Below are positions 1 to 64,000 of a DNA stretch of 64,000 nucleotides, in pieces. The notes under the pieces were generated by a model. That model made no database searches. It was not told where the DNA came from and saw only the letters and a list, made by a program, of their open reading frames with translations. Both the position numbers and the translations under genes were made by a program. The stretch is taken from NCBI RefSeq assembly GCF_003669015.1, contig NZ_CP033069.1, positions 3,854,501-3,918,500 on the forward strand, written 5' to 3'. Numbering within the stretch: position 1 is the first letter of the stretch; the number at the start of each line of letters is the position of its first letter. Source of the DNA: Acidovorax sp. 1608163. Lineage in GTDB: Bacteria > Pseudomonadota > Gammaproteobacteria > Burkholderiales > Burkholderiaceae_C.

Positions 1-32
1 ATAAGCGCTAGAAGCTATATTTTTTATAGCAA
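1..32 (+). repeat. Dispersed two-hairpin repeat, copy 1 (cut by window edge)
   Basis: The window opens inside a copy of the repeat that recurs nine more times. Visible parts are AAGCGCTAGAAGCTAT followed by the second small hairpin, which ends in ATAGCAA. It lies just beyond the stop codon of fis, which is read on the minus strand. The left arm of the first hairpin is outside the window. Confidence 0.75.
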
Positions 33-60
33 TCGACCCTGAGGGCACCTGCGGTACGGC

Positions 61-294
61 TCAGAGCAGTTTGTGCTCCACCAGCTTCTTGCGCAAGGTG
101 TTGCGGTTCAGGCCCAGCCATTCGGCCGCGCGGGACTGGTTGTTCTCGGCGTGGCTCATCACCACCTCCAGCAGCGGCTTTTCGACCACGCGCACCAGCA
201 TGTCGTACATGCCGTCGGGCGTTTCACCGCCCAGGTCGCGGAAGTAGCCCTGGAGGCTTTCACGGACGCACTCTTCTATGTGTTGTTTGCTCAT
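61..294 (-). CDS. fis: Fis family DNA-binding protein
   Basis: This 77-residue protein is a Fis-type nucleoid and transcription factor. The C-terminal half (about residues 48-77) carries the helix-turn-helix signature, with SRAAEWLGLNRNTLRKKL matching the Fis/NtrC-C-terminal family. Length is close to the roughly 98-residue enteric Fis but with a shorter N-terminus, as is usual in betaproteobacteria. The start at 294 was chosen because its ATG overlaps the dusB stop as ATGA, which indicates translational coupling. The dusB-fis order is conserved across Proteobacteria. A longer reading frame upstream is only a shadow inside dusB. Confidence 0.92.
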   Translation of the reverse strand: MSKQHIEECVRESLQGYFRDLGGETPDGMYDMLVRVVEKPLLEVVMSHAENNQSRAAEWLGLNRNTLRKKLVEHKLL

Positions 295-1337
295 GCAGGC
301 AATCCCTCTTGTTCTTCTGTATCTGCAAGCGCCGCCGTCGCGGCAGGCATGCGGTCCATCTGGGTGCCCAGGGCATCCAGAAAATCGGCCACCGCCTGCC
401 ACTGCGTGGCGCTGTCTTCTATCGTATTGATGTGCTGCCTGAAGGCCTCGCCGCCCGGCAGAGCGCGCAGGTACCACGCAATGTGCTTGCGGGCACTGCG
501 CACGCCGGTCAGCTCGCCATACAGGCTGTAGTGGTCGTGCAAATGGTCCAGCAGCAGGCGGCGCACCTCGGCCACCAGGGGTGGGGCCAGGTGCTCGCCT
601 GTGTCCAGAAAGTGGGCGATCTCGCGGAAGATCCACGGCCGCCCCTGGGCCGCGCGGCCGATCATGATGGCGTCGGCACCCGTAGCGGCCAGCACATCGC
701 GCGCCTTTTCGGGCGAGGTTATGTCGCCGTTGGCCACCACGGGCACCTTCACCGCCGCTTTCACGGCGGCGATGGTGTCGTACTCGGCCTGGCCTTTGTA
801 GCCCTGCTCGCGCGTGCGGCCGTGCACCGTCAGCATCTGGATGCCCACCGCCTCAAACTGCCGGGCCAGGGCCACGGCGTTCTTGTGCTGCTGGCACCAG
901 CCGGTGCGCATCTTCAGCGTGACAGGCACGTTGAACGGCGCGCAGGCCTCGACCACCGCCTGGGCGATGGACACGGCCAGCGCCTCGTCCTGCATCAGGG
1001 CGGAGCCCGCCCACTTGTTGCACACCTTCTTGGCCGGGCAGCCCATGTTGATGTCGATGATTTGCGCGCCGCGCTCTACGTTGTAGACCGCCGCCTCGGC
1101 CATCATCTGCGCCTCGGTGCCGGCAATCTGCACGGCAATGGGGCCCGGCTCTCCTTCGTGGTTGGCCCGGCGCGAGGTCTTGAGGCTGTTCCACAAGTCC
1201 TTGCGTGAGGTCACCATCTCACTCACCGCATAGCCCGCCCCCAGCGCCTTGCACAGCTGGCGAAAAGGCCGGTCCGTCACGCCCGCCATGGGGGCGACGA
1301 ACAGGCGATTCGCCAAAGAAAACTGGCCGATGTGCAT
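291..1337 (-). CDS. dusB: tRNA-dihydrouridine synthase B
   Basis: This 348-residue FMN-dependent TIM-barrel enzyme reduces uridine to dihydrouridine in the D-loop of tRNAs. Recognisable features are APMAGVTDRPFR near residue 15, the NMGCPAKKV catalytic-cysteine motif near residues 97-105, TVHGRTR near 205, and the FMN-phosphate motif MIGRAAQGRPW. The reading frame extends 50 codons further upstream, but homologues begin at MHIGQFSL, so the ATG at 1337 is preferred. The gene is first in the dusB-fis operon and its stop overlaps the fis start by four bases. Confidence 0.95.
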   Translation of the reverse strand: MHIGQFSLANRLFVAPMAGVTDRPFRQLCKALGAGYAVSEMVTSRKDLWNSLKTSRRANHEGEPGPIAVQIAGTEAQMMAEAAVYNVERGAQIIDINMGCPAKKVCNKWAGSALMQDEALAVSIAQAVVEACAPFNVPVTLKMRTGWCQQHKNAVALARQFEAVGIQMLTVHGRTREQGYKGQAEYDTIAAVKAAVKVPVVANGDITSPEKARDVLAATGADAIMIGRAAQGRPWIFREIAHFLDTGEHLAPPLVAEVRRLLLDHLHDHYSLYGELTGVRSARKHIAWYLRALPGGEAFRQHINTIEDSATQWQAVADFLDALGTQMDRMPAATAALADTEEQEGLPA

Positions 1338-1641
1338 AGGGTGTGCGGGAGGGGTTGGGCAGCGAATGCTGAAAAAGGAGGCAGGATTGTACCTGCTTAA
1401 AATTTCAGCAAATGAAAAGTGCAGGGATTTACGGGGGCAACGCCGTTGCATCGCCTGTGGCTCCCGCAACAGCCCCCGTTCCACCAACCGCTCAGCCAGC
1501 CTCGCGGTCCCTCGTCCCTGCGCCAGGGTGGAGTTGGCCTCGTGGAACTTGAAATGCCCGTTCGGATTGAGCTTGTCGCAACCCTGCCCTGAGGGTGAAC
1601 ACGCTCAGTGAGAACCGTTCAAGCAGGCTCATCAGGCCAGA
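1338..1641. other. Intergenic stretch between dusB and the VanX-like gene
   Basis: About 300 bases without a convincing gene. It must contain the dusB promoter on the minus strand, but no clear sigma-70 hexamers stand out. The segment around 1557-1634 (CCCGTTCGGATTGAGCTTGT and following) resembles the degenerate GTTCGGGCTGAGCTTGTCGAA-type intergenic repeats of Comamonadaceae. Only this one copy was noticed here, so that is tentative. Confidence 0.4.
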
Positions 1642-2244
1642 TCAATAACGGCTGGCCACGTCCGTAGAGCTTCTGGAGGCTGGAGTCGAGCCCTTCAGAG
1701 CGTACCGCCACCATGCATCGGGCAGATTGTTGAAATGGTGCTGGGCCATCAGGCTGCGCAGCCACTGGCGATTGAACTGCACGTCGGGCGAGAAACCAGT
1801 GGCGTCCACCGGAGCCCCTGCCAGCTCCACACCGGCGGGTGTGCCCATGTCCACGTCATGCCCATCGGCTAAGGGGCCACGCACCACCTTGCTGGCCTGA
1901 AAGCCGTTGACCACCCGCACCCGCACCACCCATGCGCCTGTAGCGGCATGGCAGCTTGCCCGCATTTCCATGCCCTGGGCCCGCAACTGGCGCAATACCG
2001 GCTGCAGAGCAGCGTGCGCCGCTGCGGCATCGGTGCACAGAGGTTGCGTAGCACCGGCCTGCGTGCGGCCAGACATCTCTGACGCAGGCACCACCGCCAC
2101 CGCAGAGCCGCCCGCCGCCAGAAGGCAGGCCAGCACCCCGGCGCGGCAACAGAGCCCCACCGAACGCGCAGCATGCACCGTTGCAGTGTGGCTGCCGTGA
2201 ACAGAGCGATTTTGCAGGTGGCGGAGTGGGGGAAGGCTGCGCAT
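1642..2244 (-). CDS. Exported degenerate D-Ala-D-Ala dipeptidase (VanX/M15D)-like protein
   Basis: A 200-residue protein with a basic N-terminus and a hydrophobic stretch (about residues 29-52) that looks like a signal peptide. The C-terminal 80 residues line up with VanX/DdpX dipeptidases: SKVVRG (118-123) at the position of the SxHxRG zinc motif, VDMGT (131-135), NRQWLRSLM (158-166), and AWWRY (177-181) at the position of EWWHY. The metal-binding His, catalytic Glu and second zinc His are therefore replaced by Val, Ala and Arg, so peptidase activity is unlikely. The start at 2244 is supported by an AGGAGG ribosome-binding site just upstream. The family assignment is from motif recall and should be treated as probable. 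Confidence 0.6.
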   Translation of the reverse strand: MRSLPPLRHLQNRSVHGSHTATVHAARSVGLCCRAGVLACLLAAGGSAVAVVPASEMSGRTQAGATQPLCTDAAAAHAALQPVLRQLRAQGMEMRASCHAATGAWVVRVRVVNGFQASKVVRGPLADGHDVDMGTPAGVELAGAPVDATGFSPDVQFNRQWLRSLMAQHHFNNLPDAWWRYALKGSTPASRSSTDVASRY

Positions 2245-2403
2245 GAAATCCTCCTGATCTGTGTCTGCCTCCACCTTATCGATGCGGCCACAGCCAGGGC
2301 AGACAACAGCAGCGCAAATCCCTGTAGGACAGAGGCTCTAGTTAGCCCCAGCCTCCACGGGAAACTGCGCGTTACAAGCCTGCGCCCACCTACACTTGGC
2401 CAT

Positions 2404-2886
2404 ATGGAAATCTGGATGCACCAGTTGCTGCAATGGCTGGCTTTGCCACAGTTTGGGCTGAGCACGGTGTTTGTCGTCTCGTTCATCTCGGCCACGCTGT
2501 TGCCGCTGGGCTCGGAGCCTGCCGTGTTCGGGCTCATCAAGCTCAACCCTGAGCTGTTCTGGCCTGCCATCCTGGTCGCAACGGTGGGCAACACCCTGGG
2601 CGGGGCCACCAGCTGGTGGATGGGGCTGGGTGCCCACAAGGCGGTGGACAAGGCCCGAGGCAGCGCCACAGAACTGCGGGCTCTGCGCTGGTTGCAGCGC
2701 CTGGGACCCAAAGCCTGCCTGCTGAGCTGGCTGCCCGGCGTAGGGGACCCCCTGTGCGCCATGGCGGGCTGGCTGCGCCTGCCGTTTTGGCGGTGCGTGC
2801 TCTACATGGCCATCGGCAAGCTGGCGCGCTACGTCACCATGACCACCGCGCTGCTGTACCTGATGCCCGGCACAGTCCATCTATGA
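2404..2886 (+). CDS. YqaA family inner-membrane protein (DedA/SNARE-associated type)
   Basis: A 160-residue polytopic membrane protein. It contains the family features FISATLLPLGSEP, then a TM segment with VGNTLGGATSWWMG, and a C-terminal LGPKACLLSWLPGVGDP, all typical of YqaA/YkoX members of the DedA-like superfamily. Such proteins are linked to membrane homeostasis and lipid flipping, but the exact substrate of YqaA is unknown. The start at 2404 begins with MEIW; the longer frame upstream overlaps the divergent VanX-like gene and has no homologous feel. It is convergent with the diguanylate cyclase gene. Confidence 0.85.
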   Translation: MEIWMHQLLQWLALPQFGLSTVFVVSFISATLLPLGSEPAVFGLIKLNPELFWPAILVATVGNTLGGATSWWMGLGAHKAVDKARGSATELRALRWLQRLGPKACLLSWLPGVGDPLCAMAGWLRLPFWRCVLYMAIGKLARYVTMTTALLYLMPGTVHL

Positions 2887-2914
2887 CACCGGGCTTTCAG
2901 CCTTTCAGCATTTC

Positions 2915-4150
2915 TCAGCGGTTGCGCTGCTGGGGAAACTCCGATGACAACGAATCCGCGTGCGACACAGGCTCCTCCACCACCACCTGGTTGCGCCCGC
3001 CCTCTTTGGCAAGGTACATGGCGGTATCTGCACGCGAGAAGAACTCCATCACCGACTCGCCCAGCACATAATGGGTGACGCCTATCGAGACAGTGACGCC
3101 ATTGCGCAGGCGGCTGTCCCAGGCATGCGCTTCGATCTGGGCGCGGATGCGCTCACAGATGTTGAGGGCAGGCAAGAGGGACGTGGCGGGGAAAATCAGC
3201 AAAAACTCTTCGCCGCCATAGCGGCCAAACACCTCGCCGGAACGCACGCTCTGCTGGGCCAGCCGGCCAAAATCACGCAGCACCTGATCGCCCCCCAGAT
3301 GGCCCAGAGAATCATTGATGTGCTTGAAGTGGTCGATATCAAGCACTGCCAGGCACAGCGGGATTCCGCTCTCGTCGGCCAACTGCTTTTGCTCTTCCAG
3401 CACGGCCAGCGCGTAGCGGCGGTTGAAGCAGCCCGTCAGCACATCCCGCTGCGCGTCTTCCTGGATGTTCTTGATCTTGCGGTTGGCGTGGTGGAGGATG
3501 CGGTACAGCCGCTGCACGCGCCCCATCAACAGCACAAACACAGGCAGTGTCAGCGCCAGTGCCAGCAAGTGCAGCCCTTGCAAACGCAGCAGCGCCAGGT
3601 TTTGCTGCAAGTGGTACTGCGCCGCCATCACCCCTACATAGGCCAACAGCGCCAGCAGCATGAGGCGCAGCATGACCTTGCGGGAAATGGAGAACACTCC
3701 GTAAGCCACCGCCACAAAGGCAAAGGGGCCCAACAGAATCTGGGTTACAGGCTCCAGGTAAAAAACCACCGTCATGCACACGAGCATGGCCGTCACGATG
3801 GGGACCTTGAGGTGGCGGTCGCGCAAAAAGCCATTCCACCCGAGTTGCACGACCAGGCCGAACAATGCAAACCCGCCCACCACCATGGCGGCCAGCACCC
3901 ACAGGGTGGTCGCATCCACCACGTCCAGCAGCCAGAAACCTGCAACCCCAGTCACATAGAGCGCCGCCAGCCCCGCCACCAGCAGCCAGCGACGCAGTTC
4001 TTTCTCCCGGGCCATGGGCCCTTGGGCTGTCAAGGGGCTACGCCGCGAAGGAGTGACAGGTGCCTGGGTCGAATCATCAAAGTCCTGAAGGACCTCCGAG
4101 GTCGGGAAGGCGTCAGTGGCGGCGAACAGGGCTTTGCGACCGAAGAGCAT
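2915..4150 (-). CDS. Membrane-bound diguanylate cyclase (GGDEF)
   Basis: Likely makes cyclic di-GMP from two GTP. With the start at 4150 the protein has 411 residues: a cytoplasmic N-terminus, about six TM helices (residues 53-210), a short coiled coil (210-235) and a GGDEF domain (about 236-392). The active-site signature is RYGGEEF (GGEEF at 312-316). The metal and substrate motif DIDHFKHIND lies near 271-280. The inhibitory I-site RxxD five residues before GGEEF reads RSGE, so product inhibition may be weakened. The start is uncertain: the frame is open to a TTG at 4264 and another ATG lies at 4015. Confidence 0.88.
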   Translation of the reverse strand: MLFGRKALFAATDAFPTSEVLQDFDDSTQAPVTPSRRSPLTAQGPMAREKELRRWLLVAGLAALYVTGVAGFWLLDVVDATTLWVLAAMVVGGFALFGLVVQLGWNGFLRDRHLKVPIVTAMLVCMTVVFYLEPVTQILLGPFAFVAVAYGVFSISRKVMLRLMLLALLAYVGVMAAQYHLQQNLALLRLQGLHLLALALTLPVFVLLMGRVQRLYRILHHANRKIKNIQEDAQRDVLTGCFNRRYALAVLEEQKQLADESGIPLCLAVLDIDHFKHINDSLGHLGGDQVLRDFGRLAQQSVRSGEVFGRYGGEEFLLIFPATSLLPALNICERIRAQIEAHAWDSRLRNGVTVSIGVTHYVLGESVMEFFSRADTAMYLAKEGGRNQVVVEEPVSHADSLSSEFPQQRNR

Positions 4151-4479
4151 GTTGCGATGAGATGGCGTGGCGATGAAATGGCAAGCAGTGCAACCCACCT
4201 GCCCATGGGCAAGGCAAGCAAAAATGGCACCCGCCAGACACCATAAACCGCTTGCGGTTGACAACCTAAGCTTTACATCAAGAAATGGGCACGGGCAGTC
4301 TCTGGGCTAGCGCATCTTACGGATGGAAGGGATGCCCCCTGCCCGGGTTAACCATTGGTTTTACTGTAAGGAAAGCGCGCTCGCACATGAAAAAGCCCCG
4401 CAAAGCGGGGCCACAGGAGGTGTGCGCGACGTTCTACGACATCACACAACAAGCAGGCACGACGGGCGTGCCTGGCAAA
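4151..4479. other. Intergenic stretch between the diguanylate cyclase and ychF
   Basis: About 330 bases. The part next to the cyclase may still be coding if the TTG start at 4264 is used. It contains the ychF terminator (listed separately) and the cyclase promoter region. Nothing else was recognised. Confidence 0.5.
4390..4411 (-). terminator. Rho-independent terminator of ychF
   Basis: Perfect 7-bp stem GCCCCGC / GCGGGGC with an AAA loop (4395-4411). A run of A on the plus strand at 4390-4394 gives a U-tract when read on the minus strand. It lies about 70 bases past the ychF stop. Confidence 0.85.
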
Positions 4480-5574
4480 TCAGACGTTGAACAGGAAGTT
4501 GAGCACATCGCCGTCCTTGACCACGTATTCCTTGCCTTCGGCGCGCATCTTGCCCGCATCCTTGGCGCCTTGCTCGCCCTTGTATTGGATGAAGTCTTCA
4601 AACGCGATGGTCTGGGCGCGGATGAAGCCGCGCTCGAAGTCGCCGTGGATCACGCCAGCCGCTTGCGGAGCGGTGTCGCCCACGCGGATGGTCCAGGCGC
4701 GCACTTCCTTCACGCCAGCGGTGAAGTAAGTTTGCAGGCCCAGCAGCTTGAAGCCAGCGCGGATCAGGCGGTTCAGGCCGGGTTCGTCCTGGCCCATCTC
4801 GGCCAGGAACATGTCACGGTCTTCGTCGCTCATTTCCGACATTTCGGATTCCATCTTGGCGCAGATGGCGACCACGGGGGCGTTCTGAGCCGCGGCGTAT
4901 TCCTTGAGGCGGTCAAGCAGCGCGTTGTTCTCAAAGCCGTCTTCACTCACGTTGCCCACAAACATGGCGGGCTTGGCGGTGATGAGGCAGAACGGCTTGA
5001 GCAGCGGCGCGTCTTCCTTGCTCACGGGCACGGTGCGGGCGGGCTTGCCTTGGTCCAGCGCGGCCTGGATGGGTGTGAGCAGCGCAACGATCTTGGCGGC
5101 TTCCTTGTCGTTGCCCGACTTGGCTGCCTTGCTGTAGCGGTTCAGCGCCTTTTCCACGGTGGACAGGTCGGCCAGGCACAGCTCGGTCTGGATCACTTCG
5201 ATGTCGGCGATCGGGTCCACGCGGCCTGCGACGTGGATCACGTTGTCGTCTTCAAAGCAGCGCACCACGTTGACGATGGCATCGGTCTCGCGGATGTGGG
5301 CCAGGAACTGGTTGCCCAGGCCTTCGCCCTTGCTGGCGCCCGCCACCAAGCCGGCAATGTCCACAAACTCCACGATGGCAGGCACGATGCGCTCGGGGGT
5401 GATGATCTGGGCCAGTTGCTGCAGGCGCGGGTCGGGCACTTCCACCACGCCGGTGTTGGGCTCAATGGTGCAGAACGGGTAGTTCTCGGCGGCGATGCCG
5501 GCCTTGGTCAGCGCGTTGAAGAGGGTGGACTTGCCCACATTGGGCAGGCCCACGATGCCGCATTTGAGGCTCAT
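4480..5574 (-). CDS. ychF: Redox-regulated ATPase/GTPase YchF
   Basis: This 364-residue Obg-family P-loop protein has the usual YchF/OLA1 length. It carries GLPNVGKS (residues 9-16) as Walker A, followed by the family switch region [12 protein letters not shown], a coiled-coil middle and a C-terminal TGS-like domain ending [13 protein letters not shown]. YchF prefers ATP over GTP and associates with ribosomes. The start at 5574 ([15 protein letters not shown]) matches the family N-terminus; the frame extends upstream without homology. It is followed by a clear hairpin terminator. Confidence 0.96.
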
Positions 5575-5801
5575 GGAAATTCCTTGTGTATCGCCCCTTT
5601 GTGCGCTTGTGCGCGCCACGGCCCTCACGGAGGCCGGGCTGCACATGCAGGCCAACGCCAGACGGGGCGGCGGCCTTGAAGGGGCTGGGAGAAAGACACC
5701 GCCACGCAAAACCGGACGAATCCAGCGGTTTGCGGCGACGGCGCCTTGGGGGTGGCGCGGATTTTAACCTTGGGCCACCGTTGCCCCCGCCCAGGGCACG
5801 C

Positions 5802-7031
5802 TCAGAACAGCACCCGGCTGCGCAAGGTGCCAGCCACGCCCGCCAGCTTGTCCAGCGCCAGCGGAGACGAGGCCGCGTCGATGTCGATCACCACATAGCC
5901 AATCTTTTCGTTGGTCTGCAGGTACTGGGCTGCGATGTTGATGTGGTTGTCCGAGAAGATGCGGTTGATCTCGGACAGCACACCCGGCACGTTGCGGTGG
6001 ATGTGCAGCAGGCGATGCTTGCCAGGGTGTGCGGGCAGCGCCACTTCCGGGAAGTTGACCGATGAGGTGCTGGTGCCGTTGTCGCTGTACTTCACCAGCT
6101 TTTCTGCCACCTCGGTGCCGATGTTGGCCTGCGCCTCCATGGTGGAGCCGCCGATGTGGGGTGTAAGGATCACGTTGTCCAGCCCGCGCAGGGGCGACTG
6201 GAACTCGTCCTTGTTGGTGCGCGGCTCCACAGGGAACACGTCGATGGCCGCACCCAGCAGCTTCTTGGCTTTCAGCGCTGCGGCCAGGGCGTCAATATCG
6301 ACCACCGTGCCGCGCGCGGCGTTGATGAGGATGCCGCCGGGCTTCATGGCGGCGATTTCAGCCGCGCCGATCATGCCTTCGGTCGAGGGCAGCTCGGGCA
6401 CATGCAAGCTGACGATGTCGCTTTGCGCCAGCAAGTCGTGCAGCTTGTGCACCTGGCGCGCATTGCCCAAGGGCAGCTTGCTCACCACGTCAAAGAAGGC
6501 CACCTGCATGCCCAAGGCCTCGGCCAGCACCGACAACTGCGTGCCGATGGAGCCATAGCCCACGATGCCCAGCGTCTTGCCTCGGATCTCGTACGCGTTG
6601 TCGGCCGACTTGAGCCAGCCGCCCCGGTGGGCCACGGCGCTTTTCTCGGGCACGCCACGCAGCAGCAAGATGGCTTCGGCCAGCACCAGCTCGGCCACGG
6701 AGCGGGTGTTGGAGTACGGCGCGTTGAACACCGCGATGCCACGCTCGCGCGCGGCATTCAGGTCGACCTGGTTGGTGCCAATGCAAAAGCAGCCCACGGC
6801 CACCAGCTTGTGCGCCTGCGCAAACACGGCTTCGGTGAGCTGCGTGCGCGAACGGATGCCGAGGAAGTGCACGTCAGCGATCTTGCGCTGGAGTTCATCG
6901 TCCGGCAGCGCGCCAGACACGGTTTCGATCTGGGTGTAGCCAGCGGCGCGAAGGATCTCTACGGCAGAGCTGTGGATGCCCTCGAGCAACAAAAATTTGA
7001 TCTTGCTTTTGTCCAGCGAATTGGTGGTCAT
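5802..7031 (-). CDS. serA: D-3-phosphoglycerate dehydrogenase
   Basis: This 409-residue NAD-dependent 2-hydroxyacid dehydrogenase catalyses the first step of serine synthesis from 3-phosphoglycerate. Features are the Rossmann motif GIVGYGSIGTQLS near residue 160, the substrate and NAD arginine regions (INAARGTVVD), the catalytic His motif LTPHIGGST, and a C-terminal ACT domain (VPGVLSEINRIFSDNHINIAAQ region). The length is almost identical to E. coli SerA (410), including the short class with only an ACT domain. The start at 7031 has CAGGGA upstream. It is divergent from ugpB, and the Pho box lies between them. Confidence 0.94.
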   Translation of the reverse strand: MTTNSLDKSKIKFLLLEGIHSSAVEILRAAGYTQIETVSGALPDDELQRKIADVHFLGIRSRTQLTEAVFAQAHKLVAVGCFCIGTNQVDLNAARERGIAVFNAPYSNTRSVAELVLAEAILLLRGVPEKSAVAHRGGWLKSADNAYEIRGKTLGIVGYGSIGTQLSVLAEALGMQVAFFDVVSKLPLGNARQVHKLHDLLAQSDIVSLHVPELPSTEGMIGAAEIAAMKPGGILINAARGTVVDIDALAAALKAKKLLGAAIDVFPVEPRTNKDEFQSPLRGLDNVILTPHIGGSTMEAQANIGTEVAEKLVKYSDNGTSTSSVNFPEVALPAHPGKHRLLHIHRNVPGVLSEINRIFSDNHINIAAQYLQTNEKIGYVVIDIDAASSPLALDKLAGVAGTLRSRVLF

Positions 7032-7141
7032 GAAAATCCCTGTGGAGTGAAATGGGGTGGCTGGGGCAGCGCGCACTGGCTGGTCGACAAGCATGGTGCA
7101 ATGCACAAAACCTTGCAAGTCTGGGCAAATCCATCTCAAGA

Positions 7142-7170
7142 CAGTCACACAAGCGTCACAATTGGACACA
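7142..7170 (+). promoter_or_regulatory. Candidate Pho box upstream of ugpB
   Basis: Three 7-base direct repeats with exact 11-bp spacing: CAGTCAC (7142-7148), GCGTCAC (7153-7159) and GGACACA (7164-7170), separated by 4-base spacers. This matches the architecture of PhoB sites (CTGTCAT repeats every 11 bp). It sits about 130 bases before the ugpB start, and ugp operons are classical PhoB targets. A matching -10 box was not identified. Confidence 0.6.
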
Positions 7171-7300
7171 CCGCCAGGGCCGCAACGGGTTTTCACCGTT
7201 GTGAGTGCCCAGGCAACCATGGGACAACGACACATGTTTGACACACAGCGCGCCTAGCATCGGCCGCTTTGTGCCCAACGCCATCCTTGGAGAAACATTT

Positions 7301-8608
7301 ATGCAACTGAAGAAACTGGCCCTGACTGCCGCCATCGCCCTGGGCGCCTGCGTTCCTGCGCACGCCCAGACCGAGATCCAGTGGTGGCATTCGATGAGCG
7401 CCGCGTTGGGCGACTGGGTGAACGACCTGGCCAAGCAATACAACGCCAGCCAGACCAAGTACAAGATCGTGCCCACCTACAAAGGCACGTATGACGAATC
7501 GATGACAGCCGGTATTGCTGCCTTCCGCGCAGGCAATGCACCGCACATCATCCAGGTGTTTGAAGTGGGCACCGCCACCATGATGGCCAGCAAGGGCGCC
7601 ATCGTGCCGGCAGGCAAGGTGCTGACCGACGGTGGCTTCAAGTTCGACCCCACCCAGTACGTGTCTGCCGTGGCCGGTTACTACACCGCCCCCAATGGCC
7701 AAATGCTGAGCTACCCGCTCAACAGCTCCACCACCATCTTCTATTACAACAAGGACGCCTTCAAGAAGGCCGGCCTGGACGCCAACAAGCCACCCAAGAC
7801 CTGGCCCGAAGTGTTTGAAGCCGCCTCCAAGCTCAAGGCCAGCGGCCACAGCTGCCCGTTCACCACCAGCTGGATCAGCTGGACGCAGCTCGAAAGCTTC
7901 TCGCTGTGGCACAACACGCTGTTCGCCAGCAAGAACAACGGCTTTGACGGCACCGACGCGCAGCTGCAAATCAACACCCCGCTGCACGTGCGCCACTTTG
8001 AGAATCTGGCCAAGGCCTCCAAGGAAGGCAGCTTTGTGTACAAGGGCCGTGGCAACACCGCCGACGCTTCGTTCCCATCGGGCGAGTGCGCCATGATCAC
8101 CGGCTCGTCGGGCCTGTACGCCCGCGTGGCCAAGGAAGCGAAGTTTGCCTACGGCATCTCGGCCCTGCCCTACTACGCCGATGTGAAGGGCGCCCCGCAG
8201 AACACCGCCATTGGTGGTGCCAGCCTGTGGATCATGGCCGGCAAGAAGTCTGAAGAGTACAAAGGCGTGGCCGACTTCCTGAACTTCCTGAACGACACCA
8301 AGGTGCAAGCCGCCAGCCACCAGCGCACGGGCTACCTGCCGGTGACCACGGCAGCCTACAAGCTGACCGAGGCCTCGGGCTTCTATGAAAAGAACCCCGG
8401 CACCGACGTGGCCGTGACGCAGATGATCCGCAAGGCCACCGACAAGTCGCGCGGCATTCGCCTGGGCAACTTTGCCCAGATCCGAACCATCATCGACGAG
8501 GAAACCGAGCAAATCTGGTCCGGCAAGAAGACTTCCAAGGAAGCTCTGGACAACGCCGTGACCCGTGGCAACGAGCAACTGGCGCGCTTTGCCCGCGCCA
8601 ACCGCTAA
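7301..8608 (+). CDS. ugpB: Glycerol-3-phosphate ABC transporter, periplasmic binding protein
   Basis: A 435-residue exported solute-binding protein of the Ugp system, which imports sn-glycerol-3-phosphate and glycerophosphodiesters. A signal peptide ends at AHA-Q (residue 22). The mature start TEIQWWHSM and the motifs NSSTTIFYYNKDAFKKAGLD and GECAMITGSSG are typical of UgpB. The ATG at 7301 follows GGAG at a suitable distance; the frame upstream is non-coding. It is first gene of ugpB-A-E-C-VOC-ugpQ. A 134-base gap with a hairpin before ugpA may make ugpB the most abundant product, as is usual for binding proteins. Confidence 0.95.
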   Translation: MQLKKLALTAAIALGACVPAHAQTEIQWWHSMSAALGDWVNDLAKQYNASQTKYKIVPTYKGTYDESMTAGIAAFRAGNAPHIIQVFEVGTATMMASKGAIVPAGKVLTDGGFKFDPTQYVSAVAGYYTAPNGQMLSYPLNSSTTIFYYNKDAFKKAGLDANKPPKTWPEVFEAASKLKASGHSCPFTTSWISWTQLESFSLWHNTLFASKNNGFDGTDAQLQINTPLHVRHFENLAKASKEGSFVYKGRGNTADASFPSGECAMITGSSGLYARVAKEAKFAYGISALPYYADVKGAPQNTAIGGASLWIMAGKKSEEYKGVADFLNFLNDTKVQAASHQRTGYLPVTTAAYKLTEASGFYEKNPGTDVAVTQMIRKATDKSRGIRLGNFAQIRTIIDEETEQIWSGKKTSKEALDNAVTRGNEQLARFARANR

Positions 8609-8690
8609 GCGTTAGCGCTACCCCCTTGATGGGGCGAAGGAGCCAGGCCCGCGCCTGAATCCCTTGCCTTCATCGTTGGCCCGCACCCCC

Positions 8691-8719
8691 GCAAACCCCG
8701 GTTTGCAAGGGCTGCGGGC
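8691..8719 (+). terminator. Intercistronic hairpin between ugpB and ugpA
   Basis: Perfect 7-bp stem GCAAACC / GGTTTGC (8691-8697 with 8700-8706), followed by a G/C-rich tail and GTTTTG. It probably works as a partial terminator or 3'-end stabiliser of ugpB mRNA, because ugpA begins only about 25 bases later. The U-tract is imperfect. Confidence 0.45.
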
Positions 8720-8742
8720 TGTTTTGTTCAGACGGATACCCT

Positions 8743-9624
8743 ATGGAAAAACGCGTTCTATTTCGCTCTGCATGGCTGCCGTGGGTGCTTTTGCTCCCCC
8801 AGTTGGCCGTGATCAGCATCTTTTTCTTCTGGCCGGCGGGCCAGGCCCTGGTGCAGTCGTTCCAGATGCAGGATGCCTTTGGCATGTCCACCGAATGGGT
8901 GGGCTTCGATAACTTCCGCACCCTGTTTGAAGACCCGGGCTACCTCGCCTCGTTCAAGACAACGGCCTTCTTCTCCATCGCTGTGGCGGTGTCGGGCATC
9001 AGCATCTCGCTGGTGCTGGCCATCTTTGCCGACCGCATCGTGCGCGGCGCGCTGGTGTACAAAACCGCGCTGCTGCTGCCTTACGCCGTGGCCCCTGCGG
9101 TAGCGGGCGTGCTGTGGATGTTCATGTTCTCGCCCTCGCTGGGGGTGGTGGCGTATTTGCTGCGCCAATCGGGGATGGACTGGAACCACTTGCTCAACTC
9201 CGACCACGCCATGACGCTGATCGTGATTGCGGCGGTGTGGAAGCAGATCTCCTACAACTTCCTGTTTTTCCTGGCGGGGCTGCAATCCATCCCCAAATCA
9301 CTGATCGAGGCCGCCGCCATTGACGGTGCAGGCCCTTGGCGCCGGTTCTGGAGCATCCAGTTCCCGCTGCTGTCGCCCACCACGTTCTTCCTGCTGGTGA
9401 TCAACGTGGTGTATGCCTTCTTCGACACCTTCGCCATCGTGGACTCCACCACGCAAGGCGGCCCTGGGCAGGACACATCGATCCTGGTCTACAAGGTCTA
9501 TCACGATGGCTTCAAGGCCATGGACATGGGCGGATCGGCTGCGCAATCGGTGGTGCTGATGGCCATCGTGGTGGTGCTCACCGTGATCCAGTTCCGCTAC
9601 GTTGAAAAGAAAGTGCAGTATTGA
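8743..9624 (+). CDS. ugpA: Glycerol-3-phosphate ABC transporter permease UgpA
   Basis: A 293-residue inner-membrane permease of the MalF/UgpA type with six predicted TM segments. The cytoplasmic EAA loop reads [15 protein letters not shown] (about residues 188-202), the site that docks on the UgpC ATPase. It forms the membrane channel together with UgpE. The E. coli protein has 295 residues. The stop at 9622-9624 lies one base before the ugpE start, so the two are co-translated. Confidence 0.95.
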
Positions 9625-9625
9625 A

Positions 9626-10477
9626 ATGGTTGAACGCAGTCCTTTCTTAAAGGCGTTCTCGCACCTGATCATGGTGCTGGGCGTCATCATCGTGGGCTTT
9701 CCGCTGTACCTGGCGTTTGTGGCATCCACCCACACGGCACAAGACATCGTGCAGGTGCCCATGCCCATGCTGCCCGGCGGCAATTTCTGGGAGACCTACA
9801 AAACCGCCCTGTTCGGCGGCGGCACGGGCCCCGGCTCCAGCGCCCCGGTGGCGCACATGATGTGGGTCAGCTTCGTGACGGCCATGGTCATCACCGTGGG
9901 CAAGATCGCCATCTCGCTGCTGTCGGCCTTCGCCATCGTGTACTTCCGCTTCCCCTTCAAGGGCATCTGCTTCTGGCTGATCTTCATCACCCTGATGCTG
10001 CCCGTGGAAGTGCGCATTGGCCCCACCTACCAGGTGGTGTCCAACCTGGGCATGCTCAACACCTATGCGGGCCTGACGGTGCCGCTCATTGCCTCGGCCA
10101 CGGCCACCTTCCTGTTCCGCCAGTTTTTCCTGACGGTGCCGGACGAGCTGGTGGAGGCCGCGCGCATCGACGGTGCGGGCCCGCTGCGTTTCTTCAAAGA
10201 CATCCTGGTGCCGCTGTCGCGCACGTCCATCGCGGCGCTGTTCGTGATCCAGTTCATCTATGGCTGGAACCAGTACCTGTGGCCACTGCTCGTGACCACC
10301 TCGGAAGACATGTACCCCGTAGTGATCGGCATCAAACGCATGATTGCGGGCGGCGACACCGGCAACGAATGGAACGTGGTGATGGCCACGGCCCTCTTGG
10401 CCATGCTGCCCCCCGCCCTGGTGGTGGTCTTCATGCAGCGCTGGTTCGTCAAGGGCCTGGTGGACACGGAAAAATAA
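9626..10477 (+). CDS. ugpE: Glycerol-3-phosphate ABC transporter permease UgpE
   Basis: A 283-residue second permease of the Ugp importer (MalG type; E. coli UgpE has 281 residues). Six TM segments are visible, and the EAA loop [14 protein letters not shown] lies about residue 175-190. The ATG at 9626 was chosen over a TTG at 9602, because [14 protein letters not shown] fits the family start and falls one base after the ugpA stop. Confidence 0.95.
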
Positions 10478-10490
10478 ACAAAATCTGCCG

Positions 10491-10537
10491 CCAGCGCTTA
10501 CCAATCAAGCGCTAGCAGCTATACATTTAAGAGCAAA
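10491..10537 (+). repeat. Dispersed two-hairpin repeat, copy 2
   Basis: CAGCGCTT / AAGCGCTAGCAGCTAT followed by the shorter second hairpin, ending GAGCAAA directly against the ugpC ATG. The repeat therefore supplies the ugpC leader, including the only purine-rich ribosome-binding candidate (AAGAG). It separates ugpE from ugpC inside the operon. Confidence 0.85.
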
Positions 10538-11542
<1,005 letters not shown>

Positions 11543-11568
11543 GCCCCCACACGGAGCCCACAGCCCCC

Positions 11569-11910
11569 ATGGCAGGCATCCACGCCACCGTGCCGGTGCT
11601 GGCATCGCTGGACTTGGCAGAGTCCCGGCAGTTCTACACCGAGCGGCTGGGCTTTGACTGCCTGCATGCCTCGGCCGACTACTTGATGCTGCGGCGTGAC
11701 GGCTGCGAGCTGCACCTGTGGCACTGCACCGAGCGCCACATCGCTGAGAACACCTCGTGCTACGTGCGGGGCGACACCGCCGCGCTGCACGCCGACTTTG
11801 CGCAGCGCGGCCTGCAGGTAGCGCCACCGCAGCTGCGCGACTGGGGCATGCGCGAGTTCTACGTCATCGACCCCCACGGCAACCTGCTCAAGTTTGGCGA
11901 ACCCGCCTGA
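11569..11910 (+). CDS. VOC (glyoxalase/bleomycin-resistance fold) protein
   Basis: A 113-residue single vicinal-oxygen-chelate domain. Visible elements are ATVPVLASLDLAESRQFYTERLGF at the N-terminus and EFYVIDPHGNLLKFGEP at the C-terminus, the usual beta-alpha-beta-beta-beta signatures. Resemblance is greatest to the bleomycin-resistance-type members, but the substrate cannot be told. It lies 26 bases after ugpC and 24 before ugpQ on the same strand, so it is co-transcribed with the uptake operon, which lacks such a gene in E. coli. Confidence 0.8.
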   Translation: MAGIHATVPVLASLDLAESRQFYTERLGFDCLHASADYLMLRRDGCELHLWHCTERHIAENTSCYVRGDTAALHADFAQRGLQVAPPQLRDWGMREFYVIDPHGNLLKFGEPA

Positions 11911-11933
11911 GCCCCACGCTTCACCCTTTGCCC

Positions 11934-12689
11934 ATGACCGCGATCACCGCCCCCTCCTGGCCCTACCCCCGCTGGATTGCCCACCGTGGCGCAGGCAAGC
12001 TGGCCCCTGAAAACACCATGGCCGCCTTCCGCCTGGGCGCGCAGCACGGCTATCGCATGTTCGAGTGCGATGCCAAGTTGAGCAGCGACGGCGTGCCCTT
12101 CTTGCTGCACGACGCCACGCTGGAGCGCACCACCAATGGCCAAGGCACGGGCAGCGACCTGAGCCTGGGCGCACTGGCGCAGCTCGATGCAGGCCACTGG
12201 CACTCACGCGCCTATGCGGGCGAGGCGGTGCCTACGCTGGAAGCGCTGGCCCGCTTTTGCATTGCCAACGGCTACTTCTTGAACATCGAAATCAAGCCCA
12301 CACCGGACCACGAAGAACGCACCGGCCGCGTGGTGGGCGAGACCGCTGCCCGCCTATGGCAAGGCCAGGCCGTGCCGCCGCTGTTCTCGTCCTTCAAGCC
12401 CGAGGCACTGGCGGGTGCGCAAGCCACAGCCCCGCACATTCCACGCGCCCTGCTGATCGATGCGCTGTGGGACGGCTGCCTGGACGAAGCCCGCCGCCTG
12501 GGCTGCGTGGCCATCGTCTGCAACCACGCGCTGTGGGACGCAGCGCTGGTGGCCCAGGTCAAGGCCCTGGGCATGCGCACCCTGAGCTACACCGTCAACG
12601 ACGAATGGGCCGCGCAGCGCCTGATCGACCTGGGCACCGACGGCATCATCACCGACCGCGTGGACCTGTTTTCACCCGCAGCACTCTGA
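11934..12689 (+). CDS. ugpQ: Glycerophosphodiester phosphodiesterase
   Basis: A 251-residue cytoplasmic GDPD-family TIM barrel that hydrolyses glycerophosphodiesters to glycerol-3-phosphate and an alcohol. Signatures are WIAHRGAGKLAPENT (about residues 13-28), FECDAKLSSDGVPFLLHD and NIEIKPT, which hold the catalytic His pair and metal ligands. Length matches E. coli UgpQ (247). It is last gene of the ugp operon; the start at 11934 follows the VOC stop closely. Confidence 0.94.
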   Translation: MTAITAPSWPYPRWIAHRGAGKLAPENTMAAFRLGAQHGYRMFECDAKLSSDGVPFLLHDATLERTTNGQGTGSDLSLGALAQLDAGHWHSRAYAGEAVPTLEALARFCIANGYFLNIEIKPTPDHEERTGRVVGETAARLWQGQAVPPLFSSFKPEALAGAQATAPHIPRALLIDALWDGCLDEARRLGCVAIVCNHALWDAALVAQVKALGMRTLSYTVNDEWAAQRLIDLGTDGIITDRVDLFSPAAL

Positions 12690-12747
12690 ACGCCCACCCA
12701 AGACCAGCGCCACCGTGGAACCGGCTTTGCCGGGCCACCGGCGGCGT

Positions 12748-12777
12748 CCCCCTTCAAGGGGGAAGGCGCGCAGCGCC
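12748..12777. terminator. Paired hairpins between ugpQ and the Bug gene
   Basis: Two adjacent inverted repeats, CCCCCTT-C-AAGGGGG (12748-12762) and GGCGC-GCA-GCGCC (12765-12777), lie between the convergent genes. They lack a proper U-tract. A bidirectional transcription stop is plausible but not certain. Confidence 0.45.
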
Positions 12778-12785
12778 TCAGGGGG

Positions 12786-13751
12786 TCAGTCCAATTTCGC
12801 GCCTGACTTCTTCACCACTTCGGCCCAGCGCGGCATCTCAGAGGCCAGGAAGGCCGCAAAATCATCGGCGCCCATGAAGGCGGGGTCTGCCCCCTGGCTG
12901 ACCATGCGGTTCCTCACGTCGGGCATCTGCAGCACCTGCTTGAACGCATCGCTGAGCTTGTTCACCGCCTCCTTGGGCGTGCCCGCAGGGGCCAAAAAGC
13001 CATAGAACCCCACCACCTCAAAGCCCTTGATGCCGCTCTCGATCACGGTGGGCACATCGGGCAACGCGGGGTTGCGCTCGCGGCTCGTCACAGCCAGGGC
13101 GCGCACCTTGCCCTGCTTGTGGTACGAGGCGGCCTGCGGAATGCTCTCGGCCATGAACTGCACCTGCCCGGCCATCAGGTCGGTGAACGCAGGGGCGCTG
13201 CCGCGGTAGGGGATGTGCACCATGAACAGGCCCGTGGCGGACTTGAACATCTCGGGCACCAAATGGCTGATGCCGCCGTTGCCCGCGGAGCCAAAGTTGA
13301 CCTGGCCTGGGCGTGTCTTGGCGTAGGCCATGAACTCCTGCAGGTTCTTGGCAGGCACGTTGGGGTTGACCAGCAAAGCCAGCGGCTGCATGGCCGTGCG
13401 GGCCACGGGCACAAAGTCTTTGAGCGTGGCGTAGGGCAGCTTGCTGTACAGCGCAGGGTTGATGACCATCACCCCCGTGTTGGCCAGCATGATGGTGTGC
13501 CCGTCGGCCGGTGACTTCATCACCTCTTGCGCCCCCACCGTGCCCCCGGCGCCCGATTTGTAGTCCATCACCACGGGCTGGCCCAGCACGGTTTGCAGCT
13601 TGTCAGACAGCAGGCGCGCATGCTGGTCCAGAGGGCCACCGGCCGGAAAGCCCACCACGATGCGGATGGGCTTGGTCGGAAAGGTCTGGGCTGTGGCTGC
13701 CGTGGCGCAGGCCAGGGCTGCGGCGGTCAGCAGGACGGCAAGGGGCTTCAT
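12786..13751 (-). CDS. Bug-type tripartite tricarboxylate receptor
   Basis: A 321-residue periplasmic binding protein of the Bug/TctC family, which is greatly expanded in Bordetella, Cupriavidus and Comamonadaceae. A signal peptide ends near ATAQ (residue 22). Hallmarks are TKPIRIVVGFPAGGPLDQHAR, SGAGGTVGAQEV and GQVNFGSAGNGG, which shape the carboxylate pocket. The ligand is probably a small carboxylic acid, but no transporter genes are adjacent, so it could be an orphan receptor. It is convergent with ugpQ. Confidence 0.9.
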   Translation of the reverse strand: MKPLAVLLTAAALACATAATAQTFPTKPIRIVVGFPAGGPLDQHARLLSDKLQTVLGQPVVMDYKSGAGGTVGAQEVMKSPADGHTIMLANTGVMVINPALYSKLPYATLKDFVPVARTAMQPLALLVNPNVPAKNLQEFMAYAKTRPGQVNFGSAGNGGISHLVPEMFKSATGLFMVHIPYRGSAPAFTDLMAGQVQFMAESIPQAASYHKQGKVRALAVTSRERNPALPDVPTVIESGIKGFEVVGFYGFLAPAGTPKEAVNKLSDAFKQVLQMPDVRNRMVSQGADPAFMGADDFAAFLASEMPRWAEVVKKSGAKLD

Positions 13752-13843
13752 GGGGTGTCTCCGGTTGTTATGGTGGTGTGAACCAAAAGACTAACACCCT
13801 GCCCAATTGGGCAACAGCGCCGAAGGCTTAGGCGCTCAAACGC

Positions 13844-14122
13844 TCAGGCACGCCAGATGCGTTGGCCCAGCCCATGCGATGTCGCGCAGGCCAGCACCAG
13901 GGCGGCGTAGGTGGCCATCTTGCCGTCGCGCCCCGTCAACCACAGGCCCGCCAGCAACACCAGCGCGCACACACCAAAATCCAACAGCCATTGCATGCCC
14001 CGCCCCAAGCCCGCAGCACGCCCGCGCAGCACCAGCCGCCCCAACACGGCCATGGCCACGGCCATCCAGAAGGCGGGGGCCAGAAAATTGAGAAGATGGT
14101 TGAGGCTGTCGAGCGGACCCAT
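13844..14122 (-). CDS. Small hydrophobic membrane protein, unknown function
   Basis: A 92-residue protein with about three TM helices (residues 10-32, 42-62 and 70-86) and a short basic C-terminus. No family was recognised. It is divergent from hemA with a 76-base gap that holds an FNR-like box, 9 bases upstream of its start codon. A slightly longer reading frame in another phase at the same place appears to be a shadow; the hydrophobic periodicity supports this frame. Confidence 0.6.
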   Translation of the reverse strand: MGPLDSLNHLLNFLAPAFWMAVAMAVLGRLVLRGRAAGLGRGMQWLLDFGVCALVLLAGLWLTGRDGKMATYAALVLACATSHGLGQRIWRA

Positions 14123-14130
14123 GTGTGCAG

Positions 14131-14144
14131 TTGACCCAGATCAA
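14131..14144 (+). promoter_or_regulatory. FNR/Anr-type box upstream of hemA
   Basis: TTGACCCAGATCAA matches the FNR/Anr/Dnr consensus TTGAT-N4-ATCAA at nine of ten positions. Its centre lies about 61 bases before the hemA ATG and 15 bases before the divergent membrane protein ATG. Anr control of hemA is known in Pseudomonas; here it is inferred from sequence only. Confidence 0.5.
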
Positions 14145-14198
14145 GGCTTACCCAGGCTGGGCGCCGCAGTTTAGGTAAGGATTTTATAATCCGCCACC

Positions 14199-15506
14199 AT
14201 GGCAGTCTGGGCCCTCGGCATCAACCACACCACCGCGCCGCTCGATCTGCGCGGCAGGTTTGCGTTCGCGCTCGATCAGATCGCCCCCACGCTGCACGGG
14301 TTGCGCCAGTCTTTGGGCACCACCGGCAGCCACCCGGGGGTGGAGACCGCCATTATCTCCACCTGCAACCGCACCGAAATTTACTGCGCAGGCCAGCAGC
14401 CTGCGCTGGACCACACGCTGGGCTGGCTGGCCCACAGCGGCGGCGTGAGCCCCGCGTTGCTGCGCTCGCACTCCTACACCCTGGAAGACAGCCTCGTCGC
14501 GCGCCACGCCTTCCGTGTGGCCAGCGGGCTTGATTCGATGGTGCTGGGCGAGGCGCAGATCCTGGGCCAGATGAAAGACGCTGTGCGCGCGGCCGAAACG
14601 GCTGGCGCCCTGGGCACCACGCTCAACCAGCTCTTTCAGCGCAGCTTTGCCGTGGCCAAAGAGGTGCGCACCAGCACCGAGATCGGCGCGCACAGCATCA
14701 GCATGGCAGCAGCGGCCGTGCGTCTGGCAGGCCAGCTGTTTGAAGACATCTCCGAGACCAAGATTTTGTTCGTCGGCGCGGGCGAGATGATTGAGCTGTG
14801 CGCCACGCACTTCGCCGCCAAGAACCCCAAGGCCATTGCCATTGCCAACCGCACGCTGGAGCGTGGCGAAAAGCTCGCCACCCGCTTTGGCGGCGAGGTG
14901 ATGCGCCTGGCCGACCTGCCCGAGCGCCTGCACGAGTTCGATGCCGTCATCAGCTGCACCGCCAGCAGCCTGCCCATCATCGGCCTGGGTGCTGTGGAAC
15001 GCGCTTTGAAGAAGCGCCGCCACCGCCCCATGTTCATGGTGGACTTGGCCGTGCCGCGCGACATCGAGCCTGAAGTGAAAGCGCTGGGCGACGTGTACCT
15101 GTACACCGTAGACGATCTGGCCACCGTGGTGCAAACCGCGCAGGCCAATCGCCAAGCCGCCGTGGCCCAGGCCGAGGCTATCATCGACGCCGGTGTGCAA
15201 AGCTTCATGCACTGGATGGAGCTGCGCAGCCCCGTCGGCCAGGCCGGTGGTGTGGTGCCGCTGATCCAGCAGCTCAATGCGCAAACCGACGAGTGGCGCG
15301 CCGCCGAGATCGCACGCGCCAAGAAGCTGCTGGCCAAGGGCGAGAACGTGGATGCCGTGCTCGAAGCGCTCTCGCGCGGCCTGACACAAAAGATGCTGCA
15401 CGGCACCCTGGCCGAGCTGCGCGCAGGCGATGCCGAAATGCGCGCCCAGACGGCCCAGACCGTCTCGCGCTTGTTCCTGCGCTCGCAAAGCAAAAACGGC
15501 CAGTAG
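14199..15506 (+). CDS. hemA: Glutamyl-tRNA reductase
   Basis: A 435-residue NADPH-dependent enzyme that converts glutamyl-tRNA(Glu) to glutamate-1-semialdehyde, the first committed step of tetrapyrrole synthesis. The catalytic domain contains [13 protein letters not shown] and STCNRTEIY with the nucleophile Cys56. The NADPH domain has [13 protein letters not shown], and the C-terminal dimerisation domain is helical. Length is usual (E. coli 418). A TATAAT at 14184-14189 and an FNR-like box lie upstream. It heads hemA-prfA-prmC, an order common in Proteobacteria. Confidence 0.96.
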
Positions 15507-15553
15507 CGGCGCCCGCCTGCTCACTCGCCACTCCGATTTCAAACAAAATCGGC

Positions 15554-15602
15554 CTCTAGCGCTTGATTAACAAGCGCTGACAGCTACAAATTTCGTAGCA
15601 AA
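15554..15602 (+). repeat. Dispersed two-hairpin repeat, copy 3
   Basis: TCTAGCGCTTG / CAAGCGCT, followed by the second hairpin CAGCTAC / GTAGCAAA. The covariation of GCTAC with GTAGC, where other copies have GCTAT with ATAGC, supports conserved RNA or DNA pairing. It lies between hemA and prfA. Confidence 0.85.
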
Positions 15603-15620
15603 CCTATTTCCCAAATTGCC

Positions 15621-16709
15621 ATGAAACCCTTTCTCCGAAGCCAATTGGAGCGCTATGCACAGCGCTTGGGCGAGCTGGACTTTTTGCTCTCGCGCGAAGA
15701 CATCATGAACGACATGGCGCAGTACCGGCGCATTTCCGTCGAGCACGCCGAAGTCACGCAGATTGCAGGCCGCTACGCCCGCTACCAGCAGCGCGAAGCC
15801 GACCTGGCCGGTGCCCGCGAAATGCTGGCCGACCCGGACATGGCCGAGATGGCGCAGGAAGAAATCACCAGCGCAGAGGCTGAGTTGGTGCAGTTGGAAG
15901 ATGAACTGCAGCGCCTCTTGCTGCCCAAGGACCCGGACGACGCACGCAACGCTTTTGTCGAAATCCGCGCAGGCACGGGCGGCGACGAATCCGCCCTGTT
16001 CGCAGGCGACCTGACCCGCATGTACACCCGCTACGCCGCCACCCAGGGCTGGAAGGTGGAGGTGATGAGCGCCAACGAAAGCGAGCTGGGCGGCTACAAG
16101 GAAATCGTGCTGCGCGTGGAGGGAGACCATGTGTATGGCGCGCTCAAGTTCGAATCCGGAGGCCACCGCGTGCAGCGCGTGCCCGCCACCGAGACGCAGG
16201 GCCGCATCCACACCAGTGCCTGCACCGTGGCCGTGATGCCCGAGCCCGATGAGCACCAGGCCATCACGCTGAACCCGGCGGACCTGCGCATCGACACCTT
16301 CCGCGCCAGCGGCGCGGGCGGCCAGCACATCAACAAGACCGACTCTGCCGTGCGCGTGGTGCACTTGCCCACCGGCATCGTGGCCGAATGCCAGGACGGC
16401 CGCAGCCAACACGCCAACAAGGCCAAGGCGCTGCAGGTGCTGCAGGCGCGCATTCAGGAGAAGGAGCGCAGCGAGCGCGCAGCCAAGGAGGCAGCGTTGC
16501 GCAAAGGCTTGATCGGCAGCGGCGACCGCAGCGACCGCATTCGCACCTACAACTTCCCACAGGGGCGGCTGACCGACCACCGCATCAACCTCACGCTGTA
16601 CAAACTGCTGTACGTGATGGAAGGCGACCTGGGCGACGTGCTGCAAGCCCTGGCCCACGCACGCGAAGCCGAGCAGCTGGAAGAGCTGGAGATGGGCGCC
16701 ACTGGCTAA
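15621..16709 (+). CDS. prfA: Peptide chain release factor 1
   Basis: A 362-residue class I release factor reading UAA and UAG. The catalytic GGQ is at residues 233-235 ([10 protein letters not shown]) and the codon-recognition tripeptide PAT is at about 188-190. Its Gln is methylated by PrmC, encoded next door. Length is the family norm (E. coli 360). The start follows a dispersed repeat copy by 18 bases. Confidence 0.97.
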
Positions 16710-16736
16710 CGCCCAACCAAATTTGAATCAAATTGC

Positions 16737-16783
16737 CTTCTAGCGCTTGATAGGAAAGCGCAAGCGGCTATCAAAACCATAGT
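16737..16783 (+). repeat. Dispersed two-hairpin repeat, copy 4
   Basis: TAGCGCTTGATAGGAAAGCGC, then GGCTATCAAAACCATAG. The usual ATAGCAAA end reads ATAGTGAA, and this GTG is the apparent start codon of prmC. The repeat therefore overlaps the translation start. Confidence 0.8.
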
Positions 16784-17612
16784 GAACAACACCGCACCCA
16801 CTTTGGCCCAGGCCTTGGGCCAAGCCCACACCCTGGGCCTGGCGCGCATCGACGCCCAATTGCTGCTGCTGCATGCCGTGGGCCGCCCCGACGCAGGCCG
16901 CGCCTGGCTGCTGGCGCACGACACGGATGCGATGGACGAGGGCGTGCACGCCCAGTTCATCGCCCTGTGCCAGCGCCGTTTGGCGGGCGAGCCGGTGGCC
17001 TACCTGACCGGACGCAAGGAGTTCTATGGCCTGCCCCTGCAGGTGGATGCGCGCGTGCTGGACCCGCGCCCCGACACCGAAACGCTGGTGGACTGGGCGC
17101 TGGAGGTGATTGCCCCGCTGACATCGCCGCGCGTGGTGGACCTGGGCACCGGCAGCGGCGCCATCGCGCTGGCGCTGCAAAGCCAGCGCGCCGACGCCCA
17201 GGTGCTGGCGGTAGATGCCAGCGCCGATGCGTTGGCCGTGGCGCAGGCCAATGGCAAGCGGCTGGGCTTGCCCGTGCAGTTTCAGCCAGCCAACTGGCTG
17301 GAGGGCGTGCAGGGCGTGTTCGATGCCATCGTCTCCAACCCCCCCTACATCGCCAACGCCGACCCCCACCTGGCCGCGCTGACGCACGAGCCCCTGCAAG
17401 CCCTGGCCAGCGGCACCGATGGGCTGGATGACATCCGCACCATCGTCGCCCAGGCCCCCGCCCACCTGCGGCCTGGGGGCTGGCTGCTGCTGGAGCATGG
17501 CTACGACCAGGCCCTGGCCGTGCAGGCACTGCTGTTGGCGCAGGGGTTTCGCCAAGTCCAAAGCCGCGCCGACTTGGCGGGCATCGCACGCTGCACCGGC
17601 GGCTGCCTCTGA
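16782..17612 (+). CDS. prmC: Release factor glutamine methyltransferase
   Basis: A 276-residue SAM-dependent enzyme that methylates the GGQ glutamine of RF1 and RF2. It has an N-terminal helical release-factor-binding domain, the SAM motif VVDLGTGSGAIALAL (about 118-132) and the active-site NPPY at 186-189. Length matches E. coli PrmC (277). The GTG start at 16782 lies inside the preceding repeat copy and lacks an obvious Shine-Dalgarno sequence, so the exact start is less certain than the gene. Confidence 0.95.
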   Translation: MNNTAPTLAQALGQAHTLGLARIDAQLLLLHAVGRPDAGRAWLLAHDTDAMDEGVHAQFIALCQRRLAGEPVAYLTGRKEFYGLPLQVDARVLDPRPDTETLVDWALEVIAPLTSPRVVDLGTGSGAIALALQSQRADAQVLAVDASADALAVAQANGKRLGLPVQFQPANWLEGVQGVFDAIVSNPPYIANADPHLAALTHEPLQALASGTDGLDDIRTIVAQAPAHLRPGGWLLLEHGYDQALAVQALLLAQGFRQVQSRADLAGIARCTGGCL

Positions 17613-17963
17613 GGCTTTTGCGGCAAGCCGCCCACAGCGATGCGCCTGCCGCCTTTGCAGACAGGCTCTTTGCACAGGTTCTTACACACGGTCATCAGCT
17701 GCAAACAACTGTTACTGCCAGCCCTCCCACCAACGCGTAACCGCCGCCCAATAATCGCGTGCCGTTGCAAGGCGCCTGGCTCCTGGGAGGGGGAGAGGCA
17801 AACCGGCAGTTGCTTCCGCCCAGCCCACCCAAAGCACCCGCAGCAAAGTGGGCTGTTGCTTTCCATCAATCCACTCACAACGAACCGCCGGCGCACCTCG
17901 GACGGGCTGCAGCATGCACAGGCGGCCAGCCAGACCGTTTCGCCGAAGGACCGATATTTGTCT
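17613..17963. other. Intergenic stretch between prmC and the DUF3053 lipoprotein
   Basis: About 350 bases. A small hairpin GCGGCAAGCCGC lies just past the prmC stop. The frame of the lipoprotein gene is open back to 17640, but the lipobox position argues that this part is not translated. No RNA gene or regulatory motif was recognised. Confidence 0.5.
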
Positions 17964-18674
17964 ATGTCCACTCTTGCTTTTTCCCGACGCCACTCACTCA
18001 CCCGACTGGGGGCCATCGCCCTGGGCAGCGGCCTGCTGCTGACCGGCTGCGATTCCGAGCCCAAAGAACGGCAGGCTTTCATCACCTTCTTGCAAACACA
18101 GGTTCTCGACAAGCCCCGCCGCACCATCCCCCTACTCAACGACAAGCTGCGCAAGGAGCTGGGGCAGTATGCCGCCCACTATGAAGTCATCACCAATTTC
18201 AACAAGGCGGTGAACGACAAGAACATGCTCAAGAGCTTTCAGGAGCTCAACTGGGTTCGCTCGATTGCGGGTTACCGCGACAAGCGCAGCACGGTAGATC
18301 AGGCGGTGAATGAAATCCCCAAAGCCCAGGAGAGCATTGCGGCAGAACTGAAGAAGGCCGACGAAGCCAAGGCAGCTCTCAAACAGCCAGAGGACCTGCA
18401 AAAGGTCTATGGCACGGTCTACGACAAGCTGGTGAGTACCCAGGCGCGCCTCATGCTGGAGATGCTCCCCGCTGCGCAACGCCTGCTGACCATCGTCACA
18501 GAACTACTCACCCTTGTAGAGAAGAATCCCCAGCAACTTTCGATCTCGGGCATGCAGATCGAGGCCAAAAACCAGGCCATGCTGAACAAGGTGAACGCCC
18601 TCTTCAAAAAGGCCGACGCGGAGACAGCGACCATGCAGCGCATTGAAAAGGAACTCAAGCAGCTCACTGGCTGA
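17964..18674 (+). CDS. DUF3053 (YiaF-like) lipoprotein
   Basis: A 236-residue predicted lipoprotein. The N-terminus has a positive patch, a hydrophobic segment and the lipobox LLLTGC at about residues 24-29, after which the chain is rich in charged helices (coiled-coil-like, about 95-140 and 190-236). The overall pattern, including the conserved ERQAFITFLQTQVL start of the mature part, fits DUF3053/YiaF proteins of unknown role. An ATG at 17964 places the lipobox correctly. Confidence 0.75.
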   Translation: MSTLAFSRRHSLTRLGAIALGSGLLLTGCDSEPKERQAFITFLQTQVLDKPRRTIPLLNDKLRKELGQYAAHYEVITNFNKAVNDKNMLKSFQELNWVRSIAGYRDKRSTVDQAVNEIPKAQESIAAELKKADEAKAALKQPEDLQKVYGTVYDKLVSTQARLMLEMLPAAQRLLTIVTELLTLVEKNPQQLSISGMQIEAKNQAMLNKVNALFKKADAETATMQRIEKELKQLTG

Positions 18675-18747
18675 CCCTACCCGGCCGATGGGGTAGGAGA
18701 AAAGCGATAATCGTCCCCTCCGCGCCTGTACTTTCTTGGAAATTCCT

Positions 18748-19071
18748 ATGAGCGACACCCAACAACGCATTGACGCCCTCGTCAAATCCAGCGACATCCT
18801 GCTGTTCATGAAGGGCAGCGCCAGCTTCCCGATGTGCGGCTTCTCCGGCCGTGCCATCCAGATCCTGAAGGCTTGCGGCGTGGACCCCAAGGCCGTGGTC
18901 ACCGTGAACGTGCTCGAAGACGACGCCATCCGCCAAGGCATCAAGGATTACAGCAACTGGCCCACGATCCCGCAGCTGTACGTCAAGGGCGAGTTCATCG
19001 GCGGCTCGGACATCATGATGGAGATGTACGAATCGGGAGAACTCAAGCAAGTGCTGGGCACTGAGGGCTGA
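18748..19071 (+). CDS. grxD: Monothiol glutaredoxin (Grx4/GrxD type)
   Basis: A 107-residue CGFS-type glutaredoxin that binds and delivers [2Fe-2S] clusters and takes part in iron homeostasis. The active site CGFS is at residues 30-33 in the context FMKGSASFPMCGFS. The glutathione-binding WPTIPQLYVKGEFIGG follows. The ATG at 18748 is preferred over a TTG at 18736. A strong terminator follows. Confidence 0.95.
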   Translation: MSDTQQRIDALVKSSDILLFMKGSASFPMCGFSGRAIQILKACGVDPKAVVTVNVLEDDAIRQGIKDYSNWPTIPQLYVKGEFIGGSDIMMEMYESGELKQVLGTEG

Positions 19072-19105
19072 TGCCTCCGAGGCCGCAGCGCCTCTCTCCC
19101 GCCAG

Positions 19106-19137
19106 AAAGGCCGCCCTTTGGGGCGGCCTTTGTTTTT
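19106..19137 (+). terminator. Rho-independent terminator of grxD
   Basis: AAAGGCCGCC (19106-19115) pairs with GGCGGCCTTT (19122-19131) around a short loop, followed by GTTTTT. Well-formed and 34 bases after the grxD stop. Confidence 0.9.
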
Positions 19138-19281
19138 GGCGCGCCTCATGACAGCGGCAGCCTGCGCAGGCCCCATGCAGCATGCCTGCAACAGTGGCAC
19201 CAACACAGGGCTTATCCCACGTTGAGGGGCGGCATGTTGTGTGCTTGAATGGGTGCGTGACCCACATCACAGGAGCATGCA

Positions 19282-20289
19282 ATGACCAGCCATAGCCTTG
19301 TTCCCCAAAGCCCCGCACTGCACCTGCCGGTGGCCCAAATGCGCAATGTATTCCACCCTGGCGATGTCGAGCGCAAGCTCGCACGGCTGCAGGATGCTGG
19401 CAGCCAGCGCGAATACGAAAACCTGCGCACCGTCTACGAACGCATGCTGGAGCGCGGCCCCGAGCGCTTTCACGTCAAGCCCTCGGGCGTGCCCGACATG
19501 AGTGGCCTGTACGAGCTGCTGCCTAACTTCACTGAGGTGCTGGACGACATCAAACGCCACGTTGCGCTGGCACAGGACAGCAGCGATGGCTTGGAAGTGA
19601 CCCCGATGCTGCTGCTCGGCCCCCCCGGCATTGGCAAAACCCACTTTGCAAAGCACCTGGCCGACCTGCTGGGCACCGGCATGAACCTGCTGCCCATGAG
19701 CTCCATGACGGCAGGCTGGCTGCTGTCGGGCTCGTCCGCCCAATGGAAGGGCGCACGCCCCGGCAAGGTGTTTGAAGCCCTCATCGAGGGCGAATACGCC
19801 AACCCGGTGATCGTAGTGGACGAGATCGACAAGGCCAGCAGCGATGCGCAGTACGACCCACTGGGTGCGCTCTACAGCCTGCTGGAGCACGACACGGCGC
19901 AAAGCTTTACCGACGAGTTTGCCGAAGTGGCCATTGATGCGAGCCAGGTCATCTGGATCACCACGGCCAATGACACGCGCGGCATTCCCGACCCCATCCT
20001 CAACCGCATGAACGTGTTTGAGGTGGAGGCCCCATCGCTGGAGCAGGCGCGCACCATTGCCCTGAACCTGTACCAGAGCATTCGCCACAACCACGACTGG
20101 GGCCGCCTGCTGGACCCCGAACCACTGGACGATGTGCTGGACTGCCTGGCCCGCATGCCTCCGCGCGAAATGCGCCGGGCATGGATGACGGGCTTTGGCA
20201 ATGCCCGACTGGACCGGCGATCGGCCGTGGAAGTGGGCGACTTGCCCAAGGCCGCCACAGCACGGGGGCGCATGGGCTTTGTGCAGTAA
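19282..20289 (+). CDS. Stand-alone Lon-like AAA+ ATPase
   Basis: A 335-residue AAA+ protein. It shows Walker A GPPGIGKT (113-120), Walker B VIVVDEID (176-183), sensor 1 in WITTAND and an arginine finger region DPILNRMNVFEV. The core most resembles the ATPase module of Lon, but the LAN substrate domain and the Ser-Lys protease domain are both absent. It might be an unfoldase or remodelling factor with an unknown client. The ATG at 19282 follows AGGAG. It is a single gene between the grxD terminator and a CorC-type gene. Confidence 0.8.
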   Translation: MTSHSLVPQSPALHLPVAQMRNVFHPGDVERKLARLQDAGSQREYENLRTVYERMLERGPERFHVKPSGVPDMSGLYELLPNFTEVLDDIKRHVALAQDSSDGLEVTPMLLLGPPGIGKTHFAKHLADLLGTGMNLLPMSSMTAGWLLSGSSAQWKGARPGKVFEALIEGEYANPVIVVDEIDKASSDAQYDPLGALYSLLEHDTAQSFTDEFAEVAIDASQVIWITTANDTRGIPDPILNRMNVFEVEAPSLEQARTIALNLYQSIRHNHDWGRLLDPEPLDDVLDCLARMPPREMRRAWMTGFGNARLDRRSAVEVGDLPKAATARGRMGFVQ

Positions 20290-20450
20290 GCGCACCTCGG
20301 CAACGCGCCAGGAGCAGCCCGTGCGCGGGTGATTGCTGCGCCGCGCACGATCCTCCAGTCCGGGGCACTCTGGCCACGGGCTGGGGGCCATGTACGGGCA
20401 GATACACTCCAAGGGCCGGTGTGCCATAGCGCCACGCTCTGTCACCATTC

Positions 20451-21767
20451 ATGACCCAAAGCCTTCTCGTCATCGTGCTGCTGATCGCAGCCAGTGCTTT
20501 CTTCTCCATGGCCGAGATCTCGCTGGCCGCAGCGCGGCGCCTTCGCCTGCGCCAGATGGCCGATGAGGGTGACCCCCGTGCTGAGCGGGTGCTGCGCATG
20601 CAAGAGCAACCCGGCGACTATTTCACCGTGGTGCAGGTGGGGCAAAACGCCGTGGCCATTCTGGGCGGTATCGTGGGCGAAGGGGCCTTGAGCCCTCACT
20701 TCAGCGCACTGTTTGAGGTCTGGATGGCGGAGTCCACCGCGCAGACAGCGGGCTTCATGGTCTCGTTCCTGATCATCACCTCGCTGTTCATTCTGTTTGC
20801 CGACCTGTTCCCCAAGCGCCTGGGCATGGCCGAGCCCGAGCGCCTGGCCGTGCGGCTGGCACAGCCCATGGCATGGTGCATGACGCTGCTGCGCCCGCTG
20901 GTGTGGTTTTACAGCCGAGGGGCCGATGCCTTGTTCAGGCTGCTGGGTCTGTCGTCGCTGCGCGATGAACGCATCACCTCCGATGACATCCTGGCCATGA
21001 TGGAAGCAGGTGCCCGGGCCGGTGTGCTCGCCGCACGCGAGCAGCAGGTCATCACCAATGTGTTCGAGCTGGACACGCGCACGGTGTCCAGCGCCATGTC
21101 ACCGCGCGATAGGGTCGCGTTCTTCCTGCGCGACGAGCCCGACTCCGTCATTCGCCTGCGCATTGCTGCGGAGCCGTTTTCGACGTACCCCGTGTGCGAA
21201 GGCGATATCGACCATGTGGTCGGCTATGTGGACGCCAAGGATTTGTTCCAGCGGGTGCTGAACAACCAGCCGATTTCGCTGGCCGATGACAGCCTGGTGC
21301 GCAAGGTGCTCATCGTGCCAGACCGGCTCACGCTGTCTGAAGTGCTGGAGCAGTTCCGGCAGGTGCACGAAGACTTTGCCGTGATCGTGAACGAATACAG
21401 CCTGGTCGTCGGTGTGGTGACCCTGAACGATGTCATGAGCACGGTGATGGGCGACCTGGTGGTGGGCCCGGCCGATGAAGAGCAGATTGTTCAGCGCGAC
21501 GACAACTCGTGGCTGATTGACGGCGTGACCCCCATCAGCGATGTACTGCGCGTGCTGGCCCTGGACGAGCCGCCCCATGCGGGCGAGTACGAAACCCTGG
21601 CGGGCTTCTTGATGGTGATGCTGCGGCGCGTACCCCGGCGCACAGACAGTGTGACCTGGGGGGGCTTCAAGTTTGAGGTGCTGGACGTGGACAGTTACCG
21701 CATCGACCAGGTTATGGTGTCGCGCCAGCCCAGCACGGAAGCGGGCAGCGCACACAGCAACGGCTGA
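20451..21767 (+). CDS. CorC/HlyC-type membrane protein with CBS domains
   Basis: A 438-residue protein of the UPF0053 (DUF21-CBS-CorC_HlyC) family. It has an N-terminal DUF21 domain with about three to four TM helices (starting SLLVIVLLIAASAFFSMAEISL), paired CBS motifs around residues 215-330 and a C-terminal CorC_HlyC domain from about 345 to 430. Members such as CorB/CorC and YfjD act in Mg2+/Co2+ export. The name hemolysin given to some of them is historical. It is convergent with the transglycosylase gene. Confidence 0.9.
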   Translation: MTQSLLVIVLLIAASAFFSMAEISLAAARRLRLRQMADEGDPRAERVLRMQEQPGDYFTVVQVGQNAVAILGGIVGEGALSPHFSALFEVWMAESTAQTAGFMVSFLIITSLFILFADLFPKRLGMAEPERLAVRLAQPMAWCMTLLRPLVWFYSRGADALFRLLGLSSLRDERITSDDILAMMEAGARAGVLAAREQQVITNVFELDTRTVSSAMSPRDRVAFFLRDEPDSVIRLRIAAEPFSTYPVCEGDIDHVVGYVDAKDLFQRVLNNQPISLADDSLVRKVLIVPDRLTLSEVLEQFRQVHEDFAVIVNEYSLVVGVVTLNDVMSTVMGDLVVGPADEEQIVQRDDNSWLIDGVTPISDVLRVLALDEPPHAGEYETLAGFLMVMLRRVPRRTDSVTWGGFKFEVLDVDSYRIDQVMVSRQPSTEAGSAHSNG

Positions 21768-21768
21768 A

Positions 21769-21791
21769 GATCAGACCATCGCGGTCTGATC
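21769..21791. terminator. Hairpin between convergent genes
   Basis: A perfect 9-bp inverted repeat, GATCAGACC (21769-21777) with GGTCTGATC (21783-21791), begins one base after the CorC-type stop and sits before the stop of the convergent transglycosylase. There is no U-tract on either side, so factor-independent termination is only possible. Confidence 0.5.
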
Positions 21792-21802
21792 CTGCCTGCC
21801 GA

Positions 21803-22495
21803 TCAACCAAGAGCGGTCTTGGCGTCCATGACCCAATTGCGCTGGGCCGAGAAAACAGCGTTGGGGTAAGGCGGCTTGCCACGGCTGCCGTTGTAGCGCC
21901 CCAAGGCCATGAACAAATCGCCCTGCTCCCGGTCAATGTAGTGGCGCAGGATGACGCAGCCAAAGCGCAGGTTGGTCTGCATGTGGAACAGCTTGCCTGC
22001 ATCCCCATCACCGATCACCCGCGTCCAGAACGGCATGACCTGCATGTAGCCCCGGGCCCCCACGCTAGAAACTGCGAACTTGCGGAACGCACTCTCAACC
22101 TGGATCAGGCCCATGACCAGCGATACGTCCAGACCAGCCCGTTTGGACTCGTACCACACGGTTTGCAGAAAGTCGCGACGCACCTCCCATTCGGGCTTGC
22201 GCTTGCGCAGGCGGTCACTCATCGTGCCCAGCCAGCGCAGGTAGCCCAAGCGCGATTCGGTAGAGAAAAACTCTGGCTCCGGGGGAGCCTGGTTGGCAAT
22301 GGCAGAACTCAAGGCAGTGCGCACAGAATCCATCAAAGGCTCTTCAAGCTGCCCGCCCGCATGGGCCAGGCCTGGCGCAGCCAGCCACCCCGCAGGGGCG
22401 ACAGCCGCCATCAAACAGGCCCGGCGCGACACGCCCAGCGGCCATTCCTTCTGCAAACTCACATCCCCACGCACACCGTCACCCTCCATCGTCAT
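21803..22495 (-). CDS. Lytic transglycosylase (SLT domain)
   Basis: A 230-residue exported enzyme that cleaves murein glycan strands with formation of anhydro-muropeptides. The SLT domain spans about residues 115-225, with catalytic Glu134 in [14 protein letters not shown] and the family motif [12 protein letters not shown]. The N-terminus has SRRACLM before a hydrophobic segment, resembling a twin-arginine signal. The start at 22495 overlaps the proS stop as ATGA, so it is translationally coupled to proS. Confidence 0.9.
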
Positions 22496-24234
22496 ACCGC
22501 CATGCGGCCCTTCACATGGGCCCACACGTCTGCCACGGCCACTTTGGTGGCGGCCGCATCGCGGCGGTGCTGGTATTCGACCACACCGTCCTTGAGGCTC
22601 TTGTCGCCAATGGTCACGCGGTGCGGCACACCAATCAGTTCCCAATCGGCAAACATGGCGCCAGGGCGCTCGCCCCGGTCGTCCAGCAAGACATCCACGC
22701 CTTTGGCCAGCATCTCGGCATACAGCTTTTCAGCGGCGGCCTTCACCTCTTCGCTGCGGTCCATGCCAATGGGGCAAATGACCACGGTGAAAGGCGCAAT
22801 CGCGTCGGGCCAAATGATGCCCCGCTCATCGTGATTTTGCTCGATGGCGGCCGCTGGCAAACGAGTAATACCGATGCCATAGCAACCCATTTCCAGTGGC
22901 TGCGGCTTGCCGTTTTCGTCCAAGAAGGTCGCGTTCATCGCACGGCTGTACTTGGTGCCCAGATAGAACACGTGGCCCACTTCGATACCGCGCTCAATCG
23001 CCAGCTCGCCCTTGCCATCCGGCGACAGGTCGCCAGCCACCACGTTGCGCAAATCGGCTACCACGTCAGGCTCAGGCAAATCACGCCCCCAGTTCACGCC
23101 GGTGATGTGGAAATCCACCTCGTTGGCGCCGCACACCCAGTCGGCCATGGCGGCGACTTCGCGGTCAACCACCAGCTTCAGGGGCTTTTTGAGGCCAATG
23201 GGGCCCAGGTAGCCGGGCTTGCAGCCAAAGTGGTCTTCGATCTCGGCCACGGTAGCAAAGCGGAAGTTTTCCAGCCCCGGCACTTTGTTGACCTTGATTT
23301 CGTTCATGTCGTGATCGCCGCGCAGCAGGAGCAGCCACACCTGGGTTTTGACGATCTCGCCTTGCTCGTTGGTGGTGTCGGTGGCCAGGACCAGCGACTT
23401 CACGGTGCGCTGCAGGGGCAAGCCCAGCAGGTCGGCCACGTCGGCGCAGGTGCTCTTGCCGGGCGTTGGTGTCTTGGCGAGCACCTGGGCGGCCGCTGCG
23501 CGCGGGCCTTGGGGGACCAGGGCCTCGGCCTTTTCCATGTTGGCGGCGTAGTCGCTGCCAGGGCAGTAAACGATGGCATCTTCGCCTGTGGCGGCAATCA
23601 CCTGGAATTCTTCGCTCAGGTCCCCACCAATGGCGCCGCTATCGGCCGCCACAGCGCGGTAGGTCAAACCAAACCGGTCAAAAATACGGCGGTACGCGGC
23701 AGCCATCACCTGGTAGCTGGCTTTGGCGGACACCTGGTCGCGGTCGAACGAATACGCGTCCTTCATGATGAACTCGCGGCCACGCATCAAGCCAAAGCGG
23801 GGGCGGCGTTCATCGCGGAATTTGGTTTGAATCTGGTAAAAATTCTTGGGCAGTTGCTTGTAGCTGCGCAGTTCCTGCCGAGCAATGTCCGTCACTACCT
23901 CTTCACTGGTGGGCTGCACCACAAAGTCACGACCATGGCGGTCGCGGATGCGCAACAGCTCGGGACCCATCTTTTCAAATCGCCCCGTTTCCTGCCAAAG
24001 CTCAGCTGGCTGGATCACCGGCATAGCGCATTCCACCGCCCCTGCTCGGTTCATCTCCTCACGCACAATCGCTTCAACCTTGCGGATCACCCGCAGGCCC
24101 ATGGGCATGTAGTTGTAGATACCTGCGCCCAGCTTCTTGATCAGCCCCGCCCGCATCATGAGTTTGTGACTGACCACTTCGGCGTCGGCCGGAGCTTCCT
24201 TGAGGGTGGAGATAAAGAATTGAGAGGCTTTCAT
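22492..24234 (-). CDS. proS: Prolyl-tRNA synthetase
   Basis: A 580-residue class II aminoacyl-tRNA synthetase charging tRNA(Pro). It has the bacterial architecture: catalytic core with motif 2 ([17 protein letters not shown]), an inserted editing (INS) domain around residues 230-390, motif 3 (GCYGIGITR) and a C-terminal anticodon-binding domain. Length is close to E. coli ProS (572). It is divergent from rppH with a 91-base gap. Confidence 0.97.
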
Positions 24235-24325
24235 CGGAGCGATTTCAGTCTATTCAGACCGGTCCTCTTGTCGGCCGCATAGCGCCGTGCATAATGGACA
24301 CAGTTTAAAAAATTGGGGTTCGATT

Positions 24326-25021
24326 ATGCTTGACCGGGACGGCTTTCGGCCGAACGTCGGCATCATCCTGCTCAACCAAAAGAACCAAGTGTTCTGGGGC
24401 AAGCGGATCCGCACCCACAGCTGGCAGTTTCCACAAGGCGGCATTGACCGGGGCGAAACCCCTGAGCAAGCCATGTTTCGGGAATTGCACGAAGAGGTGG
24501 GATTATTGCCCAACCATGTGCGCTTGGTTGCCCGCACAAGGGATTGGTTGCGCTATGAGGTGCCTGACCGGTACATCCGCCGCGATGCGCGCGGACACTA
24601 CAAAGGCCAGAAACAAATCTGGTATCTGCTACAACTCATGGGACACGACTGGGACTTGAACCTGCGCGCCACCAACCACCCGGAGTTTGACGCATGGCGT
24701 TGGAACGACTACTGGGTGCCACTGGATGTCGTGGTGGAGTTCAAGCGGGGCGTCTATGAAATGGCGCTGACCGAATTAGCACGCTTCCTGCCCCGGCACG
24801 ACCAACGCAATCGCTACTTGCGCAGCGGAATGCGGGCACGGGATCCGGAACAGGCCGCGCCAACGATGTTCAGAACGGGCTCACTGTTGCTGCACCCTGG
24901 CATGGAATTGCCGCCCGGCGCGAGCTTCGATCCCGATCCGCAAAACAGCATGCCAGCAGAGCTGGAGGCTATTTCGCCCTTGGCAATGGCCGTGGCACCG
25001 TCAAAGTCTCAGCCCAGTTGA
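24326..25021 (+). CDS. rppH: RNA pyrophosphohydrolase
   Basis: A 231-residue Nudix hydrolase that removes pyrophosphate from 5'-triphosphate mRNAs and so starts decay. The N-terminus [17 protein letters not shown] and the Nudix box [20 protein letters not shown] (starting at residue 38) are diagnostic of RppH/NudH. The C-terminal tail after residue 160 is longer than in E. coli (176 residues), as is common in betaproteobacteria. It is followed by a bidirectional terminator shared with proB. Confidence 0.95.
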
Positions 25022-25073
25022 GAGCGGGAAGCACACCTTCACAGACCAAGAGCCAAACAGACGCCAGACAGAC

Positions 25074-25112
25074 AAAAGGCCGCCCCCGGAGATTCTTCGG
25101 GGGCGGCCTTTT
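25074..25112. terminator. Bidirectional terminator between rppH and proB
   Basis: A 15-base perfect stem (AAAAGGCCGCCCCCG with its complement, 25074-25088 and 25098-25112) with a 9-base loop. The AAAA and TTTT ends give U-tracts in both directions. It serves the convergent rppH and proB genes. Confidence 0.92.
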
Positions 25113-25149
25113 GCATGTGACCCACGCTTCGCTTGAAGCCTTGCGAAAT

Positions 25150-26289
25150 TCAGACTGCGGACAAAACCAAGTTATCGCGGTGAACCATCTCCGCCTCCGC
25201 GGTGTAGCCCAGCAATCGCTCAAATTCTGCGGATGGCTTGCGACACAGCAATCGGGCCTCCGCTGCCGCATAGTTGGCCAAACCCCTGGCAATCTCCACG
25301 CCCGCAGGGTCTCGCACAGCGATCACATCACCCCGGGAAAAATCGCCCTCCACACTGGTCATGCCAATGGGCAGCAGACTTTTCCCTTCCTCCCGCAACT
25401 TGGAAGCGGCACCTGCATCCACCAACACCGCCCCACGCAATTGCAGGTGATCGGCCATCCACTGCTTGCGCGCCTGCGTCTTTTGGGTTTGGGCTACCAA
25501 CAAAGTGCCCAGAGCATCGCCACCCGCGAGCCTCAGCAAGACGTCCGGCTCCCTCCCCCAGGCAATCACGGTCGAGGCCCCCGACCCCGCAGCGCGCTTG
25601 GCCGCCAGAATCTTGGTAATCATGCCCCCCTTGCCAATGCTCGACCCGGCCCCGCCCGCCATCGCTTCGAGCGCAAGGTCACCGGCTTTGGCTTCGTGCA
25701 CAAACTGTGCGGCAGGATCACGGCGCGGGTCTGCGGTGTACAAGCCCTTTTGATCGGTCAAGATGACCAGGGCATCGGCCTCCACCAGATTGGCCACCAG
25801 CGCGCCCAGCGTGTCATTGTCACCAAACTTGATTTCATCGGTGACCACCGTGTCGTTTTCATTGATCACAGGAACCACCCCCAGTCGCAGCAGCGTCAGC
25901 AGGGTGGAACGGGCATTCAAATACCGCTCACGGTCAGCCAGGTCGGCATGCGTGAGCAGCACCTGGGCGCTGCCCATGCCTTGTTCACGCAATTTGGTCT
26001 CGTACATCTGGGCCAGACCCATTTGCCCAACGGCCGCGGCAGCCTGTAACTCGTGGATCTCCTGCGGGCGCGACACCCAGCCCAGGCGCTTCATCCCCTC
26101 GGCAATAGCCCCGCTCGACACCATCACCACTTCGCGCGGCGCGCCCCCCTCGCCACGCACCAAAGCCGCAAGCTGGCGACTCCATTCGCCAATGGCCGCT
26201 TCATCCAGGCCCCGCCCCTCGTTCGTCACCAAGCTGGAGCCTACCTTGACCACGATGCGGCGAGCATCACGCAATACGCTAGAAACCAT
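25150..26289 (-). CDS. proB: Glutamate 5-kinase
   Basis: A 379-residue enzyme phosphorylating glutamate for proline synthesis. The amino-acid-kinase domain has [53 protein letters not shown] and [14 protein letters not shown]-terminal PUA domain occupies about residues 285-370. proA is not adjacent in this window. It lies downstream of obg on the minus strand, with a repeat copy between them. Confidence 0.96.
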
Positions 26290-26310
26290 GTTGAAGGTCT
26301 TTTTATCCGT

Positions 26311-26356
26311 AAGCGCCCAATCTACAAGCGCAGCAAGCTACAAAATTTATAGCAAA
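26311..26356 (+). repeat. Dispersed two-hairpin repeat, copy 5
   Basis: AAGCGCCCAATCTACAAGCGCAGCAAGCTAC and the second hairpin ending TATAGCAAA. The last base abuts the obg stop codon (TCA on this strand). The first hairpin is degenerate on its left side. It lies between obg and proB. Confidence 0.75.
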
Positions 26357-27439
<1,083 letters not shown>

Positions 27440-27632
27440 TTACAAAAGAGGCTAGGTGCGATTGACCTTCCTACACAAAGAAGATCCAGGCCCCACCCCA
27501 TCACCACAGAAGGGGCAAGGCCAGAGGCATACCAGCAGCCAAAAGATGCGCAACATCCAACCCCAAGGGGCCGACCGCATCAGCGAATCGCGCATCTTGC
27601 CAGAACAGCCAAATGCGAAAACGAAAAACGAC

Positions 27633-27656
27633 AAAGCCCCGACAGTGCGGGGCTTT
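27633..27656 (-). terminator. Terminator after rpmA
   Basis: AAAGCCCCG (27633-27641) pairs with CGGGGCTTT (27648-27656). Read on the minus strand the stem is followed by GTCGTTTTTCG. It lies 22 bases past the rpmA stop and may limit ribosomal-protein transcripts entering obg. Confidence 0.8.
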
Positions 27657-27677
27657 GGCTTCAACCAGAGGCTAAGC

Positions 27678-27935
27678 TCAGGCTGGGGTCACATTGACTG
27701 TGTGCTTGGACAGTGCACCCTTGGTGCCGAACGAGACATGCCCGTCAACCAATGCAAACAGAGTGTGGTCCTTGCCCACACCGACGTTGCTGCCGGGGTG
27801 GAAACGGGTACCGCGCTGACGCACGATGATGGAACCAGCGCTGATCAATTCACCGCCGAAGGCCTTGACACCCAGCATCTTTGGCTTGGAATCACGACCG
27901 TTTCGCGTAGAGCCGCCGCCTTTTTTCTGTGCCAT
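27678..27935 (-). CDS. rpmA: 50S ribosomal protein L27
   Basis: An 85-residue L27 protein: [24 protein letters not shown] start and the conserved [28 protein letters not shown] core. It sits near the peptidyl-transferase centre of the 50S subunit. It is 15 bases downstream of rplU in the same operon and is followed by a terminator. Confidence 0.97.
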
Positions 27936-27950
27936 GACATTGACTCCTGA

Positions 27951-28262
27951 TTAAGCAGCAATCGCACCGATTTGCAGCTCAGTGAACTGCTGGCGATGGC
28001 CTTGGCGTTTTTGATAGTGCTTACGACGGCGCATCTTGAAGATGTGCACTTTGTCGTGCTTGCCGTGCGCCACGACAGTGGCTTTTACGGTTGCGCCGGA
28101 CACCAGGGGTGTGCCGATCTTCAATTCTGCGCCGTTGCCGACTGCCAGAACTTGATCGATCACAATTTCCTGGCCTACGTCCGCAGCAATCTGTTCTACT
28201 TTAATTTTTTCGCCGGAAGCAACGCGATACTGCTTGCCGCCGGTTTTTATGACCGCGTACAT
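27951..28262 (-). CDS. rplU: 50S ribosomal protein L21
   Basis: A 103-residue L21 protein, starting [14 protein letters not shown] and carrying the RNA-binding [16 protein letters not shown] stretch (about 77-93). It is first gene of rplU-rpmA and is divergent from ispB across 150-209 bases, depending on the ispB start. Confidence 0.97.
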
Positions 28263-28380
28263 GTGAGCCTCTTTGAATTGAGTTCTGCAGACCTATTTCT
28301 GCAGAGCCCTAGATTATGCCATAGACCACAAAAAGTACCACCTCCGCCACAAAGCCGCCGCACGCGCACCCAGCCATTCC

Positions 28381-28386
28381 TATAAT
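28381..28386 (+). promoter_or_regulatory. Candidate -10 box of ispB
   Basis: A perfect TATAAT lies 27 bases before the TTG at 28413 that is the likely true ispB start. No good -35 hexamer is seen 17 bases upstream, so this is tentative. Confidence 0.35.
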
Positions 28387-28412
28387 TCAGGGCACTTTCG
28401 GTAGCCGCCATC

Positions 28413-29401
28413 TTGACTGACAACACCCCCCCACCACCACAAGCGCCCCCCTCTCACTGGTTGCAGAGGACATGCGAGAAGTTGATCGAGTCATTGGACA
28501 GCGATTGACGTCCACGGTGCCTCTGGTGGGGCAAATCTCACAGTACATCATTGCTGCAGGCGGCAAGCGCCTGCGGCCAGCTTTGTTGCTGATGGTGTGT
28601 GGGGCACTGAACTACCAGGGTCGGCACCGCCACACGTTGGCGGCCGTGGTAGAGCTCATCCATACCGCCACGCTCCTGCATGACGACGTGGTGGATGCAT
28701 CCACCCTGCGCAGAGGCCGCGCCACCGCCAACGAGACGTTCGGCAACCCTGCCAGTGTGCTGGTCGGCGACTTCCTGCACACCCGGTCATTCCAGATGAT
28801 GGTTGAAACAGGCAGCATGCGGGTGATGGAGATTCTCTCCGAGGCGACCAACATCATTGCGGAGGGCGAGGTTCTGCAATTGATGAACATGCACGACGCA
28901 TCACTGACTGAAACCGACTACCTCAAAGTCATCCGCTCCAAGACTGCCAAGCTGTTCGAGGCGAGCGCTCGCTTGGGTGCGGTTCTGGCCGAAAGCACGA
29001 CTCAGATTGAGGAGGCCTGCGCCACTTATGGACAAGCGCTCGGCACCGCGTTCCAAATTATTGATGACGTCCTCGACTACGACGGCAATGCCTCAGAGAT
29101 GGGTAAAAATTTGGGAGATGACCTGCGCGAGGGCAAAGCCACCCTTCCGTTGATTGCAGCCATGGCACGCGGCACGCCAAAACAAGCCCAAACCATCCGC
29201 CACGCCATTGAGGAAGGCTCAACAGAGCAACTGGCCGCCATCATCGATATCGTCAAACAAACAGGTGCTCTACAGGTCGCACGCCAAGCAGCCTCCGATG
29301 AAGCCCATCGCGCCATTGCGGCCATTGCCACATTGCCGCCAACACCCCACGCTGAGGGTATGTGCGCCCTGGCAAACCAACTGACCGAGCGCCGGGCTTG
29401 A
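28413..29401 (+). CDS. ispB: Polyprenyl (octaprenyl) diphosphate synthase, probable N-terminal frameshift
   Basis: A class I trans-prenyltransferase making the side chain of ubiquinone. Counting from the ATG at 28472, the Asp-rich motif LLHDDVVD is near residues 68-75 and the second motif IIDDVLDYD near 192-200. The uninterrupted frame begins at 28472 and gives 309 residues. However, the family signature LxAEDM precedes that ATG (LSLVAED is encoded at 28451-28471 without a start codon). A TTG at 28413 opens a frame beginning TDNTPPPP that joins it if one base is added in the C7 (28426-28432) or C6 (28446-28451) run. The joined length would be 329 (E. coli 323). Confidence 0.88.
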
Positions 29402-29673
29402 TCAGGGCACGCACGAGGACAACCTACGGCCTCCGCATCGACTCAAAGCACGCAGTCGCCAGCGCGCGGATCTAACCGCCCCGTCACGAGAGGGGGACGC
29501 GCAGATTACCGACAAGACCCAAACCGAGTTCTCGCATTTCAGCGGCACACCTCACCCCAGCTAGGCGACACAGCACCGTTGCGGTAGAGCCACCAACACA
29601 GCCCCCATACAGCCCAAAACCGATGGGCGATGATAGGATGAGCCGCTGTTCACATTAATGCTCTATTGGTTAC
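29402..29673. other. Intergenic stretch between ispB and pilB
   Basis: About 270 bases. No gene or tRNA was recognised. It should hold the pilB promoter, but no convincing sigma-54 (GG-N10-GC) or sigma-70 pair was found by eye. Confidence 0.45.
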
Positions 29674-31407
29674 ATGGCTGCTGTTGACACCGCTCCTAAA
29701 GACGCTTCTGCAATTGCCCTTCCCGGGTTGGGGCGGGCGCTCATGTCTGCGGGCAAGCTGGCACAAAAAGCCGCAGAGGAAATTTACCAAAAGTCACAAA
29801 GTAATCGCACCAGCTTTATTGCGGAACTGACTGGCTCAGGTGTCGTTTCTGCGTCAGATCTGGCGCACACAGTTTCTGCAGTTTTTGGTGCCCCTTTGCT
29901 GGACTTGGAGGCCATTGACCCACAACGGCTCCCCAAAGATTTGCTTGATGCAAAAATCTGCCAGTCTTACAAGGTTGTCGTTCTCAGCAAGAGAAACAAC
30001 CGACTGATTGTCGCCACCGCAGACCCCACCGATCAGGAAGCAGCAGAAAAAATCAAGTTCACAACCCAAATGGGAGTGGACTGGATCATTGCCGAATACG
30101 ACAAGCTCAATCGCTTGGTCGAAGCGAGCACAAAGTCCACGACGGAGTCGATGGAGAGCCTGACCAGCGGTGAATTCGATTTTGACGAATCGGTTACGGA
30201 GGAGGTTCCGGAATCCATCGATGCAGGCGCAAATGAGGTCGAAGATGCCCCTGTCGTTAAGTTCTTGCACAAAATGCTGCTTGATGCATTCAATATGCGG
30301 GCATCCGATTTGCATTTTGAACCCTACGAGCACCAGTACCGCGTACGCTTCCGTGTTGACGGGGAGCTCAAGGAAATTTCCTCGCCCCCCATTGCCATCA
30401 AAGACAAACTCGCTTCCCGCATCAAGGTGATATCTCGCATGGATATCTCCGAAAAACGAGTACCTCAAGACGGGAAAATGAAGCTCAAGGTGGGGCCGGA
30501 CCGTGTGATTGACTTCCGGGTCAGCACTTTGCCCACTTTGTTTGGCGAGAAAATCGTGATCCGTATCCTGGACCCCAGCAGTGCCAAGCTGGGCATTGAT
30601 GCGCTGGGCTATGAACCAGAGGAAAAAGAGCGTCTCCTGTCTGCAATTGGTCGCCCTTATGGAATGATTTTGGTGACAGGCCCCACAGGTTCTGGAAAAA
30701 CGGTGTCTCTGTATACCTGCCTGAACCTGCTCAACAAACCGGGCGTCAACATTGCGACGGCGGAAGACCCATCTGAAATTAATCTTCCAGGGGTCAACCA
30801 AGTCAATGTGAACGACAAGGCAGGCCTTACTTTTGCGGTGGCCTTGAAGTCTTTCCTGCGTCAAGATCCGGACATCATCATGGTGGGTGAAATTCGAGAC
30901 CTGGAAACCGCTGATATTTCCATCAAAGCGGCCCAAACAGGTCACTTGGTTTTATCCACACTGCACACCAACGATGCCCCCACGACATTGACGCGGATGC
31001 GCAATATGGGCATTGCGCCTTTCAATATTGCATCGAGCGTGATTTTGATCACTGCCCAGCGCTTGGCCAGACGCCTGTGTGCAGCCTGCAAGGCCCCTGC
31101 GGATGTGCCCCACGAGGCCTTGGTGGAGGCCGGATACACCGAGGAAGAACTCGATGGATCTTGGATCACCTACAAACCCGTGGGCTGCTCCGCGTGCAAT
31201 AACGGATACAAAGGACGCGTGGGCATTTACCAAGTAATGCCCATCTCTGAGGAGATTCAACGCATTATCTTGCGCGATGGAAGCGCCCTCGAAATTGCAG
31301 AACAAGCACGCAACGAGGGCGTTCGATCCTTGCGCGCATCAGGCCTCTACAAGGCCAAACTCGGCCTCACTTCGCTGGAAGAAGTGCTCGCCGTGACCAA
31401 CGAATAA
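29674..31407 (+). CDS. pilB: Type IV pilus extension ATPase PilB
   Basis: A 577-residue hexameric cytoplasmic ATPase that powers pilus extension. It has an N-terminal MshE-type domain (about 1-160), then the secretion-ATPase core with Walker A GPTGSGKT (336-343), Asp-box and Walker B in DPDIIMVGEIRD, the His box TGHLVLSTLHTND, and a zinc site from CAAC plus CSAC near the C-terminus. It heads pilB-pilC-pilD. The third-position base use looks less GC-rich than in flanking genes, judged by eye. Confidence 0.96.
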   Translation: MAAVDTAPKDASAIALPGLGRALMSAGKLAQKAAEEIYQKSQSNRTSFIAELTGSGVVSASDLAHTVSAVFGAPLLDLEAIDPQRLPKDLLDAKICQSYKVVVLSKRNNRLIVATADPTDQEAAEKIKFTTQMGVDWIIAEYDKLNRLVEASTKSTTESMESLTSGEFDFDESVTEEVPESIDAGANEVEDAPVVKFLHKMLLDAFNMRASDLHFEPYEHQYRVRFRVDGELKEISSPPIAIKDKLASRIKVISRMDISEKRVPQDGKMKLKVGPDRVIDFRVSTLPTLFGEKIVIRILDPSSAKLGIDALGYEPEEKERLLSAIGRPYGMILVTGPTGSGKTVSLYTCLNLLNKPGVNIATAEDPSEINLPGVNQVNVNDKAGLTFAVALKSFLRQDPDIIMVGEIRDLETADISIKAAQTGHLVLSTLHTNDAPTTLTRMRNMGIAPFNIASSVILITAQRLARRLCAACKAPADVPHEALVEAGYTEEELDGSWITYKPVGCSACNNGYKGRVGIYQVMPISEEIQRIILRDGSALEIAEQARNEGVRSLRASGLYKAKLGLTSLEEVLAVTNE

Positions 31408-31430
31408 CAGACAGATAGACAGGGAACAGC

Positions 31431-32648
31431 ATGGCAACCGCAGCATCAAGGGACATCAAAGAGTTTGTCTTTGAATGGGAAGGCAAGGACCGCGCAGGCA
31501 AGGTGGTGCGCGGGGAGATTCGGGCTGTCGGCGAAAACCAGGTTCAGGCCACGCTGCGCCGACAAGGCGTTTTTCCGACCAAAATCAAGAAGAGGCGTAC
31601 CCGTTCCGGCAAGAAGATCAAGCCCAAAGACATTGCACTCTTCACCCGGCAATTGGCCACCATGATGAAGGCCGGTGTTCCACTACTGCAGTCTTTTGAC
31701 ATTGTCGGGCGTGGCAACACCAACGCCAGCGTGACCAAACTGTTGAATGACATTCGTACCGATGTTGAGACCGGCACCTCATTGAACGCCGCGTTTCGCA
31801 AGCACCCCATGTACTTCGACAGCCTGTATTGCAACTTGGTGGAAGCCGGGGAAGCGGCAGGTATTCTTGAAGCGCTGCTGGACCGACTTGCGACTTACAT
31901 GGAAAAGACAGAGGCGATCAAATCCAAGATCAAATCAGCCTTGATGTACCCGATCTCGGTGGTCATTGTTGCCTTTGTGGTGGTGACTGTGATCATGATT
32001 TTCGTGATCCCAGCATTCAAGGAGGTCTTCTCGTCTTTTGGAGCAGATCTGCCAGCTCCCACGCTGCTTGTGATGGGCATCAGCGAGGTATTTGTTAAAT
32101 GGTGGTGGCTGATCTTCTCCATCATTGGTGGCGGGTTCTATTTTTTCATGCAAGCCTGGAAGCGCAGTGAAAAAATGCAGAAATTCATGGACCGCTTTCT
32201 GCTCAAGATGCCCATTTTTGGCGCCTTGATTGATAAGTCTTGCGTAGCCCGCTGGACGCGAACCTTGGCCACCATGTTTGCAGCAGGTGTTCCACTGGTG
32301 GAAGCGCTTGACTCCGTCGGTGGCGCCTCGGGGAACTCGGTGTACTCCACGGCGACCGAGAAAATCCAGCAAGAAGTCTCCACCGGCACTAGCCTTACCG
32401 TCGCAATGGACAACGCCAAGGTATTTCCCTCCATGGTGATCCAGATGTGCGCCATCGGTGAGGAATCCGGCTCCATTGATCACATGCTCGGCAAAGCCGC
32501 AGACTTTTACGAGGCCGAAGTGGACGAAATGGTGGCTGGCCTCTCCAGCCTGATGGAGCCCATCATCATCGTGTTCCTGGGTACCTTGATTGGCGGCATC
32601 GTGGTGTCAATGTACCTCCCCATTTTCAAATTGGGTCAGGTCGTTTGA
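31431..32648 (+). CDS. pilC: Type IV pilus inner-membrane platform protein PilC
   Basis: A 405-residue GspF/PilC-family protein with two homologous cytoplasmic helical domains (about 70-195 and 275-395) and three TM segments (about 175-200, 222-245 and 378-400). Signatures are FTRQLATMMKAGVPLLQSFDIVG and, in the second repeat, WTRTLATMFAAGVPLVEALD. It transmits PilB/PilT movement to the pilin. The pilD start overlaps its stop as ATGA. Confidence 0.96.
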   Translation: MATAASRDIKEFVFEWEGKDRAGKVVRGEIRAVGENQVQATLRRQGVFPTKIKKRRTRSGKKIKPKDIALFTRQLATMMKAGVPLLQSFDIVGRGNTNASVTKLLNDIRTDVETGTSLNAAFRKHPMYFDSLYCNLVEAGEAAGILEALLDRLATYMEKTEAIKSKIKSALMYPISVVIVAFVVVTVIMIFVIPAFKEVFSSFGADLPAPTLLVMGISEVFVKWWWLIFSIIGGGFYFFMQAWKRSEKMQKFMDRFLLKMPIFGALIDKSCVARWTRTLATMFAAGVPLVEALDSVGGASGNSVYSTATEKIQQEVSTGTSLTVAMDNAKVFPSMVIQMCAIGEESGSIDHMLGKAADFYEAEVDEMVAGLSSLMEPIIIVFLGTLIGGIVVSMYLPIFKLGQVV

Positions 32649-33520
32649 TGGAGCTGGAATCTTTGCCAGTCTCAGGGCTTGCTGCGCTGTTTGGGCTTCT
32701 CATTGGCAGTTTCTTGAACGTTGTCATTTATCGCCTGCCCAAAATGATGGAGCGGCAATGGGCTGCAGAGTCAGCAGCCTTTCAGGCCGAGCAGGCTGGC
32801 AGTAACATGGAACCGGCTCCACAGGAGCCGTTCAACTTGATGGTCCCCCGGTCGCGGTGTCCCTCTTGTGGTCATCTCGTGGCGTGGTACGAGAACATTC
32901 CCGTTGTCAGCTACCTTTTTTTGCGCGGCAAGTGCTCTGAATGCAGCACCCGCATCAGCCCCCGGTATCCGCTGGTGGAACTGCTCACAGGCGGGCTGTT
33001 CTTTTGGTGCGTGCAGCACTGGGGACTGACGCCTACCGGTTTGGCTTGGTGCGGTTTCTCCGCTGTTTTGGTCGCACTGGCTTTTATCGATTGGGATACG
33101 ACGCTGTTGCCGGATGACTTGACCTTGCCATTGCTTTGGGCGGGGCTGCTGGCGTCGGTGTTGCAGTGGACCCAGGTGCCACTGGCGTCCTCAGTGATGG
33201 GCGCTGCGGCAGGTTATCTCTCGCTGTGGCTGGTGTACTGGGCATTCAAGCTGGCAACGGGCAAAGAAGGCATGGGGTACGGGGATTTCAAACTGTTCGC
33301 CGCCCTCGGCGCATGGTTTGGGTGGGAGGGCCTGGTGCCCATTATCTTGATGTCGTCGGTCATCGGTGCCATCGTGGGCATTGGCATGAAGGTCTTCAGC
33401 AGCCTGCGCGAAGGTGGGTATGTGCCCTTCGGGCCCTTTTTGGTAGGTGCAGGTCTCACCGCGATGATTGCTGGGCCCAAGGCCATACTGGACACCGTGT
33501 TGCGTGGATTTGGACTCTGA
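32645..33520 (+). CDS. pilD: Prepilin peptidase / N-methyltransferase PilD
   Basis: A 291-residue aspartic membrane protease that cleaves and N-methylates type IV prepilins. The zinc tetracysteine site is CPSCG and CSECS in the first cytoplasmic loop. The catalytic aspartates are in DWDTTLLPDD and GYGDFKL. About eight TM helices are visible. It overlaps pilC by four bases. coaE follows three bases after its stop. Confidence 0.95.
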   Translation: MMELESLPVSGLAALFGLLIGSFLNVVIYRLPKMMERQWAAESAAFQAEQAGSNMEPAPQEPFNLMVPRSRCPSCGHLVAWYENIPVVSYLFLRGKCSECSTRISPRYPLVELLTGGLFFWCVQHWGLTPTGLAWCGFSAVLVALAFIDWDTTLLPDDLTLPLLWAGLLASVLQWTQVPLASSVMGAAAGYLSLWLVYWAFKLATGKEGMGYGDFKLFAALGAWFGWEGLVPIILMSSVIGAIVGIGMKVFSSLREGGYVPFGPFLVGAGLTAMIAGPKAILDTVLRGFGL

Positions 33521-33522
33521 AG

Positions 33523-34137
33523 ATGGGGCGATCCGCTAGCCATATCGGACTGACAGGTGGCATTGGCAGCGGCAAGACCACGTTCGGCCTGCTGCTCCAG
33601 ATCCATGGCGCGGCCATCATTGACTCCGATCAGATCGCCAGACAAGTCACAGGCCCCCGTGGCGATGCGATGGATGCCATAGCCCAAACCTTTGGGCGGG
33701 AGTATCTGGACGATACGGGAGCGCTGGACCGCGCACGCATGCGCCAACTGGCCTACAGCACACCCCAAGCCAAGTCTGCACTGGAAGCCATCGTTCACCC
33801 TCTTGTCAGTCTGCACAGCAGCCAGCAAGCGCAAGCCGCAGAGGCTTCAGGGGCACGCATTATCGTGTTCGATGTCCCGCTTCTAGTGGAGTCTGGCCGA
33901 TGGGCCCAAAGACTGGATGCGATCGTTGTGGTGGATTGCCCAGAGCACCTGCAGATACAGCGCGTGATGGCGCGAAACGGGCTGGAGCGCGCCACGGTGG
34001 AGTCGATCCTGGCAGCCCAGGCCCCTCGGCGGATTCGGCGGGCTTCAGCCGATATCGTGATCGACAATGGCGATAATTGCGCGCTTGCCGACTTGCAACA
34101 GTTGGCCACAGAAACAGCCGCACTGTTCGGGCTATGA
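33523..34137 (+). CDS. coaE: Dephospho-CoA kinase
   Basis: A 204-residue P-loop kinase completing coenzyme A synthesis. GLTGGIGSGKTT is at residues 9-20, and DSDQIARQV and the lid FDVPLLVESG follow. Length matches E. coli (206). The ATG at 33523 falls three bases after pilD; the frame is open further upstream but that part overlaps pilD. The pilD-coaE-zapD-yacG order is conserved in Gram-negative bacteria. Confidence 0.96.
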   Translation: MGRSASHIGLTGGIGSGKTTFGLLLQIHGAAIIDSDQIARQVTGPRGDAMDAIAQTFGREYLDDTGALDRARMRQLAYSTPQAKSALEAIVHPLVSLHSSQQAQAAEASGARIIVFDVPLLVESGRWAQRLDAIVVVDCPEHLQIQRVMARNGLERATVESILAAQAPRRIRRASADIVIDNGDNCALADLQQLATETAALFGL

Positions 34138-34226
34138 TGCGCCTCAATCCCTAGAAGCACTGGCCCGCCCGTTCTTCCCCGACATCAGCGCCAGGCCCAT
34201 TTCACTGCGCCCAGGAACCTGCCAGC

Positions 34227-34982
34227 GTGATCCTCTACGAATACCCTTTCAACGAACGACTCAGAACCTACCTCCGACTGGAGCAGTTGTTCCGTCGGCT
34301 GGGGGAGCTGATCCCCAGAGTACACCCGCTGGATCACCATTTTGCGCTGGTCACCGTCTTTGAAATCATGGATGTGGCGGCCCGCGCCGATCTCAAATCG
34401 GATGTTCTCAAGGACATTGAAAAGCACAAGCACCAGCTCGACGGCTACCGGGGCAACCCCTCCATCTCGGAAGCAGCCCTGGATGCAGTGATCGCACAGC
34501 TGGACCGCTGCTTCACCGCACTCAACGCGCAGTCGGGTAAGGCAGGGCATGCGCTGACAGAAAACGACTGGCTGATGAGCATTCGCAGTCGCGTAGGCAT
34601 CCCGGGTGGCACCTGCGGGTTTGACCTTCCGGCGTACTACGCTTGGCAACATAAAGACGCAGCTGTTCGCCAAGAGGCGCTGCAAAACTGGGCCTCCACC
34701 CTGGCCCCGCTGGCCGAGTCCATCTACGTGTTGCTCAAGCTGCTGCGCGACTCTGGCGTACCGCAAAAAGTGGCCGCTGAGCGCGGCCAATTTCAGCAAA
34801 ACCTCCCAGCGGGCCGCACCTTCCAGCTGCTGCGGCTTCGCATCGACCCAGCTTTGGGGCTGATCCCTGAAATCAGCGGGAACCGTTTGATCGTGTCAGT
34901 GCGGCTGATGAAGCAAGGTGCCGACGAACGCTTGCATGCGTGCACCGACGATGCGGCGTTCGAATTGACGCTGTGCGCGTGA
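34227..34982 (+). CDS. zapD: Cell division protein ZapD
   Basis: A 251-residue FtsZ-associated protein (formerly YacF) that cross-links FtsZ filaments. [22 protein letters not shown] at the N-terminus and [14 protein letters not shown] near the C-terminus are characteristic. The start is GTG at 34227. The stop overlaps a possible GTG start of yacG. Confidence 0.94.
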
Positions 34983-35014
34983 GCGCCAAGCCACCCCTAT
35001 TGGATACGCACGAC

Positions 35015-35248
35015 ATGGCTGCCGACACCCCGCCAAAAACCGCTCCTCAGCCCTCTGCCACACGCACCGTGGTGTGCCCGACCTGCGGCGGAGACAGCCT
35101 CTACAGCCCCGCCAATCGGTACCGCCCCTTCTGTGGCGAGCGCTGCAAACAGATTGACCTGGGCGCTTGGGCCAGTGAAGACTTCCGCATGCCCACCGAA
35201 GCCCCACCGCTGGATGCGCAATACGGCGATCCTCGGGTAGAGCACTGA
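35015..35248 (+). CDS. yacG: DNA gyrase inhibitor YacG
   Basis: A 77-residue zinc-finger protein that blocks GyrB from binding DNA. The single zinc site is CPTCGG (C-x2-C) plus [17 protein letters not shown] (C-x3-C), followed by an acidic tail. The ATG at 35015 gives a length near the family norm (E. coli 65). A GTG at 34979 that overlaps the zapD stop as GTGA is an alternative and would add 12 residues. Confidence 0.92.
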
Positions 35249-35265
35249 ATTTCATATAAAAACAG

Positions 35266-35315
35266 CCTCTAGCGCCCATTAATAAAGCGTAAGAAGCTAT
35301 CAATTAAGGAGCAAA
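35266..35315 (+). repeat. Dispersed two-hairpin repeat, copy 6
   Basis: CCTCTAGCGCCCATTAATAAAGCGTAAGAAGCTAT, then the end GGAGCAAA, which touches the mutT stop codon. It lies between the convergent yacG and mutT genes. The first hairpin is partly degenerate. Confidence 0.8.
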
Positions 35316-35723
35316 TTAACCGAGTTGCTCCTGCTCCAGCCAGTCCAGCACCGGGTACGCACCCGGCAGTACGGGATCTACGGTCAGTGGAAATTGCTGC
35401 CATGCCATGGCTTGGCCCTCGCGCATCTCAAACGCGCCCGTCCATTCGCGCACCTTGCACCAGTGCAGGCGCACCAAAGCGTGCGGGTAGTCGTGCTCGG
35501 TCACCTTCCAGACCTGGACCGGGCCGATGGTGATGCCCAACTCTTCTTCCAGTTCGCGGCGCAGGGCCTGTTCCACGGTCTCGCCGGCCTCCAGCTTGCC
35601 TCCCGGAAACTCCCAGTACCCCGCATAAGGCTTGCCCGGTGGGCGGGTCGATAGCAGCATGGCGCCATCGCTGCGCAGCAAAATGCCAACCGCCACTTCG
35701 GTGTGTTTGCGTGTCTCACTCAT
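35316..35723 (-). CDS. mutT: 8-oxo-dGTP diphosphatase MutT-type Nudix hydrolase
   Basis: A 135-residue Nudix protein removing oxidised dGTP. The Nudix box [20 protein letters not shown] is at about residues 41-60, preceded by the MutT-typical GYWEFPGGK. Length matches E. coli MutT (129). The stop codon abuts a repeat copy. It is downstream of the DUF815 ATPase gene. Confidence 0.93.
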
Positions 35724-35803
35724 CTTGGCTCACCTCGACGTTCGTTGGGAACATGGCACCACGCCAACGGGCAGGCACTGCGAAGCAGTCCAAAAAATGC
35801 ACT

Positions 35804-36670
35804 TCATACCCGCCCCGCATAGTCGCGCGCAAACTGGTACGCCACACGCCCGCTGCGCGAACCGCGCTCCAGCGCCCATACCAGCGCCTCGGGGCGCGCT
35901 GCAGCAATGGCTGCGGCAGACACGCCCAGCGATGCCAGCCACTGGGCAACGATGGTCAGGTACTCTTCCTGGCTGAACGGGTAGAAGCTCACCCACAGAC
36001 CAAAGCGCTCAGACAGCGAGATCTTCTCTTCCACCACCTCACCGGGGTGCACCTCACCGTCTTCGGTGTGGGTGTAGGTCAGGTTGTCCGCCATGTATTC
36101 AGGCAACAGGTGGCGGCGGTTGCTGGTGGCATAGATCAGCACATTGGGCGTGGCCGCAGCCACCGAACCGTCCAGAATCGACTTGAGTGCCTTGTAGCCC
36201 GGCTCGCCATCTTCAAAGCTCAGGTCGTCGCAGAACACGATGAATTTCTCGGGCCGCTCAGAGACCACATCCACGATGTCCGGCAAATCCACGAGATCGG
36301 CTTTGTCCACCTCGATCAGACGCAGCCCCTGGCCGGCAAAGGCATTCAGGCACGCCTTGATGAGCGAGGACTTGCCGGTGCCCCGGGCCCCGGTCAGCAG
36401 GACGTTGTTGGCCGTTTTGCCCTGCACAAACTGCAGCGTATTGCGCTCGATCTTTTCTTTTTGCCCATCGATTTCCTTCAGGTCCGCCAGCTGCATGGCC
36501 CCCACATGCCGCACAAGCTCCAGCGTGCCATGCCCGCTGCTGCGCTTGCGGTAACGCCAGGCAATGGCCTGCGCCCAGTCTGGCGCCGACAGCGGCTGCG
36601 GCAGCACCGATTCGATGCGGCCGATGAGCTGCTCGGCCCGCTCCATCAACCGTTCAAATTTTTCATTCAT
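35804..36670 (-). CDS. DUF815 P-loop ATPase
   Basis: A 288-residue AAA-like ATPase of the DUF815 family. Walker A is GARGTGKSS (about 94-102) and Walker B IVFCDDLSFE (about 143-152). Sensor-like YATSNRRHLLPEYM and the C-terminal RSGRVAYQFARDYAG complete the pattern. The family is widespread and its function is unknown. It is downstream of argJ and upstream of mutT on the same strand. Confidence 0.88.
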   Translation of the reverse strand: MNEKFERLMERAEQLIGRIESVLPQPLSAPDWAQAIAWRYRKRSSGHGTLELVRHVGAMQLADLKEIDGQKEKIERNTLQFVQGKTANNVLLTGARGTGKSSLIKACLNAFAGQGLRLIEVDKADLVDLPDIVDVVSERPEKFIVFCDDLSFEDGEPGYKALKSILDGSVAAATPNVLIYATSNRRHLLPEYMADNLTYTHTEDGEVHPGEVVEEKISLSERFGLWVSFYPFSQEEYLTIVAQWLASLGVSAAAIAAARPEALVWALERGSRSGRVAYQFARDYAGRV

Positions 36671-36677
36671 ATGGGCA

Positions 36678-36725
36678 CCTAGCGCCTGATAGATCAGCGC
36701 AGAAAGCTATCAAATCAATAGCAAA
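36678..36725 (+). repeat. Dispersed two-hairpin repeat, copy 7
   Basis: CCTAGCGCCTGATAGATCAGCGCAGAAAGCTATCAAATCAATAGCAAA. The second hairpin GCTAT / ATAGC is intact. The first hairpin is shortened. It lies in the gap between the DUF815 gene and argJ. Confidence 0.8.
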
Positions 36726-36736
36726 TCAGTCTCAAA

Positions 36737-37966
36737 TCAAGAACGGTAGTCGGCGTTGATCGTCACGTAGTCGTGGCTGAAGTCGCAGGTCCACACGGTG
36801 TCTGATGCCTCACCGCGCCCCAGAACCACCCGCACCGTGATCTCGCTTTGCTTCATCACGCGCTGGCCATCTTCTTCGCGATAAGCGGGGTTGCGCCCAC
36901 CGCTCACAGCCACGTGCACATCGTCCAGGTACAGATCGATGCGGGTCTGGTCCAGGTCTGCAATGCCCGCATAGCCCACAGCCGCCAAGATGCGGCCCAG
37001 GTTTGGGTCGCTGGCGTAAAAAGCGGTTTTGACCAGTGGCGAATGGGCAATGGCATAGGCCACCTGGCGGCATTCCTCGCCGGTCTTGCCGCCTTCTACC
37101 CGCACGGTGATGAACTTGGTCGCCCCCTCACCGTCGCGCACGATGGCCTGGGCCAGCTTTTGGGCCACGCCCAACATGGCGGCCAACAGGGCTTGCCCGT
37201 CAGCGCTGTCCAGCGACGTGATCGGTGCATGGGCGGCCTTGTTGGTGGCCACCACCACAAAGGAATCGTTGGTCGAGGTATCGCCGTCAATGGTTACCCG
37301 GTTGAACGAGCGGTCTGCCAGATGGCGGGCCAGTTGCTGCACCACCGACGCATCCACGCATGCATCCGTGGCCAAAAAGCCCAGCATGGTCGCCATGTTG
37401 GGACGGATCATGCCTGCGCCTTTGCTGATGCCGGTGATCGACACAGTGGCCCCCCCCACCGAGGCCTGTGCACTGAAGGCCTTGGGCAAGGTGTCGGTGG
37501 TCATGATGCCTTCTGCCGCGCGGGCCCAGTGGCCTGTCTGCGCATCGGCCAGTGCTGCAGGCAGCCCTGCCTCAATGCGATCGGTGGGCAGCGACTCCAT
37601 GATCACGCCAGTGGAGAAAGGCAACACTTGCTCGGGGGCCACGTTCAACAAACCTGCCAGTGACTTGCAGGTAGAGCGGGCACGGGCCAAGCCATCTGCC
37701 CCCGTACCAGCATTGGCGTTGCCCGTGTTGATGACCATGGCGCGGACCCCTTTGCCAGCGGCCAAATGTTCACGGCTGACCTGCACGGGCGCCGCGCAAA
37801 AACGGTTTTGCGTGAAGACCCCTGCCACGCTGGCCCCCTCGTCCAGCAAAAACACCGTCAGGTCCTTGCGGTTGGCCTTGCGGACGCCCGCTTCAGTCAC
37901 GCCAATACGAACGCCTGCAATCGGATGCAGGTCAGCAGCCACAGGGGCCAGAAGATTTACGGGCAT
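36737..37966 (-). CDS. argJ: Bifunctional glutamate N-acetyltransferase / amino-acid acetyltransferase
   Basis: A 409-residue enzyme of the cyclic acetyl pathway of arginine synthesis, transferring acetyl from N-acetylornithine to glutamate. It matures by self-cleavage before the conserved Thr193 in RPNMATML, giving alpha and beta chains. Other family motifs are [13 protein letters not shown] and [10 protein letters not shown]. The start at 37966 (MPVNLLAPV) fits. It lies downstream of secA, beyond a terminator. Confidence 0.95.
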
Positions 37967-38025
37967 AGAGTGCTCTTTCAGAAAAACTGCGGAAGATTAT
38001 GCGCAAAGACATGGCATCCAAATGA

Positions 38026-38049
38026 AAACACGGGCCGCAGCCCGTGTTT
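38026..38049 (-). terminator. Rho-independent terminator of secA
   Basis: AAACACGGGC (38026-38035) pairs with GCCCGTGTTT (38040-38049) around a CGCA loop. Read on the minus strand it ends in GTGTTTTCATTT. It lies 15 bases after the secA stop. Confidence 0.85.
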
Positions 38050-38064
38050 CCGTCCTCTCAGCGA

Positions 38065-40824
38065 TCAGGCCAGCTTGCCGTGGCACTGCTTGTATTTCTT
38101 GCCGCTACCGCAGGGGCATGGGTCGTTGCGGCCCACACGCAGGCCTTCAAAAGCCCCTTCATCACCACCCAGCGCTTGTCCTTCAGGGACGGTCTGGGCT
38201 TCCCCAGTTTCAGTGGGGGCGGTATAGGTCACATTGGAGATGTGCTCGGCACGGGCTTCCAACTGCTGAGCGGCTTCGTCGAGTTGCGCTGGCGACTGCA
38301 CCTGCACCGTCATCAAAATTTTGGTGACTTCGTTCTTGACGCTGTCGATCAACTGGCGGAACAGCTCGAAGGCTTCGCGCTTGTACTCTTGCTTGGGTTG
38401 CTTTTGGGCATAGCCACGCAAATGGATGCCTTGGCGCAGGTAGTCCAAAGAGCTCAAGTGGTCACGCCAGTTGGAGTCAAAGCTCTGCAGCAAGACCGCA
38501 CGCTCAAACTGGGTGAAGTTCTCACGCCCCACCAGCTCCACCTTGGCATCGAAGGCGGCATGGGCCAGCTTGACCACGCGTTCCAGAATTTCTTCGTCGG
38601 TGATGGACTCTGATTGGGCAACCATGTCCTGCAACGACACGGCGATTTGCCACTCTTCATTGAGCGCCTTCTCCAGTGCCGGCAGGTCCCACTGTTCTTC
38701 GACCGACTCAACAGGCACGTACAAGCGCACCAAGTCGGTCATGGAGTCTTCACGCATGGCAGCAATCACATCCGCCAGGTCCGATGCGTCCAAAATGTCG
38801 TTGCGCTGCTGGTAGATCACCTTGCGCTGGTCATTGGCCACATCGTCGTATTCCAGCAGTTGCTTGCGGATATCGAAGTTGCGGGCTTCCACCTTGCGCT
38901 GGGCCGACTCAATGCTGCGAGTCACGATGCCTGCCTCGATGGCCTCACCGTCGGGCATCTTCAGGCGATCCATGATGGACTTGACGCGGTCACCCGCGAA
39001 GATGCGCATCAGCGAATCGTCCAGGCTCAGGTAAAAGCGCGACGAGCCCGGGTCACCTTGGCGGCCAGAGCGGCCACGCAGCTGGTTGTCGATACGGCGC
39101 GATTCATGGCGCTCGGTGGCGATGATGCGCAAGCCGCCCAGTGCCTTGATTTTTTCGTGGTCCACCTTCCAGTCGGCGCGCACTTTCTCGATCTGCGCAT
39201 GGCGGGCGGCTTCGTCCAAAGACTCGTCCGCCTCAATCGCAGAGATGAGCTTTTCAATGTTGCCGCCCAGCACGATGTCGGTACCACGGCCCGCCATGTT
39301 GGTGGCGATGGTGATCATGCCCTCGCGCCCGGCCTGGGCCACGATGTCGGCCTCACGGGCATGCTGCTTGGCGTTGAGCACCTGGTGGGGTAAGCCCTCT
39401 TTGTTCAAGAGCTCGTCAATGATTTCTGAATTTTCAATCGATGTGGTGCCCACCAGCACCGGCTGGCCTCGCTCATGGCACTCGCGAATGTCTTTGATGG
39501 CCGCTTCGTACTTCTCGCGGGTGGTCTTGTACACACGGTCGAGCTGATCATCACGCAGGCTCTGGCGATTCGGGGGAATCACCACGGTTTCCAAGCCGTA
39601 GATTTCCTGGAACTCGTACGCCTCGGTATCGGCCGTGCCGGTCATGCCCGAGAGCTTGTTGTACAGGCGGAAGTAGTTCTGGAAGGTGATCGACGCCAGG
39701 GTCTGGTTTTCAGCCTGGATGTTGACGCCTTCCTTGGCCTCCACAGCCTGGTGCAGGCCATCGCTCCAGCGGCGGCCCGACATCAAACGGCCAGTGAACT
39801 CGTCCACGATGACGATTTCACCGTTTTGCACCACGTAGTGCTGGTCGCGGTGATAGAGGTGATTGGCACGCAGCGCTGCATACAGGTGGTGCATCAGCGT
39901 GATGTTGGCGGGGTCGTACACCGAGGCGCCTTCGGCAATCAGCCCCTGGCTCGCCAAAATGCGTTCGGCCGACTCGTGGCCCTGCTCCGTCAAGAACACC
40001 TGGTGGGTTTTCTCATCCAGCGTGAAGTCGCCGGGCTTGGTCACACCCTCGCCCGTGCGCGGATCGGCTTCTCCTTCTTGGCGCACCAGCAGCGGCACCA
40101 CCTTGTTCATCGCGATGTACATCGCCGTGTGGTCTTCGGCTTGCCCACTGATGATGAGTGGCGTGCGCGCTTCATCGATCAAGATGGAGTCCACCTCGTC
40201 CACGATGGCATAGTTCAAGCCCTGCTGCACACGGTCATGGGCTTCGTACACCATGTTGTCGCGCAGGTAGTCAAACCCGTACTCGTTATTGGTGCCGTAG
40301 GTGATGTCTGCACGGTACGCAGCCTGCTTTTCCTCGCGCGGCATATTGGGCAGGTTGATGCCCACCGTCAGGCCCAGGAAGTTGTAGAGGCGGCCCATCC
40401 ACTGGGCATCGCGATTAGCCAAGTAGTCGTTCACGGTGACCACATGAACCCCCTTGCCAGACAAGGCATTGAGGTACACCGGCAGCGTAGCGGTGAGGGT
40501 CTTGCCCTCGCCCGTGCGCATTTCAGAGATCTTGCCGTGGTGCAAGGCCATCCCACCCAGCATCTGCACGTCAAAGTGGCGCATCTTCATCGCGCGCTTG
40601 GAGCCTTCGCGCACTACAGCAAAGGCCTCAGGCAAGATGGCATCCAGCGATTCGCCTTTGGCTACCCGGTCCTTGAACTCCTGGGTCTTGGCGCGCAATG
40701 CGTCGTCAGACAGCTTCTCATACTCAGGCTCCATCTCGTTGATGCGAGCGACCACTTTGCGGTATTGCTTGAGAAGCCGGTCATTGCGGCTGCCGAATAT
40801 TTTGGTGAGGAAGTTGGTGGCCAT
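38065..40824 (-). CDS. secA: Preprotein translocase ATPase SecA
   Basis: A 919-residue motor that drives proteins through SecYEG. It has the DEAD motor with Walker A MRTGEGKT near residue 105, [15 protein letters not shown], the preprotein cross-linking domain, the second motor domain ([22 protein letters not shown]), a helical scaffold and the C-terminal zinc site [14 protein letters not shown]. The start at 40824 ([16 protein letters not shown]) was chosen over an in-frame codon seven residues upstream. Confidence 0.97.
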
Positions 40825-40954
40825 GCGAACAGGACCGTTCAACACACCAACGCGGTGTCGTTGAACGACCGAAATCCCTAATAAGAATTGAGTTCAGTTG
40901 AGTCCGTCGCTCAAGAATGCAAGCACCCCGAGGCCGAACACAGGACTGGCGATT

Positions 40955-41938
40955 TTACCTGCCCGCAGGTGTAGGGTTTTGCTGCGCTACCACAGCCCCC
41001 TTGGATGCAGCCGCCAGCGCGAGATCCGCCTTGCCCGTTCCGGCATTCAGGAATTTTTGTGGGTCCTGGAAGACCCCTTGCACAAGCACTTCAAAATGCA
41101 GATGCGGCCCCGTTGATCGGCCGGTGGTTCCGACCTCCGCAATTTTCTGCCCCCGCTTAACCAGATCACCCTGCTTGACCAACGTGCGAGAGGCGTGCGC
41201 ATAGCGCGTCACCAACTGGTTCCCATGGTCCACCTCAATCATGTTGCCGTAGGCAGGATGAAATTCTTGGGCAATGACCACCCCTCCCGCTGCAGCCAAA
41301 ATGGGGGTGCCGGTATCGGCCTGAAAGTCCAGCCCCGTGTGCAACGCCGATTGGCCCGTAAAGGGGTCCAGCCGCCAGCCGAACGCAGAGCCCGCCGCAC
41401 GCCCACTGACCGGGGCGTGGGTGGGTACCATTTTTTTACGGATGTGCTGGTCAAAGAGCCTTGACTCCATCACAGTCATCCAATCGACCCGCTGGTTGGT
41501 CAACTTTTCCAGATCATCCAGCATGGCCTGCAACTCTTCCATCGAAAGATTGCGGGCCCCCACCAGGGCACCACCACGGCCGTCATTTTTGGGAATGTCA
41601 GCGGGAGACATTCCCGAAAGCCCCATGACACGGTCCCCAAGAGACTCCAGCTGAACCATGCGCGCCTGCATATCCCCCACGCGACGGGCCATCGCATCCA
41701 GATTGGCCCGCATGAACTTGTCACGCTCTTCAAACTCGTCTTTGACCACCAGCTTGACCAATGAGCCAAACACGGGCCACCCCTCGCGAGCGCCTTTCAG
41801 AAAAACCCAGTGGTACAACAGCGCAGCCACCAGCATCAGCCCCATCGAAAGCAGCAACCCAGCCAACACAAGGCGCACACCCGACAGATGAATAGACCGG
41901 GTACGGGCCGAACGAGCGTCCGTGATAATCAAATGCAC
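40955..41938 (-). CDS. M23 (LytM-type) metallopeptidase with membrane anchor
   Basis: A 327-residue cell-wall endopeptidase or activator. One N-terminal TM helix (about residues 20-45) is followed by a coiled coil (about 65-110) and a C-terminal M23 domain (about 200-300). The zinc ligands are visible in HTGLDFQ and HLHFE. It could cut peptidoglycan cross-links or, as in EnvC/NlpD, activate amidases; the intact zinc motif favours catalysis. GTG at 41938 is chosen because GGAG lies eight bases upstream. It is divergent from the DUF721 gene with only 31 bases between the start codons. Confidence 0.9.
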   Translation of the reverse strand: MHLIITDARSARTRSIHLSGVRLVLAGLLLSMGLMLVAALLYHWVFLKGAREGWPVFGSLVKLVVKDEFEERDKFMRANLDAMARRVGDMQARMVQLESLGDRVMGLSGMSPADIPKNDGRGGALVGARNLSMEELQAMLDDLEKLTNQRVDWMTVMESRLFDQHIRKKMVPTHAPVSGRAAGSAFGWRLDPFTGQSALHTGLDFQADTGTPILAAAGGVVIAQEFHPAYGNMIEVDHGNQLVTRYAHASRTLVKQGDLVKRGQKIAEVGTTGRSTGPHLHFEVLVQGVFQDPQKFLNAGTGKADLALAAASKGAVVAQQNPTPAGR

Positions 41939-41969
41939 AAAGTTATCTCCATGCCATAGAGGCCCACCC

Positions 41970-42278
41970 ATGAACCGCCGCCATCACGCCGTTACGTTGC
42001 AGCAAGCCAGCGCCGAGTCCCCCACGCTGGCCATGCTGACCGCGCTCACCAGAGACTCCAGCGACCGGCTGAAGGCCATAGAACCATTGATTCCCCCAGG
42101 ACTGCGAGGCACGCTACAGGCTGGCCCGATTGACGGAACAAGCTGGTGCCTTCTTGTCAGCAGCAACTCGGCTGCGGCCAAGCTGCGCCAAATCCTGCCT
42201 GCACTGCAGGCGCATTTGCGGGTCCGGGGATGGGAGGTTAACTCCATTCGCCTGAAAGTTCAAACTGGCGTGCGTTGA
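41970..42278 (+). CDS. DUF721 / DciA-like protein
   Basis: A 102-residue basic protein with the compact alpha/beta core of DUF721: LKAIEPLIPPGLRGTLQAG, then SWCLLVSSNSAAAKLRQILPAL. DUF721 proteins that act as replicative helicase loaders are named DciA, and betaproteobacteria lack DnaC, so a role in loading DnaB is plausible. That role is inferred, not shown. The start at 41970 is an ATG; the frame upstream overlaps the divergent M23 gene. Confidence 0.7.
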   Translation: MNRRHHAVTLQQASAESPTLAMLTALTRDSSDRLKAIEPLIPPGLRGTLQAGPIDGTSWCLLVSSNSAAAKLRQILPALQAHLRVRGWEVNSIRLKVQTGVR

Positions 42279-42318
42279 ACTGGCGAATGAAAGGATGCTG
42301 AGGCATCCACAAGAAAAA

Positions 42319-42394
42319 TGGTGCCGGTTGTCGGAATCGAACTGACGACCTACCGCTTACAAGGCGGGTGCTCTACCAACTGAGCTAAACCGGC
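42319..42394 (-). tRNA. tRNA-Thr (TGT)
   Basis: Read on the minus strand, GCCGGTTTAGCTCAGTTGG opens a 76-base cloverleaf with anticodon loop CTTGTAA (anticodon TGT), a T-arm GTTCGATTC and an encoded CCA end. The acceptor stem GCCGGTT pairs with AACCGGC, with discriminator A. It lies between sspB and the DUF721 gene. Confidence 0.96.
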
Positions 42395-42441
42395 GAAGCC
42401 CGCATTCTATATCGAAAAACAGGCCCAAAAACAAATAACCG

Positions 42442-42966
42442 CTATTTCACGCGTTTGAGCGAGGGGCGACCACCTGCAGGACCAGGCGTTGGGCGGGGCG
42501 CATCCCCCGCACCGGATTCGGTATCGGCCGCGGGCACCAGTTGAACAACACGCTCATCTGCCGCCACCGCGGGCGCCTCCTCCAACACCACCGCGCTCGA
42601 CGCTGGCGTGAGCGACACAGGCAAAGATGGCGCCACCAACCCATCTACCGGCGCTGGAAATGCCATGCCTTGCCCATTTTCACGGGCGTAAATGGCAATG
42701 ACGCGGCCGACCGGCACAAGGATGTCGCGCGGCTTGCCGCCGAAGCGGGCCTTGAACTCAATGAAATCATTGCCCAGCTGCAACGCGCTGGTCGCGTCGT
42801 AGCTGATGTTCAGCACGATCTCACCCTCGTGCACGAACTCCCGCGGCACCTGAACCGACTCGTCCACGCGCACCGCCACGTAAGGGGTCAACCCATTGTC
42901 GGTGCACCATTCGTACAAGGCACGAATCAGGTACGGGCGCGTAGAAGTCGATTCCTGAGCATTCAT
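42442..42966 (-). CDS. sspB: ClpXP adaptor, stringent starvation protein B
   Basis: A 174-residue adaptor that delivers ssrA-tagged proteins to ClpXP. The folded domain (about 8-115) shows RPYLIRALYEWCTDNGLTPYV and FGGKPRDILVPVGRVIAIYARENGQGM. A flexible, Ala/Pro-rich tail follows and ends in RPSLKRVK, the short ClpX-binding peptide. The ATG at 42966 is preferred over a TTG two codons upstream. It lies 45 bases after sspA. Confidence 0.95.
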   Translation of the reverse strand: MNAQESTSTRPYLIRALYEWCTDNGLTPYVAVRVDESVQVPREFVHEGEIVLNISYDATSALQLGNDFIEFKARFGGKPRDILVPVGRVIAIYARENGQGMAFPAPVDGLVAPSLPVSLTPASSAVVLEEAPAVAADERVVQLVPAADTESGAGDAPRPTPGPAGGRPSLKRVK

Positions 42967-43011
42967 GGGCAATGAAACGGTTCGGTCGGTGAAAAGAAGG
43001 GACTGCCGCGC

Positions 43012-43623
43012 TTACTTGCGCATGACCTTTTCAGAAGGTGTCAGCGCTTCGATGTAGGCAGGGCGAGAGAAGATGCGCTCTGCATACTTGAGCAACGGGG
43101 CAGCATTTTTGCTCAGCTCAATGCCGTAGTAATCCAGGCGCCAGAGCAAAGGCGCAATAGCGACATCCAGCATCGAGAAGTTATCGCCCAGCATGTACTT
43201 GTTCTTGAGGAACACAGGCGCCAGTTGGGTCAGTCGGTCACGGATATGGGCACGCGCCTTTTCCAGCGCCTTTTCGTTGCCCTTGGTGGCACGCGATTCC
43301 AGCGTGTTCACATGCACGAACAACTCTTTTTCAAAGTTCAGCAAGAACAAGCGGACACGGGCGCGATCGACCGGGTCACCAGGCATCAATTGCGGGTGCG
43401 GAAAGCGCTCGTCAATGTACTCATTGATGATGTTCGACTCATACAGAATCAGGTCGCGCTCCACCAAAATAGGCACTTGCCCATAGGGGTTCATCACGCT
43501 GATGTCTTCTGGCTTGTTGTACAGGTCTACATCGCGGATTTCGAAATCCATGCCTTTTTCAAACAAGACAAAGCGGCAGCGGTGGGAAAAAGGGCAAGTG
43601 GTTCCCGAGTAAAGCACCATCAT
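43012..43623 (-). CDS. sspA: Stringent starvation protein A
   Basis: A 203-residue glutathione-S-transferase-fold protein that binds RNA polymerase and alters sigma-70 promoter use under stress. The N-terminal thioredoxin-like domain begins MVLYSGTTCPFSHRCRFVLFEKGM; the C-terminal helical domain ends in PSEKVMRK. It is downstream of petC, separated by two tandem terminator hairpins, and upstream of sspB. Confidence 0.95.
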   Translation of the reverse strand: MMVLYSGTTCPFSHRCRFVLFEKGMDFEIRDVDLYNKPEDISVMNPYGQVPILVERDLILYESNIINEYIDERFPHPQLMPGDPVDRARVRLFLLNFEKELFVHVNTLESRATKGNEKALEKARAHIRDRLTQLAPVFLKNKYMLGDNFSMLDVAIAPLLWRLDYYGIELSKNAAPLLKYAERIFSRPAYIEALTPSEKVMRK

Positions 43624-43648
43624 GGTGGGAGGCTCCTAAAAATCAAAA

Positions 43649-43675
43649 GAGTGGGAAGCACCAAAGCGCCCACTC
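43649..43675 (-). terminator. Second hairpin in the petC-sspA gap
   Basis: GAGTGGG (43649-43655) pairs with CCCACTC (43669-43675). On the minus strand it is followed by TTTTGATTTTT. It lies 26 bases before the sspA start, so it is both a terminator for readthrough from petC and part of the sspA upstream region. Confidence 0.65.
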
Positions 43676-43678
43676 TGT

Positions 43679-43717
43679 AAAAAATTCCGGCGAACCCGCA
43701 TGCGGGTGTCGCCGGAA
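43679..43717 (-). terminator. Rho-independent terminator of petABC
   Basis: A long stem, TTCCGGCGA / TCGCCGGAA with an inner ACCCGC / GCGGGT (43685-43717), followed on the minus strand by TTTTTT. Very strong in form, 10 bases after the petC stop. Confidence 0.93.
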
Positions 43718-43727
43718 GATCAGCGAA

Positions 43728-44486
43728 TTATTTGACGTCTTTCCAGAAAGACGCGTTCAGCCGCCATGCAATGATGGTGAAGAAGCCCAGGAAAATCAGA
43801 ACCCAGACCCCAACACGGATGCGCGTGTTTTGCGCAGGCTCGGCCATCCACTGCATGTAGTTCACCAGATCACCCACCGCCTCGTCGTACTGAACCGGAG
43901 TCAGCTTGCCCGGAGTCACTTGCTCCCAACCCTTGAAAACATGGGTCTTTTTGCCGTGACTCTCTTGCTCTTCAAACACGGGACGACGCTCGCCCTGCAA
44001 CTCCCACAAGGCATGGGGCATGCCTACATTGGGAAACACCAGGTTGTTCCAGCCGGTCAGCTTGGCGTCGTCTCGGTAATAGGTACGCAAGTAGGTGTAG
44101 AGGTAATCTGCACCAGACCCCGCCGAGCTGGCACGCGAACGCGCAATCACGGTGAGGTCAGGAGGATTGGCACCAAACCAAGCCTTGGCTTGTTTTGGAT
44201 CAATCGCAGACTTCATTGTCTCACCCACCTTGTCGGTGGTGAACAACAGATTGTCCTTCACCTGCTGATCTGAAAGGCCAATGTCCTTCAGACGATTGAA
44301 GCGCATATATGCCGCAGAGTGGCAATTCAGGCAGTAATTGACGAACAGCTTGGCACCATTTTGCAGAGATGCCAGGTCGTTGGTCTTGGCGGGCGCCCTG
44401 TCCAGCGCAACCCCGCCGCCGGAAGCCATTGCAGAGCCAGCCACCAGACCCAGCGCTGCCACCATCGTGAGAATGAGTTTCTTCAT
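43728..44486 (-). CDS. petC: Cytochrome c1 of the bc1 complex
   Basis: A 252-residue c-type cytochrome with a signal peptide (about residues 1-21). The haem-binding CLNCH is at 52-56, a Met ligand region is in FPNVGMPHALW, and a C-terminal TM anchor WVLIFLGFFTIIAWRL precedes the end. It passes electrons from the Rieske centre to soluble cytochrome c. It is last gene of petA-petB-petC, 18 bases after petB. Confidence 0.96.
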   Translation of the reverse strand: MKKLILTMVAALGLVAGSAMASGGGVALDRAPAKTNDLASLQNGAKLFVNYCLNCHSAAYMRFNRLKDIGLSDQQVKDNLLFTTDKVGETMKSAIDPKQAKAWFGANPPDLTVIARSRASSAGSGADYLYTYLRTYYRDDAKLTGWNNLVFPNVGMPHALWELQGERRPVFEEQESHGKKTHVFKGWEQVTPGKLTPVQYDEAVGDLVNYMQWMAEPAQNTRIRVGVWVLIFLGFFTIIAWRLNASFWKDVK

Positions 44487-44504
44487 TGTTATTTGCTCCT
44501 GCTC

Positions 44505-45917
44505 TCAGTGCGCAACGTAGGTAACGCGATCGGGCACGGGCTTGGTCTTGCCAATGCGACTCCACCAGGGCATCAACATGAAGAAGCCGAAGTAGAACAG
44601 CGTGCCCACTTGAGAAACCCGCTCACCCACAGGAGACGGAGGCTGTACACCCAAGTAACCCAGGATCAGGAAGTTGATCACAAAGACACCGTAGAAATAC
44701 TTGTGCCAATCGGGACGGTAGCGAATGGACTTCACTGGGCTGCAATCCAACCATGGCAAGAAGAACAGAATGATCACGGCACCGCCCATGACCACCACAC
44801 CCCAGAACTTAGCATCAATGGCCAGCATGAGAAGGATCACCACCGCGCCAGCACCTGCAATCGCAGCCTTGAAGATGCCAGGCAATTGAGCCTTCACCGC
44901 ACCAAAGAGCGCACCCAGGGCCACGCAGGCGATCAGGGCGTACATCATCTCGCTGGTGATGGCACGCAGCATCGAGTAGAACGGCGTGAAGTACCAGACT
45001 GGCGCAATGTGCAGCGGCGTCACCAACGGGTCGGCCGGGATGAAATTGTTGTACTCCAGGAAGTAGCCACCGAACTCAGGGGCGAAGAAGATCACCGCCG
45101 AGAACACCAGCAAGAAAACCGCAACACCAAAGATATCGTGAACGGTGTAGTAAGGGTGGAACGGCACGCCGTCCAGTGGCTTGCCCTTGGCATCGCGGGG
45201 CGCATTGGGGCCCTTGATTTCGACGCCGTCGGGGTTGTTGGAGCCCACATCGTGCAGCGCCAACAAGTGCGCCACCACCAAGCCCAGCAGCACCAAAGGC
45301 ACCGCAATCACATGGAAGCTGAAGAAGCGGTTCAGGGTCGCATCGCCCACCACAAAATCACCACGGATGAGCAAAGCCAGATCGGGACCAATGAACGGAA
45401 TGGCGGCGAACAGGTTCACGATCACCTGAGCACCCCAGTACGACATCTGACCCCAAGGCAGCAGGTAGCCCATGAAGGCTTCCGCCATCAGGCACAGGAA
45501 GATGGCGCAGCCAAAGATCCAGACCAATTCGCGTGGCTTGCGGTAAGAACCATAGAGCAACCCACGGAACATGTGCAGGTACACCACGACAAAGAAGGCC
45601 GAAGCGCCAGTGGAGTGCATGTAGCGGATCAACCAACCCCAAGGCACATCGCGCATGATGTATTCCACCGATGCGAAAGCCAGATTGGCATCAGGCTTGT
45701 AGTGCATCACGAGGAAGATGCCAGTGACGATCTGAATGACCAGCACCAGCAATGCCAGCGAACCAAAGATGTACCAGAAGTTGAAGTTCTTCGGAGCATA
45801 GTACTCCGACATGTGCACGCGGTACGCATCAAACGCCGTGGGAAACCGGTTCTCAAACCAGTTCGTTACCTTGGCCGTTGCCGATGCGTTAGGGGAAATT
45901 TCCTTGAATTCAGCCAT
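44505..45917 (-). CDS. petB: Cytochrome b of the bc1 complex
   Basis: A 470-residue membrane protein holding haems bL and bH, with the haem His pairs at 101/202 and 115/217. The Qo-site motif at 306-309 reads PVWY rather than the common PEWY; the Val variant is known in some proteobacterial lineages, so this is probably native. The extended C-terminal part adds TM helices beyond the eight-helix core. It is second gene of petABC and begins 11 bases after the petA stop. Confidence 0.96.
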   Translation of the reverse strand: MAEFKEISPNASATAKVTNWFENRFPTAFDAYRVHMSEYYAPKNFNFWYIFGSLALLVLVIQIVTGIFLVMHYKPDANLAFASVEYIMRDVPWGWLIRYMHSTGASAFFVVVYLHMFRGLLYGSYRKPRELVWIFGCAIFLCLMAEAFMGYLLPWGQMSYWGAQVIVNLFAAIPFIGPDLALLIRGDFVVGDATLNRFFSFHVIAVPLVLLGLVVAHLLALHDVGSNNPDGVEIKGPNAPRDAKGKPLDGVPFHPYYTVHDIFGVAVFLLVFSAVIFFAPEFGGYFLEYNNFIPADPLVTPLHIAPVWYFTPFYSMLRAITSEMMYALIACVALGALFGAVKAQLPGIFKAAIAGAGAVVILLMLAIDAKFWGVVVMGGAVIILFFLPWLDCSPVKSIRYRPDWHKYFYGVFVINFLILGYLGVQPPSPVGERVSQVGTLFYFGFFMLMPWWSRIGKTKPVPDRVTYVAH

Positions 45918-45928
45918 GTTGTGCTACC

Positions 45929-46524
45929 TCAAGCCTTCTTGTCTTCACCGATCAGCAGGCGCGAATCGGACAGGAACATGTGTGGCGGAATTTCCAGGTT
46001 GTCAGGCGCTGGCTTGTTCTTGAACACGCGGCCGGCCACGTCAAACGTCGAGCCGTGGCAAGCACACAGAAAGCCGCCATTCCAGTCGTCTGGCAGCGAA
46101 GGCTGTGGGCCCGTTTGAAACTTGTCACCTGGCGAGCAGCCCAGGTGGGTGCAAATGCCGACCCCGACGAAGATCTCGGGCTTGATGGAGCGGTGTTGGT
46201 TTTTGGCGTACTCGGGGTGGGGTACGTCTTGCGATCTGACTTGGGATCGGCCACCTGGGGCTCGGTCTTGGCCAGCGAGGCGACCTGTTCAGGGGTGCGC
46301 TTGAGAATCCACACGGGCTTGCCGCGCCACTCTACGGTCAACTTTTCGCCCGGCTGCAGGGCTGAAATGTCCACCTCTACAGCTGCGCCGGCTGCTTTGG
46401 CTCTTTCCGAAGGCTGAAAACTGCTGACGAAGGGCACGGCTACAGCCACTCCTCCCGCAGCACCAGCGCATCCGGACGCAATCAGCCACGTCCGCTTACT
46501 GGTGTCGACTGGTGTGTCACTCAT
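45929..46524 (-). pseudogene. petA: Rieske iron-sulfur subunit of bc1, frameshifted
   Basis: The N-terminal half (a TM anchor starting TWLIASGCAGAAGG and the hinge) is in one frame to about TYPTP. The cluster-binding motifs CTHLGC and CACHGS and the C-terminus LLIGEDKKA are in another frame, ending at 45929. Adding one base in the G4 run 46214-46217 (C-run on the coding strand) joins them as TYPTPEYAKNQHRS and gives exactly 199 codons. petB and petC are intact, so a sequencing under-call is likelier than true loss. If real, the bc1 complex could not work. Confidence 0.9.
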
Positions 46525-46727
46525 GGGGATCCTCGGTATACATCGCTATGTTGGGGTCAGCGGCGGATTGTAGCGGAGTGAAAACTCGTAACAACAGGCA
46601 AACCTCTTGAAATCAGCCTTGACAGCCCCATGCGCTGGGTAATACTGCGCCCCTGCCACCTAGATAATGCGGGGTTCAAACCGTCTCTGGGTACGTTTGT
46701 CAACCAATTTATAAAAATGGAAGAAAC

Positions 46728-47161
46728 ATGACCATCATCAAAGAGTTCAAAGAATTCGCAATCAAGGGTAATGTGGTCGATCTCGCCGTGGGCGTGATCA
46801 TTGGGGGGCCTTCGGGAAAATCGTGGATTCGGTGGTGGCCGACCTGATCATGCCGATGGTGGGGCTGGTATTTGGCAAACTGGATTTTTCCAATTTGTTC
46901 CTGGTGCTGGGTAATGTGCCCGCAGGTACGGCTATGACGCTGGACGCGCTTCGCAAAGCGGGCGTTCCTGTGTTTGCTTATGGCAATTTTCTGACCGTGG
47001 CGGTGAATTTCATTATTCTGGCCTTCATCATTTTCATGATGATCAAACAAATCAACCGACTCAAGCGCGAAGCCCCCGCCGCCGCACCTGCGGCCCCAGC
47101 CCCTGAGCCAGAAGACATCGTGCTGCTGCGCGAAATTCGCGACAGCCTCAAGCAGCGCTGA
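46728..47161 (+). pseudogene. mscL: Large-conductance mechanosensitive channel MscL, frameshifted
   Basis: MscL opens under osmotic downshock. The gene starts at 46728 with [20 protein letters not shown], and the rest ([13 protein letters not shown], two TM helices, C-terminal bundle ending EIRDSLKQR) is in a second frame. The break is at the G6 run 46803-46808. One extra G would restore [13 protein letters not shown] and a 144-residue protein, near the family length (E. coli 136). Upstream, TTGACA at 46619-46624 with TAATAC at 46640-46645 (15-base spacing) is a weak promoter candidate. Confidence 0.92.
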
Positions 47162-47184
47162 GCCAGCCAAGGCTCGCGTTTTTT
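47160..47184 (+). terminator. Rho-independent terminator of mscL
   Basis: GAGCC pairs with GGCTC, followed by GCGTTTTTT. It overlaps the mscL stop codon. Confidence 0.7.
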
Positions 47185-47204
47185 GCGCTTCAGACTCTGC
47201 CGCC

Positions 47205-47229
47205 AACGCCCTGCCCAGCAGGGCGTTTT
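47205..47229. terminator. Second hairpin between mscL and pdxA
   Basis: AACGCCCTG (47205-47213) pairs with CAGGGCGTT (47219-47227), followed by TT. It can serve the convergent pdxA as well as readthrough from mscL. Confidence 0.7.
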
Positions 47230-47268
47230 ACGTTGCGCCAACCGCCCGGGCGGGGGCTGCGCCTGCAG

Positions 47269-48294
47269 TCAAGCCAACTGCCGCGCCATGCGAACCGCCT
47301 CGATGAGGCTGGACGCATCGGCTACACCCTGGCCCGCAATGTCGAAGGCTGTGCCGTGGTCCGGGCTGGTGCGCACCAGCGGCAAGCCCAAGGTCACGTT
47401 CACGCCCTTGTCCACGCCCAGGTACTTGACGGGAATCAAGCCTTGGTCATGGTACATCGCCACCACCACATCAAACGCCCCCGGATGGCCTGGCGCGTTG
47501 CGGGCGCGCATGAACACCGTGTCTGGCGGCAGGGGGCCCTGCACATCCAAACCCTGGGCCTGCAGCCAGGCCACCGCCGGGGCAATGGTGTCGATCTCTT
47601 CGCGGCCAAACAAGCCACCCTCCCCCGCATGCGGATTGAGCCCCGCCACTGCAATGCGCGGGCTGCGCCCCAAAGTGCGCTGCAGCGCGTCGTGGGCAAT
47701 CTGCACGGTCTGCACCACGTTGTCATAAGTCACCGCAGCAATCGCGTCGCGCAATGAGACGTGGATGCTGACCAGCACCGTGCGCAGCTCGTCACTGGCG
47801 AGCATCATGCGCACCGGCATGTCCGCCAGGGCCACGCCCCGATGGGCTGCGGCCTCGGCCTGCAGCAGCTCGGTGTGGCCGGGGTAGGCTAAGCCTGCCG
47901 CTGACAACGCCTCTTTGTGCAGGGGTGCGGTGACCAGTGCAGCCACCTCCCCGCGCAGCGCAGCGCGGGCCGCCCATTCCACGCAATCGGCTGCAGCGCG
48001 CCCGGCCTCGGCACTCACCCCCCCCAAAGGCACAGCGCTGGCCAGCCCCGGCAGAGGCAACACGGGCACGCAACGCGTCGGCACATCCAAGGCGTCTTGA
48101 ATGCTGTCCAGCACCGCCAAAGGCACGCTGGGAATGCCTGGGCGAGCAATGCACGCAGCCGCCCGGCGCAACGTAGCCACATCGCCCACCACAAAGCAAC
48201 CCCGCAGCAGGTCAGGCGCGTCGCGAAAGGCCTTGGCCACGATCTCCGGGCCGATGCCTGCCGGGTCTCCTTGGGTGATGGCGATGGGCTTCAT
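47269..48294 (-). CDS. pdxA: 4-hydroxythreonine-4-phosphate dehydrogenase
   Basis: A 341-residue NAD-dependent enzyme of pyridoxal-phosphate synthesis. Motifs are ITQGDPAGIGPEI at the N-terminus, TAPLHKEAL, AGLNPHAGEGG and, near the C-terminus, MYHDQGLIPVKYL and TSPDHGTAFDIAG, which carry the metal ligands. The ATG at 48294 replaces an in-frame start seven codons upstream. It lies downstream of the Nif3-like gene, beyond a repeat copy and a long inverted repeat. Confidence 0.95.
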   Translation of the reverse strand: MKPIAITQGDPAGIGPEIVAKAFRDAPDLLRGCFVVGDVATLRRAAACIARPGIPSVPLAVLDSIQDALDVPTRCVPVLPLPGLASAVPLGGVSAEAGRAAADCVEWAARAALRGEVAALVTAPLHKEALSAAGLAYPGHTELLQAEAAAHRGVALADMPVRMMLASDELRTVLVSIHVSLRDAIAAVTYDNVVQTVQIAHDALQRTLGRSPRIAVAGLNPHAGEGGLFGREEIDTIAPAVAWLQAQGLDVQGPLPPDTVFMRARNAPGHPGAFDVVVAMYHDQGLIPVKYLGVDKGVNVTLGLPLVRTSPDHGTAFDIAGQGVADASSLIEAVRMARQLA

Positions 48295-48317
48295 GCAGAT
48301 CCTTATCAAAATCAAGC

Positions 48318-48365
48318 TCCAGCGCTTATTAAATAAGCGCTAGCAGCTATTATTTATATAGCAAA
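48318..48365 (+). repeat. Dispersed two-hairpin repeat, copy 8
   Basis: CCAGCGCTTATTAAATAAGCGCTAGCAGCTATTATTTATATAGCAAA. Both hairpins are intact: AGCGCTTATT / AATAAGCGCT and GCTAT / ATAGC. It is directly next to the large inverted repeat at 48372-48488. Confidence 0.88.
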
Positions 48366-48371
48366 TATTTG

Positions 48372-48488
48372 GAGCGGCTCACACAACCCAGCGAAGCGGC
48401 CCTGGCTAGGCGTCCCGTCGCAGGCAGTACGACAGGTACGACAAGACGAGACAACGACGCGACGCCAGGGGGGTTGTGTTAGCCGCTC
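48372..48488. other. 117-base long interrupted inverted repeat (possible structured RNA or terminator)
   Basis: The outer arms of 18 bp (48372-48389 with 48471-48488) differ by one mismatch. Inside, a CCCT/AGGG step and a 12-bp arm (48409-48420 with 48455-48466, one mismatch) continue the stem with bulges. The 34-base apical loop has GTACGACAG and GTACGACAA in tandem. The right end touches the stop codon of the Nif3-like gene. It may be the 3' end of that mRNA, an independent RNA or a MITE-like insertion; no target-site duplication is evident. Confidence 0.55.
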
Positions 48489-49253
48489 TCAGGCGGGGTT
48501 GTCAATCTCGATGAACTGGTGCGCGAGGCCCAGGCTTCGCGCCACTTCAGCGGCCAGGGCTGGGGCGCCATAGCGCTCGGTGGCATGGTGGCCTGCGGCC
48601 ACAAACGCCACCCCGGTCTCGCGGGCCAAGTGCGCTTGCGGCTCTGAAATTTCACCCGTCACAAAAACGTCCGCCCCCGCGGCAATGGCTGCCTCGAAGT
48701 AGCTCTGCGCACCGCCCGAGCACCACGCCACCTTGGCGATGGGACGCTGCGCCCCCATGGCACCACCGGGCGCCACCAGCGTGACGGAGCGCCCCAACGC
48801 CTGCGCCACATGGTCGGCCACAGCCTGGGCACTGGGGTAACTGGCGCTGGCCAGACAGCCCAGCGCTTGCTCACCAAATTGCGATTCGCTCGTCCACCCC
48901 AGCACCCGCCCCAGCTGGGCGTTGTTGCCCCACAGAGGGTGCGCGTCCAGCGGCAGGTGGTAGGCAAACAGGTTGATGTCGTGCGCCAGCAGCCGCTGCA
49001 GGCGCTGCTTCATCCAGCCAGTCACCCGCCCGTCCTGCCCCCGCCAGAACAGGCCGTGGTGCACAAAGATGGCGTCGGCACGGGCTTCAATGGCGGCGTC
49101 GATCAGCGCTAGGCTGGCCGTCACGCCGCTGACCACGCGCGAGATCTCGGCCCGCCCTTCGACCTGCAGGCCGTTGGGGCCGTAGTCCTTGAAGCGCTCG
49201 GGTTGCAGCAGGCCGTCAAACGCCTGCAAGAGTTGTTGCCTGGATATGCTCAT
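48489..49253 (-). CDS. Nif3-like dinuclear metal centre protein
   Basis: A 254-residue NIF3/YbgI-family protein. Such proteins form hexamers with a two-metal site; a GTP cyclohydrolase I type 2 annotation is often attached but poorly supported. Metal ligands are in IFVHHGLFW, AYHLPLDAH and the C-terminal GHHATERYG. The start at 49253 (MSISRQQLL) is preferred to the longer frame. It is divergent from the DegS-like protease gene. Confidence 0.92.
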   Translation of the reverse strand: MSISRQQLLQAFDGLLQPERFKDYGPNGLQVEGRAEISRVVSGVTASLALIDAAIEARADAIFVHHGLFWRGQDGRVTGWMKQRLQRLLAHDINLFAYHLPLDAHPLWGNNAQLGRVLGWTSESQFGEQALGCLASASYPSAQAVADHVAQALGRSVTLVAPGGAMGAQRPIAKVAWCSGGAQSYFEAAIAAGADVFVTGEISEPQAHLARETGVAFVAAGHHATERYGAPALAAEVARSLGLAHQFIEIDNPA

Positions 49254-49403
49254 GCCGGGTATTGTCGCGCGGCGCTGGCACCGGCTGCAGGGGCCCTCAG
49301 GCTTTGCGGACTGGGTTGACGGACAATGGCGACTGCGCAGGGACAGCATCGTCCACATGGCACTTTTTCTGCCCGCGCTTTTTTGCCACTCACACCCAAG
49401 ACC

Positions 49404-50549
49404 ATGAAACGCATCTGGCTGCTGTTTTCTCAGGCCGTGACAGTTTTTGCTGCGGCGTACTTTGTTGTTGCCACCCTCCAACCCGACTGGATCCGCCAAG
49501 GCGCCAAGCGATCTGGCGCGGGCATTGCGCTGCTGGAGGCCCCCTCAGCCCCCTCCGGCCAGCCCGCCCCAGGCAGCTTCAGCGGCGCAGCACGCAAGGC
49601 CTCACCGGCCGTGGTGAGCATCAACACCAGCAAGGCAGTGCGCCATCCACGCAGCAACGACCCCTGGTTCCAGTTCTTCTTTGGCGACCAGGGCCAGCAG
49701 GCGCAAACGGGCCTGGGCAGCGGCGTCATCATCAGCCCCAAGGGCTACATCCTGACCAACAACCATGTGGTCGAGGGCGCCGATGAAATTGAAGTGACCC
49801 TCACAGACAGCCGCCGCTCGCGCGCCAGCGTGATCGGGACCGATCCCGACACCGACCTCGCGATCCTGAAGATCGAGCTCGACAAGCTGCCTGTGATCAC
49901 CCTGGGCAACTCCGATGGGCTGGCCGTGGGCGACCAGGTGCTGGCCATTGGTAACCCCTTTGGCGTGGGACAAACCGTGACCAGCGGCATCGTCAGTGCC
50001 TTGGGCCGCAGCCAGCTGGGCATCAATACGTTTGAGAATTTCATCCAGACCGATGCCGCCATCAACCCCGGCAACTCGGGCGGCGCGCTGGTGGATGTGA
50101 ACGGCAACCTACTGGGCATCAACACCGCCATCTATTCCCGCTCTGGCGGCAGCATGGGCATCGGGTTTGCCATTCCCGTGTCCACTGCGCGGCTGGTGCT
50201 GGACGGCATCGTGAAAGACGGGCAGGTGACCCGGGGCTGGATTGGCGTGGAGCCCAACGAACTCTCGCCCGAGCTGGCCGAGACCTTTGGCGTGAAAGCC
50301 ACCGAGGGCGTGATCATCACCGGCGTGCTGCAAGACGGCCCCGCCGCGCAAGCTGGCATGCGCCCTGGCGATGTGATCGTGAAAGTGGACGACAAGGCCG
50401 TGGGCAATGTCTCTGAACTGCTGACGGCAGTGGCTGCACTCAAGCCAGGCACCGCCTCCACCTTCCAGGTGCAGCGCACCGACCGAAAGCTGGAGCTGAG
50501 CATCAACCCCGGGGTGCGCCCCCGTCCACAGCGCAACGTGCGGCGCTGA
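49404..50549 (+). CDS. DegS-like membrane-anchored periplasmic serine protease
   Basis: A 381-residue trypsin-like protease with an N-terminal TM anchor (about 1-24), a catalytic domain (His in TNNHVVEGAD, Asp in DTDLAILKI, Ser in GNSGGALVD) and a single C-terminal PDZ domain (about 285-375). One PDZ and a membrane anchor make it DegS-like (E. coli 355 residues) rather than DegP. DegS triggers the sigma-E envelope stress response by cutting RseA; whether that pathway operates here cannot be seen. It is convergent with tatC. Confidence 0.92.
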   Translation: MKRIWLLFSQAVTVFAAAYFVVATLQPDWIRQGAKRSGAGIALLEAPSAPSGQPAPGSFSGAARKASPAVVSINTSKAVRHPRSNDPWFQFFFGDQGQQAQTGLGSGVIISPKGYILTNNHVVEGADEIEVTLTDSRRSRASVIGTDPDTDLAILKIELDKLPVITLGNSDGLAVGDQVLAIGNPFGVGQTVTSGIVSALGRSQLGINTFENFIQTDAAINPGNSGGALVDVNGNLLGINTAIYSRSGGSMGIGFAIPVSTARLVLDGIVKDGQVTRGWIGVEPNELSPELAETFGVKATEGVIITGVLQDGPAAQAGMRPGDVIVKVDDKAVGNVSELLTAVAALKPGTASTFQVQRTDRKLELSINPGVRPRPQRNVRR

Positions 50550-50575
50550 CTACGCGCAGTAGCGATCACCGTATC

Positions 50576-50639
50576 GCTATCAAATAAATAGCTGCTAGCG
50601 CTTACAAATAAAGCGCTAGCAGCTATTTTTATATCCAAA
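50576..50639 (+). repeat. Dispersed two-hairpin repeat, copy 9 (extended palindrome)
   Basis: Contains a perfect 16-bp inverted repeat, ATAGCTGCTAGCGCTT (50588-50603) with AAGCGCTAGCAGCTAT (50611-50626), with a 7-base loop and TTTTTATA after it. It lies between the convergent degS-like and tatC genes and has the form of a terminator on the plus strand. This is the only copy with a symmetric left flank. Confidence 0.88.
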
Positions 50640-50724
50640 TCATTTCAAGAAAAATGCCAAAGGGGCAAGTGCCGCCCCCTGGTCACCCCACGCTACAAGG
50701 CGGAGCGTGGGTTTCGTACGCTTC

Positions 50725-51531
50725 TCAAGAGGACGAAGAAGAGGATGCCGCCTGATCGTCCGCGCTCTCAGGCGCCTTGGTGTGCTTGATGAACACCTGC
50801 GCAGCCCAGATGCCGATCTCGTAAAGAATGCACATGGGCACCGCCAGTGCCAGTTGCGACACCACATCGGGCGGGGTGACCACCGCCGCGACGACGAACG
50901 CCCCCACGACGAAATAGCCGCGAAAGCTCTTGAGCTTTTCCACACTCACCACACCCATGCGGGCCAGCACGACCACTGCAATGGGCACTTCAAACGCCAG
51001 CCCGAAGGCCAGAAACATCGACAGCACAAAGCTCAGGTAGGCCTCAATGTCTGGTGCGGCCGTGATGCTTTTAGGCGCAAAGCTCTGGATGAACGCAAAC
51101 ACCTGCCCAAACACGAAGAAGTAGCAAAACGCGACGCCAATGAAGAACAGCAGCGTGCTGGACACCACCAGTGGCAGCACCAGCTTCTTCTCGTGCGAAT
51201 ACAGGCCCGGCGCCACAAACGCCCACACCTGCCACAACACAAAAGGCAAGGCGAGCAGGAAAGCCGCCATCAACAAAATCTTGAGCGGCACCATGAAGGG
51301 GGAGATCACCGAAGTGGCGATCAGCGTGGCCCCCTTGGGCAAATGCGCCACCAACGGCGCCGCCAGGAAGTCATACAGCGGCCCGGGGCCCGGGAAGAAG
51401 AACAGGAAAGCCGCAGCCACGGCAATCGCAATGATGGCTTTGACCAAGCGATCGCGCAGCTCCATCAGGTGCTGCACAAAAGGCTGCTCGGTGCCAGCAA
51501 GCTCGTCTTCTTGGGATGGGGTGTCTGACAT
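50725..51531 (-). CDS. tatC: Twin-arginine translocase subunit TatC
   Basis: A 268-residue six-TM protein, the receptor for twin-arginine signals. Diagnostic stretches are FVQHLMELRDRLVKAI at the N-terminus, the FWRQVWAFVAPGLY-like LWQVWAFVAPGLYSHEK, and a sixth TM helix followed by a Ser-rich tail. It is last gene of tatA-tatB-tatC and is convergent with the DegS-like gene. Confidence 0.96.
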   Translation of the reverse strand: MSDTPSQEDELAGTEQPFVQHLMELRDRLVKAIIAIAVAAAFLFFFPGPGPLYDFLAAPLVAHLPKGATLIATSVISPFMVPLKILLMAAFLLALPFVLWQVWAFVAPGLYSHEKKLVLPLVVSSTLLFFIGVAFCYFFVFGQVFAFIQSFAPKSITAAPDIEAYLSFVLSMFLAFGLAFEVPIAVVVLARMGVVSVEKLKSFRGYFVVGAFVVAAVVTPPDVVSQLALAVPMCILYEIGIWAAQVFIKHTKAPESADDQAASSSSSS

Positions 51532-51584
51532 GTTGGGTTTTCTAGGGCGTCAAGGCAGCCCGAAACGCGCGCGAAAGCGCAGCG

Positions 51585-52046
51585 TCAATGGATCTTTTTG
51601 GGACGGTAGCGCGCCACGCGTGCGGCACCCGACAAGGCTTTGGTGCGCACACCACTGCGGGCTTTGTACCACTGCGGTGTGGCGCCTTTTTTGACGCGCC
51701 AGTTCTTGCCCGGGTGCTTGTAGGCCGGCACCACAGCAGAAGCGGTGTCATACCCCTCGCCCGCCAAGCTGGTGGCTTGCGCCCAGTCCTTCTCGAACTC
51801 GCTGGCGCTGGTCTGGATGGACTGCTGCACATCGCGCGCAGCGCCCTCCACCGTGTCCTTCATCTTGCGCAGCTCATCAAGCTCCATGGAGCGATTGACC
51901 TCCGACTTCACATCGGCCACATAGCGCTGCGCCTTGCCCAGCAAAGTGCCCACGGTGCGGGCGACACGGGGCAGCTTTTCGGGGCCGATGACGATCAACG
52001 CCACCGCGCCGATCAGCGCCATTTTGGACAGGCCAATATCGATCAT
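51585..52046 (-). CDS. tatB: Twin-arginine translocase subunit TatB
   Basis: A 153-residue protein with one N-terminal TM helix ([25 protein letters not shown]) followed by an amphipathic helix and a long cytoplasmic tail. The GPEKLP hinge and longer tail distinguish TatB from TatA. It partners TatC in binding signal peptides. It is 23 bases after tatA. Confidence 0.95.
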
Positions 52047-52069
52047 GGAGTCAGCGTTCCCTCAGGCGA

Positions 52070-52315
52070 TCAGCTCTTTTGCTTGGCTTCTACGTCGATG
52101 GTGGTCTTGTCGGCGGCCTGGCTATTGGCCACCTGGCCCGGGGCAGGCGCTGCAGACGCAGCGGAGCTGTCGCCCGCGCCGTCCTTCATGCCGTCCTTGA
52201 AGCCCTTGACGGCGCCGCCCAGATCGGAGCCCATGTTCTTGAGTTTCTTGGTGCCGAAGACCATGACGACGATCAGCAGCACGATCAGCCAGTGCCAGAT
52301 GGAAAAGGAACCCAT
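52070..52315 (-). CDS. tatA: Twin-arginine translocase subunit TatA
   Basis: An 81-residue pore-forming subunit: TM helix [21 protein letters not shown], amphipathic helix [18 protein letters not shown] and an acidic tail. The ATG at 52315 (MGSFSIWHW) is the family start; an in-frame start eight codons upstream is less likely. It heads tatABC, downstream of hinT. Confidence 0.96.
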
Positions 52316-52392
52316 GGAATTTCTCCTAACGAATTGCAATCATTTTAGACGCGCGATGTGGCCCCAGCGTGAAGGGGCCGCGCCAAAACACT

Positions 52393-52749
52393 TCAGCCCT
52401 TGAGCCAAGGGCGCGGACCACCCATCACATGGATGTGCAGATGGTGGATTTCCTGCCCACCTTCAAGCCCCGTGTTGGTCACAATGCGAAAGCCGCCCTC
52501 TGGATAAGGGTTGCAGCCCTGCTCCTGGGCCAATTGGGGTGCCAGAGCCATCATGCGCCCCAGCAGGCCTGCGTGCTCGGCGGTAACCTGCGCCATCGAA
52601 GGGATATGCGCCTTGGGCACCATCAAAAAGTGCACCGGCGCCCAGGGATGGATGTCGTGAAAGGCGAAGATTTCTTCGTCTTCATAGACTTTGCGGGAAG
52701 GAATCTGGCCTGCAATGATTTTGCAAAAAAGGCAGTTGGGATCGTGCAT
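52393..52749 (-). CDS. hinT: HIT family nucleotide hydrolase (HinT type)
   Basis: A 118-residue purine nucleoside phosphoramidase-like protein. The HIT motif HLHIHVMGG is near residue 102-110 and the N-terminus has the zinc-type CLFCKIIAGQIPS. Length matches E. coli HinT (119). It lies between the patatin gene and tatA on the minus strand. Confidence 0.94.
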   Translation of the reverse strand: MHDPNCLFCKIIAGQIPSRKVYEDEEIFAFHDIHPWAPVHFLMVPKAHIPSMAQVTAEHAGLLGRMMALAPQLAQEQGCNPYPEGGFRIVTNTGLEGGQEIHHLHIHVMGGPRPWLKG

Positions 52750-52818
52750 GGTGGGCTGTGAAAAATGGGAGTCAGTGCCTGCGCGGGGCGCCGCTTTGCA
52801 GCGGGCGGTGCAACGCCG

Positions 52819-53862
52819 TCAGGCATTGTCTGCGATCTGGATGGTCGGGCGCAGGCCCACGGACTGGCGATGGTCGGCCAGCCATTGCTGCCCCTGCTCG
52901 CGCCCCAGGGCAAACAGCTTGCGCACAAAGGGCAGGTCCGCACGGGTTTTGCTGTCAGCCCCGTAGGGTTCCAGCACGGCACCGCCATCAATGCGGTGCA
53001 TGCGCACGCTCTTGTAGCGGCGGGCGTCCAGCTTGCCCTCGGCCAGCAAACGGCGCACAAACTCGATGGCCCGCAGCTCAGCCAGCAGGCTGGCATTGAA
53101 GGTGACTTCGTTCATGCGCTCCATGATCTCGGGCACCGTATCGGGCAGCGCACGGTGCTCGATGGGATTGATCTGCACCAGCAGGATGTCGGAGGTCTCG
53201 GTCTGGTAGATCAGGGGGTGCAGCGCAGGGTTGCCTGAATAGCCCCCGTCCCAATAGCGCTCCCCGTCGATCTCCACAGCCTTGAAAAGCAAGGGCAGAC
53301 AAGCCGACGCCATGACCGCATCGGCACTGAGCCGTGGGCCAGAGAAGATCTCGCCGCGCCCGGTGCGCACATTGGTGGCGCACACAAACACCTTGGGTGT
53401 GGCGAGGGCCGCAGCGCCCCGCGCTTTGCACAACAAGTCAAAGTCCACCTCGCGCTCCAGCAGCAAGCGCAGCGGGTTGATGTCGAGCGGGTTGGTCTGG
53501 TAGGGCGACAGCCATTGCGTCATCATGCCCAGCAAGGGGTTGGCGGCCGCCAGGGGCGCCCCCCACATCAGGCTGCCCAGGGTGCCCACGCCCTCCCACA
53601 GGCGGGTCAACGTCTCGCGCGCCAGGGTGCAACCGGCGGCATGGGCCTCCACAGGGTCCTTGTGCTGGTGGGCCGCCTGCGCAAACCCATGAGCCACGGC
53701 CACGGCATTCATGGCCCCGGCGCTGGTGCCACTGATGCCTTCCAACGCCCACCGACCATCCTCCAGCAGGGCGTCAAGCACGCCCCAGGTCAAGGCGCCG
53801 TGCGAACCACCGCCTTGCAAGGCGAGGTTCAGCCGTACCAGGGGTTTGCCGCCCTCAGGCAT
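52819..53862 (-). CDS. Patatin-like phospholipase
   Basis: A 347-residue lipid acyl hydrolase. The oxyanion-hole motif GGGSHG (about 17-22), nucleophile motif GTSAG (about 45-49) and the catalytic Asp in WDGGYSGN form the Ser-Asp dyad. There is no signal peptide, so it is cytoplasmic or membrane-associated unless secreted by another route. It separates the membrane-protein gene from hinT and overlaps the former by eight bases, so it is part of the his-tat transcription run. Confidence 0.92.
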   Translation of the reverse strand: MPEGGKPLVRLNLALQGGGSHGALTWGVLDALLEDGRWALEGISGTSAGAMNAVAVAHGFAQAAHQHKDPVEAHAAGCTLARETLTRLWEGVGTLGSLMWGAPLAAANPLLGMMTQWLSPYQTNPLDINPLRLLLEREVDFDLLCKARGAAALATPKVFVCATNVRTGRGEIFSGPRLSADAVMASACLPLLFKAVEIDGERYWDGGYSGNPALHPLIYQTETSDILLVQINPIEHRALPDTVPEIMERMNEVTFNASLLAELRAIEFVRRLLAEGKLDARRYKSVRMHRIDGGAVLEPYGADSKTRADLPFVRKLFALGREQGQQWLADHRQSVGLRPTIQIADNA

Positions 53863-54241
53863 CCAGGGCCTGGCTCTTGTTCATCGCCACCATGCCACGC
53901 ACGATGCGATACAGGAACCACAGGGAAATGAGCCCCCAGGCAATCCAGCCCGGAATCACCAAAATCCACAGCGGTGCCGTCAGCACATACAACACCCCGG
54001 CCCACACCACCGTGCGAATGCGCCAGGAGAAATGGCTGGCCTGCCAAGTGCCTTCGGCATCGCTCTTTTTGACCAGATCAATCACCAATGCCACCACCAG
54101 CAGCACAGCGCCGGGCTGAGCCCCCGGCATGACCGCACCCACCGCCACAATCAGGTGCAGCAGGTAACTGACCCAGCCAATGGCTTTGAGGTCTTCGGCT
54201 TGCTGGTCCTTGGGTTGCACGTCGGTGAAGTCATCGGCCAT
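53855..54241 (-). CDS. COG3671/DUF4870-like membrane protein
   Basis: A 128-residue protein with about three to four TM helices. The central KKSDAEGTWQASHFSWRIRT and the hydrophobic flanks resemble the COG3671/DUF4870 type of small membrane proteins of unknown function. The ATG at 54241 is chosen; a TTG three codons earlier overlaps the hisE stop. It lies directly after hisE and overlaps the patatin start. Confidence 0.75.
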   Translation of the reverse strand: MADDFTDVQPKDQQAEDLKAIGWVSYLLHLIVAVGAVMPGAQPGAVLLVVALVIDLVKKSDAEGTWQASHFSWRIRTVVWAGVLYVLTAPLWILVIPGWIAWGLISLWFLYRIVRGMVAMNKSQALDA

Positions 54242-54246
54242 GGGAT

Positions 54247-54642
54247 TCAACCTTTCTCGTCTGCCGCCCTGGCCGCCACTTTGCGCAGGGCTTTTTCTTC
54301 GATGCCGCTGGTGCCTTCACGGCGGACCAGCTCGGTGATCACGTCGGCCGGCGTCAGGCCGTAGTGGGCCAGCGCAATCATGGAGTGAAACCAGAGGTCG
54401 GCCACTTCGTAAACGATCTTGGACTTGTCAGCGCCATGGTCCACATCCTTGGCGGCCATCACCACTTCGGTGGCCTCTTCGCCAATTTTCTTGAGGAACG
54501 CATCAGGCCCCTTGTGCAGCAGGCGCGAGACGTAGCTCTTTTCCGGGTCGCCACCGAGGGCAGGCTTGCGGCTTTCGATCACGGCGGCAAGGCGTGCCAG
54601 GGCGTCTTGCGAAGACAGGGCTGGGGAATCGTTGGAACTCAT
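54247..54642 (-). CDS. hisE: Phosphoribosyl-ATP diphosphatase
   Basis: A 131-residue all-helical pyrophosphohydrolase, second step of histidine synthesis. The motifs [30 protein letters not shown] and [13 protein letters not shown] carry the Mg2+ ligands. It is a stand-alone HisE (not fused to HisI), as is usual in betaproteobacteria. It lies four bases after hisI. Confidence 0.95.
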
Positions 54643-54646
54643 GGGC

Positions 54647-55036
54647 TTATTTGTAGATGGATTCGGGATCTTTCAAGACCGGATCGACCGGCTTCCAGGC
54701 CCCGTCCTTGAGCACGCTGAAGAAACAGCTGTGGCGGCCCGTGTGGCAGGCAATGCCAGGTTCGTGCCCCTGCTGGGTGACTTTGAGCAGCACCACGTCG
54801 TTGTCGCAGTCGAGGCGAATTTCGTGCACCGTTTGCACGTGGCCAGACTCTTCGCCCTTGAACCACAGCTTTTTGCGCGAGCGGCTGAAGTACACGGCCC
54901 GGCCCAGCTCGGCCGTTTTGGCCAGCGCTTCGCGGTTCATCCAGGCAAACATCAGCACGTCGCCCGTACCCTGCTCTTGCGCAATCACGGGCACCAGGCC
55001 CTGCGCATCCCATTTCACTTCATTGAGCCAGTTCAT
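54647..55036 (-). CDS. hisI: Phosphoribosyl-AMP cyclohydrolase
   Basis: A 129-residue zinc enzyme of histidine synthesis, opening the adenine ring. The metal motifs are LDCDNDVVL and the [10 protein letters not shown] segment. [10 protein letters not shown] is also typical. The start at 55036 ([10 protein letters not shown]) is preferred to an in-frame codon upstream that falls beyond the family N-terminus. A repeat copy separates it from hisF. Confidence 0.95.
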
Positions 55037-55100
55037 GGGCGGATTGTCGGTGATTTGGATTGCACGCCTGACTGCACACCCAAAATTTAAGTCATTTGGG

Positions 55101-55150
55101 CTGCAAGCGCTTATCAATCAAGCGCAAGCAGCTATCTATTTAATAGCAAA
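55101..55150 (+). repeat. Dispersed two-hairpin repeat, copy 10
   Basis: GCAAGCGCTTATCAATCAAGCGCAAGCAGCTAT then ATTTAATAGCAAA. Both hairpins are recognisable. It interrupts the hisF-hisI operon. Confidence 0.85.
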
Positions 55151-55158
55151 CAATCGAC

Positions 55159-55959
55159 TCACAGCCGCACGGGAATGCCCCGCTCGGCCATGCGCTGCTT
55201 GGCCTGGCCCACGGTGTACTCACCGTAGTGGAAGATGCTTGCGGCCAGCACCGCATCAGCACCACCTTGCTGTACCCCGTCGGCCAGATGGTCCAGGTTG
55301 CCCACGCCGCCCGATGCGATCACGGGCACGGTCACTGCGTCGCTCACCGCGCGGGTCAGGGCCAAGTCAAAGCCCGACTTGGTGCCATCGCGGTCCATGC
55401 TGGTCAGCAAGATTTCTCCAGCGCCCCGCTGGGCCATTTCCTTGGCCCAGGCCAAGGCATCCAGCCCAGTGTTCTTGCGGCCGCCATGGCTGTACACATC
55501 CCAGCCGGGGCCCACCGGCTGGCCGTTGGCCCCCAGGCGCAAGGCATCTTCCTCAGACCGGCGCTTGGCATCGATGGCCACCACAATGCATTGGGCACCG
55601 TATTTGGCCGACACGGCGTTGATGACCTCGGGGTTGGCGATGGCGGCAGAGTTGAAGCTGGTCTTGTCCGCGCCCGCATTGAGCAGGCGGCGCACGTCTT
55701 CCACCGTGCGCACACCGCCACCCACCGTGAGCGGGATGAACACCTGGCTGGCCACCGCTTCGATGATGTGCAGGATCAAGTCACGGCCATCGCTGGTGGC
55801 GGTGATGTCCAGGAAGGTCAGCTCATCGGCGCCCTGGGCGTTGTAGCGCGCGGCAATCTCCACCGGGTCGCCTGCATCGCGCAGTTCAACAAAATTGACA
55901 CCTTTGACCACACGGCCTCCGGTCACGTCAAGGCAGGGAATGATGCGTTTGGCAAGCAT
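55159..55959 (-). CDS. hisF: Imidazole glycerol phosphate synthase, cyclase subunit
   Basis: A 266-residue TIM-barrel that uses ammonia from HisH to make imidazole glycerol phosphate and AICAR. The N-terminus [19 protein letters not shown] holds the catalytic Asp, and the second Asp is in [21 protein letters not shown] is typical. It is downstream of galE across 127 bases; hisH and hisA are not in the window. Confidence 0.96.
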
Positions 55960-56086
55960 GGCGCGGGAAGATTAGAAAGAGAATCAAAAAAGAAATGGGC
56001 TACCAGAGGGAGCGCCCCATTGGGCGAAGGCGCCAGCCCCTGCGCAGTCGCGCAAGATACCACGGCGCACAGCCCGCACAGCCGCT

Positions 56087-57100
56087 TCAGCGCTGCAAAC
56101 TCGCGGCCACGCCACTTTGCCAGCGCCACGCGTCTTCGCACATCTGGTCCAAGCCCAGTTGTGCAGACCAGCCCAGCAGCTGCTGGGCCAGGGCCGGGTC
56201 GGCCCAGCACTGCGCCACATCGCCAGGGCGGCGGTCCACGATGCGGTAGGGCACGGGGCGGCCGCTGGCCCGCTCAAATGCCTGCACCATGTCCAGCACC
56301 GACACAGGCCGGCCCGTGCCCAAATTCACCGTGAGCAAGCCTGGATGTTCGCGCAAGTAGCGCAACGCCGCCACATGCCCATCGGCCAGATCGCACACAT
56401 GGATGTAGTCACGCACCCCGGTGCCATCGGGCGTGGGGTAGTCGCCGCCATACACACTCAGCGCCTCGCGCAAGCCCACGGCCACCTGGGCCACATAGGG
56501 CAGCAGGTTGTTGGGAATGTCTTGCGGGTCCTCTCCGATCAACCCGCTGGCATGGGCACCCACCGGGTTGAAATACCGCAGGCGCGCAATGCGCCATTGC
56601 CCCGGCTCGGCCGCATCCACATCGGCCAGCACCTGCTCCATCATCAGCTTGCTCCAGCCATAGGGGTTGGTGGCAGACAGCGGAAAGCCCTCGCGGATGG
56701 GCACAGAAGCCGGGTCGCCATACACCGTGGCCGACGAGGAAAACACCAGCGTGCGCACATTCGCCGCCCGCATGGCGCCGAGCAAGGCCACGGTGCCCGC
56801 CACATTGTTGTCGTAGTAACGCAGCGGCTCGCGCACGGACTCCCCCACAGACTTGAGCGCCGCAAAGTGGATGACCGCGTCCACCGCATGCTCGGCAAAC
56901 ACGCGCTGCAGCAGAGCGGCATCGCGAATGTCACCTTCGATGAAAGGCACAGGCACGCCGGTGATGCGCTCGACACGCTCCAACACCGAGCGGCGGCTGT
57001 TGCATAGGTTGTCGAGCACCACGAATGGAATGCCTGCATTCGCCAAAGCGACGCAGGTGTGAGAGCCAATAAAGCCTGCCCCGCCGGTTACAAGAATCAC
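56087..57100 (-). CDS. galE: UDP-glucose/UDP-hexose 4-epimerase
   Basis: A 337-residue extended SDR epimerase. It has the NAD motif GGAGFIGSH (residues 6-14), catalytic Ser/Tyr in VFSSSATVYG and NPYGWSKLMME (YxxxK), and RYFNPVGAH. It interconverts UDP-glucose and UDP-galactose, perhaps also N-acetylated forms; specificity cannot be read reliably. It is divergent from the glycan locus at 57272, sharing a 171-base region, which suggests it supplies precursor. Confidence 0.94.
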   Translation of the reverse strand: MILVTGGAGFIGSHTCVALANAGIPFVVLDNLCNSRRSVLERVERITGVPVPFIEGDIRDAALLQRVFAEHAVDAVIHFAALKSVGESVREPLRYYDNNVAGTVALLGAMRAANVRTLVFSSSATVYGDPASVPIREGFPLSATNPYGWSKLMMEQVLADVDAAEPGQWRIARLRYFNPVGAHASGLIGEDPQDIPNNLLPYVAQVAVGLREALSVYGGDYPTPDGTGVRDYIHVCDLADGHVAALRYLREHPGLLTVNLGTGRPVSVLDMVQAFERASGRPVPYRIVDRRPGDVAQCWADPALAQQLLGWSAQLGLDQMCEDAWRWQSGVAASLQR

Positions 57101-57271
57101 GCTGTTGCGCTCCTAAGGATGTGGATAGAACGGACGACTCCGCTCCAGGCCCGTCACTATACTGGCCGCGCCATAGACGCCGCAGCGGCCAAGGCGCTGC
57201 TACCTTGTGCGCGCTTGATCACCATTGTTAACAATTGCCCATGTCCAGCACTACACAATGGTGCATACCCC

Positions 57272-58690
57272 ATGAACATGAACCCATCCCCGGGCATCTC
57301 TTCCTTGCAAAACCCACCCCCTTCTGCACTTGAAAGCACCGTGGTGCTGCGCCCTTCCGGCAGCCTGCTTCCTCGTGAGCGTGATGCGATGGCCTTTGCG
57401 TCGTGGCCCGCGTTTGTAGCTTCGGGCTTTGCCCCGTTGGGCTTTTACCTTGACGGCTGGACCGGGCCGGACGTGGCCACCCTGTGCGAATCCATACGGC
57501 ACAGCCCATGGTGGGATCGCCCGATCTGGGTATCGGAAAGCACTGAGCCCCAGCCGACGTGGGCAGATGCTACAGGCTCACTGAGCGAGGCCATTGCGGC
57601 AGGAGAGCGGGCCCTTGCAGCGCGCAGAAGCCTCAAGCTGGACCCCTCTGGCCTGCATTTTGATGAACGTGTGCTGTACTTCATGTACCTGCGCGACGGC
57701 GCAGAGCTGACCCCCTTGTGTGACCGCAACAGCGCACAGTTGTATCGCTACCCCTTGGTGGAAGCCTTGGCCCACGAGGGAGACGACGTGGCGGCTTGTT
57801 TGGCCACGCTGTCGCGGCGGCGCCTGCTGGAGCCTGCCGAACTAATCGACCGCACACGCCACTGCAGAGCCTGTGGCAGCGCCCACATCCACTACCTGGA
57901 TGTGTGCCCCCATTGCTCCAGCATCCAAATCAACAAAGCCCCTTCGCTGCACTGCTTTACCTGCGGCCATGTGGCGCCAGAAAATGATTTTCACGACGAC
58001 GGTGGCTTGAGCTGCCCAAAATGCAGCACAGCACTGCGCCACATTGGCGTGGACTACGACCGACCACTCACCCAATACGCTTGCGGCAGCTGCCACCATG
58101 TTTTTGTCGAGACCAGCGTGGTGGCACGGTGCCTGGACTGCCGCAACACCACCGAACCCAATGCGCTGGACGTGCGCGAGATCTCCTCGCTCAGGCTCAG
58201 CGCCCACGGGCGCGCCGCCCTCAGAGCGGGGCAAATCCGTGAGTCGTTCGCAGCCCTGGACACCGCCAACTATGTGGAGCCGGCGTACTTCCGCCGTCTG
58301 CTGGACTGGGCTTTGGCCACCCACGCCCGCCACAAGGAAATGCACTTCGCGCTCATGCTCGTGGAATTCCAGAACGCGGCCGAAGTCATCGAAAAACAAG
58401 GGGCTGCGCGCGTCTTCCTCATGCTGGACGAGTTTGCACGCCGTCTGCACGAGTTGCTGCGCACCTCGGACCTGACCACGCGCACCCAAGAAGAACGCTT
58501 GTGGTTGATGCTGCCGTTCTCTCACCCCGAAGGCCTGACAGCGCGACTGCAGAAGGTGCTGCAAGAGCAGTCCAGCCAGCATGGGGAAGCGGCTCTGCGC
58601 GTGCGCATTCGCCACCTGCAGATCCCTCACGATCTGCAAAACCACGATACCGCGGTACAACTCATGGGGCGCCTTCAGAACGCGGATTGA
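57272..58690 (+). CDS. TackOD1-like zinc-ribbon protein with degenerate GGDEF domain
   Basis: A 472-residue cytoplasmic protein. Six CxxC pairs between residues 198 and 290 (CRAC, CPHC, CFTC, CPKC, CGSC, CLDC) should form about three zinc ribbons, resembling the TackOD1 output domain. The C-terminal 120 residues have the GGDEF fold pattern (LRTSDLTTRTQEERLWLMLP), but GGDEF is replaced by QEERL, so cyclase activity is very unlikely. It might sense c-di-GMP or hold a complex together, as PelD does in Pel synthesis. It is first gene of the glycan locus, three bases before the glycosyltransferase gene. Confidence 0.75.
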   Translation: MNMNPSPGISSLQNPPPSALESTVVLRPSGSLLPRERDAMAFASWPAFVASGFAPLGFYLDGWTGPDVATLCESIRHSPWWDRPIWVSESTEPQPTWADATGSLSEAIAAGERALAARRSLKLDPSGLHFDERVLYFMYLRDGAELTPLCDRNSAQLYRYPLVEALAHEGDDVAACLATLSRRRLLEPAELIDRTRHCRACGSAHIHYLDVCPHCSSIQINKAPSLHCFTCGHVAPENDFHDDGGLSCPKCSTALRHIGVDYDRPLTQYACGSCHHVFVETSVVARCLDCRNTTEPNALDVREISSLRLSAHGRAALRAGQIRESFAALDTANYVEPAYFRRLLDWALATHARHKEMHFALMLVEFQNAAEVIEKQGAARVFLMLDEFARRLHELLRTSDLTTRTQEERLWLMLPFSHPEGLTARLQKVLQEQSSQHGEAALRVRIRHLQIPHDLQNHDTAVQLMGRLQNAD

Positions 58691-58693
58691 CCC

Positions 58694-60019
58694 ATGTGGG
58701 ATCAGATAGTTTTTGCCTTCGTCACGCTGTTTGCCAGCTCCACCCAGCAAAACTGGCTGGAACTGGCCTGGAAGTTCTTTCCCTTCGTCGTCCTCCTGGA
58801 GGCACCCTTCTTTTTGCTGGTGACCGCCGGCATGGTGCGCTACGGCCTGCGCAGGCACCGCCCCGAACGGCAACGAGAACGCTACCCACGGGTGTCGTGC
58901 GTAGTGACCTGCTATTCGGAAGGCGATGATGTGCGCAAGACCATTCAGTCGCTGGCGCAGCAGCTGTACCCGGGACACATCGAGATCATTGCCGTCATTG
59001 ACGGCGCCATTCAGAACCGCCCCACCTTGCTGGCCGCGCGCAATGCCCGCGGGCTTTTGGCAGGGCAAGCCAAGCGGGCGCTGGTGGTGCTGCCCAAGTG
59101 GCAACGCGGGGGACGGGTATCGTCCCTCAATGCAGGGCTTTCCATCGCCACGGGCGAAATCGTCATGGCGCTGGATGGCGACACGTCATTCGACAACGAC
59201 ATGGTGCGCAATGCAACGCGTCACTTTGACGACCCCGGGGTGGTGGGCGTGGCAGGCAACCTGCGTGTGCGCAACGCCAAGAAAACGCTGGTGACCCGGC
59301 TGCAGGCGCTGGAATACATCCTGTCGATCGGTGCTGGCAAAACCGGCCTGTCCGAGTTCAACATCGTCAACAACATCTCGGGCGCCTTTGGCGTATTCCG
59401 CACCGGGTTCATCCGCAACCTGGGCGGTTGGGATGCGGGGTCGGCCGAAGACCTGGACATGACCACGCGGATCAAACAGTACTTTGGCAGACACCCCGGG
59501 CTGCGCATCGTGTTTGACCCACATGCCGTAGGGCACACCGATGCACCCGACACCTGGCGCATTTTTTTTCGCCAGCGCTTGCGTTGGGACGGGGACATGT
59601 TCTACCTGTTCATCCGCAAGTTCCGCTTCAACCTCAGGCCCAGGCTGCTGGGTTGGCGCAATTTTTTGTTTGTGGCCATCAACGGGCTGGTCATGCAAGT
59701 GCTGATGCCTTTTCTGATCGTTGCCTACACCGGGGTGATGCTCTTCACCCTGCCCATCGGGGCGGTGCTGGGCGTTCTGGCATTTATCTACTTGGTCTAT
59801 CTGTGCGCCATTCTTTTTTATTTCATGCTCTACGTGATTGCCGTCTCTGAACGACCTGTAGAGGATCTGGACTACCTGCGCTTTCTGCCTTTGGTGCCGT
59901 TGTTCGCTTTTGTCAACCGCATCCACTGCGCCTTCTCCATCCTGCAGGAGCTTTTCCTGAATTCGCACCTCGACTCCTCGATGGCACCATGGTGGGTGCT
60001 GCGCAAAACCAAGTTCTGA
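58694..60019 (+). CDS. Processive family-2 glycosyltransferase
   Basis: A 441-residue membrane GT2 of the cellulose, hyaluronan or PNAG synthase type. One TM helix (about 27-50) precedes the catalytic domain with VVTCYSEGDD, the metal motif DGD (161-163), the catalytic AEDLD (ED at 252-253) and QRLRW (294-298), followed by about three TM helices (320-385). It probably polymerises a sugar from a UDP donor and starts moving the chain through the membrane. No PilZ domain is present, unlike BcsA. It is followed one base later by the TolC-like fusion gene. Confidence 0.88.
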   Translation: MWDQIVFAFVTLFASSTQQNWLELAWKFFPFVVLLEAPFFLLVTAGMVRYGLRRHRPERQRERYPRVSCVVTCYSEGDDVRKTIQSLAQQLYPGHIEIIAVIDGAIQNRPTLLAARNARGLLAGQAKRALVVLPKWQRGGRVSSLNAGLSIATGEIVMALDGDTSFDNDMVRNATRHFDDPGVVGVAGNLRVRNAKKTLVTRLQALEYILSIGAGKTGLSEFNIVNNISGAFGVFRTGFIRNLGGWDAGSAEDLDMTTRIKQYFGRHPGLRIVFDPHAVGHTDAPDTWRIFFRQRLRWDGDMFYLFIRKFRFNLRPRLLGWRNFLFVAINGLVMQVLMPFLIVAYTGVMLFTLPIGAVLGVLAFIYLVYLCAILFYFMLYVIAVSERPVEDLDYLRFLPLVPLFAFVNRIHCAFSILQELFLNSHLDSSMAPWWVLRKTKF

Positions 60020-60020
60020 C

Positions 60021-62198
60021 ATGTTGAAACGCAAGGATTTTTGGGCCCGCACACCCTTTGTCGTGGCCTTTTGGCTGGGGCTGCAAGCCTCCACGGCATG
60101 GGCCAACGCAGTACCGTTGTCCGATCTTGAAACCTGGGCCCAATCCGCAGCCCCCGCTGTGCGCGTTGCGTTGGCAGAAAAGGACCTGGCAGCACATCGC
60201 GCAGAAGCTGCCAAAGCCAGCCAAGGTGGTCGCCTGTTTGGTGGGGCCAGCCTGGGCAATGCACGCGAGGCCGTGACCGACACCACCAGCCGCAGCTACC
60301 AGCGGGCACAGATGCAGCTCGGCGTGCGGTGGCCCCTGCTGGGCAGCCGTGAAGCCCAACTGCGCAACGTAAGCGAAGCGGAACAAGCGACCACGGCAAG
60401 GCAGGTGCGCCTGCAGCAAACCCAAAACGAAGCCGTGCAAGCGGTACGCCGCGCCTATGTGCGCCACCTGCGCAGCGGGCAGCGCATTGCGCTTGTCGAG
60501 GCCTTTATGGCAGGACGCTCCACCACACAGGGCCTGCTACAACGCCGCACTCAAGCCGGTTGGATGCTGGAGGCGGAACGCTTGGGGCTGATGGCCACCT
60601 TTGACGCAGCGGAGGCCACGCTCCGGGCCCAACGCGCAGCACAAGAGGCAACGCTGCGTGAACTGTCGCGGCTGACCGGGCGCATGGTTCAAGCCGTTCA
60701 AGCGGCCCCCCTGACGTGGCCCGACGTGTGCCACCACCCTGAGACACTGCGGGCGCAAGCCGATGAACACCCCACCGTGCTGCTGGCACGCCTCGAGCTT
60801 GAGGCCGCAGACCAAATTGCAGGCCACTTGCGCAAAGAAGGCATTGCGGCGGGTGTGTCTGTGGCCCAAGGCATTAGCAAGGACCTGGGTGGCCCCCCAG
60901 GACACAACACCACCGTGGGTATCGACATCTCCATACCACTGGACTGGCGCGGGCAACGTGACGCCACACTAGGACAAATACAAAGCGAGCGCCACCGCGC
61001 AGAAAGCCTGTTGGAACTGCGACGAGGCGAATTTCTGGAGGGCCTGGAACAAGCCCTGGGCCAGTGGCACCTGAGTCAAGCCGAAGCGGCTGCACCGATG
61101 AAACAGCTGAGCGCCGCCACCGAAACCTTGCGTGTGGCCATGCTGCGGCATGAGCGCTTGGACGATGGTGACGGCTACGCGCGCCTGCTCACTGCCCGCT
61201 ACGCGCTCATGCAGGTCGCCCTGCAAGTGGTCGACGCACAGGAGCGCCGCGAGGTGGCCGAGTTAGCGCTGGCCGCGTGGTCTAGCAGCGGGTGCAGCCA
61301 TCCTGGCGTCAACCCCCAAGACAAGTTGACGGCAGCGCTAGCGCCTACCTTGCTTGCGCTATCACCCCAGGTCGCCAATGCCCCGCCAGACACGGCAACA
61401 ACAGCCCCACAACGCACGCTGCGAAGCACCGAAGGCACCTCCGATTCAAGTCTAGGCTGGTACGTGTGGGATGGGCAGGCCATGCTCCAGCGTCCAGAGC
61501 AACTGCGAACACTCCCGCCCGAAAGCCGCCGCGTTCTGCTGTCCTTCACCGCCAAACAGCTCACAGGGCTGGAGCAGCCTGCGGGCCGTAGGCAACTTAG
61601 CCAATTCATCACCCACGCCCAGCACAGGGGGCTGACCGTTGAGCTGCTGCTAGGCGAGCCCCTCTGGGTGCTTCCTTCACACAGGCAAAACCTTCTGGAC
61701 CAGTTGGCGCGCATTCGCGACCTGCCTTTCCATGCCCTGCAACTGGACCTGGAACGCAGCCAACTGCCCGAGGCCGATCAACCGCAATGGGGCGACCTGG
61801 TGGTGGAAACCCTGCGCGCTACGCACGCCGTGGCGCCTTGGCCCCTGGGACTCACAACCCACTACCGTGAGCTGGAATCTCCAGACTTCGCACAAAAGGT
61901 GCACGCCGCAGGTGCGACCGAACTGACCGCCATGGTCTACGTCAGCAACCCGGCCCGAGTGGTTGAAATTGTGAAGGGCCTGCTGCCACTTCAAAGCCTG
62001 CAAAGCCCTGACGGGCTGCGCTGGTCCATCGCCCAAAGCGTGGAGCGCACTTTGTCGCCACAAGAGAGTAGCTATCCAGCGGGCAAAGCCACCGCCTTGC
62101 AACGCTGGAAGGAACTGGCACAGGCCTTGTCTCCAGAGCCAGGCTTTGGCGGCATCGTCGTGCAGTCGTGGGAAGAATTTAAAGAGGCACGCCCTTGA
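60021..62198 (+). CDS. TolC-like outer membrane protein fused to a TIM-barrel-like domain
   Basis: A 725-residue exported protein. After a signal peptide (about 1-29), residues 30-430 have the two helical-hairpin repeats of TolC/OEP proteins (ERLGLMATFDAAEATLRAQRAAQEATLRELSRLTGRM region). A low-complexity linker (about 430-472) leads to a C-terminal region (475-725) with alternating strand/helix pattern and LQLDLERSQ near 572-580, like a TIM-barrel hydrolase. The fusion is unusual. The C-terminal domain could trim the glycan as it leaves, or bind it. The stop overlaps the next start. Confidence 0.75.
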   Translation: MLKRKDFWARTPFVVAFWLGLQASTAWANAVPLSDLETWAQSAAPAVRVALAEKDLAAHRAEAAKASQGGRLFGGASLGNAREAVTDTTSRSYQRAQMQLGVRWPLLGSREAQLRNVSEAEQATTARQVRLQQTQNEAVQAVRRAYVRHLRSGQRIALVEAFMAGRSTTQGLLQRRTQAGWMLEAERLGLMATFDAAEATLRAQRAAQEATLRELSRLTGRMVQAVQAAPLTWPDVCHHPETLRAQADEHPTVLLARLELEAADQIAGHLRKEGIAAGVSVAQGISKDLGGPPGHNTTVGIDISIPLDWRGQRDATLGQIQSERHRAESLLELRRGEFLEGLEQALGQWHLSQAEAAAPMKQLSAATETLRVAMLRHERLDDGDGYARLLTARYALMQVALQVVDAQERREVAELALAAWSSSGCSHPGVNPQDKLTAALAPTLLALSPQVANAPPDTATTAPQRTLRSTEGTSDSSLGWYVWDGQAMLQRPEQLRTLPPESRRVLLSFTAKQLTGLEQPAGRRQLSQFITHAQHRGLTVELLLGEPLWVLPSHRQNLLDQLARIRDLPFHALQLDLERSQLPEADQPQWGDLVVETLRATHAVAPWPLGLTTHYRELESPDFAQKVHAAGATELTAMVYVSNPARVVEIVKGLLPLQSLQSPDGLRWSIAQSVERTLSPQESSYPAGKATALQRWKELAQALSPEPGFGGIVVQSWEEFKEARP

Positions 62199-63276
62199 AA
62201 ATACAGTTTGATGTTCCTCCCAGCTCTCCACAGGAGAGCAATGGCCTGTCCGTGCGCTACGCTGCCTCCAAACGCCAGGTGCCACGTTGGCGCTGGTACC
62301 TTCTGCTGGCCATGGTGCTCACACCTCCCGCCTACCTTATGGGACGGTTTGCCGTGTCGTACTGGTGGGAGACAACGCCCGGATTGGTCGTGACCGAACA
62401 AGTGGTCGTTCGGGCGCCTGTGGCCGGTCAAGTTGCACGGATTGCTGACGTTGGCGAACGGCTGCGCGCTGGCCAGGCTTTGATGGACTTGGAGCAGGAA
62501 CCATCGGCATTACCAGACGTGGCAACACCCGCCAACCCCCAACCCCCTGTGCAGCCCATCGCGGAGCCATTCGCGCCCAACCAACCCCTGGCCATCCGTT
62601 TGTCCATGCAGGAGGAGACCCAACGTCTCACGCTGCAGCAACTGGCGCTTCAACAGGAAAAACTGAAAGCCTTGCAAGCCCTTCGTGCAGAGGGTGCTGC
62701 GACGCGCAACGAAGTCGACAATGCCCAGGCCGTGGTGCTGCAAACACAAGCAGAAGCCAGCAGGGCCCGCGCTGCGGCCAGTGAATCTCGAAGCCTGCTC
62801 GCGCAGGCACGTGTGGCCACACTCATCCCAACGCCAACTACCGCCACGTCCTCCAGATCCGACAAGACCCAACCCACCAGAACGCCGACGTTGAAGGCCC
62901 CCTTTGACGCAATCGTAGTGCGACAGCTGGTTCGTTCCGGGGAACACGTAGAAGCAGGTGCCGATGTGGCCGTGGTGCAGGGCACAGCCAAATCCCCCTG
63001 GTACACGCCTACCTGCCCCCCGGACAAGCACGCTATGCCCAACCGGGCAGACTAGCCACCCTGCACTTCATGGATGGCCGCAGCCTGCGCGCCGAGGTAC
63101 TGGACGTGGTTGCAGAGGCAGAACGTACGCCTGCTGAGCGCGTCTCGCCCCTCACACCCCGCATGCCGTCGATCGTGGTGCGCCTCAAACCGCAGGCCGA
63201 TCTGCCACCCGGCTACCGCATTCACTACCTGCCATTGGATGTGCGGTTCGACTGGGTTTGGGGCGGATGGTGGTAA
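62195..63276 (+). pseudogene. HlyD-type periplasmic adaptor, frameshifted
   Basis: A membrane-fusion-type adaptor: one TM helix (about 32-57), a biotinyl-lipoyl half (VVVRAPVAGQVARI), a coiled-coil hairpin (about 140-215), the second half (LKAPFDAIVVRQLVRSGEHV) and a beta domain. The frame breaks at the C5 run 62994-62998. One added C continues as VHAYLPPGQARYAQPG and ends at 63276 with WVWGGWW, giving 360 residues. The TTG start at 62195 overlaps the previous stop and has AGAGG upstream. It should link the GT2 synthase to the TolC-like protein. Confidence 0.82.
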
Positions 63277-63723
63277 CAGCCCAAAGAAGCATCCGCGTCT
63301 AGTCCCGGTTCAGCAAATCTCGCTATCGCACGCGCACTTCATTCGCCTGGGCGAGTGAAGGTGAAGCAAGAACCGAAAGCCCCTTGCACCGGTGTGTGGC
63401 TGTACACCCACACCGGTCATGCACGGATTGCGAACAATGGTCAACACCTCAAGAACAAAGGCCGCGCTGACCGGGTAACTTTCCCAAAGCTCCAACGCGT
63501 CTCCACAACGATCTCGGGTGCACCGAGATAGCCACATTAGTGCGTACACACATCCACCATGCCCCTTTATTTATTGAGGATTTTCTTGATACGCATCTAG
63601 CGTCCTAAAATCAAAACCTTTTGTTACACCCATTGAGCAGCATGGGCATGCGAATGCTGTCGGGCATTGCCAAGTGATGGTCGGTCCTGCACCATGTACA
63701 GCACTCCGCTACCACCACACACC
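63277..63723. other. 447-base gap inside the glycan locus
   Basis: No gene was recognised on either strand. It contains a perfect 9-bp inverted repeat, ACCGGTGTG (63388-63396) with CACACCGGT (63409-63417), without a U-tract. An AT-rich stretch at 63568-63625 is a plausible promoter site for the next gene, although no well-spaced hexamers were found. Confidence 0.45.
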
Positions 63724-64000
63724 ATGATCTGGTCACTGCGCGGCTTCCTTCTATTGACGCTGAGTCTGGCCTCCCTGTGGGTGGCTGACGAGGCTTCGGC
63801 CAAGACCCGGCCCGCCATTGCACTGCACTATGGCCACAATGCGCCCCTGGAAGACTTGAAGGTGTTTGACATCGTCGTGGTGGAGCCAGACCACGGCTAT
63901 GACCCCATCGCACAGCGCGCCAAGGGAAGCGAGCTTTACGCCTACACCTCGGTGGCCGAGGTTCAACCCAGCCGCAGTTATTTCAAAGACATCCCGGCCG
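63724..64000 (+). CDS. PelA/GH114-like secreted glycoside hydrolase (cut by window end)
   Basis: The first 92 residues are visible. A signal peptide ends about ASA-K (residue 26). The mature start has ALHYGHNAPLEDLKVFDIVV, VEPDHGY and ELYAYTSVAEVQPSR, which resemble the first strands of the GH114 (endo-alpha-1,4-polygalactosaminidase) barrel and the N-terminal hydrolase domain of PelA. A polysaccharide deacetylase domain often follows in such proteins, but that part is beyond the window. ATG at 63724 is preferred; an in-frame ATG lies at 63694. Confidence 0.7.
   Translation, partial: MIWSLRGFLLLTLSLASLWVADEASAKTRPAIALHYGHNAPLEDLKVFDIVVVEPDHGYDPIAQRAKGSELYAYTSVAEVQPSRSYFKDIPA

Follow-up and report, generated by a model that had tools for sequence, protein, structure and literature searches.

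A conserved four-gene cassette beside the pel operon of an Acidovorax strain is a candidate c-di-GMP-gated polysaccharide secretion system with a TolC/HlyD-type exit

Five same-strand genes at one end of a 64,000-nucleotide stretch of DNA from Acidovorax sp. 1608163 (the window) raise the question of whether a polysaccharide synthase is coupled here to a tripartite-type exit as part of a hybrid Pel system, as the original prediction had proposed. The first four genes, here called A to D, lie on the + strand and encode a protein with TackOD1 and degenerate GGDEF domains (A, 57272..58690), a GT2 processive-type polysaccharide synthase of 441 aa (B, 58694..60019), a TolC-type outer-membrane factor with a C-terminal, glycosidase-like TIM barrel (C, 60021..62198) and an HlyD/EmrA-type periplasmic adaptor (D, 62195..63273). 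The junctions are a 3 bp gap (A/B), a 1 bp gap (B/C) and a 4 bp overlap (C/D), confirming the tight packing expected of these genes. The expected domains were likewise found: A has TackOD1 (E 7.4e-61) and GGDEF (1.5e-6), B has GT2, C has OEP and D has HlyD_3. The proposed grouping of a GT2 synthase gene with genes for a TolC/HlyD-type exit and for a degenerate GGDEF protein resembling PelD was borne out.

The fifth gene had been read as PelA-like and counted as part of the same unit. It is indeed the start of pelA (63667..64000, + strand, cut by the window end; GH114 hydrolase part, 3.6e-20), its first start lying some 400-600 bp beyond D, but it is no member of the cassette and heads a whole pelABCDEFG operon that runs past the window end. 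There, pelA is followed by a segment for a polysaccharide deacetylase, pelB (barrel, 3e-93), a lipoprotein gene resembling pelC, pelD (1.4e-31), a gene for a TPR protein at the position of pelE, pelF (DUF3492, 4e-101; GT group 1) and pelG (2.7e-155). The pelA gene is split over three frames in this genome, and runs as a single open frame (977 codons) in the near-relative G033, the only other genome in which the cassette lies beside pel. No pel genes, PelB, PelC, PelF and PelG included, were detected within up to 10 kb on each side of the related cassette loci (best 80 of 149). Among 36 genomes of the genus, the cassette was found in six (two partial or split) and pel in eight, with both in two, where independence would give about 1.3; within the genus set there was pel without the cassette beside hisF-galE in six genomes, the cassette without pel in three, and both in two. 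The pel-less related loci and this separate occurrence led us to reject a five-gene unit: the ground for refutation named in the original prediction, a lack of co-occurrence, applies to gene five but not to genes one to four.

For these four genes, the best 80 of 149 cassette loci were analysed. They span several phyla, and A and D each stand beside the GT2 gene in all 78 loci where the contig reaches, a recurrence that is not explained by chance. Across 398 genomes, all 15 TackOD1 matches above the cut-off, our own excluded, adjoin this GT2. All four genes also stand together as one block on an Aeromonas plasmid. Clustering of the neighbours of the best 80 loci revealed no fifth gene in a constant position; the three largest clusters comprise 19, 13 and 12 loci at 110-7552 bp from the cassette and are, by eye, ABC-transporter-, sensor-kinase- and response-regulator-like. 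Distance correlations in these data do not tell co-inheritance apart from shared species history.

The TackOD1 zinc-ribbon domain of A (PF18551; residues 130-308, about 57659-58195) scores 205 bits against a curated cut-off of 32, and it has the CXXC ladder, with 11 cysteines invariant among 58 aligned rows. The C-terminal degenerate GGDEF domain (residues 327-472, about 58250-58687) lacks the GGDEF signature at its site throughout the 76-row alignment (best 80 of 149 loci); with a loose pattern, L018 and L020 show a GGDEF-like string, which lies off site around residues 74-81. The putative RxxD I-site (residues 397-400, 58460-58471) keeps both R397 and D400 in 68 of the 76 rows. The match of A to PelD_GGDEF in Pfam reaches only 0.042. 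The fold search of A covered mainly residues 305-472, so we make no claim on the fold of TackOD1. Five of the 80 loci, scoring below 350 bits, were left out of the A alignment.

B carries D103, D161xD163, E252-D253 and Q294RxRW298, and this D, DxD, ED and QRxRW set is kept in 81 of 81 aligned rows (best 80 of 149 loci, none left out). Its nearest solved chains include hyaluronan and chitin synthases, with the hyaluronan synthases matching over residues 51-385. The top NCBIfam match of B is PgaC_IcaA; at 139 bits this is far under the cut-off of 422.3, and membership of B in the PNAG synthases PgaC/IcaA was rejected. Pfam gave no PilZ match in B.

C had been called a TolC fusion. The TolC-like part was confirmed, and the make-up can now be given as a TolC-like protomer (residues 31-434, about 60111-61322) followed by a predicted TIM-barrel domain (residues 472-725, about 61434-62195). 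Conserved in the barrel are D576xE578, H614, R616, M638xY640, E675 and Q715. In GH18 chitinase-like glycosidases, strand 4 ends in a DxE and strand 6 bears an MxY. The five barrels checked had no Pfam match above the cut-off, the solved chain best matching by sequence was 10yv (5e-4, a weak alignment), and a search for free-standing relatives gave eight candidate proteins without names, of 150-331 aa. C is present in 65 of the best 80 of 149 loci and lacking in 14; it is also missing from G319 and G411, both distant members of the phylum, and from two of three plasmid copies examined. A dedicated channel is thus not obligatory, and another TolC would have to serve in such cases. No OEP match was obtained for the C of L107, which was found by profile only (80 bits), or for the outer gene of the divergent loci L108 and L109. 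Eighteen rows were left out of the C alignment, comprising the 14 loci without C, L028, and L023, L038 and L073 (below 350 bits).

D is nearest to EmrA among solved chains (1.8e-23 with the family profile). With the TolC-like C, this recalls EmrAB-TolC, in which the inner-membrane partner EmrB is an MFS transporter, whereas that of the cassette is a polysaccharide synthase. The adaptor assignment was correct as to domain, but the gene is not intact in this assembly: two open frames, 62195-63055 and 62908-63273, are joined by a frame change within their overlap at 62908-63055, and D of G033 is one open frame of 364 codons. The copy studied here may therefore be inactive or mis-sequenced. Five D rows below 200 bits were left out; the model and profile alignments A1 to A5 used 46 of 63, 58 of 76, 50 of 81, 40 of 76 and 44 of 59 rows.

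From the gene set, its linkage, the intact motifs and the predicted folds, we propose, with a probability of about 0.68, that A to D form a stand-alone, c-di-GMP-gated, synthase-dependent polysaccharide secretion system with a TolC/HlyD exit. Its presence on plasmids and its patchy distribution suggest that it is also horizontally mobile. B would polymerise a sugar chain from UDP-sugars at the inner membrane and would be switched on by A. Like PelD in the Pel system, A may sense c-di-GMP via the I-site of its degenerate GGDEF domain, and its TackOD1 zinc ribbon is the likely contact or switch. D would bridge the periplasm from B to C, the polymer would leave through the TolC-type channel, and the TIM barrel, probably on the periplasmic side of C, could trim or release the chain; where galE is linked, it may supply an epimerised precursor. 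More tentatively, the cassette could represent a new class of machine, in which a GT2 hands its chain straight to an adaptor of the EmrA type and a TolC-type channel whose trimer bears three periplasmic glycosidase barrels, with c-di-GMP as the gating signal acting through a zinc-ribbon receptor, and in which bacterial TackOD1 is at root a synthase-contact domain.

Could the cassette nevertheless work with the adjoining pel operon, feeding or regulating Pel? The two are adjacent in two genomes, the same galE stands beside both, and a simple promoter and terminator scan, able to detect only T-tailed hairpins, found nothing between D and pelA. Against this, the pel operon owns its PelB, PelC-like, PelD, PelF and PelG components, and cassette and pel are mostly found apart in the genus and at the best 80 of 149 loci, making such cooperation very improbable. 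It is less far-fetched, but still unlikely, that the GT2 product is a glycolipid or other short glycan and that D and C serve to export it, or else a toxin or a drug. EmrA-like adaptors and TolC-like channels are best known from small-molecule efflux, and a gene resembling those of ABC transporters (by inspection of a single sequence) lies within 10 kb of the cassette in 19 of the best 80 of 149 loci and within 450 bp in five. However, B has the full motif set and the match to hyaluronan synthases described above, and the spacing between transporter cluster and cassette varies widely, over 110-6482 bp, so that the cassette has no constant transporter partner. We also doubt strongly that this is a PNAG- or cellulose-type system in which PgaA or BcsC has simply been exchanged for the adaptor and channel: PgaC_IcaA is the top match of B, but at a score far too low, and no additional gene recurs at a fixed place in the best 80 of 149 loci.

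A stand-alone secretion system is best read as akin to the proposed cyanobacterial XcsAB-TolC and the rhizobial BgsBA. XcsAB-TolC was proposed for cellulose secretion (Maeda et al. 2018, as cited in PMC12430437). In the available text of PMC12430437, a GT2 synthase, an HlyD-like adaptor and a TolC-type outer channel form a proposed tripartite polysaccharide exit, and some species have an endoglucanase, XcsC, in the same operon, a parallel to the barrel of C. At gene level the cassette holds the same parts, a processive GT2, D in 78 of 78 testable loci and C in 65 of 80 (best 80 of 149). In contrast, the Xcs genes are described there as scattered, or as operons without TolC, and XcsA carries PilZ, whereas the cassette has its channel in the operon, fused to a TIM barrel, and a separate TackOD1-GGDEF regulator. 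The synthase-adaptor-TolC model is called unvalidated in the same text, and questioned since its genes are not in one operon; with synthase, adaptor and channel in one operon across several phyla, the cyanobacterial proposal becomes testable by simple deletions. BgsBA, the mixed-linkage beta-glucan system of rhizobia, likewise combines a GT2 and an HlyD-domain protein in one small operon, activated post-translationally by c-di-GMP, a layout like that of 14 A-B-D loci among the best 80 of 149. It differs in that c-di-GMP is bound by the C-terminus of BgsA itself; the available text of PMC9495663 mentions no TackOD1-GGDEF protein, and its main text lacks the words TolC and outer membrane. With Pel, as far as covered by the available text of PMC7112168 and PMC8461298, the cassette would share a degenerate GGDEF domain with a retained RxxD I-site beside the synthase, PelD being a c-di-GMP receptor, and a galE linkage is also reported for pel loci. 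However, the cassette has GT2, HlyD and TolC-barrel proteins where Pel has PelF, PelG and PelB/PelC, and TackOD1 in A replaces the GAF and membrane parts of PelD.

The expectation that no characterised system has this gene set holds for the four genes, which appear under no name in the open-licence PMC literature searched; a subscription paper could exist. The words HlyD and TolC are absent from the main text of both the review PMC8461298 and the operon survey PMC7112194. Bacterial TackOD1 function is called obscure in the available text of PMC5847659, and the cassette gives this domain a fixed partner. The cassette also offers a predicted case of a glycosidase-like domain attached to an outer-membrane channel.

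The galE-like UDP-hexose 4-epimerase gene (56087..57100, - strand, divergent; Epimerase 2.8e-56), with a Cys at what we take to be the gate position, is linked to both cassette and pel at this site. Such linkage, which is seen in some lineages, suggests galactose or GalNAc as the precursor. As galE lies near only 10 of the 80 cassettes (best 80 of 149; one match below 200 bits, L029 at 41 bits, left out), it does not belong to the core, and different lineages may use different sugars. The hisF tree has one meaningless long branch, that of L104, where the end of the locus truncates the gene. Resolution of the galE tree is poor, with good support for 4 of its 16 inner branches, and it shows only that cassette-linked and pel-linked genes are intermingled. 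The I-site arginine of A is absent in six full and two partial rows (best 80 of 149 loci), and five of the six full rows (L008, L011, L016, L052, L068) are exactly the loci in which galE directly adjoins the cassette at a place other than the his site, so that, judging from the alignment, c-di-GMP gating seems to have been lost there.

Four closely spaced genes on the forward (+) strand make up the cassette: A (57272-58690; Pfam TackOD1 and a weak GGDEF match), B (58694-60019; GT2 families), C (60021-62198; OEP) and D (from 62195; HlyD_3). A 3-base gap separates A from B and a 1-base gap B from C, while C and D overlap by 4 bases; the original prediction had likewise placed these genes here, on one strand with junctions of a few bases. 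D shifts frame at 62908-63055 in this assembly, and the adjacent pelA is spread over three frames (L001, our own locus, 9667-12568; window 63667 onwards). These breaks may be real decay or assembly error; in the near relative G033 (95.3% identity across 17 kb) D and pelA are each a single open frame.

Searching the genome collection with B gave 149 relatives. The best 80 of these were kept, each with flanks of at most 10 kb, and profiles from our own proteins were run over open frames of at least 60 codons. Among these best 80 of 149 loci, both A and D adjoined B in 78 of the 78 where the contig reaches, contig ends having cut two loci for A and two for D; the 78 include three (L013, L033, L034) in which A is present and overlaps an over-long B frame. 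C was found in 65/80, and 14/80 carried A-B-D without C (Vibrio, Photobacterium, Pseudoalteromonas, Tolumonas, Oleispira, Methylococcales and the BD1-7 clade), with one locus (L028) counted in neither group. Gene order was mostly A-B-C-D, and C-D-A-B in the Synergistota loci. The predicted co-occurrence of five genes thus held for A, B, D and mostly C, but not for the PelA-like gene, as the profile search detected no pel genes within 10 kb in the best 80 of 149 loci. No fifth gene occupied a fixed place in the 80 loci, the largest neighbour clusters, of 19, 13 and 12 loci, lying at varying distances from the cassette. Pairwise distances of the four proteins correlated (r 0.89-0.95, 60-76 loci; shuffle maximum 0.15), which fits joint inheritance but may also reflect plain species history. 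The cassette is a real, conserved four-gene system.

The fifth gene is cut by the window end, and the same genome was read on beyond it. The gene is pelA (63667 onwards; GH114 and deacetylase pieces), followed beyond the window by pelB (PelB barrel, 3e-93), a pelC-like lipoprotein gene, pelD (PelD_GGDEF, 1.4e-31), a TPR gene at the pelE place, pelF (DUF3492, GT group 1) and pelG (2.7e-155). This series identifies gene five as the opening of a normal pel operon, so its proposed membership of the cassette was not borne out; the pel operon lies next to the cassette and is no part of it. Directly past pelG lies a gene for a Spherulin4-family secreted protein (locus L082:4724-6208), and then hisA; the Spherulin4-family gene also occurs in 5/6 pel-only loci, the sixth (L117) having been read to a point short of that place.

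In the reverse direction, 398 genomes of the phylum were searched for TackOD1, with up to eight first-look candidates scored per genome. Matches above the cut-off came from 15/398 genomes (16 matches counting our own), and all 15 others adjoin a B relative; three matches below the cut-off do not. One divergent locus (L107) has the order C-D-A-B, with C recognized by profile only (80 bits) and without an OEP match, and another (L112, genome G411) has A-B-D. Loci L108 (11687-14510) and L109 (9963-13495) carry D-A-B with a TPR gene and a different outer gene at the TolC place, without a Pfam match in L108 and with an AMIN match in L109, perhaps another kind of exit. In genome G319, loci L110 and L111 show B and D; A was seen in L096 and L101, which are shorter stretches. 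One of the two G319 cassettes has a further HlyD-like gene and a second, PilZ-bearing GT2 as neighbours (L111:10158-13582).

A text search of the open-licence literature found no name for the A-B-C-D gene set, in line with the original prediction, which knew of no characterized system with this set, and found the word TackOD1 only in PMC5847659, a passage of which describes the domain in archaea and 'some bacteria' and calls its function obscure. The nearest ideas, from excerpts of the respective papers, are XcsAB-TolC (PMC12430437) and BgsBA (PMC9495663). The cassette is best read as a new, predicted form of synthase-dependent polysaccharide secretion, one whose exit is of the tripartite type. 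In the proposed mechanism c-di-GMP would bind A at the I-site, as a passage of PMC7112168 reports for PelD and its Bacillus relative. A would then activate B, whose motifs suggest that it extrudes the chain; D would connect to C, judging from their likeness to EmrA and TolC, and the C-terminal barrel of C may trim the chain, given its conserved residues. In A-B-D genomes a different TolC would have to serve. The I-site Arg (residue 397, RxxD) is lost in six full rows, five of which (L008, L011, L016, L052, L068) are the loci in which galE abuts the cassette outside the his site. The switch seems to be gone in this branch, and the gating claim is therefore limited to the larger part of the cassettes; the branch is perhaps c-di-GMP-independent, with its own sugar supply.

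In the genus sample (36 genomes, hisF in 35), the neighbourhood of hisF held galE, cassette and pel in 2/35 (our own and G033), galE and cassette in 3/35 (G007, G011 and G032, where A and C are each two frames), galE and pel in 6/35, galE alone in 2/35 (G012, G009), and neither galE nor module in 20/35, where the hisA-hisF gap is at most 136 bp (565 bp in G028); these classes leave out G003 and G027, at contig ends. The hisA end was covered in our own, the three cassette-only and 3/6 pel-only genomes, the stretch being shorter in G033, G029, G006 and G026. galE was present at 11/11 resolved his sites with a module versus 2/22 without, counts that are not independent because the genomes are related. 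The hisA-hisF junction (window 55159-57100; L001/L082) is a repeated insertion place in the genus, for galE with pel, cassette or both.

Across the best 80 of 149 loci, 960 kb of flank held 11 galE copies, ten within 700 bp of the cassette, four of these being the his site again. Where E. coli GalE has Tyr299, the cassette-near GalE proteins carry Cys, Ser or Val instead, a difference that would admit N-acetylated sugars. Together with the likeness of B to hyaluronan/chitin synthases and of the barrel to GH18, this weakly suggests an N-acetylhexosamine polymer in galE-bearing lineages. A passage of PMC9135694 (protegens) bears on the galE point.

The cassette is probably mobile. Six plasmid records matched B at 1e-60, and three were examined. 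Aeromonas caviae pKAM329_3 (29 kb, MOBP) carries all four genes between a recombinase on one flank and genes for partition and a toxin-antitoxin system on the opposite flank. Seven other features are annotated in the 13 kb examined, and no polysaccharide gene is among them, PLSDB gene tables being incomplete. Plesiomonas p1 carries A-B-D. On a Rhodobacterales plasmid A is divided into a TackOD1 gene and a separate GGDEF-like gene (locus L147:5623-6908); B, D and galE follow, and the last two junctions overlap.
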